Assembly: GCF_003667575.1 (NCBI RefSeq)
Contig: NZ_RCUY01000002.1
Coordinates: 558,001 to 622,000 of the forward strand
DNA: 64,000 nt
Reading direction: 5' to 3'
Origin: Mycetocola lacteus
GTDB lineage: Bacteria; Actinomycetota; Actinomycetes; Actinomycetales; Microbacteriaceae
Made by a program: the position numbers and the translations under genes. The notes below the pieces were generated by a model, which did not search any database, was not told the origin of the DNA, and saw only the letters and a program-made list of their open reading frames with translations. Shown piece by piece: positions 1 through 64,000 of the stretch (the first letter of the stretch is position 1; every line of letters begins with the position of its first letter).

Positions 1-175
1 CGAGCGTGAAGTTGATCAGCTCCTTGCGGGTCGGGGTAACAACCTTCTTCAGCTCCGCAATTACCTGCTTGAGGAAGAGGATGATCCCGGCAAACGGTCC
101 GCGCTTCTGGGCGCGCGCCTGCTTTGCAGCAGCGACGATTTCCTCACTGGGTTCGTCGATTACGTTTGCGACCAC
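1..175 (-). CDS. secE: Preprotein translocase subunit SecE (5' part, cut by window edge)
   Basis: SecE is the small membrane subunit that clamps the SecYEG protein-export channel. Only the first 58 codons are in the window; the rest lies before base 1. The visible protein has a short acidic/alanine N-terminus, then the family pattern KQVIAELKKVVTPTRKEL (about residues 37-54), the amphipathic helix just before the SecE membrane segment. I chose the GTG at 175 because an AAAGGTG ribosome-binding site lies just upstream and because the product then has normal actinobacterial length up to this motif. The gene lies 45 bases after tRNA-Trp on the same strand, the usual tRNA-Trp, secE, nusG order in actinobacteria. 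The family call is firm; the remainder is unseen. Confidence 0.93.
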   Translation of the reverse strand, partial: MVANVIDEPSEEIVAAAKQARAQKRGPFAGIILFLKQVIAELKKVVTPTRKELINFTL

Positions 176-220
176 GTGTTCACACCTTTCATGTGTCGGT
201 GTTTCTAAGACACCGACGCG

Positions 221-293
221 CAGGGCGGACAGGACTCGAACCTGCAACCTGCGGTTTTGGAGACCGCTGCTCTACCAATTGAGCCACCGCCCT
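221..293 (-). tRNA. tRNA-Trp (CCA anticodon)
   Basis: Read on the minus strand, the 73 bases fold into a normal cloverleaf: acceptor stem AGGGCGG with CCGCCCT, D-arm GCTC/GAGC, anticodon loop CTCCAAA with anticodon CCA, TTCGAGT T-loop, and discriminator G, the usual base for bacterial tRNA-Trp. The 3' CCA end is not encoded. It precedes secE on the same strand, a conserved actinobacterial arrangement. Confidence 0.97.
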
Positions 294-551
294 ATGAATC
301 GAATTGTCGATCACAGGATGTGAAACCTACCTTACAGTGCCGAACCCCGACTCACCGAATCGGTGAAAAAAGGGCGCAGAAAAGCTTGTCAGGTTTCTCC
401 TACGCCGCAAGTCTAGGGGACAAATACCGGCGAAGTAAAGTCGACACCACTTTTGTGTGCGCACACCGGGCGCATCATCGCCGCCACCCGCCTCAACAGC
501 GCCGCGGGCCCCGAGAAAACTCGGGACCCACGGCGCGAAACGAGCGCGCAA
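294..551. other. Intergenic region upstream of tRNA-Trp
   Basis: This 258-base stretch separates the end of the TetR gene from tRNA-Trp; both read leftward. It holds the strong hairpin at 499-536 and, on the minus strand, a possible -10 element TAAGGT at 334-329 for the tRNA-Trp/secE transcript, with no convincing -35 element. Nothing in it looks coding. Confidence 0.4.
499..536 (-). terminator. Hairpin terminator after the tetR/yhgE operon
   Basis: Two 17-base arms (499-515 and 520-536) pair at all but two positions around an AAAA/TTTT loop. The hairpin begins 16 bases after the TetR stop codon. It has no clear T-run on the minus strand, so it would be a tail-less actinobacterial type of terminator. 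Confidence 0.6.
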
Positions 552-1166
552 CTATCCGGCGACGGACACTCCGGTGATGTATGCGGGCGAGAACACGCTG
601 AGAATTGCCTCGGCGGTTTCGTCCCGGGAGCGTTCGGGATCAAACACGACCCACTCCAGTCCCGCCACCAGCACCGCTCCGAAGATCGCACTCGCGCGGA
701 TCTCGGCGGCCACCGATGTGCCGCCATCGATGTCCTGAAGAACATCGGCAAACACACCGATCAGGCGATTTCGCACGATTGTCAGCGACTCCCGCCACAT
801 CCGGTCGGTGCGGAACAGTTCGGCCACCAACAGCTTGGCCATGGCCTGATTGTCGCGGATCCGATCGAGGGTGCCCTCGACCAGCGCACGCAGGGCCGCG
901 GGCCCAACCAGGTCCCCGCGCACTCCGAGGAGGAACGCGTGGAACTGGCCAAGACCATCGTCCATCAGGGCTTCAAACAGCTGGTCCTTGGAGGTGAAGT
1001 TGTAGTAGACGCTGCCCTTGGCCACGCCCGCCTCGAGCGCCACATCATCCATCGTGGTCCCGGTGATCCCGCCCCGAGCCGAAAGCTCAAGGGCGGCATC
1101 CAGGATCGCACGCTTGGTTTTGGAGACCTTGGGCATCAGGGGTGCCTCCGGGCTGATTGCGCTCAT
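552..1166 (-). CDS. TetR/AcrR family transcriptional regulator
   Basis: This 204-residue repressor-type protein has an N-terminal TetR helix-turn-helix at about residues 15-60 (KRAILDAALELSARGG, TTMDDVALEAGVAKGSVYYNF) and a variable C-terminal ligand and dimer domain. I start it at the ATG at 1166 because AAGGAG lies six bases upstream; an in-frame ATG at 1193 would add nine residues but has no ribosome-binding site. It is the last gene of a leftward operon behind an ABC ATPase and a YhgE/Pip membrane protein. A perfect 14-base palindrome on the operon promoter (4141-4154) is the obvious candidate operator, so the protein probably represses its own operon. The ligand is unknown. Confidence 0.9.
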   Translation of the reverse strand: MSAISPEAPLMPKVSKTKRAILDAALELSARGGITGTTMDDVALEAGVAKGSVYYNFTSKDQLFEALMDDGLGQFHAFLLGVRGDLVGPAALRALVEGTLDRIRDNQAMAKLLVAELFRTDRMWRESLTIVRNRLIGVFADVLQDIDGGTSVAAEIRASAIFGAVLVAGLEWVVFDPERSRDETAEAILSVFSPAYITGVSVAG

Positions 1167-1203
1167 CACAAACTCCTTCACACGGATGGACATCGACCGG
1201 CGA

Positions 1204-3414
1204 TTAGATCGCGAGTTCCGGGCTGAGTCGCTTCATGGTCCATACCTTCTGGCGACCGGCAGCATAGGCGGAGATCGCGAAGCTGATCACCAGTAGTCCG
1301 ATCATATAGGCCAGGGCGATCCAGAAGCGGGCGTCGACGCCTCCGGTAATCAGCTGGCGCAGTCCGTTGACCACGTAGGTCGCGGGCATTACCGGGTGCA
1401 GGATCTGGAAGAAGCCGGGGGTGGTCTCCACCGGATAGGTTCCACCCGAGGAGCTCAGCTGCAGCATCAGCAGCACGAGGCTCACCACGCGGCCGGTCGC
1501 GCTCCCCAGCAGCACGATGAACATCTGCTGCAGCGCGAGGAACGCCAGGGTAGTCAGGTACATAAACGCCGCGGTGGCGACCCAGTAGACCGGCTGCAGA
1601 CCGATGCCGTAGACGAGCACCAGCATCATGATGACCACCTGGCCGAGGCCAATCGCGGCGGCCGGGATGAATCCGGTCAGTGCTGCACGCAGGCCCGAGG
1701 TGCGACCGGCGAGGGCGCGGGTGGGCAGGGCGCGGAGGATCAGCCAGGTGATCAGCGCACCCACGAAGGCTGCCAGGGCGATGAAGAAGGGCGCGAAGCC
1801 CTCACCAAAGCTGGCTGCCTTATTCTCGTTGGTGGTGGCCAGACCGACCGGGTTCGCAACCACGGGTGCTGTGCGATCGATGCGAGCGGTCGAGTAATCG
1901 GGCGCCTTTTCGGCACCCTCGCCCAGCTTGGTCGCCAGCTCGTCGCTACCCTCGGCAAGCTTCTGGGTGCCGTCGGTCAGGGTTTCGCCGCCGGTGGCGG
2001 CGCTGCGAGCACCGTCGGCCAGCTGAGTGGAGGAGGAGGCCAGGGTGTGCGCGCCGGTGTTAAGCTTGGCGGCACCGTCGGCCAGCTGGTTGGCACCGGG
2101 GACGGCCTGGTTCAGGCTCGAGGCGAGGGTTCCCGCACCCGAGGACAGGGTTCCGGCGCCGGTGTTGAGCTTCTGCACGGCGTCGTTCACGCCGGTGGCG
2201 CCGGCGGCGAGGGATCCGATGCCCTGCTGCAGGGCCGGGACCTTCTGCGTCAGCAGAGCGGTTCCTCCGGCAAGCTGGTTGGCGCCCGCGGCAAGTGTGG
2301 AATCCTTGGCGGTTCCCGCGGAGATCCCGGCGGTGGCACCAACGAGCTTGTCCATCGGGATGCCCTTGCCCGCGAGGAACTCATTGAACTGAGCCACGGT
2401 CATGTTTTGGGTGGCCGGGTTGGCCATCGCGTCGCGGATCGCTCCGGCCAGCTGCGCGGTCTGATCCGCGCCGGTGTGCAGCGTGCCCACACCGGCAGCC
2501 AGCGCCTGAGCGCCGTCGTTGAGCTGAGCGGCCTGGCCCGGCAGGGCCGCCGCCTGCTTATTCAGTTCGGAGGCACCGGCTCCGAGGGCCGGGGTCTTCT
2601 CGGCGAGCTGTCCGAGTCCGTCGGAGAGGGTCTTGGCACCGCCGGCGAGGGTTCCCGCACCGGTTGCGGCCTTGCTCACGCCGTCGGCGAGGGTCTTGGT
2701 TCCCGCACCCAGGGTGTCGGTTCCATTGGCCAGGGTGTTTGCCCCGTCGGAGAGCTTGCCGGATCCATCGGCGAGGGTGTTCAGCCCCACCACGAGTTCA
2801 CCCGCACCCTCGTTCAGCGCACCCGCGCCCTCGGCGAGGGTGCCCGCACCGTCCGCGGCCTGACGCACACCGTCGGCCAGGGTGCTCACGCCCACCAGCA
2901 TGGTGTTGGCGGTCTGCTCGCTGACCTGCTCGGTCACCGCGTTGCGCAGCAGCGTCATCGCGCTCTGACCGAGGGTCGAAGCGAGGAAGTTGTTGGCGTC
3001 GTTGAATTCGACGTCGATCTTGGCCTGTTCGGGCTTGTCATCGGCAACCGAGACGGCCGAGGCCGAGAAGTCCTTGGGGATGGTGACCGAGAAGTAGTAG
3101 GTTCCATCGGACACACCCTTGCGGGCGGTGTCGGCGTCCACCTTGCTCCACTTGAGGTCGCCACCCTCAAGCACCTTATCGACGACCTTATCTCCGGCGT
3201 TGACCCGGGTTCCGTCGTCCATGGTGGCGCCGGCGTCCTCGTTCACCAGGGCCACCGGCAGGTTCTTCATCTCGTCGGTGGGTGCCCAGAAGGCCCAGAG
3301 GTAGAGGGCACCGTAGATCAGCGGAATGAACAGCAAAACCACGAGGGAGATCTTGGGCAGCGTGCCCTTTTTAAAGCGGGTCAGTTCGGTCCCCGCGGAC
3401 GCGAGCGACATCAT
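1204..3414 (-). CDS. YhgE/Pip family membrane protein
   Basis: The 736-residue protein has one membrane segment near the N-terminus (about 20-42), a very long extracytoplasmic region and about five membrane segments at the C-terminus ending near residue 725. This is the YhgE/Pip (phage infection protein) layout, related to ABC-2 type exporters. The outer region, about residues 175-510, is a long run of short glycine- and leucine-containing repeats of the type GAxxLxxGxxxLxxG, expected to form extended helical rods. Its ATG overlaps the TGA of the upstream ABC ATPase gene in an ATGA junction, so the two are translationally coupled and probably form one exporter. The substrate is unknown; related systems are linked to phage receptors and secretion. 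Confidence 0.88.
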   Translation of the reverse strand: MMSLASAGTELTRFKKGTLPKISLVVLLFIPLIYGALYLWAFWAPTDEMKNLPVALVNEDAGATMDDGTRVNAGDKVVDKVLEGGDLKWSKVDADTARKGVSDGTYYFSVTIPKDFSASAVSVADDKPEQAKIDVEFNDANNFLASTLGQSAMTLLRNAVTEQVSEQTANTMLVGVSTLADGVRQAADGAGTLAEGAGALNEGAGELVVGLNTLADGSGKLSDGANTLANGTDTLGAGTKTLADGVSKAATGAGTLAGGAKTLSDGLGQLAEKTPALGAGASELNKQAAALPGQAAQLNDGAQALAAGVGTLHTGADQTAQLAGAIRDAMANPATQNMTVAQFNEFLAGKGIPMDKLVGATAGISAGTAKDSTLAAGANQLAGGTALLTQKVPALQQGIGSLAAGATGVNDAVQKLNTGAGTLSSGAGTLASSLNQAVPGANQLADGAAKLNTGAHTLASSSTQLADGARSAATGGETLTDGTQKLAEGSDELATKLGEGAEKAPDYSTARIDRTAPVVANPVGLATTNENKAASFGEGFAPFFIALAAFVGALITWLILRALPTRALAGRTSGLRAALTGFIPAAAIGLGQVVIMMLVLVYGIGLQPVYWVATAAFMYLTTLAFLALQQMFIVLLGSATGRVVSLVLLMLQLSSSGGTYPVETTPGFFQILHPVMPATYVVNGLRQLITGGVDARFWIALAYMIGLLVISFAISAYAAGRQKVWTMKRLSPELAI

Positions 3415-4115
3415 ACGAGTTCCTCCAGGAGGGTCTGAGCGTGGGGAGCCGGGGAGGTCTGGGACACCGGAATCTCGGTGACCGGGACGCTCACGCCGGC
3501 ATACAGTGCGGGTTCAAAAGCGGAGGCAGAAACCAGGACGCCGATGCCCGAGGCAGCAATTTCGCCCAGGCGGGTGATCACGGCTGCCTGCGCACGCAGG
3601 TCGTGCACGTGGTCGATGCCATCCACGATCAGCACGTCGGGGGCATCCATCAGGGCCAGGCCGATGCGCAGCAGCAGCTTGGTGTCCTCATCGAGGTCCC
3701 AGATCATGGTTTTGGCGGCGGGGATCGGGTGGGATCCAAACGCGGGAACCAGCGCCCGCACCACGGCGACATCGTCAAAGCGGCGCACCAGGGCGTACCA
3801 GGGGGCGTTCCAGCGGGCGCGCTCGGTGACCGCGTCACCGACGGTGACGGCCTCCTCCAGGGTGTCGATCCCATCGAAACCGGCGATGGCGCTCTGGTTG
3901 CGCAGGGCGCTCAGGCCCTCGGCACCGCGCACGGTGAGGGTGCCCGAGCTGGGCTTCATTCGACCGGCGGCGGTGAGCAGGAAGCAGGTCTTGCCGCTGC
4001 CGCGCGTACCGGTCACCACACCGAAGGGTGCGTCGAGGGTGAAATTGAGGGGGCCGTAGACCGAACCACGAGCCGCGTTGAGGGCGATGTCATTCGCCTG
4101 AAGCAGTGCCGTCAC
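3411..4115 (-). CDS. ABC transporter ATP-binding protein, partner of YhgE
   Basis: The protein is a short (234-residue) and divergent ABC ATPase. The Walker A region reads GTRGSGKTC (about residues 31-39) and a Walker B-like strand reads DVLIVDGID, where the usual catalytic Glu is absent and the LSGGQ signature is hard to find. It may therefore be a degenerate ATPase, typical of ATPases encoded next to YhgE proteins. I prefer the GTG at 4115 because AAAGG lies eight bases upstream and the predicted transcript starts near 4145; an ATG at 4133 would leave almost no leader. It is the first gene of the three-gene operon ending in the TetR regulator. Confidence 0.82.
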   Translation of the reverse strand: MTALLQANDIALNAARGSVYGPLNFTLDAPFGVVTGTRGSGKTCFLLTAAGRMKPSSGTLTVRGAEGLSALRNQSAIAGFDGIDTLEEAVTVGDAVTERARWNAPWYALVRRFDDVAVVRALVPAFGSHPIPAAKTMIWDLDEDTKLLLRIGLALMDAPDVLIVDGIDHVHDLRAQAAVITRLGEIAASGIGVLVSASAFEPALYAGVSVPVTEIPVSQTSPAPHAQTLLEELV

Positions 4116-4140
4116 TATCGTGACCTTTCTCATCTTTTGT

Positions 4141-4154
4141 ACTGACTAGTCAGT
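4141..4154. promoter_or_regulatory. TetR operator, perfect 14-base palindrome
   Basis: ACTGACTAGTCAGT is a perfect palindrome lying just downstream of and overlapping the -10 element of the ABC/yhgE/tetR promoter. The expected transcription start (about 4145) lies inside it. Size, symmetry and place fit the operator of the TetR protein encoded at the end of the operon; the pairing is inference. Confidence 0.7.
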
Positions 4155-4181
4155 TTAGACTCGTCGGTACAAAAATCGCAA
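4152..4181 (-). promoter_or_regulatory. Promoter of the ABC/yhgE/tetR operon
   Basis: On the minus strand a -35-like TTGCGA (4181-4176) and a -10-like TAAACT (4157-4152) are separated by 18 bases. The -10 overlaps the 14-base operator, so bound repressor would block initiation. Confidence 0.5.
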
Positions 4182-4210
4182 GTTATGTACCGAGCCCATA
4201 GGGTTGAGGC

Positions 4211-4570
4211 ATGGAGACACTGACGTCACTGCTGACCGCGATCCCCATCACCATCGGAGGAATCTTCATCACCTGGATGGGCTGGCGCGGAGGCCAGGGC
4301 AAACTCGAACGCAATGCACTGATGGGCGTGCGCAACCCGACCACCCTGCAATCCGATGCGGCCTGGGAAGCAGCGCATCGCGCGGTCGCAAAACCCACGA
4401 TGATCGGCGGAATCGGCGCGGCAATCAGCGGCGTGGTCGCCGGATTCCTCCCGGGCGACATCAACTACATCGCGGTGCTTGTGGGTGTCGGCTGGATGCT
4501 GGCCTGGGTCACCGGCAGTCTGGGCACCGCGACGCGCGCGGCCGAAAAGGCTGCCGCCGCCGAGGCCTAG
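4211..4570 (+). CDS. SdpI family small membrane protein
   Basis: The 119-residue protein has about three hydrophobic segments (near residues 5-22, 60-78 and 83-102). Between the first two it carries the family block GVRNPTTLQSDAAWEAAHRA (residues 38-57), characteristic of SdpI-like proteins. SdpI of Bacillus is an immunity protein against the SdpC toxin, but most actinobacterial members are uncharacterised and no toxin gene is adjacent, so immunity is not implied. TAGGGT ends exactly six bases before the ATG and there is no ribosome-binding site, which suggests a leaderless mRNA. It is divergent from the YhgE operon and convergent with the methylase gene that follows. Confidence 0.78.
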   Translation: METLTSLLTAIPITIGGIFITWMGWRGGQGKLERNALMGVRNPTTLQSDAAWEAAHRAVAKPTMIGGIGAAISGVVAGFLPGDINYIAVLVGVGWMLAWVTGSLGTATRAAEKAAAAEA

Positions 4571-4597
4571 ATCACTACTCGCCCGCAGGCACCGCCG

Positions 4598-5233
4598 CTA
4601 GAACGAGACGTGCTGCATGACCCACGCGTGCATCGTCACCGCGGCGGCGGCCGAGGCGTTGATCGAGCGGGTGGAGCCGAACTGGGTGATTTCCACCACG
4701 GATTCGGAGGCGGCAATCGCCTCGGGCGAGAGGCCCGGGCCCTCCTGGCCGAAGAGCATCAGGCAGCGCTCGGGTAGCTCGAAGGTTTCCAGGATCACCG
4801 ATCCGGGCACGTTATCGATGCCGATGATCGGCAGATTCTCGGCGGCGCACCAGGCAACCAGGGCCTCGATGGACTCGTGGTGGATCACATGCTGGTAGCG
4901 ATCGGTCACCATCGCGCCCCGCTTATTCCAGCGCCGGCGGCCCACGATGTGCACGGCGTCCGCGCCGAATGCGTTGGCGCTGCGCACGATCGAGCCGATA
5001 TTCATATCGTGCTGCCAGTTTTCGATGGCCACGTGGAACGGGTGACGATGCTCGTCGAGGTCGGCGACAATCGCCTCCATCTTCCAGAACCGGTAGCGGT
5101 CGATCACATTGCGGGTGTCGCCGTACTGCAGCAGCTCGCGATCGAAGTGCTCCTCCTCGGGCCACTCGCCCACCCACGGCCCCACCCCGGCGGTGGAGAG
5201 TTCATGGGTCGGGGCGTCCTGCTGCTCGGTCAT
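4598..5233 (-). CDS. TrmH family (SPOUT) RNA 2'-O-methyltransferase
   Basis: The 211-residue protein carries the three SPOUT motifs in order: NIGSIVRSANAFG at residues 78-90 with the catalytic-type Arg84, FGQEGPGLS at 161-169, and ITQFGSTRSINASAA at 182-196, which forms the knotted S-adenosylmethionine site. It should methylate a ribose 2'-OH in tRNA or rRNA; the target cannot be read from sequence. A roughly 60-residue acidic N-terminal extension without an obvious RNA-binding domain precedes the SPOUT fold. The gene stands alone, convergent with the SdpI-like gene. Confidence 0.9.
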   Translation of the reverse strand: MTEQQDAPTHELSTAGVGPWVGEWPEEEHFDRELLQYGDTRNVIDRYRFWKMEAIVADLDEHRHPFHVAIENWQHDMNIGSIVRSANAFGADAVHIVGRRRWNKRGAMVTDRYQHVIHHESIEALVAWCAAENLPIIGIDNVPGSVILETFELPERCLMLFGQEGPGLSPEAIAASESVVEITQFGSTRSINASAAAAVTMHAWVMQHVSF

Positions 5234-5284
5234 TCCCTAAGCGTAGCCGCCTCGGGCCAAAATTCTGGCATCGGCCACGGAAAG

Positions 5285-5302
5285 TTTTCGGTGCACCGAA
5301 AA
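5285..5302. promoter_or_regulatory. Probable MntR operator upstream of the manganese ABC operon
   Basis: TTTTCGGTGCACCGAAAA is a perfect 18-base palindrome covering the -35 region of the metal ABC operon. The -10-like TATGGT (5310-5315) follows, exactly six bases before the ATG at 5322. A DtxR-family regulator of manganese type lies four genes downstream at 7994, so this is its likely operator. Confidence 0.7.
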
Positions 5303-5321
5303 GTTAAGCTATGGTTTCTCC

Positions 5322-6236
5322 ATGACCCGACCAACCCTGCGCCTGATCGCCCTTGCCGCCCTGACCACCCTCGGCCTCACCGGCTGTTCCCTGCTGGACG
5401 AGGGCGGCAACTCCGCCCCCACCGCCGGGGAAAAACCCCTCGTTCTCACCAGCTTCACGGTGATCGCCGATATGGCCCGCGAGGTGGGCGGCGACCGGGT
5501 CCGGGTTGAATCGATCACCAAACCCGGTGCCGAGGTCCACGGTTATGAGCCCACACCTCATGACATTCGCAATGTGGCCGGGGCATCCCTGCTGCTGGAA
5601 AACGGCTTCGCGCTGGAGGGATGGTTTGACCAGTTCACCCCGAACGTGCCGCGGGTGGTTCTGAGCGAGGGCATCGATCCGATCCTGATCGCCGTCGGCG
5701 ATAAGGCCGGTGCCCCCAACCCACACGCCTGGATGTCCCCGGCCGCCGGACAGGTCTACGTACACAACATCGCCCGCGCGCTGGGCGAGCTGGCTCCCGA
5801 GCACGCCGAGGAGTTCACCCGCCGCGGCGAGGCCTATGCCGCGCAGATTGGCGAGGTGCGGGACGGGCTGAGCGAGCGGTTGTCCACGATCCCCGCAGAT
5901 CGCCGCTTCCTGGCCACCTGCGAGGGCGCCTTTAGCTATCTCGCCAGGGACGCCGGATTAGAGGAGGGCTACCTGTGGGCGGTCAACCAGGAAAACGAGG
6001 GTACCCCGCAGCAGATGGCCGATCTGATCGCCCAGGTGCGCGAACGCCAGGTCCCCACGGTGTTCTGCGAGTCCACGGTGAGCGATAAGGCCCAGCGCGA
6101 GGTGGCCGCGGCGACCGGCGCTACCCTGACCGGGCCCCTGTATGTCGACTCGCTCTCCGATGGTCCCCCGGTGGGCAGCTATCTCGAACTGCTGCGCTAT
6201 GACCTGGATCTCATCGCCGACGGACTGAGCCGATGA
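5322..6236 (+). CDS. Manganese-type ABC transporter substrate-binding lipoprotein
   Basis: The 304-residue lipoprotein captures a divalent metal outside the cell. Its signal peptide ends in the lipobox LTGC with Cys22 as lipidation site. Metal ligands of the cluster A-I family can be placed at His73 (in HGYEP), His135 (in NPHAW), Glu201 (in CEG) and Asp276, matching the His/His/Glu/Asp set of PsaA-type manganese binders. There is no His-rich loop as in zinc-type ZnuA. TATGGT lies six bases before the ATG, so the mRNA is probably leaderless. It is first in an operon with the ATPase (ATGA overlap) and permease. Manganese is inferred from ligands and the linked MntR; iron is possible. Confidence 0.9.
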   Translation: MTRPTLRLIALAALTTLGLTGCSLLDEGGNSAPTAGEKPLVLTSFTVIADMAREVGGDRVRVESITKPGAEVHGYEPTPHDIRNVAGASLLLENGFALEGWFDQFTPNVPRVVLSEGIDPILIAVGDKAGAPNPHAWMSPAAGQVYVHNIARALGELAPEHAEEFTRRGEAYAAQIGEVRDGLSERLSTIPADRRFLATCEGAFSYLARDAGLEEGYLWAVNQENEGTPQQMADLIAQVRERQVPTVFCESTVSDKAQREVAAATGATLTGPLYVDSLSDGPPVGSYLELLRYDLDLIADGLSR

Positions 6237-6955
6237 GCGCCGCCGCGATCCACGTGCGGGACCTGCACGTGGCCTACGGGTCGGTGATCGCCCTCTCCGG
6301 GGTCACCCTGGACCTCGCTCCGGGGAGCGTAACCGGGCTGGTCGGGATGAACGGCTCGGGCAAATCCACCCTGTTCTCGGCGCTGATCGGCATGCTGCCC
6401 GGCGCACGCGGCGAGATCCGCCTGCTGGGAAAGGACCCGGCCGCCGCCCGCACCGCGGGGCTGGTGGCGTTTGTTCCGCAGACCGAGGTGATCGATCGCG
6501 ACTTCCCGATCAGCGTGCGTGAAGTCGTGATGCTCGGGCGCTTCGGCCACCTGGGATTCACCCGTCGGCCCCGCGCCACCGATCGCGCCGCGGTTGCCGC
6601 CGCCCTGGAACGGGTGGGTCTGACCGAGCTCGCCGACCGTCCCATCGGGGCGCTGTCCGGCGGTCAGCGTAAGCGGGCGTTTGTGGCACGCGGCATCGTC
6701 CAGGATGCGCGCGTCCTGCTGCTGGATGAGCCCTTCGGCGGAGTGGATGCGGTCTCACAAACCCTGATCACCGGCGTCCTGCGCGAGCTGCGCGACGAGG
6801 GCCGCAGCCTGCTGGTGGCCACCCACGACCTTGCCGGAATCCCCGACCTGTGTGACGAGGTGATCCTGCTGAATAAGCGGATCCTCTTCCACGGCGACCC
6901 CGCCACAGCCCTGCGCCCGGAAAACCTGGCCCTCACCTTCGGGGTTGCCCCGTGA
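6233..6955 (+). CDS. Manganese-type ABC transporter ATP-binding protein
   Basis: This 240-residue ATPase powers the metal importer. It has a complete motif set: Walker A GMNGSGKST at residues 38-46, Q-loop VPQTE near 81, signature LSGGQRKR at 141-148, Walker B VLLLDEP at 161-167 and the switch His198 in ATHD. The ATG overlaps the TGA of the binding-protein gene, indicating translational coupling, and the membrane permease follows after 31 bases. Confidence 0.95.
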   Translation: MSAAAIHVRDLHVAYGSVIALSGVTLDLAPGSVTGLVGMNGSGKSTLFSALIGMLPGARGEIRLLGKDPAAARTAGLVAFVPQTEVIDRDFPISVREVVMLGRFGHLGFTRRPRATDRAAVAAALERVGLTELADRPIGALSGGQRKRAFVARGIVQDARVLLLDEPFGGVDAVSQTLITGVLRELRDEGRSLLVATHDLAGIPDLCDEVILLNKRILFHGDPATALRPENLALTFGVAP

Positions 6956-6986
6956 TCCCCCTTCCCCCGAGCTCCGGAGATTCAGC

Positions 6987-7889
6987 ATGACCGATATCCT
7001 CACCTGGTTGACCGAGCCCCTCAGCCACGGCTTCATGTCCCGCGCCCTGGTGGCCACCCTGATCTCGGCGAGCGTGTGTGCGCTGCTCTCCTGCTGGCTC
7101 GTGCAGATCGGCTGGTCCCTGATGGGCGACGCGGTCTCCCACGCGGTGTTCCCCGGCGTGGTCTTCGCCCACATGATCGGGGTGCCCTTTGCCCTCGGTG
7201 CCTTCATCTTTGGGGCCGGGGCGGTCGGGCTGATCGGTGCCCTTCAATCACGCACCACCCTGAAATCCGACACCACGATTGGCGTGGTGTTCACCAGCCT
7301 GTTTGCGCTGGGGATCGCAGTCAACTCGGTGTTCCCCAGTCAGGTGGATCTCAACCACATCCTGTTTGGCAACATTCTGGGGGTCGGCGTGAACGATCTG
7401 CTGCTGGTCGCGATTGTTGGCTTCGCCAGCGGCGCGGTACTCCTGCTCAAGCGACGCGACCTGACCCTGTACGCGTTCGATCCGGTTCAGGCACACACCC
7501 TGGGCATCCGGGTGCGCGGGCTGCGGATCCTGCTGCTGCTGATCCTGGCCCTGGTGGTGGTCATCACCCTGCAGACGGTGGGGATCATCCTGGTGGTCGC
7601 GATGCTCATCATCCCCGGAGCCACAGCGCTGCTGGTGAGCGGACGCATGTCCCGCATTCTGCCGATCGCCGTGGTCTCCGCGCTAGTCTCATCGATGGTG
7701 GGCGTCTATGCGGCGTACTATCTCAACGCCTCGGTGGGCGGGGTTGTGGTCCTCACCCAGGCCGCGCTGTTTATGCTCGCGCTGGTCCTCGGCCCACGCG
7801 GCGGCTTATTGCCCAACATGCTGCGCTCTCGGCGGGCGGCACAGACCTCGCGGGTGCCGGAATCGGGGGTGTTGGTTGGGGTGAATTAG
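6987..7889 (+). CDS. Manganese-type ABC transporter permease
   Basis: The 300-residue protein has about eight hydrophobic segments and belongs to the ZnuB/MntB (ABC-3) permease family; GDAVSHAVFPG near residues 38-48 and the GIRVRGLR loop near 173-180 are typical. I start it at the ATG at 6987 because CCGGAG lies seven bases upstream; an upstream in-frame start at 6945 would overlap the ATPase gene and add a non-hydrophobic tail. It completes the importer with the two preceding genes, and the MntR-type regulator follows 104 bases later. Confidence 0.94.
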   Translation: MTDILTWLTEPLSHGFMSRALVATLISASVCALLSCWLVQIGWSLMGDAVSHAVFPGVVFAHMIGVPFALGAFIFGAGAVGLIGALQSRTTLKSDTTIGVVFTSLFALGIAVNSVFPSQVDLNHILFGNILGVGVNDLLLVAIVGFASGAVLLLKRRDLTLYAFDPVQAHTLGIRVRGLRILLLLILALVVVITLQTVGIILVVAMLIIPGATALLVSGRMSRILPIAVVSALVSSMVGVYAAYYLNASVGGVVVLTQAALFMLALVLGPRGGLLPNMLRSRRAAQTSRVPESGVLVGVN

Positions 7890-7993
7890 GCGGGCAGCAG
7901 GGATGAGTTCACCACCCCTCCCGGCAATTCGCGGGGGTCCGGGTACCCTGGATACGGACCCGCTACCCGGTGCGGGCCGCCGAGGAGAGCCCG

Positions 7994-8659
7994 ATGCCGC
8001 TGAGCACCCGTTATGAGGACGCCCACGAGGACTACCTGAAGACCATCTACTCGTTCACCGAGTGGCAGGATGCCCCGATCACCCCCTCGGTGCTCGCGAC
8101 CCGGCTGGGCCTGGCCCCCTCAACCGTGACCGAGATGGTTAAGAAGCTTGCCGCCGCGGGCCTCGCCGACCACGTGAAGTACGGGGCGATCAGCCTCACC
8201 GAGACCGGACGGCTGCGGGCACTCGCGGTGGTGCGTCGGCACCGACTGATCGAAACCTGGCTTGTCAACGAGATGGGCTACACCTGGGATGAGGTCCACG
8301 ATGAGGCCGAGGTGCTGGAGCACTCGATCAGCGACCGGCTACTGGATGCGATCGCCGAACGCCTCGGCAACCCCACCATCGACCCCCACGGCGATCTGAT
8401 CCCCACCGCCGACGGCGAGGTTATTCGTCCCGAAGCCATCACCCTGGCGCACTGTGCGCCGGGCAGCGAGGTCACCGTGGTGCGCATCCGGGACCGGGAC
8501 CCCGAGATGCTGCGCCAGCTGGCCGAACACCACATCGGACCGGGCAGCCGGATTACCCTGGTGACGCTCTCCCCCACCCCGGTCCTGCGCGCTGACAACA
8601 CCAACATCGTGCTGTCGATCGGAGCCGACGAGATGATCTGGGTCTCCACCGGTCACTAG
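7994..8659 (+). CDS. mntR: MntR-like DtxR family manganese-dependent repressor
   Basis: This 221-residue metal-dependent repressor has the DtxR winged helix-turn-helix (about residues 8-70), dimerisation domain (about 71-145) and a C-terminal SH3/FeoA-like domain absent from the short Bacillus MntR. Where iron-responsive DtxR/IdeR have Met10 and Cys102, this protein has Asp13 and Glu106; both substitutions are the MntR signature. His83, Glu87, Glu109 and His110 complete the ligand set. I start it at the ATG at 7994, with GAGGAG six bases upstream, rather than the GTG at 7970. It lies directly behind the metal importer and should repress it through the palindrome at 5285-5302 when manganese is plentiful. 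Confidence 0.9.
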   Translation: MPLSTRYEDAHEDYLKTIYSFTEWQDAPITPSVLATRLGLAPSTVTEMVKKLAAAGLADHVKYGAISLTETGRLRALAVVRRHRLIETWLVNEMGYTWDEVHDEAEVLEHSISDRLLDAIAERLGNPTIDPHGDLIPTADGEVIRPEAITLAHCAPGSEVTVVRIRDRDPEMLRQLAEHHIGPGSRITLVTLSPTPVLRADNTNIVLSIGADEMIWVSTGH

Positions 8660-8797
8660 CCGACCCTTGCCGGCGCACTCTGGGCCCCGATCCGACGCGC
8701 CCGACGGCCACTCTTCGGGGAAACCGTGCAGCCGCCCGGGCATCGTGGTCCCATAGACTGGGAGTGACCCGTTCACCCAGTAGAGGGAGCAGTACCG

Positions 8798-9610
8798 ATG
8801 ACGCAGAAGCGCGCCGAAGTCGAATGTTGGCTGACCGACATGGACGGCGTTCTCGTGCATGAGAACCGCGCCATCCCCGGAGCCGCCGAGCTCCTCGAGC
8901 AGTGGCGTAACGAGGGCAAGCCCTACCTGGTGCTCACCAACAACTCCATCTTCACCCCGCGTGACCTGAGCGCACGTCTGCGCTCCTCGGGTCTCGAGGT
9001 CCCCGAGGACCGCATCTGGACCTCGGCCCTCGCCACCGCCGCCTTCCTGAAGAGCCAGAAGCCGGGCGGCACCGCGTTTGTGATCGGCGAGGCCGGTATC
9101 ACCACCGCGCTGCACGAGGCCGGCTTCATCATGACCGAAACCAACCCCGACTACGTGGTGGTGGGCGAGACCCGCAACTACTCGTTCGAGGCGATCACCA
9201 AGGCCATCCGCCTGATCAGTGGCGGTGCCAAGTTCATCTCCACCAACCCCGACGCCACCGGCCCGAGCCGCGAGGGTCCGCTGCCCGCAACCGGCGCGAT
9301 TACCGCGCTGATCACCAAGGCCACCGGCTTTGAGCCCTACGTGGTGGGCAAGCCCAACCCGATGATGTTCCGTTCCGCCCTCAACAAGATCGGCGCCCAC
9401 TCGGAAAACACCGGCATGATCGGTGACCGTATGGACACCGACATCGTCGCCGGCATCGAGGCGGGTCTGCACACCGTTCTGGTGCTCACCGGCATCAGCG
9501 ATGACGAGGAGATCGGCCGCTACCCGTTCCGTCCGGACGAGATCCTCAACAGCGTCAAGGACCTGCTGCACCCACCCGTGGAAAGCGAAAACTACGAACC
9601 CATCGCCTAG
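8798..9610 (+). CDS. HAD-IIA family phosphatase (NagD-like)
   Basis: The 270-residue protein is a haloacid dehalogenase superfamily hydrolase of the IIA (NagD/p-nitrophenylphosphatase) type. Visible motifs are the nucleophile motif DMDGV with Asp14 and Asp16, the TNNS motif near residue 48, the conserved Lys in VGKPNP (about 186-191) and the Mg-binding GDRMDTD (about 209-215). Members remove phosphate from small metabolites, often nucleotides or sugar phosphates; the substrate here is unknown. GAGGGAG precedes the ATG. It is monocistronic and ends at a strong bidirectional terminator. Confidence 0.9.
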   Translation: MTQKRAEVECWLTDMDGVLVHENRAIPGAAELLEQWRNEGKPYLVLTNNSIFTPRDLSARLRSSGLEVPEDRIWTSALATAAFLKSQKPGGTAFVIGEAGITTALHEAGFIMTETNPDYVVVGETRNYSFEAITKAIRLISGGAKFISTNPDATGPSREGPLPATGAITALITKATGFEPYVVGKPNPMMFRSALNKIGAHSENTGMIGDRMDTDIVAGIEAGLHTVLVLTGISDDEEIGRYPFRPDEILNSVKDLLHPPVESENYEPIA

Positions 9611-9617
9611 CTCACAC

Positions 9618-9660
9618 AGCAGAAAACCCCGGTCGAGATTCTCGGCCGGGGTTTTCTGCT
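9618..9660. terminator. Bidirectional terminator between the phosphatase and septum-formation genes
   Basis: AGCAGAAAACCCCGG (9618-9632) and its exact inverted copy (9646-9660) surround a 13-base loop. An A-run on one side and a T-run on the other make it usable from both convergent genes. Confidence 0.88.
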
Positions 9661-9668
9661 GTCGGGAC

Positions 9669-12600
9669 CTAGCCGGGCAGTACGCTCGTGGTCAGTGGCT
9701 CGCCACCGGTGCGGGTCACGAAGCACAGGTAGCTGCGCTGACCGTCGTTCCACTGCTGCTCGGTGATCGGGAACGTGGCCTGAACCTGCAGGTCGGTGTA
9801 CTCCCCGACCGCGATGCGTTCAGGAGCCGAACAGGCCAGGGCCGATCCGGCCACGATGCTGGCCTCCCCGGGGAACGGGGCATCGGATTCGGCGGCAATC
9901 GCCACCGGTGCCAGGAGCTGCGCGGCATGCGGCTGAGCGCAGTCGACTACGGTGAACTCGGTTGCCCAGGCGTCGGTGAACGGGGCGATGCACTCGCCAC
10001 CGGTCAGCGTATTCCATGCGTGCGGCGCGGCCGCATCCGGGGTTTCCTGGGTGGCCGTGGGGCTCGGGGGCGCACTGGAGGCAGAGGATGTGGGAAGCGC
10101 GAATCCTCCCGCAAGCGTGTTGCTCAGGAAGAACAGCACACCGAGGAGTGCGAGGAATCCCGCGCCGATTCCCACCAGCAGTCCGGTTCGACGTCCCGAA
10201 CCACGACCGCCCGAGGTGCCCCCACCGGGCTTGTTCGTGCGGGGAGGCGTGGGAGGCTGGGAGGCAGAGGACCCACCCGGGGGCACCGGATCCGCGGAGA
10301 ACGCAGACCCGCTGGTATTTTTCGGAGTCTCGGACGCTGCGGACTCATTGGCGAGCTTCGGAGATTCAGCCTCCGCGGACCCGCCGGTAGGTACCGGGAC
10401 CGGGAACAGGGCCGTTTCCGGATCGGCCGTCAGGTTGACCGCGGCGCGGGGCAGTGGAATCTCACTGGTCAGCGGGGGCAGTTCGATTGAGCCGGTGATC
10501 GGCGGCACAATGGTCGCCGAAACCGTGGCATCCATACCCGCGACGACGTCCTCGGTGTCGGGTGCGTCCTCGCCTGCGGAAGTATCTGCACCTGCGGGAG
10601 TATCTGCACCTGCGGCGGCCTCCTCGGCGGCGCTCGGCACCACCGGTGCCTGATCGCGGATCAGCTCGGCCAGGAGCGCCTGATCGATCGGTGCGGTGTG
10701 GGTGTCCTCCGGGGAGGTGGCGAAAGCCTCGACCGGTGCCTCCACGGGAGCCTCGGCATCACCTTCACCGCGGCGGTCGCGCACACGGGCAACCAGGTCA
10801 CGCACGCTGGCCTCACCGGAGGGAACCGCCGGTGCCGGAGTCGCCGGTGCAGCGGGGGATGCCGGAGCGGGGGCGGGCACCGGAGCGGTCGGAGTTACCG
10901 CGGCGGCCGGAGGTTCCGGGGCAGCCAGGGTTTCCGGGGCAGCCAAGGTTTCCGGCGCAGCCAGGGTTTCCGGGGCAGCCAGGGTTTCCGGGGCAGCCAG
11001 GGTTTCCGGGGCGGCGGGAGCGAGGGCCGGTTCGGGGGCGATCAGCCCGCTCGCTGCGCGCTCAGAATCGTTCGTCGTGGCGTCCGGGTTGGAGGGCTCC
11101 TGCGTCGCAGCCTCGGGTGCCACCGCCTCGGGGGCCGGGCCGGCGACACTCCAGAATCCCGCGGCGGCCGGTGCTGGCGCGGGGGGAATCTCGGAGACGG
11201 GTTTAGGTTCGGGGCTCACCACCGGCACGGGTGCGGCCGTCTCCGGCGCAGACGGCGAAACAACCGGGGGCACCGAAAGCATCGGAGTCGCGATAGTTGG
11301 AGCCTCGTCGGCCGAAGGTTCCGCGGGGGCGGCAGGGCGCTCATCGGCGTGGATGCTGGGATCCAGCTGATCATTCGGAGTGAGTCCCCAGTTGAATGCA
11401 GCCGGTGCGGCGTCATCATCGGGGCGCGAGTCTCCCACCACGGGCAGCAGGATCGACGGGGTGGATTCCCCCACACTGAAGGCGGGCTCATCATCGAATT
11501 CGGCGGTGCCTGGAACTTCGACGCGGGCGTGCGGATCGCCGGGTAGCTGCGGGCTCGACGCGGTGCGGATAATCGGCAGCGCGGACGCGTTGGTGTCGTG
11601 GAAGTCGCCGGAGACCGGGGTCTCCGGCGCGACGGTGTCTTCGGGCTGCTCGGGCACCGACCCGCGTGAAACTTCGCCTCGTGCTTCGGCCACGGCGGCG
11701 TCGGCCGCGCGCTGGGCCTGACGTTCGGCTTCGGCTGCCTCGGCGGCCGCGCGCAGCTCGGTACGATGCGGCAGCGGGGGCGCGTCATCGGGACGAATCA
11801 CGGTGATCGGCTCGGCACGCAGATGGGTCTGGTCCCAATTCTCGGCCGCCGGTGCCGACTCTTCGGACGTGGCCGGCTCGACAGCATCGGCAGGCACGGC
11901 GACATCGGCGGGCGCAGCCTCGGAGGCAGGCTCGGCGGCATCGGCGGGCACCGCATCGGGGACGGGCTCGGCAACGTCAGCGAGCGAGAAGGCCTCGGTG
12001 GGCGCATCCGCGGCGGGGGCGATATCTGCATCCACCGCGTTATGCGTGCTGTCGGTACTCGCCACTCGTTCGGCGACGGCAGCACCATCGAGGGCGGCAT
12101 CGTGATCGAGGACAGCTTCGTCGAGGGCGGCATCGTCGGGAGCAGACACGGCGGGAGCAGACACGGCGGGAGCCGACGCGGCGGCGCTGGCGGGCACAAC
12201 ATCGTCCCCGTCACCCTCCGGTGCCAGCGGCCCGATCCCGGCCAGCGGGAACGCGGACCCCACGGAGGGGAGGTGCAGAGCCGCAGTCTCGGTCGGGACC
12301 GCGATCAGCTCATCAAAATTGGTGGACGCGGCCGGAACCGCATGAACGGACGGTACCGCCCGAGTCGGCTCAGGCAGAACGGTCTCGGGCAGGGAAGCTT
12401 CGGGCACAAAACCAGACGCGGACGCGGGCACAAACTCTGACTCGGGCGTAACGTCAGACGCAGACTCGGGCTCAGGCTCAGGCTCAGTCTCAGTCTCAGG
12501 CTCAGGCTCAGGCTCAGTCTCAGTCTCGGCCTCGGGCACGGGTTCCACCGCAGGCACCGGTACCGGCGCAAACACGGCCGCAGGCTCGGGCCGCTGATCG

Positions 12601-13025
12601 GGCAGGTCGTCCGCCGCAATCACGGGGATCGCTTCGGTCGGAGGCACCACCTCACCCGGCTCATGCACGAGGGCCTCATACACACTCTCCGAACCATCCT
12701 CGACCTCGGAGCCCGCGGGCGGTTCTTCGCCGAGGGCCTCATAGATGCTGGAGAGCTCGATGGTGTCCGTGTTGGCCAGTGCAGCCATCAGCCACTCGGT
12801 GCCGAGTGGACCGGAGTCGGAATCGGGTTCGGCTGCCGAATCGAGTGCGGAGTCGGAGTCGACTACCGAATCAGGCTCTGCTGCTGAATCGGGGTCGGTC
12901 GGGGACAACGGGTCCCCCGAGGTGGCCGGGATCACCGGGTTCGCTTCCTCCTCACCCGCGCGGGCGGGGGTGTGCAGCGGCTCGGAATCGTGGTTCTCGG
13001 GGGTGCGCCCGTTGTCCCCGGCCAC
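9669..13025 (-). CDS. Very long septum-formation-like single-pass membrane protein
   Basis: The 1118-residue protein has about 945 residues of Ala/Pro/Glu-rich, presumably disordered cytoplasmic sequence, one membrane segment (about 946-973) and a 145-residue outer domain. The outer part contains a GGECI...VVDC...PH pattern followed by spaced Cys residues, resembling the septum formation domain (PF13845) of actinobacteria. The tail includes Glu/Thr/Pro runs, five near-identical hexapeptide copies of TLAAPE (DNA 10921-11010), and two similar acidic YEAL patches near residues 90-120. Its GTG start overlaps the last base of the pyrE stop codon, so translation is probably coupled. A role in cell division is inferred from the small C-terminal domain only. 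Confidence 0.75.
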   Translation of the reverse strand: MAGDNGRTPENHDSEPLHTPARAGEEEANPVIPATSGDPLSPTDPDSAAEPDSVVDSDSALDSAAEPDSDSGPLGTEWLMAALANTDTIELSSIYEALGEEPPAGSEVEDGSESVYEALVHEPGEVVPPTEAIPVIAADDLPDQRPEPAAVFAPVPVPAVEPVPEAETETEPEPEPETETEPEPEPESASDVTPESEFVPASASGFVPEASLPETVLPEPTRAVPSVHAVPAASTNFDELIAVPTETAALHLPSVGSAFPLAGIGPLAPEGDGDDVVPASAAASAPAVSAPAVSAPDDAALDEAVLDHDAALDGAAVAERVASTDSTHNAVDADIAPAADAPTEAFSLADVAEPVPDAVPADAAEPASEAAPADVAVPADAVEPATSEESAPAAENWDQTHLRAEPITVIRPDDAPPLPHRTELRAAAEAAEAERQAQRAADAAVAEARGEVSRGSVPEQPEDTVAPETPVSGDFHDTNASALPIIRTASSPQLPGDPHARVEVPGTAEFDDEPAFSVGESTPSILLPVVGDSRPDDDAAPAAFNWGLTPNDQLDPSIHADERPAAPAEPSADEAPTIATPMLSVPPVVSPSAPETAAPVPVVSPEPKPVSEIPPAPAPAAAGFWSVAGPAPEAVAPEAATQEPSNPDATTNDSERAASGLIAPEPALAPAAPETLAAPETLAAPETLAAPETLAAPETLAAPEPPAAAVTPTAPVPAPAPASPAAPATPAPAVPSGEASVRDLVARVRDRRGEGDAEAPVEAPVEAFATSPEDTHTAPIDQALLAELIRDQAPVVPSAAEEAAAGADTPAGADTSAGEDAPDTEDVVAGMDATVSATIVPPITGSIELPPLTSEIPLPRAAVNLTADPETALFPVPVPTGGSAEAESPKLANESAASETPKNTSGSAFSADPVPPGGSSASQPPTPPRTNKPGGGTSGGRGSGRRTGLLVGIGAGFLALLGVLFFLSNTLAGGFALPTSSASSAPPSPTATQETPDAAAPHAWNTLTGGECIAPFTDAWATEFTVVDCAQPHAAQLLAPVAIAAESDAPFPGEASIVAGSALACSAPERIAVGEYTDLQVQATFPITEQQWNDGQRSYLCFVTRTGGEPLTTSVLPG
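10921..11010. repeat. Five tandem 18-base repeats inside the septum-formation-like gene
   Basis: The unit GCAGCCAGGGTTTCCGGG occurs five times in a row (the second copy differs at two bases), preceded by a diverged sixth copy at 10903-10920. It encodes hexapeptide repeats in the disordered tail. The unit length is a multiple of three, so copy-number change would keep the frame. Confidence 0.9.
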
Positions 13026-13573
13026 TACTCGAGCCCCAGGTCCGACAGACCGATGGCGGAGAAGTACGGGTACCCCTCGGCCTCGATGATTTCCTTGGCA
13101 CCGGTGTTACGGTCTACCACCACGGCGACACCGGCGATCACGGCACCAACCTTCTTCAGCGCCTCGATGGCCTGCAGCGGCGATCCACCGGTGGTCGAGG
13201 TGTCCTCAAGCACGATAACGCGCTTGCCTTCGAGGTCCGGGCCCTCAATCTGGCGGCCGCGGCCGTGGTCCTTGGGCTCCTTGCGCACCACGAAGGCGTC
13301 ATAGCTCAAACCGCGGGCGGCACCCTGGTGCAGCACGGCGGAGGCGATGGGGTCGGCACCCATGGTGAGACCACCTACGGCCACCACGTCCGGGATGTCA
13401 GCGATCAGGTCGATCATGACCTGACCGATCAGCGGAGCAACCCGGTGGTCCAGGCTCACCCGGCGAAGGTCAACATAGTAGGTGGCCTTCTTCCCGCTGG
13501 TGAGCGTGAAGTCGCCGTGGAACACGGCATCGGCCTTAATAAATTCAATAAGTTTTTCACGTGCGTCGGTCAC
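13025..13573 (-). CDS. pyrE: Orotate phosphoribosyltransferase
   Basis: PyrE joins orotate to phosphoribosyl pyrophosphate to give orotidine monophosphate in pyrimidine synthesis. The 182-residue protein shows GDFTLTSGKKATYYVD near residues 20-35, the RKEPKDHGRGRQIEG flexible loop (97-111) and the phosphoribosyl pyrophosphate motif VIVLEDTSTTGGS (119-131). I start it at the GTG at 13573, which gives the standard N-terminus; an ATG at 13609 would add an atypical extension. TAAACT lies seven bases upstream, so the mRNA may be leaderless. It is divergent from the exonuclease gene, and the following long membrane-protein gene overlaps it by one base. Confidence 0.95.
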   Translation of the reverse strand: MTDAREKLIEFIKADAVFHGDFTLTSGKKATYYVDLRRVSLDHRVAPLIGQVMIDLIADIPDVVAVGGLTMGADPIASAVLHQGAARGLSYDAFVVRKEPKDHGRGRQIEGPDLEGKRVIVLEDTSTTGGSPLQAIEALKKVGAVIAGVAVVVDRNTGAKEIIEAEGYPYFSAIGLSDLGLE

Positions 13574-13650
13574 GGACCCTAGTTTACGGTGCGGCGCACC
13601 CGCGCGCACGGTACCCGCGTGTATAACGCGCGGGGCGCTACGGTGGAGAT

Positions 13651-14523
13651 ATGCGAATCGCCACCTGGAACGTCAACTCAATCCGTGCCCGCGTCGACCG
13701 TGTGGTGGACTGGCTTGTCCGCGAGGACATCGATGTGTTGGCGATGCAGGAGATCAAGTGCAAGCCCGCGCAGTTCCCCCTGGAAGCGTTTACCGCCGCC
13801 GGGTATGAGGTGGAGATCCACGGGCTGAATCAGTGGAACGGTGTGGCCATCGCCAGCCGTCTGCCCATGAGCGAGGTTACCCACGAGTTTTCCGGGATGC
13901 CCGGGTTCGCCAAGAAGCCTCCGGTCCCGCTGGATCCCACCGCTCCCGGAACCGATGCCGAGGGCTACCCGCTTGAGGCCCGCGCGCTGGGTGCAACGAT
14001 TGACGGCCTGCGCCTGTACAGCCTGTATGTGCCCAACGGTCGCGGGCTTGACGATCCGCACTGGCACTATAAGCTCGCCTGGCTTGATGCCCTGCGTGCC
14101 GACACGGAGCGCTGGCTCGCGGCGGATCCCGACCTTCCCCTCGCGCTGATGGGCGACTGGAACGTGGCACCGTTTGATGCGGATATGGGTGATCCCAGCT
14201 TCACCGTCGGATCCTCGACCCACGTCTCCCCCGAGGAGCGCGCGGCTTTCCACGCGTTCGAGGCCGCCGGGCTGACCGACGTGGTGCGGCCGCTGGTTCC
14301 CGAGGGCTACACCTTCTGGGATTACACTCAGCTGCGGTTCCCGCGGAACGAGGGGATGCGCATCGACTTTATCCTCGGCTCGCGCGGATTCGCCGACCTG
14401 GTCACCGATGCCTCGATCCACCGCGATGAGCGCAAGGGTGATGGTCCCAGCGACCACGTTCCGGTGGTGGTGGATGTGGCTCTTGAGGGCGAGGATGACG
14501 ACATGCCGATGATCTTCGGCTAG
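13651..14523 (+). CDS. xth: Exodeoxyribonuclease III
   Basis: The 290-residue AP endonuclease/3' exonuclease repairs abasic and oxidised DNA ends. It shows the EEP-family active site: WNVNS with Asn7, QEIK with Glu34, the GDWNVAP motif in the middle, and the closing SDHVPV with its Asp-His pair. The length fits the ExoA/Xth family. TACGGT lies exactly six bases before the ATG; a GGAG also lies in that gap, so the start could work either way. It is divergent from pyrE across 77 bases. Confidence 0.95.
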   Translation: MRIATWNVNSIRARVDRVVDWLVREDIDVLAMQEIKCKPAQFPLEAFTAAGYEVEIHGLNQWNGVAIASRLPMSEVTHEFSGMPGFAKKPPVPLDPTAPGTDAEGYPLEARALGATIDGLRLYSLYVPNGRGLDDPHWHYKLAWLDALRADTERWLAADPDLPLALMGDWNVAPFDADMGDPSFTVGSSTHVSPEERAAFHAFEAAGLTDVVRPLVPEGYTFWDYTQLRFPRNEGMRIDFILGSRGFADLVTDASIHRDERKGDGPSDHVPVVVDVALEGEDDDMPMIFG

Positions 14524-14534
14524 TCACCCTATAG

Positions 14535-14583
14535 AAAACAGGTGTTGTCAGATTACGTACGTTATTAGTCGCATCTGTTTTTT
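14535..14583 (+). terminator. Probable terminator of xth
   Basis: AAAACAGGTG (14535-14544) pairs at nine of ten positions with CATCTGTTTT (14572-14581), followed by a run of six Ts. The 27-base loop is long, so this is a moderate-strength call. Confidence 0.5.
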
Positions 14584-14689
14584 AAATATCACCCGAGGAT
14601 CCGCGGAATTCCGGGGTGCGCCGTTATGGTTTTGTTACTTTTGTGGAATTTACCAGGCAAAATCCGCGAGATTCCGTTAGTCTTGGCTC

Positions 14690-14790
14690 TAGCCGTTGCG
14701 AAAAGATGCCCCTCAACGGGGCTCTCCCCCTTCCGCAACACCCCGTCTTGATCACCCACCCGGTGTGACTACCCGCGGTAGCCATGCCCA
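14690..14790 (+). other. Structured leader upstream of an M23 peptidase gene
   Basis: In the 282-base gap before the peptidase gene, GTTGCG and CGCAAC enclose an inner GCCCC/GGGGC hairpin, followed by a separate CTACC/GGTAG hairpin just before the ribosome-binding site. Cell-wall hydrolase genes of actinobacteria often sit behind riboswitches, but I could not match the c-di-AMP (ydaO) consensus, so this is only a possible structured leader. Confidence 0.3.
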
Positions 14791-14805
14791 TTTTGGAGCA
14801 ACTCA

Positions 14806-16212
14806 GTGAACCAGAGCACGACACCCGAGAGCGAACGGGTGGCTACTGCACCCCTGCCCTCACGTCGCGCACTGCGTGCTGCCCGTGAGGCCGAAAGTGC
14901 CGCGGCCGCCCCCGCGACCCCGGTCCCCACCGCCACAGCACACGCCACCCCGGTTCCGGCTGCCGCCTCCCCGAGCCCTACCAGCGCGCTCGATCCGATC
15001 GAGGATCACGGCGTCGCCTCGGTGGCCACCGGCATCGCCGGTTCGGCCCCCGCTCCGGCCCAGGCACCCACCCGGCCCGCCGCAACCCACGCGGTCACCG
15101 AGTCGCTCACCGAAACTGCCACGGCCGCATTCATCGCTCCGGCACCCGCGGTCACCGATCCGGCATCGGCGGTCATCGGACACGCAGACTCGGCCCCCGC
15201 GGCCATCGCCGAAACGACGGCACCCGCGGCACGTCTCACCGCACCCCAGGCAGAGCAGACGACGACTCCGGCCCCACGCACACCGACCGCCGCCCCCAGC
15301 TTCAGCGTTCCCACCTTTGACGAGATTTTTAGTGGAGTGCCCGCGGCCGGCCAGGCAGCACCCGCCGCGGCCCGCACCGAGGACGCTCGTTCCGAGCAGC
15401 CGCAGACCGACACCCACACGCCTCGTCAGAAGCGCGGAACACGCGCCCCGCGTTCCGCCTCCGCTCACCGCACCGGTCGCCCCCAGGGTCCGCGGGCGGC
15501 GCGTCGTCCGCTGCGCCGGGCCGTCTTTTCCGCGCTGATCGTTCCCGCCCTGTTTGGAACCGCCGCACTTCCCGCATTCGCCATCGACTCCTCGGCCTCC
15601 GCCGCCGGACCCACCGGGTACTCGGCCATGCAGCTGATCCGCGGAGAGTCCAAGGCACCGCAGACACTGACCGTGAGCGCCTCGGCGGCGGTGGAAGACA
15701 TCGACCGCGGCACCTATGAGACCAGCCGCGGCGCGATGGCCCCCACCGGCTACAACGCCTCCAGCGCTCTCGAAGCGTATGCGGGACCGTCGGCACTGGG
15801 TTGGTGGCGTCCGCTGCCCGGCCCGATCACCTCGCCGTACGGTCCGCGCGGTCTGATCTGTAACAGCGTCGGCTGCTCCAACAGCTTCCATGAGGGTATG
15901 GACTTCGCCGGTGCTTCGGGCACCCCGGTCCGCGCCATCTTCGGCGGCACCGTGACCTTCGTGGGTAACGCCGGGGCATTCGGTAACCGGGTGATCGTGG
16001 ATCACGGTAACGGCGAGGTTTCGCTGTACGGCCACCTGCTGACCGGTTCCGCCGAAGTCAAGGTTGGCCAGACCGTCGAGGCCGGACAGATCCTCGCCGG
16101 CGTGGGCGCAACCGGTGTGGTCAGCGGCCCCCACCTCGATCTCAAGATCGAAATTGACGGCAAGATGACCGATCCCGCCGCGTTCCTGCGCAGCAAGGGC
16201 GTCCCGGTCTAA
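14806..16212 (+). CDS. M23 family metallopeptidase with long cytoplasmic tail
   Basis: This 468-residue protein probably cuts peptidoglycan cross-bridges. It starts with about 230 residues of Ala/Pro/Thr-rich cytoplasmic sequence containing the basic motif PSRRALRAAREAE (residues 18-30), then a single membrane segment (about 240-262), an outer linker and a C-terminal LytM/M23 domain. The zinc motif H-x3-D is in FHEGMDF and the second motif HLDLKIE is near the end. The start is a GTG with GGAG upstream. A Cys pair sits between the PYGPR strand and the first zinc His, as in the second M23 gene at 43113. The tail may tether it to cytoplasmic partners. Confidence 0.87.
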   Translation: MNQSTTPESERVATAPLPSRRALRAAREAESAAAAPATPVPTATAHATPVPAAASPSPTSALDPIEDHGVASVATGIAGSAPAPAQAPTRPAATHAVTESLTETATAAFIAPAPAVTDPASAVIGHADSAPAAIAETTAPAARLTAPQAEQTTTPAPRTPTAAPSFSVPTFDEIFSGVPAAGQAAPAAARTEDARSEQPQTDTHTPRQKRGTRAPRSASAHRTGRPQGPRAARRPLRRAVFSALIVPALFGTAALPAFAIDSSASAAGPTGYSAMQLIRGESKAPQTLTVSASAAVEDIDRGTYETSRGAMAPTGYNASSALEAYAGPSALGWWRPLPGPITSPYGPRGLICNSVGCSNSFHEGMDFAGASGTPVRAIFGGTVTFVGNAGAFGNRVIVDHGNGEVSLYGHLLTGSAEVKVGQTVEAGQILAGVGATGVVSGPHLDLKIEIDGKMTDPAAFLRSKGVPV

Positions 16213-16285
16213 CCAGCCCCACCACGCTCGTGCCACCCACGAGTGTTTCGACTACTCCACGGCCCGCGCGGCACACGGTGCCCGG

Positions 16286-17299
16286 CTACAGCCAGTGCTT
16301 CTTTTTGAAGATGCCGTAGAGCAGCCCGGCAAATCCCACCATGAGGGCGATCGAGAACGGGTATCCCCACTCCCAGCTCAGCTCGGGCATGTTGTGGAAG
16401 TTCATGCCGTACACCGACCCGATCAGGCTCGGGGCAAAGATGATCGCGGCCCAGCTGGAGATCTTTTTCATCTCCTCGCTCTGCCGCAGGCTCGCCTCGG
16501 TGAGTATCCGGGTCTCATCGTTTTGACGCTGCCCCACCAGGGCCGCATTCACGGTGAGCGCGTTTTCCAGCAGGCTGCGATAGGCGCTGGCCCGCTCGAT
16601 GACCCGCGTCACATGGTCGCCCACATCGCGCAGGGCCCGACGCTGTTCGATCGCGTCGGCTGGCAACCGCGCGGCCATCGACACCAGCATGCCGGGCAGC
16701 GGGGTCGCCGCCCGCTGAAACGCGATCACCTCGCGGGAGAGCTCATAGATGCGCTGGGATTGCTCATGCCCGCCCGAAAACAGGGCGTCCTCAATCTCAT
16801 CGATATCGTTTTCCAGCCCGGCGAGCACCGGCTCATAGCCGTCGACAATCTCGTCCAGGACCGCGAACAGCACGGCCTGGGGGCCCTCGGCCAGCCGTGC
16901 CGGTTCGGCCTCGAGGCCACGCCTGGTCTCGGCAAAGTTCGGGGCTTCGGAGTGACGGATCACAATCGCCGTGCGCGGTCCGGTAATCACGTGCACCTCG
17001 CCGAAGTCCACCCGCTCCTCGGCGTCCACGTAGCGTGCCGACCGCAGCACGGTGAGCGTGGTCTCGCCGTAACGCTCAAACTTGGGACGCTGATGCCCCT
17101 GGGAGGCGTCCTCAACGATCAGCTCATGCACCCCAAAATCGGTGGCCAGCGCATGCAGTTCGGCGGAATCCGGACGGTACAGACCCATCCAGGCGAACCC
17201 ATCGGGATGCGATTCCAGGGCAGGCAAGGTCTGATCAATTCCCAGCGGAGACGCCACTCGGACACCCGCCACGTACACAGCATTGTCGATCATGACCAT
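16286..17299 (-). CDS. corA: CorA-like magnesium/divalent cation transporter
   Basis: The 337-residue CorA/MIT channel protein has a large cytoplasmic funnel domain followed by two membrane helices at the C-terminus. The first helix ends with the family pore motif YGMNF (297-301), followed by the MPEL loop. I use the ATG at 17299 because GGAGG lies eight bases upstream; a further in-frame ATG at 17398 lacks a site and would run into the neighbouring promoter. It is monocistronic and divergent from the histidine kinase gene. Mg2+ uptake is the family role; the ion cannot be read from sequence. Confidence 0.92.
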   Translation of the reverse strand: MVMIDNAVYVAGVRVASPLGIDQTLPALESHPDGFAWMGLYRPDSAELHALATDFGVHELIVEDASQGHQRPKFERYGETTLTVLRSARYVDAEERVDFGEVHVITGPRTAIVIRHSEAPNFAETRRGLEAEPARLAEGPQAVLFAVLDEIVDGYEPVLAGLENDIDEIEDALFSGGHEQSQRIYELSREVIAFQRAATPLPGMLVSMAARLPADAIEQRRALRDVGDHVTRVIERASAYRSLLENALTVNAALVGQRQNDETRILTEASLRQSEEMKKISSWAAIIFAPSLIGSVYGMNFHNMPELSWEWGYPFSIALMVGFAGLLYGIFKKKHWL

Positions 17300-17411
17300 G
17301 TTGGTTTCCTCCCACATCCGCCGTCGATTCTCACCGTAGCCCAGTTCCCCTGCACACTCGCTGATCGCCACGTGGGGGCGTCGGAGTACCACCGTCACCT
17401 AGGCTGAAGCT

Positions 17412-18659
17412 ATGCCTACCCGTGCCGAGATCAGGTTTGACCGTGTCCTAGCGGCCGTGCTGTTTGTCTGTGCCCTCCTCAGCCTGGCGCTCTACCAACA
17501 GATGGGGATCTTCGCGAATCCGGCACCGCTGTGGGTGGGCGTGGTTACCTCGCTGTGCTTGTGTGGCACGCTGGCGTGGCGGCGCAGCTATCCGGTCCTG
17601 GTGATGTTCACGGCCGGAACCATTTTTGTGGTGGCGGCCCTCCTGGGTGTCGCCGAGCAGCTCCTCGCCAATGTGGTCCTGTTCCTCTCGATCTACACCG
17701 TCGGGGCCGTGGTGGAGAATCGGGATCGCGCCCGGCTGATGCGCATGCTCATGATCGCCGGAATGTTTGTGTTCCTGGTGGTGGGCATGTTCATTCAGTC
17801 CACCAACACCCACCTCGTCTCCGGGATCCCGCAGGTGGGGGCGCTCTCCCCGCTGGTCGCGTTTATGCTCGCGCAGATTCTGATCAACATCCTCTACTTC
17901 GCCGGGGCCTACGTCATGGGCGAGATCGCCTACCGGGTGCGTCTGCGCGAGCGTCAGCTACGCGCACTCACCACCGAACTCGAACGCGAGCGGGCTCTCA
18001 GCTCCAGCCAGGCGGTCGCACTGGAACGGGTACGTATCGCCCGCGAGCTGCACGATGTTGTCGCCCACCACGTCTCGCTGATGGGAGTGCAGGCGGGTGC
18101 CGCACGAATGGTGCTGGATCGGGACCCCGACGCCGCCCGCACCGCCCTGCACCAGGTCGAGACCAGCGCCCGCCTGGCGATCAGCGAACTCCGTGGACTG
18201 CTGGGCACGCTCCGCGAGGTGGACCCGGGCCTCGAGGATGCCCCCTCCACGGTGAGCCTGTCCGGTCTCCCCGCCCTGATTCGAGCCAGCGAGGATGCGG
18301 GTCTCCCCACCCGGTTTGAGATTCAGGGCACCGAGGTGCCGGTTTCCAGCCTCACCGGTTTCACGCTGTTCCGGATCGCCCAGGAGTCGTTGACCAACGC
18401 CCGCAAGCATGGCGGCCAGGCCGCCACCGCCGATGTGCGCCTCCGCTATCTGAGCGACGGGGTCGAGCTGGAAATCACCAACACCGGGGCGATGCCCCTT
18501 CCCCATCCACAGTCCGGACACGGTCAGCTCGGGATGCGGGAACGGATCGCCGCAGTCGAGGGCCGGCTCGAATACGGACCGCGTACCCGCGGCGGATACC
18601 TGGTGCGCGCCTTTGTCCCCTACGTCCTCGTATCCGATTCCGAAGGAGTCACCCGATGA
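17412..18659 (+). CDS. NarL-type two-component sensor histidine kinase
   Basis: The 415-residue kinase has about five N-terminal membrane segments (within residues 10-170), a HisKA_3 dimerisation helix with the phospho-acceptor His214 in RELHDVVAHHVS, and a C-terminal HATPase domain (about 310-405). TAGGCT lies exactly six bases before the ATG without a ribosome-binding site, suggesting a leaderless start. Its TGA overlaps the ATG of the response regulator in an ATGA junction, so they form one system. The signal is unknown; the membrane sensor has no recognised extracytoplasmic domain. Confidence 0.92.
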   Translation: MPTRAEIRFDRVLAAVLFVCALLSLALYQQMGIFANPAPLWVGVVTSLCLCGTLAWRRSYPVLVMFTAGTIFVVAALLGVAEQLLANVVLFLSIYTVGAVVENRDRARLMRMLMIAGMFVFLVVGMFIQSTNTHLVSGIPQVGALSPLVAFMLAQILINILYFAGAYVMGEIAYRVRLRERQLRALTTELERERALSSSQAVALERVRIARELHDVVAHHVSLMGVQAGAARMVLDRDPDAARTALHQVETSARLAISELRGLLGTLREVDPGLEDAPSTVSLSGLPALIRASEDAGLPTRFEIQGTEVPVSSLTGFTLFRIAQESLTNARKHGGQAATADVRLRYLSDGVELEITNTGAMPLPHPQSGHGQLGMRERIAAVEGRLEYGPRTRGGYLVRAFVPYVLVSDSEGVTR

Positions 18660-19363
18660 GCCCGATTCGCATTCTGCTGGTGGATGATCAGGCTCTCCTG
18701 CGCGCCGGTTTTCGCATCATCCTGGGCACCCAGCCCGATATGGAGGTGGTGGGCGAGGCCCAGAACGGGTTGGAGGCCATCGCCGCCGCCGAAGAACTGA
18801 AGCCCGACGTGATCTGCATGGACATCCAGATGCCGGGGATGGACGGACTCGCCGCCACCGAAAAGCTGCGTGAGGGTTCGGCGGCGATCCTGGTCCTCAC
18901 CACCTTCAACGAGGACGCCTACCTGTTCGCGGCGCTGGAGGCCGGCGCCTCCGGGTTCCTGCTCAAGAACTCATCCCCCGAGGAGCTGATCGATGCGGTC
19001 CGGGTGGTGCACGGCGGGGACGCCCTGCTCTCCCCGACGCTCACCCGACGCGTCATCGAACGCTTTACCCCGGCTCCGGTCCAGCCGGCAACCGCCACCG
19101 CTACCGCGCCGATCGTTGCGCCGCCGATCACCGATCTCACCGAGCGGGAACGCGAGGTTCTGGAGCTGCTGGCCCGCGGGCTCAGCAACCAGGAGATCGC
19201 CACCACCCTGTTTGTGGGCGAGGCAACGGTGAAAACCCACGTTTCGCGGGTACTGCAAAAACTCGGGGTACGTGATCGTATCCAGGCGGTGGTGTTCGCC
19301 TATGAGCATGGCCTGGTTGTCCCCGGAAGTGCGCGGCAGGGTCCCTCGGGAACCGCATCCTGA
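18656..19363 (+). CDS. NarL/LuxR family response regulator
   Basis: The 235-residue regulator has a receiver domain with acidic pocket Asp10/Asp11, phospho-acceptor Asp56 and Lys104, an Ala/Pro/Thr linker (about 138-158), and a LuxR-type helix-turn-helix near residues 160-220 (LTEREREVLELLARG, VGEATVKTHVSRVLQKLG). It is coupled to the upstream kinase by a four-base overlap. The target genes are unknown; this pair class often regulates adjacent ABC exporters, but none is adjacent here. Confidence 0.93.
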   Translation: MSPIRILLVDDQALLRAGFRIILGTQPDMEVVGEAQNGLEAIAAAEELKPDVICMDIQMPGMDGLAATEKLREGSAAILVLTTFNEDAYLFAALEAGASGFLLKNSSPEELIDAVRVVHGGDALLSPTLTRRVIERFTPAPVQPATATATAPIVAPPITDLTEREREVLELLARGLSNQEIATTLFVGEATVKTHVSRVLQKLGVRDRIQAVVFAYEHGLVVPGSARQGPSGTAS

Positions 19364-19432
19364 CCGCGGGCGTTCGCTCAAAGCGAGCGCCACAACCGGT
19401 GTGGGGCACGCCCCGAGCGGTACGCTCAAGAA

Positions 19433-20440
19433 ATGGAATTCAGATATCTCGGAAACAGCGGTCTCAAGATCTCGGAGATCATTTTTGGTAACTGGCTGAC
19501 CCACGCCTCGCAGGTCGAAAACGACATCGCGATTCGCAGCGTGCAGGCGGCCCTCGAAGCCGGCATCTCAACCTTTGACACCGCCGACACCTACGCCAAC
19601 ACCGCCGCCGAGGTGGTTCTCGGTGAGGCCCTCAAGGGTCAGCGTCGCGAATCGCTGGAGATTCTGACGAAGGTGTACTGGCCCACCGGACCCAAGGGCC
19701 ACAACGACTCGGGCCTCAGCCGCAAGCACATCATGGAGTCGATCAACGGCTCGCTCACGCGCCTGGGTACCGACTACGTTGACCTGTACCAGGCTCACCG
19801 CTTCGATTACGAGACCCCGCTTGAGGAGACGATGCAGGCCTTTGCCGACATCGTGCGCCAGGGTAAGGCCCTCTACATCGGCACCTCGGAGTGGAGCGCC
19901 GACCAGCTGCGCGCCGGTCAGGCCCTCGCCAAGGATCTGGGGTTCTCGCTGATCTCGAACCAGCCGCAGTACTCCGCCCTGTGGCGGGTCATCGAGGCCG
20001 AGGTTGTGCCCGCCTCCGAGGAGCTGGGCATCTCGCAGATCGTCTGGTCTCCGGTCGCCCAGGGTGTGCTCACCGGCAAGTACCTGCCCGGTGCCGCCGC
20101 TCCCGCGGGTAGCCGCGCCGCCGACGAAAAGGGCGGTGCCAACATGATCAAGAGCTACCTCACCGAGGAGATCCTGACCGCCGTCCAGAACGGCTTCGTG
20201 CCGATCGCCGCCGACCTGGGCCTGACCCCGGCGCAGCTGGCCGTGGCCTGGGTGCTGCAGAACAAGAACATCGCCGGCGCGATCGTGGGTGCATCGCGCC
20301 CCGAGCAGGTGGCCGACAACGCCCGCGCCGCCGGTGTGAAGCTCGACGCCGACGTGCTCGCCGCGATCGACACCGCGCTGCGCCCGGTAGCCGAGTTTGA
20401 CCCGGCCAAGCTGGCATCGCCGGCCGGTCGCCCGTCCTAA
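19433..20440 (+). CDS. Aldo/keto reductase (potassium channel beta-subunit type)
   Basis: The 335-residue NADPH-dependent reductase shows the full catalytic tetrad: Asp49, Tyr54, Lys80 and His122. SNQPQYSALWR near residue 180 and the C-terminal GASRPEQVADN cofactor loop are typical of the AKR family close to channel beta subunits. The substrate is unknown. TACGCT lies exactly six bases before the ATG, so the mRNA is probably leaderless. The gene is monocistronic and ends at a strong shared terminator. A more distant paralog lies at 37606. Confidence 0.92.
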   Translation: MEFRYLGNSGLKISEIIFGNWLTHASQVENDIAIRSVQAALEAGISTFDTADTYANTAAEVVLGEALKGQRRESLEILTKVYWPTGPKGHNDSGLSRKHIMESINGSLTRLGTDYVDLYQAHRFDYETPLEETMQAFADIVRQGKALYIGTSEWSADQLRAGQALAKDLGFSLISNQPQYSALWRVIEAEVVPASEELGISQIVWSPVAQGVLTGKYLPGAAAPAGSRAADEKGGANMIKSYLTEEILTAVQNGFVPIAADLGLTPAQLAVAWVLQNKNIAGAIVGASRPEQVADNARAAGVKLDADVLAAIDTALRPVAEFDPAKLASPAGRPS

Positions 20441-20452
20441 ACGCTCCACATC

Positions 20453-20492
20453 ATGCGTGTGGCCCCGGGGAAACCCCCGGGGCCACACGCAT
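20453..20492. terminator. Strong bidirectional terminator hairpin
   Basis: ATGCGTGTGGCCCCGGGG and its exact inverted copy (20475-20492) surround a four-base loop between the convergent aldo/keto reductase and alcohol dehydrogenase genes. Confidence 0.88.
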
Positions 20493-20500
20493 TTCAGAGA

Positions 20501-21523
20501 CTAGGGAACCAGGACCATTCGGAAGCGCGCGGCACCCGAGGACATCCGCTCATAGGCCGGGGCGGCATCCTCCAGCGTGGCGGTCTCGATCATCGGACGC
20601 ACCCCGTGTCGGGCGGCAAAAGCGAGGTTATCCTCGTTCTCGATCGGGCTGCCGGTGAGCGAGCCGCGCACCCGAATGCCGCGCATCACCAGGTCCGAAG
20701 TAGAGACGGATACGGGATCCGAGGACGCCCCGACAACCATCAGCGTGCCGTTGGCGGCGATCCCGGCGATCAGCGCCGAGGACGAGGCACCGGATGCGGC
20801 GGTGGCCACGATCAGGTCGGCCCCGCCGAGCGCGTTGAGCTCGGCGACGGCGGCCGCCGGATCCTGTGCGTCCACATAGTGGTCGGCCCCGAGCTCGCGG
20901 GCAAACTCGGCCTTCTCGGTGCCGCGGGCAATCGCAATCGTGCGCATCCCCATCTGGTGGGCGTACTGGACACCGAGGTGACCCAGACCGCCGATACCCT
21001 GAATCGCAACGGTGGCACCGGGCACCACGTCTGCCTTGATGATGGCGTTATAGGTGGTGATGCCCGCGCACAGCAGCGGCGCGGCCACATCGGAGGCGAG
21101 GGACTCGGGGATCGCGACCAGGCCGCTGGCCCGGGCGATCATCACCTCGGCGTAGCCGCCGTCTACGGTGACACCGGTGAGCGACTGGTCGGTGCAGCGC
21201 ACAAAGTCGCCGCGGCGGCAGGGGTCGCAGGCGCCGCAGTGCCCGCCGAGGAAGCCGACGCCCACCCGATCCCCAATCTGCCATCCGGCGACGCCCTCGC
21301 CGAGCGCGTCGATCACGCCGACCACCTCATGGCCTGGCACCATTCCGGGTTCGGATTCGGGGTGTTCGTGGACCGCCAGGCCGTCGGTGTGACAGATTCC
21401 ACAGGCCTCTACCCGCAGGCGAACCTGTCCGGCTTCGGGATCGCGCAGCGGTCGGTGAACGAGTTTCAGGGATCCATCGGCGGCAACGGCGATGGCACGG
21501 TAGGTGGGGGTTTCGGAAGACAA
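20501..21523 (-). CDS. Zinc-dependent alcohol dehydrogenase
   Basis: The 340-residue medium-chain dehydrogenase oxidises an alcohol with NAD(P). Catalytic zinc ligands are Cys41, His65 with Glu66, and a distal Cys near 152; structural zinc is bound by Cys96, Cys99, Cys102 and Cys110. The cofactor fold has GIGGLG at 176-181. It is divergently arranged with a CGNR-type regulator across an AT-rich promoter region with three copies of a GTTATTG motif, so that regulator probably controls it. The substrate is unknown; AdhP-like ethanol or aldehyde conversion is plausible. Confidence 0.93.
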   Translation of the reverse strand: MSSETPTYRAIAVAADGSLKLVHRPLRDPEAGQVRLRVEACGICHTDGLAVHEHPESEPGMVPGHEVVGVIDALGEGVAGWQIGDRVGVGFLGGHCGACDPCRRGDFVRCTDQSLTGVTVDGGYAEVMIARASGLVAIPESLASDVAAPLLCAGITTYNAIIKADVVPGATVAIQGIGGLGHLGVQYAHQMGMRTIAIARGTEKAEFARELGADHYVDAQDPAAAVAELNALGGADLIVATAASGASSSALIAGIAANGTLMVVGASSDPVSVSTSDLVMRGIRVRGSLTGSPIENEDNLAFAARHGVRPMIETATLEDAAPAYERMSSGAARFRMVLVP

Positions 21524-21547
21524 AGCGACCCTTTCACAAAAATCTAG

Positions 21548-21631
21548 AAGTTATTGTCTAAAGCTGGTTAACAATAACTTATTAAATTGATGAGTCAATT
21601 TGTTTTAACTAAATATTGGTTGTCAATAACC
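21548..21631. promoter_or_regulatory. AT-rich divergent promoter with three GTTATTG sites
   Basis: A 9-base inverted repeat, AAGTTATTG at 21548-21556 and CAATAACTT at 21572-21580, and a third inverted copy TTGTCAATAACC at 21620-21631 lie between the dehydrogenase and CGNR genes. The region is markedly AT-rich compared with its surroundings. These are candidate binding sites for the CGNR protein. Confidence 0.55.
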
Positions 21632-21646
21632 TGATACCCTCGTTCC

Positions 21647-22210
21647 ATGAGTACCCCAGCGACCGACCTCGGCACCCTGATCGTCGACCTGGTGGGCACG
21701 CGGGCGGGCACCCATGCCGCCGAAAGCTTCGCCGATCCCGAGTCCACCCGCACCTGGTTTTACCGGGCCGGGCTCATCCCCGAGAACACCCCGGTGTCCG
21801 AGGCCGAGGTCTGGACGGTGCGCGAACTGCGCGACGCGGTCACCGCGATCCTGGCCTCCCACCTTCACCCGGCCAAGGACACGGATACCGGATCGGCCAC
21901 CGCCGCGATCGAACGCATCGCCGCGCTGCATCCACTCATGCCCCGACTCACCCCGGCAGGCATGGAACTCGTAGGTACCCAGACGGGAATGGCCGGCGGC
22001 ATCGGCACCCTGCTGGCCCGGGTCGCCACGGTTGCCTCCAACCCGCGCGAGTGGGTCCGCTTCAAGACCTGCAGCAACCACACCTGCCACTCGGGTTTCC
22101 GCGACAACTCCCGCAACGGCTCGGGCCTGTACTGCGGGCCGGGCTGCGCGGCGCAGGTCAACATGCGCGCCTATCGCAAGCGTCAGGGCGGGGACGCCGC
22201 CCGCGCATAA
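21647..22210 (+). CDS. CGNR zinc-finger family putative regulator (ABATE domain)
   Basis: The 187-residue protein has an N-terminal ABATE-type helical domain (about 5-125) and a C-terminal zinc finger with Cys142, Cys147, Cys163 and Cys167 and the block RDNSRNGSGLYC. The name-giving CGNR is replaced by CAAQ at 167-170, while the downstream basic region RAYRKRQ is kept. Family members are thought to be stress-related DNA-binding proteins. TACCCT lies six bases before the ATG, suggesting a leaderless mRNA. It faces the alcohol dehydrogenase and is its likely regulator. Confidence 0.83.
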   Translation: MSTPATDLGTLIVDLVGTRAGTHAAESFADPESTRTWFYRAGLIPENTPVSEAEVWTVRELRDAVTAILASHLHPAKDTDTGSATAAIERIAALHPLMPRLTPAGMELVGTQTGMAGGIGTLLARVATVASNPREWVRFKTCSNHTCHSGFRDNSRNGSGLYCGPGCAAQVNMRAYRKRQGGDAARA

Positions 22211-22213
22211 AAA

Positions 22214-22247
22214 CGGGTGCCGCCGGGCCACGCCCCGACGACACCCG
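22214..22247. terminator. Weak bidirectional terminator
   Basis: CGGGTG and CACCCG arms, extended by further G/C pairs with mismatches, form a hairpin preceded by an A-run between the convergent CGNR and SDR genes. Confidence 0.5.
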
Positions 22248-22257
22248 CGAACTCGCG

Positions 22258-23001
22258 CTAGCGGACCATCAACCCGCCACCGTCGATCATCAGGGTCTGC
22301 CCGGTGATATAGCGCGAATCATCCCCGGCCAGGAACACCACGGCCGGGGCGATATCGGCCTCAACATCGCCGATCCGCCCCAGTGGCACACTCGCCAGGG
22401 CCGCGGCCGCCTGCTCGGGGTAGTTTTCGGTCCACCACTTCACACCCTCGGTGAGCGCGTAGGGACAAACCACGTTGACCCGGATGCCCTCGGGACCCCA
22501 CTCGTTGGCCGCGACCCGGGACACCCCGCGGATCGCCTCCTTCGCCGCCGCATACGCACCCTGGGTCGGGCTCCCGGTGAGTCCGGCGCCCGAGGCGAAG
22601 TTGATGATCGATCCACCGGATTCCGCGAGCAGATCGTGGCAGACCATCATCAGGCGCTGGGTGGGCGTGAAGCTGGACCCGAACGCCTGCGCCCAGATCT
22701 CCGGGGTGGTGTCGAGTAGCGGTGCCGGGGTCGAGCGGTTGGCGTTATTCACCAGCACGTCCAGCCGCCCGAAGGCGATCAGCGCGGCCTCGCGAATGGC
22801 CTCGGCCGCACCCTCGGTGGACAGGTCTCGATGATGGAACACCGCGCGCTCGCCCAGCTCGGCCTCAAGCGCGAGCCCGGCCTCACGATTGGTGTCCACA
22901 AACAGCACCCGTGCACCCTCGCGCACGAATACCCGTGTCAGTCCGCGGCCGATCCCGCCCGCGCCGCCGGTAATAATGGCGACCTTGCCGTCTAGTTTCA
23001 C
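22258..23001 (-). CDS. Short-chain dehydrogenase/reductase (SDR)
   Basis: The 247-residue SDR has the cofactor motif TGGAGGIG (11-18), an NNA motif at 85-87, and the catalytic Ser137, Tyr150 and Lys154 (YAAAK). Asp36 at the end of the second strand suggests NAD(H) preference. The C-terminal TGQTLMIDGG block is typical of FabG-like enzymes. Its ATG overlaps the TGA of the MFS exporter gene upstream, so both are made from one mRNA that the divergent TetR protein probably controls. The substrate is unknown; it could modify the compound that the pump removes. Confidence 0.92.
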   Translation of the reverse strand: MKLDGKVAIITGGAGGIGRGLTRVFVREGARVLFVDTNREAGLALEAELGERAVFHHRDLSTEGAAEAIREAALIAFGRLDVLVNNANRSTPAPLLDTTPEIWAQAFGSSFTPTQRLMMVCHDLLAESGGSIINFASGAGLTGSPTQGAYAAAKEAIRGVSRVAANEWGPEGIRVNVVCPYALTEGVKWWTENYPEQAAAALASVPLGRIGDVEADIAPAVVFLAGDDSRYITGQTLMIDGGGLMVR

Positions 23002-24464
23002 TGTGCTTCCTCCTTGTGTGGGTTGCGAATAAACAGCGCCAGCACGATGGCCAGGAGCGACAGAATCGCGCCCCCGGTAAACGCGGCGTGCGCTCCCGCG
23101 GCACCGGCCAGGAGCGGGTTCTCGCCCGAGGTCAGGTGACGCGTGGTCTCATTGGTCATCAGCGTGATAAACAGGGCCGTTCCGGTGGCCCCGGCCACCT
23201 GCTGCAGGGTATTGACGGTCGCACTGCCGTGGGCGTAGAGCGAGGGACGCAGACTTCCCAATGCTGAGGAAAGCAGCGGGGTCAGGGTGAAGCCGAGCCC
23301 GGCATTGAGCAGCATCAGCAGGAGGACGATGTGCCAGGACTCGGTACCGGCGCCCACGGTCCCCGAGAACAGCCAAAGCGCGAGCGATGAGACAACGGTG
23401 CCAAACAGCACGATCCAGCGCGGCCCGAAACGGTCGGAGAGGGCACCGGACACCGGGGCGAAGATGCCCATGATCAGCCCGCCGGGCAGCATCATCAGCC
23501 CGGTTTGCAGCGCGGTCAGGCCGAGCACGTTCTGCACAAAGAGCGGCAGTACGATCAGCGCACCAAACAGGGCCAGCATGCTAAAGAACACCAGAATCAC
23601 GGCGATGGTGAACGAGCGGTTGGTGAACGTGCGCAGATCCAGCAGTGCCGAGTCGGTGCGCTGCAGCACCAGCTGACGCCAGATGAACAGTCCGAGCGAG
23701 ACGACGCCCACGCCGAGCGGGACCAGCGGCGAGACGCCCGCATGCCCGGTCGCCTCCTCGCCCAGGCTGCTGATGCCGTAGATCAGGCCCGCGAAACCCA
23801 GCGCCGAGAGCACGGTGGAGAGGATGTCGAGGCTCGCCGGGCGACGCTCGGTGAGGTTGCGCATCTTGAAGATTGCGGCAATCAGGGTCGCGGCGGCCAC
23901 AGGGAACACAAACCAGAACATCCAGCGCCAGCTGAGGTTGTTGAGGATCAGGCCGGAGACGGTGGGGCCAATCGCCGGAGCGGCGGCCATCACGATGGCG
24001 ATCCCGCCCATCGTGCGGCCGCGCTTTTCGGCCGACACCACGTTCAGGATCGTGGTACTCAGCAGTGGCGTCATGATCGCGGTGCCCACGGCCTGCAGGA
24101 CGCGGGCCATCAGGAGCACCGCGAAACTCGGGGCGAGGGCGGCAAGCAGGGTGCCCGCGGTGAAGACGGCGATAGCGGTGATCGCAAGTCCGCGCAGCGG
24201 GAAGCGGTTGAGTAGGAAGCCACTGGTCGGGATGACCACGGCCATCGTGAGCATGAAGCCGGTGGCGAGCCACTGGGCGGTTCCCGCGTCGATGGCGAAG
24301 TCACGCATGAGGTGCGGCAGGGCCACCCCCATGATCGTCTCGTTGAGGATCATCACGAATGCGGCAATGAGCAGCAGCGCGATGATCGGACGCGGGTTCC
24401 CGGCCTTCGCGGCCGGATTTGATGGGGTGGGCTGCGCGATCTGGGCGCGCGGGGTTGCGGTCAT
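22998..24464 (-). CDS. MFS multidrug exporter, DHA2 (EmrB/QacA) family
   Basis: The 488-residue protein has about 14 hydrophobic segments and the DHA2 drug/H+ antiporter signatures, including the motif C-like APAIGPTVSGLILNNLSWRW near residues 161-180. It should export toxic organic compounds. It is first in a two-gene operon with the SDR, divergent from a TetR repressor. The 101-base gap to that regulator contains two similar palindromic sites. Confidence 0.92.
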   Translation of the reverse strand: MTATPRAQIAQPTPSNPAAKAGNPRPIIALLLIAAFVMILNETIMGVALPHLMRDFAIDAGTAQWLATGFMLTMAVVIPTSGFLLNRFPLRGLAITAIAVFTAGTLLAALAPSFAVLLMARVLQAVGTAIMTPLLSTTILNVVSAEKRGRTMGGIAIVMAAAPAIGPTVSGLILNNLSWRWMFWFVFPVAAATLIAAIFKMRNLTERRPASLDILSTVLSALGFAGLIYGISSLGEEATGHAGVSPLVPLGVGVVSLGLFIWRQLVLQRTDSALLDLRTFTNRSFTIAVILVFFSMLALFGALIVLPLFVQNVLGLTALQTGLMMLPGGLIMGIFAPVSGALSDRFGPRWIVLFGTVVSSLALWLFSGTVGAGTESWHIVLLLMLLNAGLGFTLTPLLSSALGSLRPSLYAHGSATVNTLQQVAGATGTALFITLMTNETTRHLTSGENPLLAGAAGAHAAFTGGAILSLLAIVLALFIRNPHKEEAQ

Positions 24465-24495
24465 GGGGAGTCCTTCGGTGTTGGTGCGTTAACCG

Positions 24496-24510
24496 TGTCA
24501 CACTGTGCCA
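24496..24510. promoter_or_regulatory. Candidate TetR operator site 1
   Basis: TGTCACACTGTGCCA is a 15-base near-palindrome in the divergent promoter of the MFS/SDR operon and its TetR gene. Its centre lies 18 bases from that of the second site. Confidence 0.55.
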
Positions 24511-24513
24511 TGA

Positions 24514-24528
24514 TGTCGCAAGGTGACA
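24514..24528. promoter_or_regulatory. Candidate TetR operator site 2
   Basis: TGTCGCAAGGTGACA matches site 1 in the half-site pattern TGTCRCA / GTGACA with the same length. Two similar sites less than two helical turns apart fit cooperative binding of two TetR dimers. Confidence 0.5.
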
Positions 24529-24565
24529 ATATGCTGCGCTAAGCTAATTCCAAGCAAGGAGCATC

Positions 24566-25219
24566 GTGACCACACTCTTCCCCACCCCGGACTCCCCGGG
24601 CCTCGACCTGCGCGAGCGCCGACGCCTGGAAACCAGTGCCGCAATCGGCGACGCGGCGATCACCCTTTTTGAAACCCAGGGCGTGGAGCACACCACGGTG
24701 GCCGATATTGCCGAGGCCGCGGGGATCTCGGTGCGTACCTTCTTCCGCTACTTCCCCTCCAAGGAGGCCGCGGCGGTGGATGGGCAGCCGGTTTTTGGGC
24801 CCATCATGCGCGACCTGTTGGCTACCCTGACCCCAGAAAAACCGCTGCTTCCCCAGATCGAAGCGGCCCTGCATGCGGTCCTGGTGGAGCTGGAACGCTA
24901 CGACGGTGCCGTGCGCAGCCAGCTGATTCGCGTGCGTACGCTGATGCTTGATAACGCGAGTCTGCGCGCCGCCTCCCTGCGCCATGAGGATGAAAACGAT
25001 CGCCTATTGGCCGCGGAAATCGCCGACCGCTATCCCCTCGCCGGCGGGGAGAGCGAGGCCTGGATCGCCGTCCACCTGGCCACCTTCACCCTGCGGACCG
25101 CCTTCGACGGCTGGGTCCAACAGCCCGAGGACGCCCCCCGCGAAACCCTGGCCGACGCCCACACTCGCCTCATCAACGCCCGCAACGCCCTGGTCGCGGG
25201 AGGAAGAACGGACGCCTGA
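24566..25219 (+). CDS. TetR family regulator of the MFS/SDR operon
   Basis: The 217-residue protein has a TetR helix-turn-helix at about residues 18-62 (TTVADIAEAAGISVRTFFRYFPSKE) and a C-terminal domain of the MftR-like class with many Arg/Glu helices. The GTG start has AAGGAG four bases upstream. It is divergent from the DHA2 exporter and SDR genes, the standard arrangement for a local drug-responsive repressor. The ligand is unknown. Confidence 0.9.
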   Translation: MTTLFPTPDSPGLDLRERRRLETSAAIGDAAITLFETQGVEHTTVADIAEAAGISVRTFFRYFPSKEAAAVDGQPVFGPIMRDLLATLTPEKPLLPQIEAALHAVLVELERYDGAVRSQLIRVRTLMLDNASLRAASLRHEDENDRLLAAEIADRYPLAGGESEAWIAVHLATFTLRTAFDGWVQQPEDAPRETLADAHTRLINARNALVAGGRTDA

Positions 25220-25271
25220 ACATCGCAGGGGTGCGCGGGGCCGTCCCGGTTCAAACGCCCACCGCTCAAAC

Positions 25272-25304
25272 CACAAAATCCCCACACGCGGTGGGGATTT
25301 TGTG
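25272..25304. terminator. Terminator after the TetR gene
   Basis: CACAAAATCCCCAC and its exact inverted copy (25291-25304) surround a five-base loop; the T-run in the right arm serves the plus-strand gene. Confidence 0.85.
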
Positions 25305-25330
25305 TGAAACGGGGATTCTGAGAACCCTCA

Positions 25331-25365
25331 CCAAATTAACTTTAGGGTGCCTAAAGTTAATTTGG
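25331..25365. repeat. Perfect 35-base palindrome between convergent genes
   Basis: The 16-base arm CCAAATTAACTTTAGG is followed by three bases and its exact inverted copy. The element is strongly AT-rich against a GC-rich background. It sits after one terminator and 28 bases beyond the end of the threonine aldolase gene, so it is not in a promoter of any visible gene. It may be an orphan regulator site, an extra terminator hairpin or a recombination site. Confidence 0.85.
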
Positions 25366-25392
25366 CTGGGAACCCGTAAACCTTAGCCGCCG

Positions 25393-26466
25393 CTATCGGG
25401 CGGGCAGCGCAGCGGCGATCGCCGCGATGAAGGCGTCCACATCGGCCTCGGTGGTGTCGAAGGCGGTCATCCAGCGGACCTGCTCGAGGGAGGCGTCCCA
25501 GTCGTAGAAGCGGAAAGACTCGCGCACCTTCTCGGCGGCGGCCGCGGGCAGCGAGGCGAAGATGCCGTTGACCTGGGTGTCCTGGGCGAAGGACAGGCCG
25601 GTGATCTCACCGGCGGCGATTTTCGTCTCCAGCCCCGCACGCAGGCGCGCGGCCATCGCGTTGGCGTGGGCAGCACCGCGCAGCCACAGGTCGCCCTCAA
25701 GCAGCGCGACCAGCTGGGCCGAGACAAAGCGCAGCTTCGAGGCCAGCTGCATGTTCATCTTGCGCAGGTAGTCCACGCCGTGGGCACGTTCGGGGTTCAG
25801 GACCACCACGGCCTCCCCGAAGACCAGCCCGTTCTTGGTTCCGCCGAAGGACACCACGTCGACCCCGGCGTCCGTGGTGAAGGCGCGCAGCGGCAGGTTC
25901 AGTGCGGCCGCGGCGCTGGCGATCCGGGCACCATCCAGGTGCAGGGCAAGGCCCTGGGAGTGCGCAAACTCGGCGATCGCGGCGATTTCCTCGGGGGTGT
26001 ACAGGGTCCCGAACTCGGTGGACTGGGTGATCGACACCGCGTGCGGCTCGGCCCGGTGTACGTCCCCGAACCCGTAGGCCTCGGTGGCGATCAGCTCGGG
26101 GGTCAGCTTGCCGTCCGGGGTCGCGACCGGCAGCAGCTTGAGCCCGCCGACCCGCTCGGGGGCACCACACTCATCGGTGTTGATGTGGGCGGAGGCCGCG
26201 GTGATGACGGCACCCCAGCGCGGCACCACCGACTGCAGGCTGAGCACGTTGGCGCCGGTCCCGTTGAACACCGGGAACACCTGCGCCTGCTCGCCAAAGT
26301 GCCCACGCATCACCTCGCCAAGACGGGCGGTATAGACATCGTCGCCGTAGGCCGACTGGTGTCCACCGTTGGCGGCGACCAGCGCCTCCAACACCTCGGG
26401 GTGGGCTCCGGCGTAGTTGTCGGAGGCGAAGTGGCGAACGGAGGAATCGTGCAGTGCGGAGGTCAT
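25393..26466 (-). CDS. ltaE: Low-specificity L-threonine aldolase
   Basis: The 357-residue pyridoxal phosphate enzyme splits L-threonine and related beta-hydroxy amino acids into glycine and an aldehyde. The cofactor Lys is Lys211 in SFGGTKNG, with Asp178 in HLDGAR and the stacking His94. The start is the ATG at 26466, giving the standard N-terminus (a SSVRHFASDNYAGAHPEV block follows), with GAGG just upstream; the frame continues open upstream without coding character. It is monocistronic. Confidence 0.92.
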   Translation of the reverse strand: MTSALHDSSVRHFASDNYAGAHPEVLEALVAANGGHQSAYGDDVYTARLGEVMRGHFGEQAQVFPVFNGTGANVLSLQSVVPRWGAVITAASAHINTDECGAPERVGGLKLLPVATPDGKLTPELIATEAYGFGDVHRAEPHAVSITQSTEFGTLYTPEEIAAIAEFAHSQGLALHLDGARIASAAAALNLPLRAFTTDAGVDVVSFGGTKNGLVFGEAVVVLNPERAHGVDYLRKMNMQLASKLRFVSAQLVALLEGDLWLRGAAHANAMAARLRAGLETKIAAGEITGLSFAQDTQVNGIFASLPAAAAEKVRESFRFYDWDASLEQVRWMTAFDTTEADVDAFIAAIAAALPAR

Positions 26467-26510
26467 ACCCTCTATGCAATCACGAATTTTGCCGGGCTCG
26501 CCACGGGCAG

Positions 26511-26545
26511 ACAAAAGTGGCGGTGTCCCGAAGAACACCGCCACT
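26511..26545 (-). terminator. Terminator of the ABC-2 efflux operon
   Basis: AGTGGCGGTGT (26516-26526) pairs exactly with 26535-26545; on the minus strand it is followed by TTTTG. It lies 14 bases after the permease stop codon. Confidence 0.85.
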
Positions 26546-26558
26546 CTCGCGCCCGGAT

Positions 26559-27683
26559 CTAGCCGCGCAGCGCCTCGCTCAGCTTGAGCTTGCCACCGGT
26601 GTGCAGCAGCGATCCGCGGTAGATGCGGGCGGCCAGCAGAATCACCACGACCACCGAGACCAGCAGAATCGCCAGGGCCACCAGCGGCTCCCACCACTGC
26701 GCGTCACCGAAGAAGAGCCGCACGGGCATGCCCACCGGGGCGGAGAAGGGCACGTAGCTGAGCACGGTCATAACCACCGGGTTGTCGTTGAAGAAGGCGA
26801 CCCCGAAGTAGGGAATCATCACCAGCATGGTCACCGGGGTGATCGCCGAGCCCACATCCTCCTGCCGCGACACCAGCGAGGCGAGGCCCGCAAACAGCGC
26901 GGCCAGCAGCACGAACCCGAAGATGAAGAACACCACAAACCAGATGATTGGTGCCCCGACTCCGGCCAGCAGCGCGTCCTGACCGGTGGCCGAGAGGCCG
27001 ATGATCGCGACCGCGGCAATCGCCGCAACCTGGGCAAAGGCCAGCAGCGAGTTCCCCAGCACCTTGCCCGCGAGGAGCACGCGAACCGAGATCGTGGACA
27101 TCAGGATCTCGACGATTCGGGTCGACTTTTCTTCAACCACCGACTGGGCGATCACGCTGCCGAAGGTGACCGCGGACATCATAAAGATCAGCCCGAATGC
27201 GAGCGCCATGATGAAGCGCAGCGGTCCGGTGACCCCGTCCCCTCCCAGCAGTTCGATCTGCGGACGCAGGGTCAGCGCATCGGTCAGCGCATCGGGTGCC
27301 TTCTCCTGGGCGATGATGGTGACCCCGGTGGGGTTTTTCTGGGTCGGCTGCTCGGCGATGACCGCCGCATCCACCTTGCCCTCACGCACCAGCGCGCGGG
27401 CATCCTCGTTGCTGGCGACGCTTTCCACGTCGAAGGTTTGGGTGTCCAGGATCGCGGCCACCGGACCGGCCGCGGCCACCCGAGACTTCTCATCTCCGGA
27501 GAACCCGCCCCCGGCGGCAAACCCGCTGAGCAGCACACCGATTAGCACCAGCACGATCAGCGAGGCGGAGGAGAACAGGAACGCCTTGCTGCGCAGACGC
27601 TGGGTCATCTCCCGCTCGGCGACCAGCCAGGTGGTGGACAGGACCGAGGGGGCGGCGGGGGCTACTGGGCGTGTGGTACTCAC
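26559..27683 (-). CDS. ABC-2 type efflux permease (NatB-like)
   Basis: The 374-residue protein has one N-terminal membrane segment (about 36-55), an outer domain of about 100 residues and five or more C-terminal membrane segments with the NatB-type motif VEEKSTRIVEILMSTISVR near residues 186-204. It resembles Na+-efflux permeases such as NatB. It overlaps the ATPase gene by an ATGA junction, so they form one exporter. Sodium export is a family association, not shown here. Confidence 0.88.
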   Translation of the reverse strand: MSTTRPVAPAAPSVLSTTWLVAEREMTQRLRSKAFLFSSASLIVLVLIGVLLSGFAAGGGFSGDEKSRVAAAGPVAAILDTQTFDVESVASNEDARALVREGKVDAAVIAEQPTQKNPTGVTIIAQEKAPDALTDALTLRPQIELLGGDGVTGPLRFIMALAFGLIFMMSAVTFGSVIAQSVVEEKSTRIVEILMSTISVRVLLAGKVLGNSLLAFAQVAAIAAVAIIGLSATGQDALLAGVGAPIIWFVVFFIFGFVLLAALFAGLASLVSRQEDVGSAITPVTMLVMIPYFGVAFFNDNPVVMTVLSYVPFSAPVGMPVRLFFGDAQWWEPLVALAILLVSVVVVILLAARIYRGSLLHTGGKLKLSEALRG

Positions 27684-28564
27684 TGGACTACCTCCCGATA
27701 GATCTGGGCGAGCGAGGGACGAACGGGGGTAAACGCGTGCACGGGGCCGCGTTCGAGGGCACCACGCAGCACCAGCTGCGCGCGTTCGGCGGTGTCGGCA
27801 TCGAACTCGACGTGTCCACCATCAAAGCTCAGGACCGAGATTCCGGGAACCTCACGCACCCAGCCGCCGTCCGCTTCGCTCTCCAGGCTGAAACGGTTAC
27901 CGCGGTGGGCGTCGCGCAGGCTCTGGGCCGAGCCGACCGCGCGGACCTGGCCGCCGGAGATGATCACGATGTCATCGCAGAGACGCTCAACGATGTCGAG
28001 CTGGTGGCTGGAGAACAGCACCGGAACCCCGGCGTTGGCGCGCTCCTTGAGCACCGCGAGGACCACATCCACAGCGAGCGGGTCGAGGCCCGAGAAGGGC
28101 TCATCCAGCACGAGGGCCAGCGGATCATGAACCAGCGCGGCGGCGATCTGCGCGCGCTGCTGGTTTCCCAGCGACAGGCTCTCGATGGTGTCGCCCCCGC
28201 GCTCGCCCAGACCCAGCTGATCGAGCAGACGCTCGGTGTTGCGCTTAGCGGTCTCGGCACCGAGACCGTGCAGGCGCGCGAAGTAGGTGATCTGCTCGGC
28301 GACCTTCATCTTGGGGTAGAGCCCGCGCTCCTCGGGCATGTAGCCGATTCGGCGGCGATCCTGCTCCGAGAGTGGGGACCCGTCCAGCAGCACCTCGCCA
28401 CTGTCGGCCTCCAGCACGCCGAGCAGGATGCGCATCGTGGTGGTTTTGCCGGCACCGTTGCCGCCCACAAAACCGGTCATCCGGCCGGGCTCGATGGTGA
28501 AGCTCATGTTTGTGAGCACCTGACGGGTGACAAAGGATTTATTGATGCCGCGTATCTCCAGCAT
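27680..28564 (-). CDS. ABC transporter ATP-binding protein (NatA-like)
   Basis: The 294-residue ATPase has Walker A GGNGAGKTT at 34-42, Walker B ALVLDEP and a switch His in SSHQ. The signature reads LSLGNQQRAQ in place of LSGGQ, as in many NatA/YhaQ-type ATPases. The C-terminal domain of about 80 residues is typical of DUF4162-bearing members. The start at 28564 is set by GGAGGG three bases upstream. It is translationally coupled to the permease. Confidence 0.9.
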   Translation of the reverse strand: MLEIRGINKSFVTRQVLTNMSFTIEPGRMTGFVGGNGAGKTTTMRILLGVLEADSGEVLLDGSPLSEQDRRRIGYMPEERGLYPKMKVAEQITYFARLHGLGAETAKRNTERLLDQLGLGERGGDTIESLSLGNQQRAQIAAALVHDPLALVLDEPFSGLDPLAVDVVLAVLKERANAGVPVLFSSHQLDIVERLCDDIVIISGGQVRAVGSAQSLRDAHRGNRFSLESEADGGWVREVPGISVLSFDGGHVEFDADTAERAQLVLRGALERGPVHAFTPVRPSLAQIYREVVQ

Positions 28565-28718
28565 GGGCCCTCCAATCGTGTTGTCACCCCAGGCTATTCG
28601 GGCGGCACCGTGCGGGTCGTCCCTCACCCGGCGGATTTTGCCCCTCCGCCGAATGGCGGATACGCGGCATAAAACGGCCGGAACGGAGGATTGGGTTTCC
28701 CCAGAGATTCGCCTAGAG

Positions 28719-28737
28719 TTAGGTAATGCTCAGCTTA
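28719..28737 (+). promoter_or_regulatory. IdeR/DtxR-like iron box overlapping the start of the SIP gene
   Basis: TTAGGTAATGCTCAGCTTA matches the 19-base iron-box consensus at roughly two thirds of positions and includes the start codon. It would block a leaderless transcript when iron is plentiful, which suits a siderophore-related gene. Confidence 0.5.
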
Positions 28738-29682
28738 GGAGAATCGCAGGTTTTGGTCCGCACCGATCGCCCCGCCTACCACCCCTGGCCCGCCAAAGTC
28801 TCGGCGGTGACCGAGCTCTCACCGCACTTCACCCGGGTCACCTTCCGGGATGATGAGCTGCAATTCTTCGGCACCGACCTGCTGGATCAGCGCATCAAGA
28901 TCCTCTTCCCGCTGCCCGGGCAGGCCCTGTTTACGCTGCCGAACCTCGACGGCAACGCCTGGTGGGAGTTCTGGCGCGACCTCCCCGAGGAGGAGCGGGC
29001 TCCGTTCCGCACCTACACCGTGCGCGACGTACGACCGGCACTCGGCGAGGTCGATGTGGACTTCGTGGTGCACTCGGTTCCCGAGGGCTCCGAGGTGGGC
29101 CCGGCCGGGAAGTGGCTGCTGACCGCGCAGCCGGGCGACGAGGTGTACCTGGTGGGGCCGGACGCACGCAGCCTGGAATCCGCCATCGGCATCGACTGGC
29201 ACCCGGGGGACGCCACCCGCCTCCTCCTGGCGGGGGACGAGACCGCACTGCCCGCGATTGCCGGGATCCTGCGTGACCTGCCCGCGGATGCGGTCGGCGA
29301 CGCACTGATCGAAGTGCCCACCGCCGCGGATGCCCTCGAGCTGGAGCATCCCACCGGGGTCGCCGTCACGCTGATCGCCCGCGAGGGTGCCGAGCACGGC
29401 GCGGGCCTGATCCGGGCGATGGATGAGTGGATCGCCGGCCACGGCGAGCTGATTGAGGCCGCCCGGGCACCCCGTGCGCAGAAGCTGGTCGACGTGGACG
29501 TTGACACCGACATTCTCTGGGAGACCCCCACCGATGCGGACTCGGGCGAGTTCTATGCGTGGCTGGCGGGCGAATCCGGCGTAATCAAGCAGCTGCGCCG
29601 CACCCTGGTCACCACCCAGGGAGTGGACCGTCGTCGCGTGGCCTTCATGGGATATTGGCGGATCGGAAAGGCCGAGAACTAG
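28726..29682 (+). CDS. Siderophore-interacting FAD/NAD(P)H reductase (SIP family)
   Basis: The 318-residue protein should release iron from imported ferric siderophores by reduction. It shows the flavin motif RTYTVRD at residues 95-101 and the family block GDETALPA at 170-177, and ends with the GYWRIGKAEN tail typical of ViuB-like proteins. The ATG at 28726 follows TAGAGT by exactly six bases, so the mRNA is probably leaderless, and the start lies within an iron-box-like sequence. No siderophore transporter is adjacent. Confidence 0.92.
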   Translation: MLSLGESQVLVRTDRPAYHPWPAKVSAVTELSPHFTRVTFRDDELQFFGTDLLDQRIKILFPLPGQALFTLPNLDGNAWWEFWRDLPEEERAPFRTYTVRDVRPALGEVDVDFVVHSVPEGSEVGPAGKWLLTAQPGDEVYLVGPDARSLESAIGIDWHPGDATRLLLAGDETALPAIAGILRDLPADAVGDALIEVPTAADALELEHPTGVAVTLIAREGAEHGAGLIRAMDEWIAGHGELIEAARAPRAQKLVDVDVDTDILWETPTDADSGEFYAWLAGESGVIKQLRRTLVTTQGVDRRRVAFMGYWRIGKAEN

Positions 29683-29742
29683 GCTCGTTATACCCCGGAA
29701 ACACGCCGTTTACCCGCCCGTCACCGAATGCTACGAGGCGTA

Positions 29743-29771
29743 TTGACACGGTGAAATATTGGGAGTATTCA
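29743..29771 (+). promoter_or_regulatory. Promoter of the wall-anchored protein gene
   Basis: A perfect -35 TTGACA (29743-29748), a 17-base spacer and TATTCA (29766-29771) precede the gene at 29832 and would give a leader of about 54 bases. Confidence 0.6.
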
Positions 29772-29831
29772 TTGGGGTAGGAGCGCCGGGACGGGAATAC
29801 CCGGGGCTCTTCCCCCAACGAACGGATAACC

Positions 29832-31388
<1,557 letters not shown>

Positions 31389-31398
31389 TCACACCCCA

Positions 31399-31449
31399 CA
31401 CACGCGGCGGCGGCCGGGAGGGTTTCCTCCCGGCCGCCGCCGTGTTTTT
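31399..31449 (+). terminator. Strong terminator of the wall-anchored protein gene
   Basis: A long GC-rich hairpin with GGCGGCGGCCGGGAGG in the left arm and its inverted copy in the right arm is followed by GTGTTTTT. Confidence 0.9.
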
Positions 31450-31518
31450 GATGCCCCGGGGCGACCCGGTAACGATCCGCGTAGACGCCGCTCTCGGCAT
31501 ACGCCGGATCGGGATGGC

Positions 31519-32511
31519 CTAGTCCGGCAGCAACCCGAGAGCCGCCACCGCATCGCGTTCGGCGATCAGCTCGGCCACCGAGGCGTCGATTCTGGCGCGG
31601 GAGAACTCGTCGATGTCGATATCCGGAACGATCGCCCAGCGCCCCTCGATGGACTGAGCGGGGAACGAGGAGACCAACCCGGCCGGGACCCCATAGGATC
31701 CATCGGACACCAGGGCCACGCTGGTCCAGGCATCCCCGGGGGTGCCGAGCACCCAGTCACGCATGTGATCGATGGCCGCGGATGCCGCAGAGGCGGCCGA
31801 GGAAGAGCCACGTGCGGCGATGATTTCGGCCCCGCGCTTGGCCACCCGGTCGATATACGCGCCGCGCGCCCAGTCCACATCCACCGCGGCGAGCGCGGCC
31901 ACCTCGCCGATGCTGGCCTGGCTGAGGTCGGGATACTGGGTGGGCGAGTGGTTGCCCCACACGGTGATCCCGGTGACCTCGGTGACCGGGACGCCGGCCT
32001 CGGCGGCGAGGATCCCCACCGCCCGGTTGTGGTCCAGCCGGGTGAGCGCGGTGAAGCGTTCGGCGGGCAGGTCGGGGGCGTTGCGCTGGGCGATCAGCGC
32101 GTTGGTGTTGGCGGGGTTACCCACCACGATGACCCGCACGTCCGCGGCGGCGTGATCGTTGATCGCCCGACCCTGCGGACCGAAGATACCCGCGTTGGCC
32201 TCCAGCAGGTCGGCGCGCTCCATACCCGCGGTGCGCGGCCGCGCACCCACCAGGAACACGATGTTGGCATCGGTGAACGCCTCGGTGGCGTCGGTGTGTA
32301 CGCTGACCTGATCCAGCAGCGGGAAGGCTCCGTCGATCAGTTCCAGCTGTGTCCCCGCGGCGGCGGCTTCGCCGGCCGGGATCTCCAGGAGGCGCAGTCG
32401 GACCGGGGTATCCGGGCCGAGCAGATCGCCCGCGGCGAGACGGAAGAGAAGCGCGTAGCCGATGTTTCCGCCCGCGCCGCTCACGGCAATGGTGACCGGT
32501 TGTGTACTCAT
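31519..32511 (-). CDS. mdh: Malate dehydrogenase
   Basis: The 330-residue enzyme interconverts malate and oxaloacetate in the citric acid cycle. It shows the NAD motif GAGGNIG (12-18), substrate Arg91 and Arg93 in GARPRTAGM, the GNPANTNAL block (131-139), and catalytic His188 in [11 protein letters not shown]. The length and cytosolic-type motifs fit the actinobacterial group. The start at 32511 follows TAGACT by seven bases, so it may be leaderless; an ATG at 32562 would add an atypical tail. It is divergent from acetyl-CoA synthetase. Confidence 0.95.
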
Positions 32512-32637
32512 ACCGCCGAGTCTAAGCCGGGAAGGTTGCTCCTGTCCCGGATCCTTACACAATCCGTACGCGCATCCGCGTTACGGCCGGTTACGCACGG
32601 ATCCGCACGCATCCGGCGCGGTGCCTACCCTAAAGAT

Positions 32638-34746
<2,109 letters not shown>

Positions 34747-34748
34747 TC

Positions 34749-35762
34749 TCACTGCGGACGGCGGCTTGGTGCCGTGGCCGGTTTGTCATTCGACCACAAC
34801 TTCATCGCGCGCCAGTCCTCGGGAAATCCCATCTCCCGCTCGGACCGGTCAGGTAGCTCGGAATAGACGTGTTCGATCTCCCCGCGTACCTTGTGAGCCC
34901 AGGGGGATCCCGGAGAAGCGGTGCCAAGCAATTTGGCTATCAGGGTCAACCCACCGAAGAGCTGCTCGCTTTGTCCACGCGGCAGCAGCTGAAGACCCTC
35001 CACGGTTCGCAGCGCAGTCGTCGACGTCGGGATGAGGGTCCGGTTCCACATGCGGCCGTGATGCGCTCCAATGTTGCGCAAGACCGTGAGCTGCTCAAGC
35101 CATCGTGCCAGCGGGTGGTTCTTCTTCGTCTTCGCTGCCTGGTTGGGTTTGAGTCGCGAGGGGTCGATAATGATGCCCAGACGCTCGGCGACCGCAAATT
35201 GTTCGGCCGCGCGCATTCCGTCAAACAGCATCGATAAGTCCGAGAAGTCGAGCACGTCCACCAACACCCAGATCGGAATCACCCCACCATATTTTTCCCG
35301 GTGATGCGCGATCACCGGAGAACGTCGCGCCGCGCGGTCAATACGAGAGGTCACATTTTTCATCCACGTTTCATGATCAAAGCCATCGCGAAAATGTGAG
35401 CGATCCGTATGCGCAATCGGCGATGATGCGCCCAGAACGTAGCTCAGATGACTCCGCAACGCGACCTCGACACGTTCGATCCCGTCATGTACGAGGGTGC
35501 GCAGCTTTCGGTCGAATTCGTACAGGGTCTCGATCGCTGTGAAACTGGTTCCCTCGATAAATCGCTCGGCTCGCCTCACAACACCGGAACCATCACTTTC
35601 GAGTACCCGATATGTGTGCCAGTACCCGCTCAGGCGGTAGTAGTTCACCGAGTGGAGCCACTGTTTTATGTCGTGGCTCGGCACCATCCCTCGACCGCAC
35701 AGAAGTTCAATCTGTTCGTCAAGGGTGAGAAACTTCTTCGGCGAAGTGAACACGAGACTCAT
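34749..35762 (-). CDS. Abi_2 family abortive-infection protein (HEPN-like)
   Basis: The 337-residue protein belongs to the Abi_2 (AbiD/AbiF) family, in which phage infection triggers growth arrest, probably by RNA cleavage. Conserved blocks are NYYRLSGYW (40-48), FDRKLRTLV (83-91), IERVEVALRSHL (96-107), and the HEPN ribonuclease motif R-x4-H at Arg229-His234 in RNIGAHH. Base composition is lower in GC and codon use differs from neighbouring housekeeping genes, suggesting horizontal gain. The stop codon lies three bases from that of acsA, without a terminator between. No antitoxin gene is fused or overlapping; related Abi_2 genes often act alone. Confidence 0.88.
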   Translation of the reverse strand: MSLVFTSPKKFLTLDEQIELLCGRGMVPSHDIKQWLHSVNYYRLSGYWHTYRVLESDGSGVVRRAERFIEGTSFTAIETLYEFDRKLRTLVHDGIERVEVALRSHLSYVLGASSPIAHTDRSHFRDGFDHETWMKNVTSRIDRAARRSPVIAHHREKYGGVIPIWVLVDVLDFSDLSMLFDGMRAAEQFAVAERLGIIIDPSRLKPNQAAKTKKNHPLARWLEQLTVLRNIGAHHGRMWNRTLIPTSTTALRTVEGLQLLPRGQSEQLFGGLTLIAKLLGTASPGSPWAHKVRGEIEHVYSELPDRSEREMGFPEDWRAMKLWSNDKPATAPSRRPQ

Positions 35763-35967
35763 GCTGCCAGGTTAAAGAGATCCAGCCCACACCAGCAGAA
35801 GCTGGGCGGGCTGAACGATTACCTTCAAGCTAACACACAAACCGCCACCAACCACCAAAAACCGTCGAAATAGGTGGAATGCCACTCACACTCAGGTGGT
35901 CGGTTCCGCCCGTCTCATCTCCGAGCAAACAGCGCCGGCGAAGTAGGACATCCCGTCCCACCGCAGA
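35763..35967. other. AT-richer gap between the Abi and HTH genes
   Basis: This 205-base stretch lies upstream of the Abi gene and downstream of the HTH gene; both read leftward. A hairpin with arms CCAGC/GCTGG at about 35785-35815 lies in the Abi leader, just upstream of the Abi start codon. No open reading frame in it looks coding. Confidence 0.4.
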
Positions 35968-36420
35968 CTACAGTTCGTCCTCCGTCGGGCAGGTTCCCGC
36001 CTCGGCCTCAGTCGGGCAGCCGTTGCCCTCGGTGGTCATCAGCTGGTTGATCCGCTGCGGGGTGAGCCGGAGCAGGCGCGCGATGTCGGCCTGACGCAGG
36101 CCCTGGTCGGCGAGTGCGCGGATCGTTTCGCGGCGCAGGCGGGCGGCCTCGGTCAACGCCGCACGACCGGCCTCCTCCTGGACGGCGGCCGCGGCCCAGA
36201 GGGCTTCGGCGTCGCCGGGGAGTTCGATCGCGGTGTCCACGATCACCCGGTCGGGTGCCACGGCCAGACACTCGCTGGCGATCTCGGCCGCGATTTCAGG
36301 GATGTCCCGCACGGTGGGCGACTGCCCCGAGGTGTCGAGCTCGGGAATTTCAATCTTCCACCAGCGTCCCGAACGCCGCGCGGTGGCCCGCAGGGGGCGA
36401 GCTTCGGTTTCCGCCGACAT
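35968..36420 (-). CDS. HicB-like protein with C-terminal helix-turn-helix
   Basis: The 150-residue protein has an N-terminal segment of HicB-like layout (about 12-65; RRSGRWWKIEIPELD, then an IAAEIASECLAV helix) and a helix-turn-helix at about 102-128 (IRALADQGLRQADIARLLR). The Glu/Thr/Cys-containing C-terminus has two CPTE copies. The start at 36420 has AAGGAA upstream; a longer in-frame start at 36459 has none. The layout is that of a HicB-type antitoxin or autoregulator, but no HicA-like toxin is adjacent. A promoter with TTGCAT, 17 bases and TCTATC precedes it. The exact function is unknown. Confidence 0.72.
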   Translation of the reverse strand: MSAETEARPLRATARRSGRWWKIEIPELDTSGQSPTVRDIPEIAAEIASECLAVAPDRVIVDTAIELPGDAEALWAAAAVQEEAGRAALTEAARLRRETIRALADQGLRQADIARLLRLTPQRINQLMTTEGNGCPTEAEAGTCPTEDEL

Positions 36421-36477
36421 GATTTTCCTTCCGGCTCGAAGCCTGAATTGAGGCCTCATCTCGAAATCTCTAGGGGG

Positions 36478-36506
36478 GATAGAGAGTCTTCGTAAATCTT
36501 ATGCAA
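36478..36506 (-). promoter_or_regulatory. Promoter of the HicB-like gene
   Basis: On the minus strand TTGCAT (36506-36501) and TCTATC (36483-36478) are separated by 17 bases, about 60 bases before the start codon. Confidence 0.5.
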
Positions 36507-36516
36507 CTTTTTTCGT

Positions 36517-36541
36517 CATCCGGGGAATATGCATCCGGGGA
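36517..36541 (+). promoter_or_regulatory. 10-base direct repeat upstream of the nitroreductase gene
   Basis: CATCCGGGGA occurs twice, at 36517-36526 and 36532-36541, in the divergent region between the HicB-like and nitroreductase genes. The tandem arrangement suggests a regulator site. Confidence 0.45.
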
Positions 36542-36658
36542 TGTGCGGTTACAGCTACACGTGCCCCGCGGAATCGCGCCGCACGTCGCACATAATAACC
36601 ATCGTTCCGCGGGTTCCATTCCCGCATGCGGCAGCTCAGACGCCCGAAAGGACCTCCC

Positions 36659-37249
36659 ATGACCATCACCGACACCTCACGTCACGCCGAAACCTCCGCT
36701 CCGATCAACAGCGTGCTGGCACAGCGTTGGAGCCCGCGCGCCTACATCGCCGACACCACCATCGACGAGACCAAGCTCACCTCGGCCCTCGAGGCTGCCC
36801 GCTGGTCCCCGAGCGCCAACAACAGCCAGCCCTGGCGCTTCATCGTGGCCCGTCGCGGCACCGAGTCCTTCCAGAAGGTTGTCGACGCACTGGTCGGCTT
36901 CAACCAGGCCTGGGCTCACCGCGCCAGCGTCCTGCTGGTGGCCGTGGCCAACACCAAGAACGCCGAGGGTGGCGAGCAGCCCTGGGCCATCTATGACCTC
37001 GGTCAGGCAGTCGCTCACCTGAGCGTGCAGGCTCACGAAGACGGTCTGTTTGTGCACCAGATGGCGGGCTTTGACCCGGCAGCCCTGGTGTCCTCGTTCG
37101 GTCTGGAGGAGGGCTTTGTGCCCTTCACCGTTTCCGCCATTGGAGAGCTCGCCGCCCCGGAGATCCTCGAGGACGAGTTCCTGCAGTCCCGTGAGGTGGC
37201 TCCGCGCGAGCGCAAGCCCCTCACCGAGATCGTTGTTGTCAACGACTAG
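36659..37249 (+). CDS. Nitroreductase family flavoprotein
   Basis: The 196-residue FMN enzyme reduces nitro or quinone compounds with NAD(P)H. The family blocks RWSPRAY (residues 22-28), AARWSPSANNSQPWRF (45-60) and the DLGQAVAHLSVQAHEDGL segment (about 113-130) are clear. The ATG at 36659 has AAAGGA upstream. A small ORF follows after seven bases and shares the downstream terminator. A divergent HicB-like gene lies upstream. Confidence 0.92.
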   Translation: MTITDTSRHAETSAPINSVLAQRWSPRAYIADTTIDETKLTSALEAARWSPSANNSQPWRFIVARRGTESFQKVVDALVGFNQAWAHRASVLLVAVANTKNAEGGEQPWAIYDLGQAVAHLSVQAHEDGLFVHQMAGFDPAALVSSFGLEEGFVPFTVSAIGELAAPEILEDEFLQSREVAPRERKPLTEIVVVND

Positions 37250-37256
37250 GTCGCCG

Positions 37257-37469
37257 ATGACACGTCGGCGTCGATTCTGGAAGGCCTGCACGGTCGGTTT
37301 GGCCGTGCTGCGTTTCCGGATCAGTCTGCTCCACCTCGGGTTTGTCCGGCAGGGTCTTGCCGGTCTCGAGGCGGACCTGGATTTGAACGCGCGGCCCGCA
37401 CAGCCGGAAGCCGAACGTATCGACGCCCCAGCGGTGGTGGATAAACCGCTGCTCACCCCGGTGAGCTAA
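37257..37469 (+). CDS. Small protein of unknown function
   Basis: A 70-codon frame starts seven bases after the nitroreductase stop and ends just before the strong terminator, so it lies in the same transcript. The product has a basic N-terminus (TRRRRFWK), one weakly hydrophobic stretch and an acidic, Pro/Ala-rich C-terminus. No family is recognised, and no good ribosome-binding site is visible beyond translational coupling. It could be a real short gene or untranslated 3' sequence. Confidence 0.35.
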   Translation: MTRRRRFWKACTVGLAVLRFRISLLHLGFVRQGLAGLEADLDLNARPAQPEAERIDAPAVVDKPLLTPVS

Positions 37470-37473
37470 CCCC

Positions 37474-37529
37474 GCAGACAAACGCCACGGACACGAAGAA
37501 TGGGTTCATCGTGTCCGTGGCGTTCTGCG
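37474..37529 (+). terminator. Terminator of the nitroreductase transcript
   Basis: AACGCCACGGACACGA (37481-37496) pairs exactly with 37509-37524; the flanking GCAGA/TCTGC extends the stem. Confidence 0.8.
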
Positions 37530-37605
37530 TTAACCCCGGGGAAATTTCGCCGCAAAACTGCGGCGTGTGCTGTGCGACGCGCCCGAGATGCGCTTGAATA
37601 GGGGG

Positions 37606-38535
37606 ATGAAGATTCTCCCCCTTCCCCAGAGCAACCTCCAGGCTTCCAACATCATTCTTGGACTCATGCGCATCGCCGAGCTCAGCGACCAGGACATCCG
37701 CACGCTGGTGGGTTCCGCGATTGACGCCGGCGTCAACGTGTTTGACCACGCCGACATCTACGGTGGTGCCCGCCACGCGTGTGAGGAGCGTTTTGGTAAC
37801 GCGGTGACCTTCACCGGTGCCGAGCGTGAAAACGTCATCATCCAGTCCAAGGTGGGCATCCGTCCGGGCTACTTCGACTTCTCCCGCGAGCACATCCTGA
37901 CCACCGCCCGCGAGGCGCTGGTCGCGCTGAAGACCGACTATCTCGACGTCTTCCTGCTGCACCGTCCCGACACCCTGGTTGAGCCCGAGGAGGTGGCCTC
38001 GGCCTTCGCTGAGCTGCACGAGCAGGGTCTGGTCCGAAACTTCGGTGTGTCCAACCACACCCCGGGTCAGATCGAGCTGCTGAAGAAGTACGTGGAGCAG
38101 CCGCTGATTGTCAACCAGGTGCAGCTGAGCATCACCCACGCCCCGCTGATCGCCTCGGGTATCGCCGCCAACATGGCGGGCCTGGACCAGTCGATCAGCC
38201 GCGACAACGGTCTGCTCGACTACGCCCGCCTGAACGACATCACTCTGCAGGCCTGGTCGCCGTTCCAGAAGGTATTCTTCGACGGCGTCTTCCTGGGCGA
38301 CCGCGAGGCCTTCGGCCCGCTGAACGACGTCCTGGACGAGCTGGCCGCAAAGTACGGCGTGACCCCGACCGCGATCGCCACCGCCTGGATCACCCGCCAC
38401 CCCGCAAACATCCAGGTCGTGCTGGGCACCACCAACCCGGGCCGCGTGGCCGAGGCCGCCGCCGGCTCCGAGCTCCCGCTGACCCGCGAGGAGTGGTACC
38501 GCCTGTTCACCGCGGCCGGTCACACCCTGCCGTAA
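37606..38535 (+). CDS. Aldo/keto reductase (YdhF-like)
   Basis: The 309-residue reductase shows the tetrad Asp47, Tyr52, Lys82 and His119. NFGVSNHTPGQIELL (about 145-159), followed by QVQLSITHAPLI, places it in the YdhF/oxidoreductase branch, different from the paralog at 19433. The substrate is unknown. I use the ATG at 37606: TTGAAT lies six bases upstream, and the gap AGGGGG could also bind the ribosome. It is monocistronic with its own terminator. Confidence 0.92.
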   Translation: MKILPLPQSNLQASNIILGLMRIAELSDQDIRTLVGSAIDAGVNVFDHADIYGGARHACEERFGNAVTFTGAERENVIIQSKVGIRPGYFDFSREHILTTAREALVALKTDYLDVFLLHRPDTLVEPEEVASAFAELHEQGLVRNFGVSNHTPGQIELLKKYVEQPLIVNQVQLSITHAPLIASGIAANMAGLDQSISRDNGLLDYARLNDITLQAWSPFQKVFFDGVFLGDREAFGPLNDVLDELAAKYGVTPTAIATAWITRHPANIQVVLGTTNPGRVAEAAAGSELPLTREEWYRLFTAAGHTLP

Positions 38536-38544
38536 TCAGACAAG

Positions 38545-38583
38545 AAATCCCCGCACGCGGTTCTCCGGGTGCGGGGATTTTTG
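38545..38583. terminator. Terminator between the aldo/keto reductase and amino-acid permease genes
   Basis: AAATCCCCGCAC (38545-38556) pairs with GTGCGGGGATTT (38569-38580), followed by more Ts on the plus strand; the A-run lets it serve the convergent gene too. Confidence 0.88.
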
Positions 38584-38593
38584 CTGCGGAAAC

Positions 38594-40108
38594 CTAGAGC
38601 TCGACAGGTGCGTCGGAGATACCTAGGGCCCGTTCCCGCGCCACCGCGTTGATGCGGCCGCGGGTCAGGAACCAGCCGATGATGAGCAGCGGGATCAGTG
38701 CCAGCGAGCCCACGAGCACCCAGCGACCCTGCTCGCTAAAGCCGAGTGATCCCAGCGCGAATCCAAGGAATGCCAGGGTGATGTAACCGCTCCAGGGAGC
38801 ACCGGGCATGCGGAACGTGGGGCGCTCGATTTCCCCGCGGCGCGAGAGACGGTAGAGCCGCAGCTGGCAGAGCACAATCGTGGCCCAGCCCATCAGCACC
38901 GCGATCGAGGCCACCTGGATCACGATCTCAAACGCGGCCTCGGGCAACAGATAGTTCAGCCCCACCCCGAGCACCGCGCAGGCCACGGTCAGCGTGATCC
39001 CCCCGGTCGGCACCCGGTGTTTGGAGAGCTTGCCCACAAACCTCGGCGCCGAGCCGTTAACCGACATCGAACGCAGGATCCGCCCGCTGGCATAGAGCCC
39101 GGCGTTGAGCCCCGAGAGCGCCGCGGTGAGGACCACCAGGTTCATGATTGATCCCACGATTTCGCCGGTCTGCGCCGACCCCAACCGGGCGAAGAAGGTC
39201 ACAAAGGGCGATTCCCCGGCGCGGTACTGGTCGGTCGGAAGCAGCAGGGTCAACAGCAGCACCGAGCCCACATAGAACACCGCGATGCGCAGGATCACGC
39301 TGTTGACCGCGCGCGGCATGACCCGCGCCGGCTCGCTAGTCTCCCCGGCGGCGACCCCGACCAGCTCAATCGAGGCGTAGGCAAACACCACCCCGGTGAA
39401 CACCACCAGCGCCGGGAGAATACCGTGGGGCATCCAGCCACCGCTCTCGGCGATCATGTTCCAGCCCACCGGGCCCGCATCCGTCTCGGCGCGCAACACC
39501 AGCAGCACGATGCCCACGATCAGGAATGCGATCAGCGTGCCCACCTTGATGATGGAGAACCAAAATTCCAGCTCACCAAACACCCCGACCGCCACCAGGT
39601 TGACCGCAAACATCACCGCCAGCGCGATCAGCGCTAGGACCCACTGCGGGGTATCGCGCAGCGGCGCCCACAGGTGACCCCAGAAGCGCAGATAGAGGGC
39701 GACCGCGGTGACATCGGCAATCGAGGTCATCACGTAGTTCAGAAACACCATCCAGCCGGCGACAAAGGCCAGCTTCTCCCCGAAGAATTCGCGCGCATAG
39801 GAGACGAATGAGCCGGAGGTGGGCCGGTGCAGCACCAGCTCCCCCAGCGCCCGCAGGACAAAGAAGACGAATATGCCGCAGAGAAGGAAGACCAGGACGA
39901 GGATCGGCCCGGCCTCGTGCAGGCGGCCTCCGGCACCCATGAATAATCCGGTGCCAATGGCCCCGCCGAGGGCGATCATCTGAATGTGTCGGGGACGCAG
40001 CGAGGTGCTGTATCCCGTATCCGCGTCCCGGAACGGCGCGCGAGGCACGGCACCGGTCTTCCCCGCTGCCGACGCGCGTGTGTGCTCGCCCGATTGTGAC
40101 CGTTGCAT
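38594..40108 (-). CDS. Amino-acid permease, APC superfamily
   Basis: The 504-residue importer has 12 hydrophobic segments and the amino-acid transporter signature with [20 protein letters not shown] near residues 32-51, followed by [17 protein letters not shown], close to the AnsP/GabP branch (asparagine, GABA or aromatic amino acids). The substrate cannot be settled by sequence. I start it at the ATG at 40108 because GGGGG lies just upstream; a longer in-frame start at 40174 looks non-coding. It is transcribed alone. Confidence 0.88.
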
Positions 40109-40243
40109 CCTTGCCCCCGTTGTCCACCGCGGGGGCGAGTCCCCCCCAGACGGCAGTGGGATCCTACAGAGCAAGCCTGGGGGACACGCGCCCAGAACGC
40201 TCAGACTGGCGAGTGCATGTCACATATCAGCGGGAGGGGCGCT

Positions 40244-40552
40244 CTAGACCCCCGGCGCGATAACCGGCAGGCCCGCCTGAGCCCAGGCGTTCATGCCGCC
40301 CTCGACGTTGACCACGTTCAGGCCCTTCTGTTCGAGGTAGGCGCCGACGCGGGCGCTGCGCACGCCGCCGGCGCAGATCAGGTACAGGGTCTCGGCCTCG
40401 GGGAGCTCGCCCTCGCGCTTCATGAAGGTGCTCATCGGCAGCAGGGTGGCCTCGGGGGCGACACCACCGGCGTGCTCCTCGGGTTCGCGCACGTCGATCA
40501 GCGCGACTCCGGGGTTCAGGGCGGCCAGTTCGGTGACGGTGATTTCCTGCAT
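40244..40552 (-). CDS. Rhodanese-like sulfurtransferase
   Basis: The 102-residue single-domain rhodanese has the persulfide-forming Cys60 in the loop CAGGVRS and the entry motif DVREPEEHAGG (20-30). It should carry sulfane sulfur; the acceptor is unknown. AGGA lies just before the ATG. It lies between the permease and clpB on the same strand but separated from clpB by a terminator. Confidence 0.92.
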   Translation of the reverse strand: MQEITVTELAALNPGVALIDVREPEEHAGGVAPEATLLPMSTFMKREGELPEAETLYLICAGGVRSARVGAYLEQKGLNVVNVEGGMNAWAQAGLPVIAPGV

Positions 40553-40619
40553 GTCCTAAATTCCTTCCCGGGACCGAGCGGCCCACGGCTTCGAGCGTAT
40601 ACCTGCGCCCAGGCTAACG

Positions 40620-40655
40620 CGCGATGGCCCCGGGTTATGCCCCGAGGCCATCGCG
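40620..40655 (-). terminator. Terminator of clpB
   Basis: CGCGATGGCC and GGCCATCGCG, extended by CGGG/CCCG with a mismatch, form a long hairpin directly after the clpB stop codon. Confidence 0.75.
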
Positions 40656-40664
40656 TGTTGTGGG

Positions 40665-42803
40665 CTATTCGCCGGTGCGAATTGCCAGGCTCTCGCCGTC
40701 GAGGTCCACCACCACGGTGTCCCCGTCGCGCACACTGCCCGCGAGCAGCGCGGTGGCCAGGCGATCGTCGATCTGCTTCTGCATCAGACGACGCAGCGGA
40801 CGCGCACCATACAGCGGGTCGTAGCCGCGTTCGGCGAGCCACGCCCGGGCATCCGGGGTGACCGCGAGCTCGAGTCGACGTGCAGCCAACCGGCGCTGCA
40901 GTCGGTCGATGTACAGCTCGACGATCTGGCCGAGGTCCTCCTCGCTCAGTGCCTGGAACACCACGATGTCATCAAGCCGGTTCACAAACTCCGGTTTGAA
41001 TGCCTGCCGCACGGCCTGCTGCACCATGCTCTCCTTGGTGTCAGCGGAGAGGGTCGGATCGATCAGGACCTGGGAGCCGAGGTTCGAGGTGAGGATCAGG
41101 ATCGTATTGCGGAAGTCCACCGTGCGTCCCTGTCCATCTGTCAGACGCCCGTCATCCAGCACCTGCAGCAGGATGTCAAAGACCTCGGGGTGGGCCTTCT
41201 CCACCTCATCCAGCAGAACCACCGAATACGGACGACGACGCACGGCCTCGGTCAGCTGACCGCCCTGCTCATACCCGACGTATCCGGGCGGGGCACCCAC
41301 CAGGCGCGAGACGGCGAACTTCTCACCGTACTCGCTCATGTCGATGCGGACCATCGCCTTCTCATCGTCAAACAGGAACTCGGCCAGGGCCTTGGCCAGC
41401 TCGGTCTTTCCCACGCCGGTCGGGCCCAGGAAGAGGAACGATCCGGTGGGACGGTTGGGATCGGAGACTCCGGCACGGCTGCGTCGCACGGCGTCGGCCA
41501 CGGCGGCCACGGCCTTGCGCTGACCGATCAGGCGACGGCCCAGCTCCTGCTCAAGGTTGAGCAGCTTCTCGGTCTCACCCTGCAGCAGTCGCCCCACGGG
41601 GATCCCCGTCCAGGCGGCAATCACCGCGGCGATATCATCGGCACCCACCTGGTCGTTGACCATCTTGTCCGCGGTGTTCTCCGAGGACTCGGCCTCGGCC
41701 AACTCCCGCACGATCACCGGAATCTCGCCGTAGAGCAGCTTGGAGGCCTTCTCCAGCTTGCCCTCGCGCTGGGCGCGGTCGGCCTCGATCCGGGCGCGGT
41801 CAAGCTTTTCCTTGAGCTCTCCCACGCGGTTCAGGCTTGAGCGTTCCAGCTCCCACCGGCTTTGCAGATCGGTCAGCTTCTCCTGGCGGGCAGCCAGGTC
41901 CGCGCGCAGCGCCGCCAGACGCTGCTTGCTCGCCTCGTCCTTCTCCCGCTTGAGTGCAAGCTCCTCGAGCTTGAGGCGGTCCACGCTGCGGCGCAGCTCA
42001 TCGATCTCGACCGGGGCCGAGTCGATCTCCATCCGCAACCGGGACGCGGCCTCATCGATCAGGTCGATGGCCTTATCCGGCAGCTGACGGGCGGGGATGT
42101 AGCGGCTGGAGAGCGAGGCGGCCGCGACCAGTGCGCTGTCGGCAATGGTCACCTTGTGGTGCGCCTCGTAGCGCTCCTTGAGTCCACGCAGGATCGCGAT
42201 GGTGTCCTCAACCGAAGGCTCCCCCACATACACCTGCTGGAAGCGACGCTCCATCGCCGCATCGGCCTCGATGTACTGCCGGTATTCATCCAGCGTGGTG
42301 GCACCGATCAGGCGCAGCTCGCCACGGGCGAGCATGGGCTTGAGCATGTTCGCGGCGGCGACCGAGCCCTCGCCGGCCCCGGCACCCATCAGGGTGTGCA
42401 GCTCGTCGATGAAGGTGATGATCTCACCGTCGGCATCGTTGATTTCCTGCAGCACGGCCTTGAGGCGCTCCTCGAACTCGCCGCGATACTTGGCACCGGC
42501 CACGAGGGCGGCCAGATCGAGGGAGACAAGCTGCTTGCCCTTGAGGGAGTCGGCCACATCTCCGGCGACGATGCGCTGGGCGAGCCCCTCCACCACGGCG
42601 GTTTTACCCACGCCGGGTTCTCCGATCAGGACCGGGTTGTTTTTGGTACGCCGAGTGAGCACCTGGCTGACACGACGAATCTCGGCATCGCGGCCGATGA
42701 CCGGGTCGAGCTTGCCGGTTGCGGCAATCGCGGTGAGGTTCACGCCGTACTGCTCAAGGGCGCTCTTTGCTTGTTCCTGGGGTGGCTGCTGGCCTGGTTG
42801 CAC
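40665..42803 (-). CDS. clpB: ClpB-type disaggregase without N-domain
   Basis: ClpB threads aggregated proteins with help from DnaK. The 712-residue protein has both AAA+ domains: Walker A GEPGVGKT at 61-68 and GPTGVGKT near residue 455, with the M-domain coiled coil between them (about 270-400). The usual N-terminal domain of about 145 residues is missing: the protein begins just before the first AAA+ domain. The start is the GTG at 42803, with AAGGAG seven bases upstream; an ATG at 42869 lies in the HAIR operator and has no site. The HAIR element at 42850-42870 puts it under HspR control. Confidence 0.94.
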
Positions 42804-43112
42804 GGGTTCTCTCCTTCTCCTGGTGCTAGCGGGAATCGTCTCCCACAAACTTGAGCCTTGTTGACTCAAGTTTACATCCTGCGACGATTTGATACCAGTC
42901 GTTAAGGGTAAATAAAACTCAGAATTCCCTGATTGAACGCCGATTCGATGCCGGGTGTTTTCTACTCATGGGCCCACACTAAATATCAAACACACCCGGA
43001 GGCCCTCCCCCAATTGGGGAAATCCGGGTTAGGTTGGAGGTACTCGACTGTCGGCGCGTCGCGCGCGCCAGCCTGCTTTGATGCGGGAAAACCGGCCGGA
43101 AGGATTAGATTC
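42804..43112. other. 309-base divergent control region of clpB and the M23 gene
   Basis: The clpB side holds its ribosome-binding site and the HAIR operator. The remaining part (about 42871-43112) is AT-richer near the middle, contains a short CCCCCAATTGGGG hairpin near 43005-43018 and the leader of the M23 gene; no riboswitch class was recognised and no coding frame seems real. Confidence 0.4.
42850..42870. promoter_or_regulatory. HAIR element (HspR operator) of clpB
   Basis: CTTGAG, nine bases and CTCAAG form the HspR inverted repeat (consensus CTTGAGT-N7-ACTCAAG), about 46 bases upstream of the clpB GTG. Confidence 0.9.
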
Positions 43113-44453
43113 TTGAGAACTCGTAGCCGCGTAGGCACCGCCCTACTCGCCCTCGGGGTGCTCGTCTGCACCCTGGGGATTACCTCGCCGGCAAACGCCG
43201 CGGGGGCCGACTACCCCAGCTGGGATGACGTCCAGCGCGCCCGACAGAACGAACAGACGGCCGCCACCGAGGTCACCAAGGTGGAGGGCCTGATCAAGGA
43301 CCTCAACACCAACGTGGCCAACACCCAGGCCGCCGCCAACATCGCCGCCGATCAGTACCAGGCGGCCGACGCGGTGGCCACCGAGGCCGAGATCAACTCC
43401 AACCGCCTCGCCGCCGAGGTCAAGGATGCCACCGCCGCCGCCGAGGAATCCGCCGGCCAGGTCGCCGTGTTGATGTCGAAGATGGGTCGCAGCACCGGCA
43501 GCTCGGTGTCCCTGGAACTGCTGGGCGACCCCAAGAACGCCGACGACGCCCTCTATAAGCTCGGCGCGATGACCAAGCTCACCGAGCGCTCCACCGAAAC
43601 CCTGGACCGCGCCAAGCAGGCGGCCAACCTGGTGACCACGCTGAACGCCCAGGCCACCGTCGCCACCGACATCCTTACCCAGGCTCGCGCCGACGCCGAG
43701 GGAGCCCTGAACCGGGCCACCGCCGCCTCGGCCGCCGCCCAGAGCGCCGTCGCCGAGCAGGAGGCCAACCAATCCCGCCTGATCGAGCAGCTGGCCACCC
43801 TCAAGGGAACCCGCGTGGAGGAGGAACAGCAGTACGCCGTGGGTGTGGCTGTCCGGGCCGAGGAAGCCCGTAAGCGCGCCGAGGAGGAGGCCGCCCGCAA
43901 GCGCGCCGCCGAGGAGGAGGCGCGGCGACAGGCCGAAGCCAATAAGCCCAAGCCGGGCACCGGCGGAGGCGGCGGAGGCGTTGTCCTGCCGCCGACCCCG
44001 CCCCAGACCGGTAACGGAACCGGCACCTACTTCGCCCCGTCCAGCTCGGGCTGGTGGCGTCCGGCACCGGGTGGCATCACCTCGCCGTACGGTCCGCGTC
44101 CGGTCATGTGCCCCAAGGGCTGCTCGGCACCGTTCCACGCCGGACTCGACTTCGGTGGGGCCAGCGGCACCCCGATCAAGGCGGTGCAGGATGGCACCGT
44201 GGTCTTCGCCGGCAACGCCGGGGCTTTTGGTAACCGCGTCATCGTCGACCACGGCGGCGGAATCCAGTCCTACTACGGCCACCTCAGCGGCTTCAACGTG
44301 AGCGTGGGTAGCCGCGTCAGCGGCGGCACCGTGATCGCCTACATGGGCCAGACCGGCGTGGCCACCGGCCCGCACCTGGACCTGAAGATCTACGTCGGCG
44401 CGAACCACACCGACCCCGCCGCATTCCTGCGGGCACGCGGCGTGCGCATCTAG
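43113..44453 (+). CDS. Secreted M23 peptidase with N-terminal coiled coil
   Basis: The 446-residue protein resembles EnvC/RipA-type division hydrolases: signal peptide (1-29, ANA-AG), a long Ala/Glu coiled coil (about 35-290), a Gly-rich linker and a LytM/M23 domain with H-x3-D in FHAGLDF and HLDLK near the end. I start it at the TTG at 43113, where GGAAGG lies eight bases upstream and a proper signal peptide begins; upstream in-frame ATGs give no signal. A Cys pair in the MCPKGC loop precedes the zinc His, as in the gene at 14806. It probably splits peptidoglycan at division. Confidence 0.88.
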   Translation: MRTRSRVGTALLALGVLVCTLGITSPANAAGADYPSWDDVQRARQNEQTAATEVTKVEGLIKDLNTNVANTQAAANIAADQYQAADAVATEAEINSNRLAAEVKDATAAAEESAGQVAVLMSKMGRSTGSSVSLELLGDPKNADDALYKLGAMTKLTERSTETLDRAKQAANLVTTLNAQATVATDILTQARADAEGALNRATAASAAAQSAVAEQEANQSRLIEQLATLKGTRVEEEQQYAVGVAVRAEEARKRAEEEAARKRAAEEEARRQAEANKPKPGTGGGGGGVVLPPTPPQTGNGTGTYFAPSSSGWWRPAPGGITSPYGPRPVMCPKGCSAPFHAGLDFGGASGTPIKAVQDGTVVFAGNAGAFGNRVIVDHGGGIQSYYGHLSGFNVSVGSRVSGGTVIAYMGQTGVATGPHLDLKIYVGANHTDPAAFLRARGVRI

Positions 44454-44481
44454 TCTCGGCGCAGCCCGGCACCAACACAGA

Positions 44482-44509
44482 AATGGCCCCCGCTTTGGCG
44501 GGGGCCATT
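44482..44509. terminator. Terminator between the M23 and alpha/beta hydrolase genes
   Basis: AATGGCCCCCGC (44482-44493) pairs exactly with 44498-44509 around a four-base loop. Confidence 0.88.
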
Positions 44510-44527
44510 CGTGTTGAGGGGAGGGCG

Positions 44528-45481
44528 TTACGGTGCGGGGGTGTGGGCCGAGAGGTAGGCGATCGTCTCGGTGGCGATGGCCTCGCTCTGGGTGTGGTGC
44601 AGGTAGTGCTCACCCTTGAGCGAGATGACCTGCCCCTGACTGGTCGTGGCCGCCTGCTCCTGGTGCAGCTCAAGCCATCCTGGCACCTCCTCGTTGTCGC
44701 TGTTGGCGACAAACAGGAGCACCGGAAGGTCCGTCGGGAAGGACTGCTTCCGGGCCGCCTCGAAGTTCTGCCCGGTCAGGCCCGCCTCGCTCACGGCCAC
44801 ATCGTTCAGCGCATTGTGACGCGCCAGAATCTCCATCTGCTCCTTCTGGGCGGCGGAGTAGGCGTCGATTCCCTCATACATGCTCGGTGCCAGGCTGTCC
44901 AGCACCCGCATCAGGCCCAGTGGTTTCAGACCACGCAAATCTTCGAGCCCCTGGATGCTCTCGGATCCGGGCTGGTTCGGCACACTCGAATCGATGCCCA
45001 CAAACGCGGTCACCTCACTCGGGTAGGTGTTCACGTAGTCCAGTGCATAGATCCCGGCGATCGAGTGCCCCATCAGCGCGTACTTTGTGACGCCCAGCTC
45101 GGCCAGGGCCGTATGGACCTCCTTCACGATGTTGTCGCTGGTGCGCGGCACCTCGGTGTCATCGCTCAATCCGTAACCCAGCGGTTCGACCGCGACCACC
45201 CGGTAGGTGGGTGAGAGCTTGTCGATGACCGGGGCGAAGTCCACGGCCGGGGCCCCGGTGCCGAGGCCCGGCAGCATAACGATGGTTTCGGGACCATCGC
45301 CCTGCACGAGTACGTTCATCTTCTTCCCGTCCACCTCGACCAGCTGGCCGTAGTGCTCCAGGCCGCCCATTTCACGCTGGCTGGCCACCGCGTTGACCAC
45401 GCTGGTGGTGCCAAGGCCGGCGGCAATCAGGGCCGCAATCGACCCGATGACGATGAGTGGAACCTTGATGATTTTCTTCAT
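44528..45481 (-). CDS. Alpha/beta hydrolase with N-terminal membrane anchor
   Basis: The 317-residue protein has one hydrophobic N-terminal segment (7-30) and an alpha/beta hydrolase fold with nucleophile Ser140 in GHSIAG, the LPGLGTG oxyanion region (70-76) and a late GEHYLHH catalytic His. It is probably attached to the membrane or exported and cleaves an ester or similar bond; the substrate is unknown. The ribosome-binding site is weak. It is divergent from a sensor kinase gene. Confidence 0.88.
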   Translation of the reverse strand: MKKIIKVPLIVIGSIAALIAAGLGTTSVVNAVASQREMGGLEHYGQLVEVDGKKMNVLVQGDGPETIVMLPGLGTGAPAVDFAPVIDKLSPTYRVVAVEPLGYGLSDDTEVPRTSDNIVKEVHTALAELGVTKYALMGHSIAGIYALDYVNTYPSEVTAFVGIDSSVPNQPGSESIQGLEDLRGLKPLGLMRVLDSLAPSMYEGIDAYSAAQKEQMEILARHNALNDVAVSEAGLTGQNFEAARKQSFPTDLPVLLFVANSDNEEVPGWLELHQEQAATTSQGQVISLKGEHYLHHTQSEAIATETIAYLSAHTPAP

Positions 45482-45652
45482 GATGTACCCGTGCTTCCTG
45501 CGGGTCCCGGTGTGGGTTTTCCGCTGATGCCTTCAGTCTGTCGACCTCGGCCTTCGGACGGCAGTTGCACGGTGTCACCTTCATCCATGACACATGTCAC
45601 GGTTCCGCAGGATTCCGCCCCTGCGGCGGACAAGCGTCGCTAGGCTGGGGTC

Positions 45653-46909
45653 ATGTCAGCCGCGTCTGCTCCGCACCCGGGACCCCTCGATTCGGGCGAC
45701 CCTGCCGCGCGCCGCGGGGTCACGGACCTGGTCCGCGGACGCCGCTACACGGCCTGGAGTCTCTGGTTTGTGAACCTCAGCTTTGGCCTCATGCAACTGG
45801 TACTCGCCGATCCGCGCACCGAACCGCAGCGGATGCTGGTCCTCTCCACCCTCACCATCATCACCACAGCGCTTGCCTGCGCGCTGGTGTCCCGGGTGAT
45901 CCGTGAGATGGCACAGGTCACCGCCCCGGGCGGGGTTCTGCGTCCGCTGCCAATCGCGCTCATGGTCTCGGCCCTCGCCACCTGGGTGATCGGAGCTTCC
46001 TCCTCGGTGGTCGCCTGGAACTGGGCGCTCACCCTGACCGTGGCCACCGGGATGGTGCTATGTCTGGTGCCGGTGGCGGCCCGGTTCTGGGTCTTCCTGG
46101 GCAGCGTGGTCCTGCTGGTGGGCATCTTCGCGCTCGGCGCCGTGATCGCCGGTCGCCCGGTGGATCTTCGCGCCACACTCTCGGATATCACCCTGCTCAT
46201 CCTGCTCAGCATGGGCCTCGTCCTGCTCCCACTCACCTATGCCTCGCTCATCTGGAGCCTGCGTGTGCTGGAGCGGATGGATCGGGCCCGGCGGATGGCA
46301 TCGGATCTGGCGATCGCCCGCGAACGCCTGCGCTTCGCCACCGACCTGCACGATATTCAGGGGCACAACCTCCAGGTGATCGCGCTCAAGAGCGAACTCG
46401 CCGAACGCCTTCTGGAGCGGGACCCTGCCGCAGCCGCGGCCGAGCTGTCGGCGATTCGTACCATCAGCCGCGCCGCGCTGGAGGACACCCGGGCGGTCGT
46501 GAACAACTACCGCACGGTTACCGTGGCGGTCGAGGCACGCGGTGCGGCCTCGGTGCTGGCCTCGGCGGGGATCGACTGCACGGTATCGATAACCGACGCG
46601 GCGATCCCGGCGGATATCGGAACGGTCCTGGCCCTGGCGATCCGCGAGGCCACCACCAACCTGCTGCGACATGCCCAGCCCACCCGGGCAGCGATCACCC
46701 TCGCCGAGGTCGGAGGAGGGTTCCTGCTCACCGTGGAAAACGACGGGGCCACGAGGCGACGCCAGGAGAATGCGGGCACGGGATTGGCGGGGCTTGGGGA
46801 ACGCGCCGCCGCAATCGGCGGAACCGTTGCCGGCGAGCGGCAGAATGGTAACTTCACCCTGACCGTGCGTGTGCCCGGCAGCATCTCATCCGCGAGGGAG
46901 CAGTCATGA
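45653..46909 (+). CDS. DesK-like two-component sensor histidine kinase
   Basis: The 418-residue kinase has about six membrane segments within residues 30-205, a HisKA_3 helix with His233 in DLHDIQGHNLQ, and a short HATPase domain. The DxHD/QGHNLQ pattern is typical of DesK, which senses membrane fluidity. TAGGCT lies exactly six bases before the ATG, so the start is probably leaderless. It is coupled to the response regulator by an ATGA overlap. The signal is inferred from family likeness only. Confidence 0.9.
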   Translation: MSAASAPHPGPLDSGDPAARRGVTDLVRGRRYTAWSLWFVNLSFGLMQLVLADPRTEPQRMLVLSTLTIITTALACALVSRVIREMAQVTAPGGVLRPLPIALMVSALATWVIGASSSVVAWNWALTLTVATGMVLCLVPVAARFWVFLGSVVLLVGIFALGAVIAGRPVDLRATLSDITLLILLSMGLVLLPLTYASLIWSLRVLERMDRARRMASDLAIARERLRFATDLHDIQGHNLQVIALKSELAERLLERDPAAAAAELSAIRTISRAALEDTRAVVNNYRTVTVAVEARGAASVLASAGIDCTVSITDAAIPADIGTVLALAIREATTNLLRHAQPTRAAITLAEVGGGFLLTVENDGATRRRQENAGTGLAGLGERAAAIGGTVAGERQNGNFTLTVRVPGSISSAREQS

Positions 46910-47535
46910 GTACGGCACCATCGACGCCCGCGCCGCTGCGACTGCTGATCGCCGACGATGAGGAACTCATTCGCGGAGCCTTGGTCGCGCTGCTCAGTCT
47001 GGAACCCGATCTTGAGGTGATCGCCGATGTTTCCGACGGCGGCGCGGCGGTCACCGCGGCCGCCGAGCACCGCCCCGACGTGGTGCTGCTGGACCTGGAG
47101 ATGCCCGTACTGGATGGCGTGGATGCGGCCATCCAGATTCGGCGCACCCTCGACACCCGGATCGTGCTGGTCACCCGGCACGCCCGTCCGGGCACGCTTA
47201 AGCGTGCGCTGTCGGCGGGGATTTCCGGGTTTGTCCCCAAGTCCACCCCGGCATCCGAGCTCGCACAGATCATCCGCGCGGTCGCCCGTGGGGAACGCTA
47301 TATCGACCGCGATCTGGCCGCCGCGGCGCTCACCGAGGACGAAAACCCGCTCACTGCCCGCGAGCGTGACGTGCTGCGGCTGACCCGAGAGGGCCTACCC
47401 ACCAAACTCGTGGCGAAGCATCTGCACCTGGCCCACGGCACCGTGCGCAACCACACCTCGGCGGCGATGCTCAAGCTCAACGCCGAATCCCGCGTCCAGG
47501 CGGCGGCGATCGCCTGGGACAACGGCTGGATCTAG
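46906..47535 (+). CDS. DesR-like NarL family response regulator
   Basis: The 209-residue regulator has receiver residues Asp17/Asp18, phospho-acceptor Asp63 and a Lys in VPKS, followed by a LuxR helix-turn-helix (LTARERDVLRLTREG, HLAHGTVRNHTSAAMLKL). It is translationally coupled to the kinase. No desaturase gene is adjacent, so the target set is unknown. Confidence 0.92.
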   Translation: MSTAPSTPAPLRLLIADDEELIRGALVALLSLEPDLEVIADVSDGGAAVTAAAEHRPDVVLLDLEMPVLDGVDAAIQIRRTLDTRIVLVTRHARPGTLKRALSAGISGFVPKSTPASELAQIIRAVARGERYIDRDLAAAALTEDENPLTARERDVLRLTREGLPTKLVAKHLHLAHGTVRNHTSAAMLKLNAESRVQAAAIAWDNGWI

Positions 47536-47545
47536 TCCGCCAACG

Positions 47546-48706
47546 CTAGCTTGCCGGAGCCTCGGCCTTGACGGACAGGGTCACCGTGAACTTGGTGGTG
47601 CGCAGGCGCTGGTTGGTGGGGCCGACGATCCGGCCCAGCGCTCCCCGATATCCCAGGTGCGTGTTGTAGACGGTCCACAGCTCCCCGCCGGGACGCAGCA
47701 CCCGGGCAGCCTCGCGGAACAGGGCCTCGGCCAGCCCCGCGTGCACGGTCGCACCGGTGTGGAAGGGCGGGTTGAGCAGCACCAGGTCAACGCTCGCGTC
47801 GGGCTGCTGGGACAGGCCGATGTCGCGGCGCGCCTCAACCCGGTCAGCCACCCCGTTGGCCTCGGCGGTTGCCCGCGACGCGGCCACCGCATCGGCGGAA
47901 ATATCCGTCGCAATGACCTGGATGTCCGGGCGCGCCTTGGCCACCGCGGAGGCCACGATGCCGGTTCCGCTGCCCAGATCCACCGCCACCTTCGCCCAGC
48001 GGGCGTACTTGGGCAGGAACTTCAGCAGCTCCCGGGTACCGATATCGAGGCTCGCGCCGGCGAAGGTCTGCGACCCCGAGCACACGGTCAGCTCCAGCTC
48101 GGGGATCTCGGCGCGGGCAGGCACGCGAGCCTCGACGGCGCGCGGACCCGAGGCGATCAGCAGACGCGACTTCTGCCGGGCCAGTGAGGCCCGCACCTCG
48201 GTGAAGGACTCACCCAGGACCGTGTTCATCGCCGGGCTCAGGTGCTTGATCCGGCCGCCGGAAACCACGAGTACCTCGGGGTCGGCGTGGATCGCGATCA
48301 GACGCGAAATCTCGTCCAGAGCCGCGATCTGACGCGGAAGCTGCACCAGAACAAGCTTGGCACCGGCCAGCAGTTCGGCACCCAGCGGCAGCGAGGTAAA
48401 GGCATCCGCGTGGCCGGTACGCTCGGCGTTTTCGATCAGTGCACGCTCGCCGATCAGCGAGTCCTGGAAGACGCGCACGCCGGTCAGGTTGTGGGCGGCA
48501 ATCGCCCCCAGGGTGAGGGCTCCGTAGTGGTCGCCGATGACCACCACGTGTTCGCCCGAGAGCGCATCGAGAGTTGAGGCGGCCTCGTCCAGGATCAGCC
48601 GGTCGGTCGCATCGACCGCGTGCAGGTTGTCACCCTCCACGTCGGGGTGACGGCGCAGGGCAGAAAAGTCGAGGGGACGGGGCGCGGGGGCAGGGGATTC
48701 ACTCAC
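47546..48706 (-). CDS. RlmG/RsmC-like class I rRNA methyltransferase
   Basis: The 386-residue protein has a degenerate N-terminal methyltransferase-like half (about 30-200) and an active C-terminal half with the S-adenosylmethionine motif VDLGSGTG and the NPPFH catalytic motif of N2-guanine methylases. This two-domain design is that of RsmC/RlmG, which methylate guanines in 16S or 23S rRNA. The GTG start lies six bases after TAGTGT, so it is probably leaderless. The exact target base is unknown. Confidence 0.88.
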   Translation of the reverse strand: MSESPAPAPRPLDFSALRRHPDVEGDNLHAVDATDRLILDEAASTLDALSGEHVVVIGDHYGALTLGAIAAHNLTGVRVFQDSLIGERALIENAERTGHADAFTSLPLGAELLAGAKLVLVQLPRQIAALDEISRLIAIHADPEVLVVSGGRIKHLSPAMNTVLGESFTEVRASLARQKSRLLIASGPRAVEARVPARAEIPELELTVCSGSQTFAGASLDIGTRELLKFLPKYARWAKVAVDLGSGTGIVASAVAKARPDIQVIATDISADAVAASRATAEANGVADRVEARRDIGLSQQPDASVDLVLLNPPFHTGATVHAGLAEALFREAARVLRPGGELWTVYNTHLGYRGALGRIVGPTNQRLRTTKFTVTLSVKAEAPAS

Positions 48707-48773
48707 CCCACAACACTACCCGCGCGATTTCGGGCCGCCGACCCATTCGGGGGATGGGGAGGTCGGGCAAACG

Positions 48774-49277
48774 CTAGGCGCGAGCGGGGCCGCCGGGAAA
48801 CTCGGCCTCGAAATCCTCGTCGAGATCACCCTCGGAGTCCTCAATGTCCTCGTCTTCGGCGAAGAAGGCAGCATCCGGACGCCACACCACGAGTTCGGTG
48901 CGACGCTGGGTACGCACGCCGTTGCGCAGGCTGATGACGTCCCCCGCCTGACCGGCCGCAAATACGCGCCGACCCGGGCTCTTCAGCATCTCGTTAGCCA
49001 GCGCGCTCTCCAGCTCGCGCACCCGACGGGTGAGCGCATCCACCTGGTTCTCCAGGCTCAGCAGGCGCGCGATGCCCTCCAGGCTCACACCCTCGTTGCT
49101 CAGCCGAGAGACGGTCTTGAGCTGCGCGATATCACGCATCGAATAGCGACGAGACTTCCCCGCCGTGCGTCTCGGGCTCACCAGCCCGATGCGGTCGTAC
49201 TGACGCAGGGTCTGCGGGTGCATTCCCGCAAGCTCGGCGGCCATCGCGATGGCAAACACCGGGGAGTGCTCATCCAT
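48774..49277 (-). CDS. hspR: Heat-shock repressor HspR (MerR family)
   Basis: HspR binds HAIR sites and represses dnaK/clpB until DnaK is titrated by unfolded proteins. The 167-residue protein has the MerR-type helix-turn-helix (AELAGMHPQTLRQYDRIGLV, about 14-33), a RRYSMRDIAQL wing and a long coiled coil (about 70-95), with an acidic C-terminal tail. It lies downstream of dnaJ, with a hairpin between. HAIR elements occur at 42850, 52906 and 52969. Confidence 0.95.
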   Translation of the reverse strand: MDEHSPVFAIAMAAELAGMHPQTLRQYDRIGLVSPRRTAGKSRRYSMRDIAQLKTVSRLSNEGVSLEGIARLLSLENQVDALTRRVRELESALANEMLKSPGRRVFAAGQAGDVISLRNGVRTQRRTELVVWRPDAAFFAEDEDIEDSEGDLDEDFEAEFPGGPARA

Positions 49278-49328
49278 GTCGATTCCTTCCGTGCGGTTGT
49301 CCCACAGGATACCCGTGTGGGGTGAGAA

Positions 49329-49367
49329 AACGTGAGGCCGATGCCGGGAAGGGCACCGGCCTCACGT
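49329..49367 (-). terminator. Hairpin between dnaJ and hspR
   Basis: AACGTGAGGCCG and its inverted partner, extended by TGCC/GGCA, form a strong stem followed on the minus strand by TTTTC. It would reduce readthrough from dnaJ into hspR. Confidence 0.7.
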
Positions 49368-49380
49368 TCGGGGGTGGGTG

Positions 49381-50337
49381 TTAGCCGCGAGCCCGAGCGA
49401 TCAGGTCCGCGCGCGGGTTTTCGTTCGGCTCCACGGCGTGGAACGCCTTGAGCGCCTCGGTCGCCTCGGCACTCAGGTGTGCCGGTACGGCAACCTGAAC
49501 GATCGCGAGCAGGTCGCCCGTGCCCGATCCGGTGGCAACCCCGCGGCCCTTGACCCGAAGGATCCGGCCCGAGGGGGTACCCGGCGCAACCCGGAGCTTC
49601 ACCGGGTCCCCACCCAGGGTGGGGACCTCGATGGTGGCTCCGAGTGTGGCCTCGACGAAGGTCACCGGGACGGTCACGCGCAGGTTGTTGCCGTCGCGCT
49701 CAAACACCGGGTGCTTACGCACGTGCACGGTCAACACCAGATCGCCCGGGGCACCGCCGTCCTGAGAGGGACGACCCTTACCCCGCACCCGGATCTTCTT
49801 CCCATCGGACACACCCGCGGGGATCTTCACCTTGATGGTGCGACCCTCGCCGGTCTGCAGGGTGATGGTTTCACCCTGCACCGCGGTAATGAAGTCGATC
49901 GTGGTGGATGCGGTCACGTCCTGACCCGGGGTCGGCCCGCCAAACCCGCGGAATCCTCCGCTGGTCTGGCCGAAACCGCCGCCGCCGAACATGCCACTGA
50001 ACAGGTCCTCGAACCCGCCCTGCTGGCCGCCACGACCGCCGAAGACATCCTCGAACCCGCCGCCGGCGCGGCCACCGCCGGGAGCGGTGAACCGCGCCCC
50101 GGCACCCATGGCGCGCATCTGGTCATACTCGGCCCGCTGCTCGGAGTCGTTGAGGACCGAGTAGGCCTCGCTGATCTCCTTGAACTTGGCCTCGCTGGCG
50201 GCATCGCCCGGGTTGGAATCCGGGTGATACTTGCGCGCGAGCTTGCGGTAAACCTTCTTCAGCTCGGCGTCGGAGACATCCTTAGACACCCCGAGTACCT
50301 TGTAGAAGTCCTTGTCGAACCAGTCCTGGCTAGCCAT
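49381..50337 (-). CDS. dnaJ: DnaJ co-chaperone (type without zinc fingers)
   Basis: The 318-residue J-protein has a J-domain with HPD at residues 38-40, a Gly/Phe-rich linker (about 80-145) and two C-terminal substrate domains. The four CxxCxGxG zinc repeats are absent, making it a CbpA/DnaJ-type II protein, as in the actinobacterial dnaK operon member often called DnaJ1. It should hand substrates to DnaK and stimulate its ATPase. It follows grpE after five bases. Confidence 0.93.
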   Translation of the reverse strand: MASQDWFDKDFYKVLGVSKDVSDAELKKVYRKLARKYHPDSNPGDAASEAKFKEISEAYSVLNDSEQRAEYDQMRAMGAGARFTAPGGGRAGGGFEDVFGGRGGQQGGFEDLFSGMFGGGGFGQTSGGFRGFGGPTPGQDVTASTTIDFITAVQGETITLQTGEGRTIKVKIPAGVSDGKKIRVRGKGRPSQDGGAPGDLVLTVHVRKHPVFERDGNNLRVTVPVTFVEATLGATIEVPTLGGDPVKLRVAPGTPSGRILRVKGRGVATGSGTGDLLAIVQVAVPAHLSAEATEALKAFHAVEPNENPRADLIARARG

Positions 50338-50342
50338 AGCGG

Positions 50343-50957
50343 TTACTCCGCAGGAACCTGGACGACCACCTTGGCGGGGCGCAACAGGGTTTCACCAATG
50401 AGGTAGCCGGTTTCGACCACGTCGGCCACGGTTTCCACCGTGACATCGGCGCTGGGCTGCTGGAAGATCGCGTCGTGACGGTTGGGGTCAAAGACCTCAC
50501 CGGCGGCCGCGAAGGAGGTCAGACCCATCTTCTCGACGGTGCCGCGCAGCTTCTCGGCGAGCAGCGCAAACGCGGATCCCTCGGTAAGGTCACCGTGCTT
50601 GGCGGCGCGATCCAAGTCGTCCAGGACCGGCAGCAGCGAGGTCAGAACGGCACCCACGGTGCGCTCCTTCTCGATGCCACGGTTGGCCTCGGTGCGCTTG
50701 CGGTAGTTCGCGTATTCGGCGTTCACGCGCTGCAGGTCGGCGAGGATCTCGTCGGCGGAAACCTGGCCGGACAGCACTGCCAGTTCCTCGTCGGAGATTT
50801 CCTCGGCCTGGGCATCAGTCTCGACCTCGGGAGCATCCTCGGATGCCCCGAAACCGGGGGCCTCAGCGGCCCCCGGTTCCTGGGTCGAACCGTGCTCGCC
50901 GGACTCGGTGCCCGTGGTGGGCTCTTCGTTTTCGGGAGTGGGGTTCTGTTCGGTCAT
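50343..50957 (-). CDS. grpE: Nucleotide exchange factor GrpE
   Basis: GrpE releases ADP from DnaK. The 204-residue protein has an acidic disordered N-terminus (about 1-65), the long coiled coil (about 70-115, NAEYANYRKRTEAN) and the beta-domain ending in VVQVPAE. The start is the ATG at 50957, four bases after the dnaK stop with GGAG upstream; a longer in-frame frame starts inside dnaK. Confidence 0.95.
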   Translation of the reverse strand: MTEQNPTPENEEPTTGTESGEHGSTQEPGAAEAPGFGASEDAPEVETDAQAEEISDEELAVLSGQVSADEILADLQRVNAEYANYRKRTEANRGIEKERTVGAVLTSLLPVLDDLDRAAKHGDLTEGSAFALLAEKLRGTVEKMGLTSFAAAGEVFDPNRHDAIFQQPSADVTVETVADVVETGYLIGETLLRPAKVVVQVPAE

Positions 50958-50961
50958 GTTG

Positions 50962-52812
<1,851 letters not shown>

Positions 52813-52905
52813 GTGTTTTCTCCTTCGTTCTCGCCCGGAAGGGCGAATACCGTGAACTGGTCCCGGGTCCGGGTAACCGAACCCGAAGTCGGCGGCAATC
52901 CCATA

Positions 52906-52926
52906 GTTGAGTTGCCTAGGCTCAAG
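52906..52926. promoter_or_regulatory. HAIR element 1 of the dnaK operon
   Basis: GTTGAG, nine bases and CTCAAG match the HspR inverted repeat with one half-site change. Confidence 0.85.
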
Positions 52927-52968
52927 TTTACCGAACGCAATACCGGTGTCAAGCTGCTCTCAGGGAAT

Positions 52969-52989
52969 CTTGAGCCTTCACGACTCAAC
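52969..52989. promoter_or_regulatory. HAIR element 2 of the dnaK operon
   Basis: CTTGAG, nine bases and CTCAAC match the HspR inverted repeat; its centre lies 63 bases from HAIR element 1. Confidence 0.85.
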
Positions 52990-53057
52990 TTTGGTTTTCG
53001 GCAGCAAAATCCCCGTCGCTACGTCAAAAATGACGGACCCTCGCGTACCCTGGAGTC

Positions 53058-53591
53058 ATGAGTACGACCGATCCCACGGGCGCGGATCACACCGCCCAGC
53101 CCCAGGATGCCGCACCCGAGACCTCGGCGGCGGCGTCAGAAATCCCCGCCGACACCGACCCGTCGCGCGCGCTGCCGCACTTTCCGGCACCGCTGACCGG
53201 GCAGGTCCCCACGACTCCGGCCGCTACCGCCGGCTACCCGGCAGCCCCGGGCACCCCCGGCTACGGCCAGCAGGGCACCGCGGGCGCCTACCCGCAGCAG
53301 GGCGCTCCCGGCGGACCCACCGGCTACCCGCAGCAGGGCAACCCTGGCTATGCCCCCTACGACCCGGCCGCCAAGAGTCGCCTGACCGCGGGCCTGCTCG
53401 GCATCTTCCTCGGCTCGATCGGCGTGCACCGCTTCTACCTGGGGTACATCGGCATCGGCCTGCTGCAGATCGCCGCCACCATCGTGACCTTCGGTACCGC
53501 CGCACTCTGGGGCCTGATCGAGGGCATCATGATCCTCGCCCGCGCCCGCGCGTTCAACAATGACGCCGAGGGGCGCCCGCTGCGCGATTAG
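53058..53591 (+). CDS. TM2 domain membrane protein
   Basis: The 177-residue protein has a long Pro/Gly/Gln/Tyr-rich N-terminal region with YPQQG repeats (about 60-105), then a TM2 domain: two membrane segments joined by the conserved GVHRFYLG block (about 122-129), ending in a basic tail. The function of TM2 proteins in bacteria is unknown. TACCCT lies six bases before the ATG, so the start is probably leaderless. It is divergent from dnaK. Confidence 0.88.
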   Translation: MSTTDPTGADHTAQPQDAAPETSAAASEIPADTDPSRALPHFPAPLTGQVPTTPAATAGYPAAPGTPGYGQQGTAGAYPQQGAPGGPTGYPQQGNPGYAPYDPAAKSRLTAGLLGIFLGSIGVHRFYLGYIGIGLLQIAATIVTFGTAALWGLIEGIMILARARAFNNDAEGRPLRD

Positions 53592-53679
53592 TGCACCGAC
53601 GGGGCGGGGCACCCACCGCCACCCCATCGGTTTACATATTGGTTGCCATTGATTCGCTTCGGGGCAGTACCCTGGGGCC

Positions 53680-54990
53680 ATGACCTCTGCCCTGCGCACC
53701 CCCTCCCCCGAACCGCGGCTGCTCTCCAAGCCGGTCTTAGCGTGGGGAATGTGGGACTGGGGCTCGGCCGCCTTCAACGCCGTGGTGACCACCTTCGTGT
53801 TCACCACCTACCTCACCCGGACCCCCGCGTTCGGCGGCGAGGCCCACGTCTCCGCCCAGCTCTCCTGGTGGATCTCGGGGGCCGGCGTGATCATCGCGCT
53901 GCTGGCACCGGTCACCGGACAGCGTGCCGACCGCAGCGGCCGCCGCAAGTTCTGGCTCGGCGTCAACACCTACCTGGTAGTCGCCGCGACCGCGGGCCTG
54001 GCCTTTGTCGCCCCGGAACCCGACCTGCTGTGGCTCGGACTGTTCCTGCTGGCCGCCGGAAACATCTTCTTCGAGTTCGCCTCGGTGAACTACAACGCGA
54101 TGCTCGGCCAGATCTCCACCCCGGCCACGATCGGCAAGATCTCCGGCTTCGGCTGGGGCCTGGGGTACATCGCCGGCATCGTACTGCTGGTCATCCTCTA
54201 TGTGAGCCTGATTGGACCCGATGTGGGGATCTTCGGCATCACCTCGGACAACGGCTGGGACGTCCGGATCTCGATGTTGATCGCCGCCGCCTGGCTCGGC
54301 CTCTCGGCCATTCCGGTGCTCCGGGTCATCCCCGAGGCCCCGGGCACCGCGGCCCCGGGTGCCAAGATCGGCATCCTCGGCTCCTATAAGAAGCTCGGTC
54401 GGGACCTGGTGGGGCTCTGGCGTGATGACCGGACCACCGCGCGCTTCCTGATCGCCAGCGCCATCTTCCGCGACGGCCTGGCCGGCGTCTTCACCTTCGC
54501 CGGGGTCCTGGCCGTGGGAACCTTCGGGTTCAGCGGGGGCGACGTGATCCTGTTTGGGATCGCCGCCAACGTGGTGGCCGGCGTGGTCACGATCGCCTCG
54601 GGCCGGCTGGATGATCGCTTCGGTCCACGCACGGTCATCATGGCCGCACTGATCGGGCTGGTGACCTTCGGCGTGGTGGTGTTTGTGCTCCACGATGGCG
54701 GCCACACGGTCTTCTGGATCTTCGGCCTCGGCCTGGCCGCGTTTGTGGGGCCGGCCCAGTCGGCCTCGCGGTCCTTCCTCGCACGCATCATCCCGCCGGG
54801 CAAGGAGGGCGAGCTGTTTGGGCTCTACGCCACCACCGGCCGCGCGGTTTCCTTCATCGCCCCCGCTGCCTTCGGGATCGCGGTCACCCTGGGTGGCGCG
54901 CAGTACTTCGGCATCCTGGGCCTGATCCTGGTGATCGCCCTGGGCCTTGCGCTGATGATTCCGGTGCGCCTGCCGCAGTCAGTTCGCTAG
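53680..54990 (+). CDS. MFS transporter, UMF1 (Atg22-like) family
   Basis: The 436-residue protein has about 12 hydrophobic segments and the N-terminal block WGMWDWGSAAFNAVV (about 23-37) that marks the UMF1/vacuole effluxer Atg22-like family. The substrate is unknown; eukaryotic members release amino acids from vacuoles. TACCCT lies six bases before the ATG. It is monocistronic. Confidence 0.88.
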   Translation: MTSALRTPSPEPRLLSKPVLAWGMWDWGSAAFNAVVTTFVFTTYLTRTPAFGGEAHVSAQLSWWISGAGVIIALLAPVTGQRADRSGRRKFWLGVNTYLVVAATAGLAFVAPEPDLLWLGLFLLAAGNIFFEFASVNYNAMLGQISTPATIGKISGFGWGLGYIAGIVLLVILYVSLIGPDVGIFGITSDNGWDVRISMLIAAAWLGLSAIPVLRVIPEAPGTAAPGAKIGILGSYKKLGRDLVGLWRDDRTTARFLIASAIFRDGLAGVFTFAGVLAVGTFGFSGGDVILFGIAANVVAGVVTIASGRLDDRFGPRTVIMAALIGLVTFGVVVFVLHDGGHTVFWIFGLGLAAFVGPAQSASRSFLARIIPPGKEGELFGLYATTGRAVSFIAPAAFGIAVTLGGAQYFGILGLILVIALGLALMIPVRLPQSVR

Positions 54991-55063
54991 CCCGCGGTCC
55001 AGTCGCTTACATAGCGAGCGTGCTGCATTCGCGCGCCGAGCCGTGACCAGCGAGAATAGGGGT

Positions 55064-55582
55064 ATGTCAAACCGCGAGTACGTGCAGCTGCTGTCCGAGG
55101 ACGGCGAACCGATCGGCATCGCCGATAAGGCCCAGGTGCACGATCACAACACCCGGCTGCACCTCGCGTTCTCCTGCCACATCACCGATGAGCAGGGCCG
55201 AATTCTGCTGACCCGGCGCGCGCTGAGCAAGGTCGCCTGGCCCGGCGTCTGGACCAACGCGTTCTGCGGACATCCGGCCCCCGGAGAATCCTTTGAATCG
55301 GCGATTTCGCGGCGCGCGGCCGACGAGCTGGGCACCACGGTGACCGACATCACCCCGCTGCTGCCCGACTTCCGCTACCGCGCGGTGGACGCCAGCGGCA
55401 TCGTCGAGTACGAGATCTGCCCGGTCTTCTCCGCCACCCTCGCCTCGGACCTGGTGCCCAACCCCGACGAGGTGGCCGAGTACCGCTGGGTTGAGCCCGC
55501 GGACCTCGCGCAGCTCGCGCGCATCGCGCCCTGGTCGATCAGCCCGTGGCTGGTAGAGCAGCTCGAACAGCTCGACGCCTAA
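55064..55582 (+). CDS. idi: Isopentenyl-diphosphate delta-isomerase (type I)
   Basis: The 172-residue Nudix-fold enzyme interconverts isopentenyl and dimethylallyl diphosphate for isoprenoid synthesis. Catalytic Cys68 is in NAFCGHP, and Glu115/Glu117 in VEYEICP provide the second acid. The ATG at 55064 follows GAGAAT by six bases; AGGGG in the gap may also serve as binding site. No carotenoid genes are adjacent. Confidence 0.94.
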   Translation: MSNREYVQLLSEDGEPIGIADKAQVHDHNTRLHLAFSCHITDEQGRILLTRRALSKVAWPGVWTNAFCGHPAPGESFESAISRRAADELGTTVTDITPLLPDFRYRAVDASGIVEYEICPVFSATLASDLVPNPDEVAEYRWVEPADLAQLARIAPWSISPWLVEQLEQLDA

Positions 55583-55589
55583 ACGTAAA

Positions 55590-55629
55590 AACGGCAATCG
55601 CCCCACCGCATGGTGGGGCGATTGCCGTT
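55590..55629. terminator. Bidirectional terminator between idi and dcd
   Basis: AACGGCAATCGCCCCACC (55590-55607) pairs exactly with 55612-55629 around a four-base loop. Confidence 0.9.
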
Positions 55630-55640
55630 GGGCCGGAAGA

Positions 55641-56246
55641 CTAGGCGCCGAGCGCACCCTGACTGGTCTCGGAGATGTCCGTGCGCTTGAAGTTCTGGAA
55701 CGAACGCGAGGCGGTCGGACCGCGCTGACCCTGATAGTGCGAGCCGGTGGTGGCGCTCCCGTAGGGGTTTTCGGTTTCCGAGGTCAGCTGGAAGAAACAC
55801 AGCTGGCCGATCTTCATGCCGGGCCACAGACGGATCGGGAGGTTGGCGACGTTGGCCAGCTCCAGGGTCACGTGGCCGGTGAAACCGGGGTCGATGAACC
55901 CCGCGGTGGAGTGGGTCAGCAGACCCAACCGGCCCAGCGAGGACTTCCCCTCGAGGCGCGCGGCAATGTCATTGGGCAGGGTGACCCGCTCATAGGTGGC
56001 CCCGAGTACAAACTCGCCCGGGTGCAAAATAAAGGGCTCGTTGGGGTCGGTCTCGACCATCCGGGTCAGCTCCGACTGCTCCTCGGAGGGATCAATGTAG
56101 GAGTACTTGTGGTTGTCGAACAGCCGGAAGAAGCGGTCGAGGCGCACATCCACACTGGAGGGCTGAACCAGCTCGGGCGCAAACGGCTCAAGGCCAATGC
56201 GGTTGGCGTTGATCTGGGCTTTGATATCACGGTCGGAGAGCAGCAC
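55641..56246 (-). CDS. dcd: dCTP deaminase
   Basis: The 201-residue trimeric enzyme deaminates dCTP towards dTTP synthesis. It shows the [16 protein letters not shown] block (about 28-43), [11 protein letters not shown] (about 103-113), and the active-site segment [19 protein letters not shown] ending in the catalytic Glu region. I use the GTG at 56246, which gives the standard MLLSDRDI-type N-terminus and lies seven bases after TAGGAT, suggesting a leaderless mRNA; an ATG at 56255 is possible. Confidence 0.94.
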
Positions 56247-56371
56247 GTGGCCCATCCTACAGCGGATTCCCGCGGAACCTACCGCACTCGGCACGCCCAT
56301 TCACGCCGCGCCGCCTTGCGCGGCGTTCGTTGTCTAGTAGAGTGGGGAAATCGACGCTCCGGCGGCGATAC

Positions 56372-56445
56372 GCGAATGTAGTTCAATGGTAGAACTCCAG
56401 CTTCCCAAGCTGGTAGCGCGGGTTCGATTCCCGTCATTCGCTCCA
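56372..56445 (+). tRNA. tRNA-Gly (CCC anticodon)
   Basis: A complete cloverleaf: acceptor GCGAATG/CATTCGC, D-arm GTTC/GAAC, anticodon stem CCAGC/GCTGG with loop TTCCCAA (anticodon 56404-56406), T-loop TTCGATT, discriminator T and an encoded CCA. A promoter-like TAGAGT is upstream near 56338. Confidence 0.97.
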
Positions 56446-56467
56446 GTTTTGAAGTGGGTTCCCGCGG

Positions 56468-57445
56468 CTAGTGACCGGTGGACTCGCGCACCAGCACCCG
56501 CGGGGTCACCAGCAGACCCGTGGTTCTGGTGCCGTCAACGATTTCCAGCGACGCGCGGACGATCTCATCCACGACCGAGTCCAGCGTGGTGAGACCCGGG
56601 CTCGTGACACCAGAGAGCGCGGTGCCGTCGAAGGTGGCCAGGGCGATGTCCTGGGGGACACGCAGTCCCGCATGCTGGAATGCGGTGAGCAGGCCCAGCG
56701 AGACCACGTCGGCGGTGCAGATCACGGCGTCCGGCATGTCCGCGGATTCGCGCAGGATGCGGGCCGCCTCGGTTCCGCTGTGCATCGAAAACGTGGGCAT
56801 CTGGAGGACCGTGCAGCCGAGCCCGGCCACCTCGCGGAACGCTTCGGCCCGCTCGCGGCTGGCCGAGGAGCGCGGCTCGGCATCCACCAGGACGATGCGC
56901 TCGCGGCCGCCCTCGCGCAGGTGCTCAACCAGCAGTCGGATTCCGGCGGCGTTGTCCAACCTGACCGCGGGAGCATCCACGCCGGCGGCGATACGGTCTA
57001 CCTGAACCACCGCGTGCGTGGCCGCGAGTGCGGCAATTGCCGGAGCGCTGCCCTCATGGTCCACCGGGGCGATCAGGACCGCATCCACCATCACCCGGTC
57101 CATATCCGCGAGTTGACGACGTTCACTCTCGACCGAGTCGTTGGTATCGAAGGTCACCACGCGGCGACCCTCGGCGTCCAGGTGCCGCGAATAGGAGGCG
57201 ACCAGCTCGGCGTAATAGGGGTTGGCCACCGAGGGCACCACGAGCGCGATCGAGCCGGTGGTCTGCAGGCGCAGGGCACGGGCCGCGGCGTTCACGCGGT
57301 AGCCGAGTTCCACGGTGGCGGCCTGGACGCGTTCGGCCAGCTCCGGGGCCACGTTCCGATCTACGCCGGAGAGCACCCGGCTGGCGGTCGTCGGGGAGAC
57401 ACCCGCGGCGGTTGCCACATCCTTGAGACTCACGCGTCTGGCCAT
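56468..57445 (-). CDS. LacI family repressor of the kinase/permease/glycosidase cluster
   Basis: The 325-residue repressor has the LacI helix-turn-helix (SLKDVATAAGVSPTTASRVLSG, residues 6-27 in two helices) and a periplasmic-binding-protein-like sensor domain. AGGAGG lies before the ATG. It is divergent from a ribokinase-like gene whose promoter carries a perfect palindrome on the transcription start; this repressor is the natural candidate to bind it. The inducer is unknown but is probably the sugar or glycoside degraded by the cluster. Confidence 0.93.
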   Translation of the reverse strand: MARRVSLKDVATAAGVSPTTASRVLSGVDRNVAPELAERVQAATVELGYRVNAAARALRLQTTGSIALVVPSVANPYYAELVASYSRHLDAEGRRVVTFDTNDSVESERRQLADMDRVMVDAVLIAPVDHEGSAPAIAALAATHAVVQVDRIAAGVDAPAVRLDNAAGIRLLVEHLREGGRERIVLVDAEPRSSASRERAEAFREVAGLGCTVLQMPTFSMHSGTEAARILRESADMPDAVICTADVVSLGLLTAFQHAGLRVPQDIALATFDGTALSGVTSPGLTTLDSVVDEIVRASLEIVDGTRTTGLLVTPRVLVRESTGH

Positions 57446-57497
57446 CGGTCCTCCTGCACGTCAATCTTTTTAGAGTACCAACAACACGGCCTCCGGC

Positions 57498-57526
57498 TTG
57501 ACAGATTTGGAACCTCATGCGACATT
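57498..57526 (+). promoter_or_regulatory. Promoter of the ribokinase-like gene
   Basis: A perfect -35 TTGACA (57498-57503), a 17-base spacer and GACATT (57521-57526) place transcription start on or next to the ATG at 57533. Confidence 0.7.
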
Positions 57527-57544
57527 TGGGAAATGCATTTCCCA
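57527..57544. promoter_or_regulatory. LacI-type operator spanning the start codon of the kinase gene
   Basis: TGGGAAATGCATTTCCCA is a perfect 18-base palindrome directly after the -10 element; the ATG start codon lies in its left half. Its size and place fit the operator of the divergent LacI protein. Confidence 0.75.
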
Positions 57545-58429
57545 CACAATGATGTTGACGTTTTGGTGATCGGCTCGGTAAACCTCGATACCGGATTTAC
57601 GCTGCCCCGCGCCCCGCGGGTGGGCGAGACGATCGCCGCGCTCGACATGGTGGAACGCGGCGGCGGAAAGGGCGCAAACCAGGCCTATGCCGCCGCTCGC
57701 GCGGGCGCGTCGACAACGCTGCTGGCGGCCGTCGGGCACGACGCCGATCCCGCCCTCGCGGACCTGCGCACCGTGAACGTGGCCCTGGGAGACCTGGTGA
57801 GCGTCCCCAACGTGCCCACCGGACGCGCGGTCCTGCTGCTGGCCGGCGGCGAAAACACCATCGTGGTCAACGCCGGGGCCAACGCCCACCTCACCGCACA
57901 GCACGTGAGCGACTGGGCATCAACCCACACCGCACCGAGCGTCGTGGCCCTGCAGCACGAGGTCGAGGCCCCCGTGATCGATGCCGCCCTCGACGCCTTC
58001 GGCGAGCGCGCCCGCATCGTCCTGAACCCCTCCCCCTGGCGCGACGGCGCGGCCGAGGCCGTGCGCCGAGCCCACGTCGTGGTGCTCAACGAGGTCGAAC
58101 TGGAGCAGGCCCTGGGCCTGGAACCGGTCACCGATGAGGAGCCCCTGGCCATCGCCCACCGCCTGATCGGTGACCTGCCCGGCGGCGACGTCGTGGTCAC
58201 CCTCGGCGGCGACGGCGCCCTCGTGCGCCAGGGTGGCGAGGTCACCCACGTCCCCGCGATCCGCACCACCCCGGTCGACACCGTCGGCGCCGGCGATGCG
58301 TTCCTGGGAACCCTGACCGCGGCCCTCGCCCGCGGCGAAGACCTGGTGTCGGCGGCCACCGCCGGGGCCACCGCGGCCGCGGTCGTGGTCACCATTCACG
58401 GCGCTCGAGACACAACTCCGATGCCCTAG
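57533..58429 (+). CDS. PfkB family sugar kinase, ribokinase-like
   Basis: The 298-residue kinase has the first PfkB signature GGGKGANQA (residues 43-51, matching ribokinase) and the second signature DTVGAGDAF near 249-257 with the catalytic Asp. It should phosphorylate ribose or a related sugar or nucleoside. The ATG at 57533 lies six bases after the -10 element, and no ribosome-binding site is separate from the operator palindrome, so a leaderless start is likely. The gene opens the cluster with two NCS1 permeases and a glycoside hydrolase. Confidence 0.9.
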   Translation: MHFPHNDVDVLVIGSVNLDTGFTLPRAPRVGETIAALDMVERGGGKGANQAYAAARAGASTTLLAAVGHDADPALADLRTVNVALGDLVSVPNVPTGRAVLLLAGGENTIVVNAGANAHLTAQHVSDWASTHTAPSVVALQHEVEAPVIDAALDAFGERARIVLNPSPWRDGAAEAVRRAHVVVLNEVELEQALGLEPVTDEEPLAIAHRLIGDLPGGDVVVTLGGDGALVRQGGEVTHVPAIRTTPVDTVGAGDAFLGTLTAALARGEDLVSAATAGATAAAVVVTIHGARDTTPMP

Positions 58430-58597
58430 CCACCACCACCGGGCGTTCAGCCCGTTTCCAGCGGCGCACCTCATCGTGGACTCCCGTCCACGTCCCCCAT
58501 CTTCGTGAACCCGACAACGCGATCACGATCCCGGTGCTCAGTCACCCCGGTTTCCGGGCACCACCACTCCCCACAACCGCCATTTGAAAGGCACATC

Positions 58598-60106
58598 ATG
58601 AGCAACGAGGCTCAGGCTCGCGACACCGCAGGCTCAGCCCTCACCGTTGAAACCAACGGTGTAAACCCCGTCCCCGACAGCGAACGTCGAGGTTCCCCCC
58701 GGGGCCTGTTCGCCGTGTGGTTCGCCTGGAACATTTCGATCCTGGGCATCAGCTACGGCATCTTCGTTTTCACCCTGGGACTGGACGTCTGGCAGACGAT
58801 CCTGGCCGGCACCATCGGCTACATCATCTCCGCCTCCCTGGTGGGGGTGCTGGCCGTCGGCGGTCCGCGCACCGGCCTGCCGACCCTGGTGCAGACCCGG
58901 TTCGCGTTCGGCCTGCGCGGTAACGTGGTGCCCGCCTTCTTCGCCTACCTGTCGAACATGGGCTGGAAGGTGACCATCATCACCCTGGCCTCCACCACCG
59001 GTGCCAACCTGTTCTCGACCCTGTGGCCGAGCGTCTTCGGTAATGGTTCGGGCAAGCCCGCGACCTTCATCGTGGTCATCTGGTTTGTGGTTGTCCTCGC
59101 GGTCACCATGGCCGTGGCCGTGCTGGGGCACGAGTTCATCATGAAGATCGAGGTGTGGATCTCCTGGGTCACCGGCATCATGACCATCGCCTTCCTGGGC
59201 TTTGTGCTGCCCGAGGTCAAGTGGGACCAGCTGGGTCAGACCCCGGCCGGCGGCCCGCTGGTCTTCATCGGCGGCGTGATCATGGCCATGACCATGGTGG
59301 GCATCGGCTTCCTCAACTACGGCGGCGACTTCGCCCGCTACCTGCCCAAGAAGACCCCGGCCAAGTCGGTCATCGGCTGGACCACCCTGGGCCTGTCGCT
59401 GCCGGTTGTGGCCCTGCTGATCGTGGGTGCCCTGCTCGTGGGCAGCGATCCCAAGCTCGGTGCCGCCGCCGCCTCCGACCCGATCGGTGCGCTCACCGCG
59501 CTGCTGCCGATGTGGTTCTTCATCCCGTTCTCGATCGTCATTGTGATCTCGCTGATCTCGGCCGCCATCACCGGCGTCTACAGCTCGGGCCTGGCCCTGA
59601 TGGCCGTGGGCTTCCCGCTGCGCCGCTCGATGACCACCGCAATCAACGCGCTGATCATCGCCGCCGGAGCCTTCTACCTGCTCTTCATCTCCGACTCGTT
59701 CCTGGCGACCTTCCAGTCCTTCCTCTCGCTGATCGCGGTCATGATGGGCACGATGGGTGGCATTCAGCTGGTGGACTTCATCCGTCAGGGTCGCCTGAAC
59801 TGGGACACGCGTCTCGCGCTGCCCGCCGGTTACGGTGGACGCACGGTGCGCTGGACCGCCCTGGCCAGCCTGGCCCTGGGCACCATCGTGGGCCTGGGTA
59901 CCGTGACCAGCGCCGACCCCAACTTTGCTCACGTCACCGGGTTCCTGCTGACCCCGGAGGCACGCGCCGGGGTGATCGGCTCCAGCAACATCGGAGTGAT
60001 CATCGCCCTGGTACTCGGTGCGGCAAGCTACGCTCTGCTCACCTTCGGTTTCAAGATTGATCCGAAGCCCGATTTCTCCAAGATCGACCCGTCGATCACC
60101 AAATAA
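58598..60106 (+). CDS. NCS1 family nucleobase-type permease (first copy)
   Basis: The 502-residue importer has about 12 hydrophobic segments and the NCS1 (purine/cytosine permease) layout: VGGPRTGLPTLVQTRFAFG (about 85-103), SNMGWKVTIITLASTTGAN and the GGDFARYLPKKTP block near 243-255. NCS1 proteins import nucleobases, allantoin, hydantoins or related ring compounds. GAAAGG precedes the ATG at 58598. It lies 168 bases after the kinase gene and before a close paralog, separated by a hairpin. Confidence 0.93.
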   Translation: MSNEAQARDTAGSALTVETNGVNPVPDSERRGSPRGLFAVWFAWNISILGISYGIFVFTLGLDVWQTILAGTIGYIISASLVGVLAVGGPRTGLPTLVQTRFAFGLRGNVVPAFFAYLSNMGWKVTIITLASTTGANLFSTLWPSVFGNGSGKPATFIVVIWFVVVLAVTMAVAVLGHEFIMKIEVWISWVTGIMTIAFLGFVLPEVKWDQLGQTPAGGPLVFIGGVIMAMTMVGIGFLNYGGDFARYLPKKTPAKSVIGWTTLGLSLPVVALLIVGALLVGSDPKLGAAAASDPIGALTALLPMWFFIPFSIVIVISLISAAITGVYSSGLALMAVGFPLRRSMTTAINALIIAAGAFYLLFISDSFLATFQSFLSLIAVMMGTMGGIQLVDFIRQGRLNWDTRLALPAGYGGRTVRWTALASLALGTIVGLGTVTSADPNFAHVTGFLLTPEARAGVIGSSNIGVIIALVLGAASYALLTFGFKIDPKPDFSKIDPSITK

Positions 60107-60113
60107 CATCCTC

Positions 60114-60137
60114 GGGGCGCGGCACCCGCCGCGCCCC
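60114..60137 (+). terminator. Hairpin between the two NCS1 permease genes
   Basis: GGGGCGCGGC pairs exactly with GCCGCGCCCC around ACCC, followed by TTCGGTTT. It could partly terminate transcription or stabilise the upstream mRNA end. Confidence 0.55.
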
Positions 60138-60160
60138 TTCGGTTTCCTCAAGGGAGCAAC

Positions 60161-61816
60161 ATGAGCGACAACGCAGCGGGCGCCATCGGCACCCCCACCA
60201 GCAGCACGATGGGGGTCGAGGCGAACGGTATCAATCCGGTTCCGGACGCCGAGCGTCGGGGTAAGCCCAGCGGGTTGTTCCCGGTCTGGTTCTCCTGGAA
60301 CGTGTCGATTCTGGGGGTGAGCTACGGAATCTTCATCTTCACCCTGGGGCTGAATGTCTGGCAGACGATCATCGCCGGAACCCTCGGTTATCTGATCTCG
60401 GCCGCGCTGGTGGGCCTGATCGCCGTGGGTGGTCCGCGCACCGGCCTACCCACGCTCGTGCAGACCCGCTTCGCGTTCGGCTCCAAGGGCAACTTTCTGC
60501 CCGCCTTCTTCGGCTACCTCTCCAACACCGGCTGGCAGGTGACCAGCATCACGCTGGCCTCGACCACCGGGGCGAACCTGTTTGCCAAGGTGTGGCCGTC
60601 GCTCTTCGCCGGAGACGGCGGTGCTCCCACCGTGCCGACCACCGTGGGCTGGTTCATCGTGGTGCTCGCGGTCACCATGACCGCTGCGGTGTTTGGCCAC
60701 GGATTCATCCTGGCCATCGAGGTGTGGATCGCCTGGATCACCGGCGTGATGACCATCGCGTTCCTGTTCTTTGTGCTCCCCGAGGTCAAGTGGGGTCAGC
60801 TGGGCACCGCCCAGGCCGGCGACCCGTTTGTGTTTGTGGGCGGCATCATCATGGCCATGACCATCGTGGGCATCGGCTTCATCAACTCTGGCGGCGACTT
60901 CTCCCGCTATCTGCCCCGCAAGACCCACGCCCGCGGCGTGATCGGTGCCACGACCTTCGGTATCGCCGTCCCGGTGATCGCGATGCTCGTCGTGGGCGCG
61001 CTGCTGGTCGGCAGCGATGCCAAGCTCGGTGAGGCCGCCGCCAACGACCCGATTGGCGCGCTGACCTCGCTGCTGCCGATGTGGTTCTTTATCCCGTTCT
61101 CGATCGTGATCGTGCTGTCCCTGGTGTCCGCCGCGACCACCGGTATCTACAGCTCGGGCCTCGCCCTGATGGCCGTGGGATTCCCGCTGCGGCGCTCGGT
61201 CACCACCGCGATTAACGCGCTGCTAATCGCCGCCGGGGCCTTCTACCTGCTCTTCATCTCGACCTCGTTCCTGGCTACGTTCCAGTCCTTCCTTTCGCTG
61301 ATCGCCGTGCTGATGGGCACCATGGGTGGTATCCAGCTGGTCGACTTCATCCGCCAGCGTCGCCTGAACTGGGACATCCGGATGATCAACGGGTCGGGAT
61401 TCGGCGGCCGCGACTGGCGCTGGACCGCGTTTGTGAGCCTGATCATCGGCACCATCGTGGGCCTCGGCACCGTGACCAGCGCCGACCCCAACTTCGCCCA
61501 CATCACCGGGTTCTTCCTCACCCAGGAGGCCCGTGAGGGTGTGATCGGAGCCAGCAACATCGGCGTGATCGGCGCGATGGTCCTCGGTGCCGCGCTCTAC
61601 GCGCTGCTCACCTTCGCCTTCAAGGTGGACCTGCCGCCGGACCGCTCAAAGCTCCCGGCCTCCGAGCAGGGTGACCTGCCCGCGGACGCCGAGATCCTGG
61701 CGGTCGGGGTAGCCGTGGCTGCTCCCGCGGACGCTCCCGCGGACGTCGTAGCAACCGAGGCCCCCGGAACCGCCGAAACTCCCGAGGCCGAGCTCGACCC
61801 CGAGGCCGCCCGATGA
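60161..61816 (+). CDS. NCS1 family nucleobase-type permease (second copy)
   Basis: The 551-residue protein is a close paralog of the first permease along its whole transmembrane part, with the same signature blocks (GGPRTGLPTLVQTRFAFG, GGDFSRYLPRKT). It adds a C-terminal Ala/Asp/Glu/Pro tail of about 45 residues. GGGAGC precedes the ATG. Its TGA overlaps the start of the glycoside hydrolase gene, coupling transport to hydrolysis. Confidence 0.93.
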   Translation: MSDNAAGAIGTPTSSTMGVEANGINPVPDAERRGKPSGLFPVWFSWNVSILGVSYGIFIFTLGLNVWQTIIAGTLGYLISAALVGLIAVGGPRTGLPTLVQTRFAFGSKGNFLPAFFGYLSNTGWQVTSITLASTTGANLFAKVWPSLFAGDGGAPTVPTTVGWFIVVLAVTMTAAVFGHGFILAIEVWIAWITGVMTIAFLFFVLPEVKWGQLGTAQAGDPFVFVGGIIMAMTIVGIGFINSGGDFSRYLPRKTHARGVIGATTFGIAVPVIAMLVVGALLVGSDAKLGEAAANDPIGALTSLLPMWFFIPFSIVIVLSLVSAATTGIYSSGLALMAVGFPLRRSVTTAINALLIAAGAFYLLFISTSFLATFQSFLSLIAVLMGTMGGIQLVDFIRQRRLNWDIRMINGSGFGGRDWRWTAFVSLIIGTIVGLGTVTSADPNFAHITGFFLTQEAREGVIGASNIGVIGAMVLGAALYALLTFAFKVDLPPDRSKLPASEQGDLPADAEILAVGVAVAAPADAPADVVATEAPGTAETPEAELDPEAAR

Positions 61817-64000
61817 GCGCCGAGCGCGCCGCCGACGTTGCCAGCACCACCGACGCTGCCAACACCGCTGACGCAGACACGGTGTTGGCCACCGACGCGG
61901 CGTTTGTGACCCCCGACGCCTGGCACTCCCCGGCGACCTACTGGTTCTGGCACCACCTGCCCGACGAGGAGCAGGTGCGCACCCAGGTGCGGCAGATGCA
62001 CGCGGCCGGGATCAAGAGCTTCCAGGTTCAGGCGCGCCTGTCGTTCCCGATGCATGAGTATCTGGAGCCCGCCTACCTCACCGCGTGCCGCTGGGCCGTG
62101 GAGGAGGCCGCCGCGCTGGGCATGATCGTGGGCTTCTACGACGACTACAACTGGCAGACCGGTCAGGCTGGCGGCCGCGCGGTAGCCGGACACGATCACC
62201 TGCGCGAACGCCACCTGTTCTGGACCCGGATCGAGCTTTCGCAAGGCGCGGGAACCGGGGAAATCTCCGGCATCGTCTCGGGCACCGAGGGTCTCGGTCC
62301 CGCCGCGATGGCCTGGCACTACGACGGCGGCGTGCCGCTCTGGACCGACTGGCGGATCGAGCGGGCGCTGGCCGTCGACGGCACCGAGACCGCTGCCCCC
62401 ACCAACTCAGCGGACGTCGTGGACATTACCGCCGCGACCCGCATCGAGGCCACCGATACCGAGGCGGCGCTGAGCATCACCGGCACAGACCCCGCGCTGG
62501 GGTCGGCCCTGGTCCTGGTGTCCGCTCGGTCGTCAACCTCGCACCTGGTGAATCCGCTGGATCCCGAGGCTGTGGATCGCTTCATCGAGGCGGGCTATGA
62601 GCCCTTCCGCGAGGCCGTGGGCGATCACTTCGGTTCCACGGTGCGCTACGTCTTCTTCGATCAGCCGCACGCGGTGTACTACGACTGGGCGCAGCGCTCG
62701 GGCGGAGTAGGCTCCTCGGTCCCGGTCCACACCACCACGCTGGATCTGGCCCGCGCGCTGGGCGAAGACACCCATGCGGCAATGATCTGGGCGGTCTTTA
62801 CCGAGACCGAGGATCCCGCGGCCCTCGCCCTGCGCGCCCGATTCTGGCAGTTCTACGCCGAGCTCTCGATGGAGGGTTTCCTGGGGAAGCTGCGCGACTG
62901 GAGCCACCGCTACGGCCTGCTGCAGTCGGGGCACGAGGTCCTGACCCACATCGGCACGTTCACCCCCGGCACCGAATTTGGCGACTGGGATCTGCGGGCA
63001 AACTTCGGCCTCGACCACTTCGGCGTGGACGCCTACCGCGACCTCACCGCCGTGGATGCTCAGGATGGCGTGGCCCAGCTGAGCCCGCGCCTGGGCGATT
63101 CGATCGCCCGCGCGACCGGCCGCACCGGCACGATCGTCGAGCAGTACTTCCTGACCCCGCCCGAGGGCGGCACCCCCTGGTCGGGCCACTGGGGCCTGAC
63201 CCTGGACGAGCTGCGCTCCACCACGATCCGGCACCACCTGGCGGGCATGCGGCAGATGGTCTTCCACGGGTTTTATCAGACCCATGGACACGGCAACGAT
63301 CATGAGTCGATGGCTAACCCTCGCTTCGACTTCCCGCCGGGCATCAACTTTGAGCCCTGGTTTGCCGACTTCCACGCGGCCTATGCGACCGAGTCTGCCC
63401 GGCTGAGCGAGTTCCTCGAACCGCTCTCCGATGAGGCCTCGGCGCTGCTGTTCTGGCCGCTGCGCACGATCTGGACCCACGGTCAGTCGGGAGACCACTT
63501 CGACCAGTTTGGTGCCTGGGCGAAGGCATTGGACACCGCCGGGATCCCCTGGCGGGTGGTGGATGAGCGCGCCCTGTCCGATATCGCGGGAGGCTCGATC
63601 CCCACCGCCAGGGTCCTGATTCTGCCGGGCGTACGGACCCTCGCGAGCGCTGCGAGCATCGCGGCGCTGGAGGCGATCGACGCCGCCGGAATCCACGTGT
63701 TCTCCACCGGCTTCGGTCTGGAAACCCTGCAGGACGGTGGCGAGGTTCGAACGATCCCCACCACCCAGCTGGACGCGGTCCCCGATGCTGCGAACCTGGC
63801 TTCCCGGCTCGGGGTTTCTCGATCCGGAAACTCGGGATTTGTGCCCGCAGGCTCGTCGGCCGGGCTGCGGATTCGCTCCGGGGTCGACACCTCCGGCCGC
63901 ATCCGGGTGGCGCTCTTCAACGATGGGGTGAAACCCATCGAGGGATCACTGTTGGGTGCCAACACCGTGGAGTGGGAGCCCGCGACCGGGCTTGCCGCTC
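61813..64000 (+). CDS. GH106-like glycoside hydrolase (3' end outside window)
   Basis: The 729 visible codons continue beyond base 64000. After an Ala/Asp/Thr-rich N-terminus of about 35 residues comes a catalytic-type domain with SPATYWFWHHLPDEEQVR (about 39-56), GIKSFQVQARLSFP and GFYDDYNWQTGQAGGRAVA (about 112-130), the pattern of the GH106 alpha-L-rhamnosidase-like group. No signal peptide is visible, so it acts in the cytoplasm on an imported glycoside. Its ATG overlaps the TGA of the second permease. The bond it cuts is unknown. Confidence 0.75.
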   Translation, partial: MSAERAADVASTTDAANTADADTVLATDAAFVTPDAWHSPATYWFWHHLPDEEQVRTQVRQMHAAGIKSFQVQARLSFPMHEYLEPAYLTACRWAVEEAAALGMIVGFYDDYNWQTGQAGGRAVAGHDHLRERHLFWTRIELSQGAGTGEISGIVSGTEGLGPAAMAWHYDGGVPLWTDWRIERALAVDGTETAAPTNSADVVDITAATRIEATDTEAALSITGTDPALGSALVLVSARSSTSHLVNPLDPEAVDRFIEAGYEPFREAVGDHFGSTVRYVFFDQPHAVYYDWAQRSGGVGSSVPVHTTTLDLARALGEDTHAAMIWAVFTETEDPAALALRARFWQFYAELSMEGFLGKLRDWSHRYGLLQSGHEVLTHIGTFTPGTEFGDWDLRANFGLDHFGVDAYRDLTAVDAQDGVAQLSPRLGDSIARATGRTGTIVEQYFLTPPEGGTPWSGHWGLTLDELRSTTIRHHLAGMRQMVFHGFYQTHGHGNDHESMANPRFDFPPGINFEPWFADFHAAYATESARLSEFLEPLSDEASALLFWPLRTIWTHGQSGDHFDQFGAWAKALDTAGIPWRVVDERALSDIAGGSIPTARVLILPGVRTLASAASIAALEAIDAAGIHVFSTGFGLETLQDGGEVRTIPTTQLDAVPDAANLASRLGVSRSGNSGFVPAGSSAGLRIRSGVDTSGRIRVALFNDGVKPIEGSLLGANTVEWEPATGLAA

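What the first reader, a model, noticed from the sequence alone, without database searches (positions are those of the whole stretch)
56468..64000. LacI, ribokinase-like kinase, two NCS1 permeases and a GH106-like glycosidase in one cluster
NCS1 permeases import nucleobase-like rings, ribokinase-like enzymes phosphorylate free ribose or similar sugars, and GH106-like enzymes split glycosides. Together, with a local LacI repressor and translational coupling between the second permease and the glycosidase, they suggest uptake of an intact base- or ring-glycoside, cytoplasmic cleavage, and use of the sugar. Nucleoside catabolism normally uses nucleoside hydrolases or phosphorylases; a GH106-like enzyme in that place would be new. 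The motifs and gene order are seen; the substrate is inference.
Basis: partly seen in the sequence, partly recalled or inferred. Interest (0 to 1): 0.68.

Follow-up and report, generated by a model that had tools for sequence, protein, structure and literature searches.

The report
Operon predicted to cleave ring-sugar conjugates
A Mycetocola bacterium carries a small gene set that seems to import a sugar-tagged ring compound, clip it inside the cell and use the sugar, and relatives of the clipping enzyme in root-nodule bacteria sit next to genes that digest vitamin B3, which suggests the ring may be B3-like.

Summary
The window, from Mycetocola (Microbacteriaceae), ends inside an operon: LacI / ribokinase-like kinase, two NCS1 permeases, a distant GH106 relative (916 aa) and, beyond base 64000, a FucU/RbsD mutarotase. 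The GH gene is in 3 of 4 Mycetocola genomes searched. No other genome matched among 299 of the family (E 1e-20) or 396 of the phylum (E 1e-50).

The key new evidence is outside Actinomycetota. Homologs (34-38% identity) on plasmids of Rhizobium, Shinella, Pararhizobium, Mesorhizobium and Pleomorphomonas lie within 4 kb of a nicotinate-dehydrogenase-like gene in 56 of 57 records compared; one was not checked. In R. tumorigenes four nic enzymes match solved relatives.

For Mycetocola the ring and sugar are inferred: best guess a pyridine (nicotinate-type) N-glycoside with ribose. NadA is missing in the three Mycetocola with the operon and present in the one without. Three of four glutamates invariant in five GH106 proteins are not kept, so I do not file it as a rhamnosidase. 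No biochemistry supports this yet.

The parts
56468..57445 (-). LacI-family repressor (325 aa), divergent from the operon
   Evidence: Pfam LacI 47.1 bits and Peripla_BP_3 78.8 bits, over cut-off; best NCBIfam RbsR 146.9 bits, below its 382 cut-off
57528..57543 (.). perfect 16-bp palindrome GGGAAATGCATTTCCC over the kinase start codon; candidate LacI operator (inferred)
   Evidence: identical in three Mycetocola; the only site in the own genome at up to 2 mismatches; 1 found against 0.22 expected by chance in the window at up to 3 mismatches
57533..58429 (+). PfkB ribokinase-like sugar kinase (298 aa)
   Evidence: Pfam PfkB 161.7 bits (scanned from 57527); TIGR02152 ribokinase 209.8 bits, below the 299.65 cut-off; all seven PDB sequences at E 1e-30 are ribokinases
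58598..60106 (+). NCS1 permease a (502 aa)
   Evidence: Pfam Transp_cyt_pur 129.7 bits (scanned with the longer frame from 58505); TIGR00800 92.4, below the 353.1 cut-off
60114..60137 (+). GC-rich hairpin between the two permease genes, possible attenuator
   Evidence: terminator-like scan of L002 6115-6138, 10 G-C pairs; a similar hairpin, reported on the other strand, in M. saprophilus; both scans find little more than chance overall
60161..61816 (+). NCS1 permease b (551 aa), 75% identical to a
   Evidence: Pfam Transp_cyt_pur 147.6 bits; identity
61813..64000 (+). GH106-related glycosidase, 916 aa; runs on to base 64563. A FucU/RbsD mutarotase follows at 64556-64981 (outside the window)

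Best explanation
The operon imports and splits a ring N-glycoside. The NCS1 pair carries the intact conjugate into the cell (inferred). The GH106-related enzyme, whose N-terminus shows no obvious secretion signal on reading (no predictor was run), hydrolyses the ring-sugar bond (inferred from genome context). FucU/RbsD brings the released sugar into the form the kinase needs, and the ribokinase-like kinase phosphorylates it (inferred from family). LacI represses the operon until a sugar or conjugate is present, probably through the palindrome over the kinase start (inferred). The ring is most likely a pyridine of the nicotinate type, because the same enzyme family stands in nicotinate catabolic clusters of alphaproteobacteria. 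The sugar is most likely D-ribose, since kinase plus pyranase would complete ribose use and no isomerase or aldolase is in the operon. In Mycetocola the ring may feed NAD synthesis rather than being degraded, because the genomes with the operon gave no match for NadA or NicX.
For: Operon and overlaps, same order in two further Mycetocola species. GH homologs within 4 kb of NicB-like genes in 56 of 57 records compared, with gene order differing in Mesorhizobium and Pleomorphomonas. NicC, NicX and NicE of R. tumorigenes match solved enzymes of those names or functions, and NicF its enzyme family. A kinase 35% identical to the window kinase inside the Mesorhizobium nic/GH locus. Kinase closest to ribokinases and a FucU/RbsD family member. 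NadA absent in the 3 Mycetocola with the operon and present in the 1 without it. Arabidopsis makes nicotinate N-glucoside, N-pentoside and tentatively N-rhamnoside (PMC6776627, abstract and passages).
Against: No substrate was tested. No nic genes were seen at the Mycetocola locus: NicX matched 0 of 4 genomes, without a positive control, and NicC matched 3 of 4 at only 27-43% identity (best E 2.5e-23), probably other FAD monooxygenases. PF04095 (nicotinate phosphoribosyltransferase) matched 0 of 4; the control rang in 6 of 14 genomes and not in C. glutamicum, so this is inconclusive, but use of the ring for NAD is not shown. The NadA correlation rests on four genomes and perhaps one event. GH homologs in six alphaproteobacterial loci have no NCS1 gene. 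NCBIfam gave none of the eight R. tumorigenes proteins a name over its cut-off. The regulator is of a type usual for sugars. The predicted structure was too poor to use (mean pLDDT 37.9).
Confidence: 0.42

Rival explanations
1. The ring is a different heterocycle (imidazole, hydantoin or unusual nucleobase). After cleavage it is degraded by the neighbouring CodB-HydA-DUF917 module, so all nine genes form one pathway.
For: In M. saprophilus and M. tolaasinivorans the DUF1684-CodB-HydA-DUF917 genes directly follow FucU; HydA is in the same 3 of 4 Mycetocola genomes (E 1e-100); NCS1 permeases and hydantoinase-type enzymes both fit ring compounds.
Against: HydA-DUF917 units, one of them with a CodB-type permease, occur in three plasmid loci read without a GH gene in the stretch. 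In the window genome three extra genes separate the two parts. The second unit has its own conserved upstream element.
Confidence: 0.22
2. Ordinary glycoside use: the enzyme is a rhamnosidase or other O-glycosidase for plant or fungal glycosides, and the NCS1 genes carry something unrelated or the sugar itself.
For: Distant GH106 relationship; the Mesorhizobium member scores just above the Pfam cut-off (30.3 against 29).
Against: Three glutamates that are invariant in five GH106 proteins are not kept in the family; homologs sit near nic genes; no rhamnose isomerase in 4 of 4 Mycetocola, with the control ringing in 3 of 14; the kinase is ribokinase-like.
Confidence: 0.2
3. Nicotinate N-rhamnoside is the substrate: the GH106 ancestry reflects the sugar and the nic context reflects the ring.
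For: Nicotinate N-rhamnoside is tentatively reported in Arabidopsis (PMC6776627); Pfam names GH106 alpha-L-rhamnosidase; Rhizobium clusters hold three glycosidases by annotation (GH106-like, trehalase-like, GH3), checked by Pfam in one.
Against: No RhaA match in Mycetocola and a ribokinase-like kinase, so at least there rhamnose is unlikely.
Confidence: 0.1

Closest known systems
GH106 alpha-L-rhamnosidases (PDB 6q2f, 5mqm; 5mqm as BT0986 is recalled)
   Same: Full-length profile similarity to five GH106 proteins; profile matches to 6q2f and 5mqm at the N-terminal stretch and C-terminal part; D283, E443 and H485 equivalents kept
   Different: Mycetocola protein below the Pfam cut-off; the DSLE glutamate and both glutamates of the E-x-E motif are replaced; no RhaA match in the genus; nic context in relatives
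nic nicotinate catabolic cluster (NicAB, C, D, E, F, X; maleamate pathway, recalled)
   Same: Homologs of the GH gene lie in or beside it in alphaproteobacteria
   Different: No such cluster at the Mycetocola locus; NicX matched 0 of 4 genomes
Ribose/nucleoside operons with LacI regulator, ribokinase and RbsD pyranase (recalled)
   Same: LacI, ribokinase-like kinase and RbsD/FucU protein in one locus
   Different: NCS1 permeases in place of a ribose transporter; a GH106-related enzyme in place of a nucleoside hydrolase or phosphorylase
CodB-HydA-DUF917 module (S-methyl-thiohydantoin desulfurase-like)
   Same: Follows the operon in two Mycetocola species, same order as in a Streptomycetaceae plasmid
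   Different: Found elsewhere without the GH gene; 103 bits against the 450-bit cut-off for the named enzyme

Membership tests
GH106 alpha-L-rhamnosidase | Pfam PF17132 score over the gathering cut-off | tested here: not met
   19.3-20.2 against 29 bits for the Mycetocola protein; of six alphaproteobacterial members scanned 1 passes, Mesorhizobium with 30.3
GH106 alpha-L-rhamnosidase | Homology over the whole length | tested here: met
   hhalign 99.7%, E 2e-25, 768 columns against five Microbacteriaceae GH106 proteins
GH106 alpha-L-rhamnosidase | Conserved active-site glutamates (DSxE, ExE, later Glu; their catalytic role is recalled from BT0986) | tested here: not met
   Of four glutamates invariant in the five GH106 proteins one is retained (E443); same result in three hhalign settings; the alignments are shallow
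GH106 alpha-L-rhamnosidase | Release of L-rhamnose | not testable with these tools
   needs enzyme assay; RhaA matched 0 of 4 Mycetocola
Ribokinase | PfkB family and ribokinase equivalog score | tested here: inconclusive
   PfkB met; TIGR02152 209.8 against 299.65
Ribokinase | Ribose-site and catalytic residues of E. coli ribokinase (positions recalled) | tested here: met
   N-x-D, GGKGAN, the Glu after the LQ/MQL stretch and the aspartate of AGD are all aligned with E. coli ribokinase
NCS1 (nucleobase:cation symporter-1) | Transp_cyt_pur domain over cut-off | tested here: met
   129.7 and 147.6 bits against 23.5; subfamily model TIGR00800 not reached; NCS1b has no PDB sequence match at E 0.001
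RbsD/FucU mutarotase | PF05025 over cut-off | tested here: met
   117.8 bits against 25; L-fucose mutarotase equivalog 91.9 against 141 not reached
nic nicotinate catabolism (for the homologs) | NicC, NicX, NicE, NicF and NicAB-like genes together | tested here: met
   PDB matches for four proteins of R. tumorigenes, NicD only a generic alpha/beta hydrolase; homologs of all of them in R. rhododendri and R. leguminosarum CP050552. In Mesorhizobium NicX and NicAB, in Pleomorphomonas NicAB only, within the stretches read. NicAB itself was not compared with a solved nicotinate dehydrogenase
nic nicotinate catabolism (for Mycetocola) | NicX and NicC present | tested here: not met
   NicX 0 of 4; NicC 27-43% identity in 3 of 4, best E 2.5e-23; no positive control genome in those two searches

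The most novel reading that the evidence does not exclude
An unnamed enzyme family, split from GH106, hydrolyses plant or fungal pyridine N-glycosides (nicotinate conjugates). Rhizobia use it to reach the nicotinate that plants store as conjugates. Mycetocola, having lost NAD synthesis from quinolinate, uses it with NCS1 permeases to obtain both ribose and vitamin B3 from its host.
Probability: 0.3. Interest if true: 0.8.

Novelty: new variant of a known kind. Interest (0 to 1): 0.6.

Why it matters
Plants make nicotinate N-glycosides (PMC6776627). In my literature searches (listings, and passages of three papers) I saw no bacterial enzyme reported to split them; that library lacks most subscription papers. 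A gene family found near nic genes in five genera, and in a LacI/NCS1 operon of Mycetocola (a genus I recall from mushrooms), gives a direct candidate that can be expressed and assayed. It would also show a glycosidase doing work usually given to nucleoside hydrolases, with ring permeases as glycoside importers.

Tried and rejected
Structure prediction of the M. saprophilus GH from a two-sequence alignment gave mean pLDDT 37.9 and pTM 0.25, so no fold search was run on it. A viral contig scan with the family profile found no relative. At E 1e-60 only two plasmid records hold an NCS1b relative (40-42% identity); neither is annotated there, and their surroundings (10 kb each side) show no kinase, GH or FucU match. 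DUF1684 relatives: 4 plasmid records, 26-35% identity. Literature listings on NCS1 with glycosidases, GH106 with N-glycosides, and symporter with ribokinase gave nothing I judged relevant. Vitamin salvage through PF04095 could not be settled: 0 of 4 Mycetocola, but the control did not ring in C. glutamicum either, which I recall has the enzyme.
Full report
WHAT IS THERE. The window lies at G000:C7:558001-622000. The nearest named genomes found are Mycetocola saprophilus and M. tolaasinivorans, so this is a Mycetocola, family Microbacteriaceae. The five genes of the finding are real. Sequence beyond the window shows that the glycosidase gene encodes 916 aa and ends at 64563, and that an RbsD/FucU mutarotase gene overlaps its end at 64556-64981.

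CONSERVATION. Both named species carry the same order LacI / kinase, NCS1a, NCS1b, GH, FucU, with protein identities of 78-99%. The 4-base overlap between NCS1b and GH is present in all three. The six operon genes evolve under purifying selection against M. tolaasinivorans, dN/dS 0.05-0.22; the four downstream genes give 0.07-0.35. The GH protein matched 3 of 299 family genomes at E 1e-20, all Mycetocola, with a fourth Mycetocola lacking it, and its profile matched 1 of 396 Actinomycetota genomes at E 1e-50, the own one. NCS1b had no match at E 1e-100 outside the own genome in 248 genomes of the order.

NEIGHBOURS DOWNSTREAM. In M. saprophilus and M. tolaasinivorans a DUF1684 gene, a CodB-type permease, HydA and a DUF917 protein follow FucU directly. 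In the window genome an MFS gene, an SDR gene and a TetR-like gene stand in between (the names of MFS and TetR are read from the translations, SDR by Pfam). The region upstream of DUF1684 has its own conserved element. CodB-HydA-DUF917 in one plasmid locus and HydA-DUF917 in two others occur without a GH gene in the stretch read. I treat it as a separate unit that may or may not cooperate.

THE GH FAMILY. A protein search of plasmids gave 64 records with matches, 58 covering at least 80% of the query; 60 are alphaproteobacteria at about 35-40% identity and 4 are distant. Seven loci read with annotation, in Rhizobium (R. leguminosarum, R. tumorigenes twice, R. sp. CCGE532, R. ruizarguesonis), Shinella and Pararhizobium, show the gene within a nicotinate-type cluster; Mesorhizobium has a rearranged version, and Pleomorphomonas has nicBA 4 kb away on the other strand. 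Identities were checked on R. tumorigenes: NicC matches 6-hydroxynicotinate 3-monooxygenase at E 8e-180, NicX 2,5-dihydroxypyridine dioxygenase at 3e-95, NicE maleate isomerase at 7e-107. The NicF candidate matches N-carbamoylsarcosine amidohydrolase best (1.6e-52) and the group with 3uao, which I recall as NicF, at 1.5e-38. NicD is only a generic alpha/beta hydrolase, and NCBIfam named none of the eight proteins over its cut-off. The NicB-like protein has molybdopterin-binding and cytochrome c parts but was not compared with a proven nicotinate dehydrogenase.

Of the 60 alphaproteobacterial records I compared positions for 57 (three were not listed). 52 have a NicB-like match within 2 kb, 1 has its best NicB match 277 kb away, and 4 were not in the 60 of 183 NicB rows listed. 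Direct reading shows a nearby NicB for the distant one (R. rhododendri), for CP050552, for Mesorhizobium (2.2 kb) and for Pleomorphomonas (3.9 kb). That makes 56 of 57, with CP140826 unchecked. Many records are closely related strains, so the independent weight is five genera and a few gene orders. Nic clusters without the GH also exist: of the 60 listed NicB records 7 were not among the 57, and at most 3 of those can be the unlisted GH records. The enzyme is thus an accessory to nicotinate use.

ENZYME CHEMISTRY. The family aligns with GH106 over its length, and its profile finds the solved enzymes 6q2f and 5mqm at the N-terminal stretch and the C-terminal part. In three hhalign settings the GH106 glutamates of the DSLE motif and the E-x-E motif are replaced, while the aspartate of DSLE (D283), a later glutamate (E443) and a histidine (H485) are kept; H374-E375 is an invariant pair of this family. 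The catalytic role of these GH106 positions is recalled from the BT0986 work, not from a call. Loss of part of the carboxylate set would fit a bond whose leaving group needs no protonation, such as an N-glycosyl pyridinium; this is inference.

SUGAR. The kinase is PfkB; its PDB matches at E 1e-30 are all ribokinases, and it keeps the ribose-site residues (positions recalled). FucU/RbsD proteins convert anomers of fucose and ribose (recalled). No isomerase or aldolase is in the operon, and rhamnose isomerase matched 0 of 4 Mycetocola, with the control ringing in 3 of 14 genomes. Ribose is the simplest choice. A kinase 35% identical to this one, split by a frameshift, lies in the Mesorhizobium nic/GH locus; the other five loci searched have none.

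RING IN MYCETOCOLA. NicX matched none of four Mycetocola; NicC matched three at 27-43% identity, best E 2.5e-23, probably other FAD monooxygenases (no positive control). Degradation of nicotinate by that route is therefore unlikely. Quinolinate synthase NadA is absent from the three genomes with the operon and present in the one without it; the family control rang in 12 of 14 genomes. This suggests, on four genomes only, that the operon may supply a niacin source. The salvage enzyme could not be settled: PF04095 matched 0 of 4, and its control rang in 6 of 14 without C. glutamicum.

REGULATION. A perfect palindrome covers the kinase start codon, is identical in three species and is unique in the genome at up to 2 mismatches. 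It is the likely LacI operator. A TTGACA hexamer lies 17 bases before a weak second hexamer just upstream, which would give a leaderless message; the promoter scans did not report it.

LITERATURE. PMC6776627 (abstract and passages) reports nicotinate N-glucoside, N-pentoside and tentative N-rhamnoside in Arabidopsis. PMC13184244 (passages) shows nicotinic acid N-glucoside in nicotine biosynthesis and a plant glucosidase that does not accept it. [quoted passage not shown] I saw no report of a bacterial hydrolase for these conjugates in the listings of searches of an open-access library.

VERDICT. I rate it a new variant of a known kind.

Noticed in passing
L002:11226-14165 (window coordinates 65225-68164): Three genes (MFS, SDR, TetR-like) lie between FucU and DUF1684 in this genome; in both named Mycetocola FucU is followed directly by DUF1684.
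   Followed up: partly
L002:10949-11143: The end of the FucU gene and its 3' flank is repeated three times at 58-base spacing, beside the three extra genes; possibly a scar of their insertion.
   Followed up: partly
L002:15269-19324: CodB-type permease, HydA and DUF917 (S-methyl-thiohydantoin desulfurase-like) unit with unknown ring substrate; far below the cut-offs of the named enzymes; HydA relatives in 121 plasmid records at E 1e-60.
   Followed up: partly
L010:14639-24615 and equivalents: Rhizobial nic loci carry two more glycosidases (MGH1-like and GH3), an ABC transporter and an isochorismatase-type hydrolase, as if several nicotinate conjugates were used.
   Followed up: partly
L014:5742-6844: Ribokinase-like gene in the Mesorhizobium nic locus is split by a frameshift and unannotated.
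   Followed up: yes
L003:2065-7468: A second sugar cluster downstream: sugar isomerase/epimerase-like proteins, two dehydrogenases and a ROK-type regulator (read from translations, not searched).
   Followed up: no
G017 versus G000, G098, G160: NadA present in one Mycetocola genome and not found in three.
   Followed up: partly
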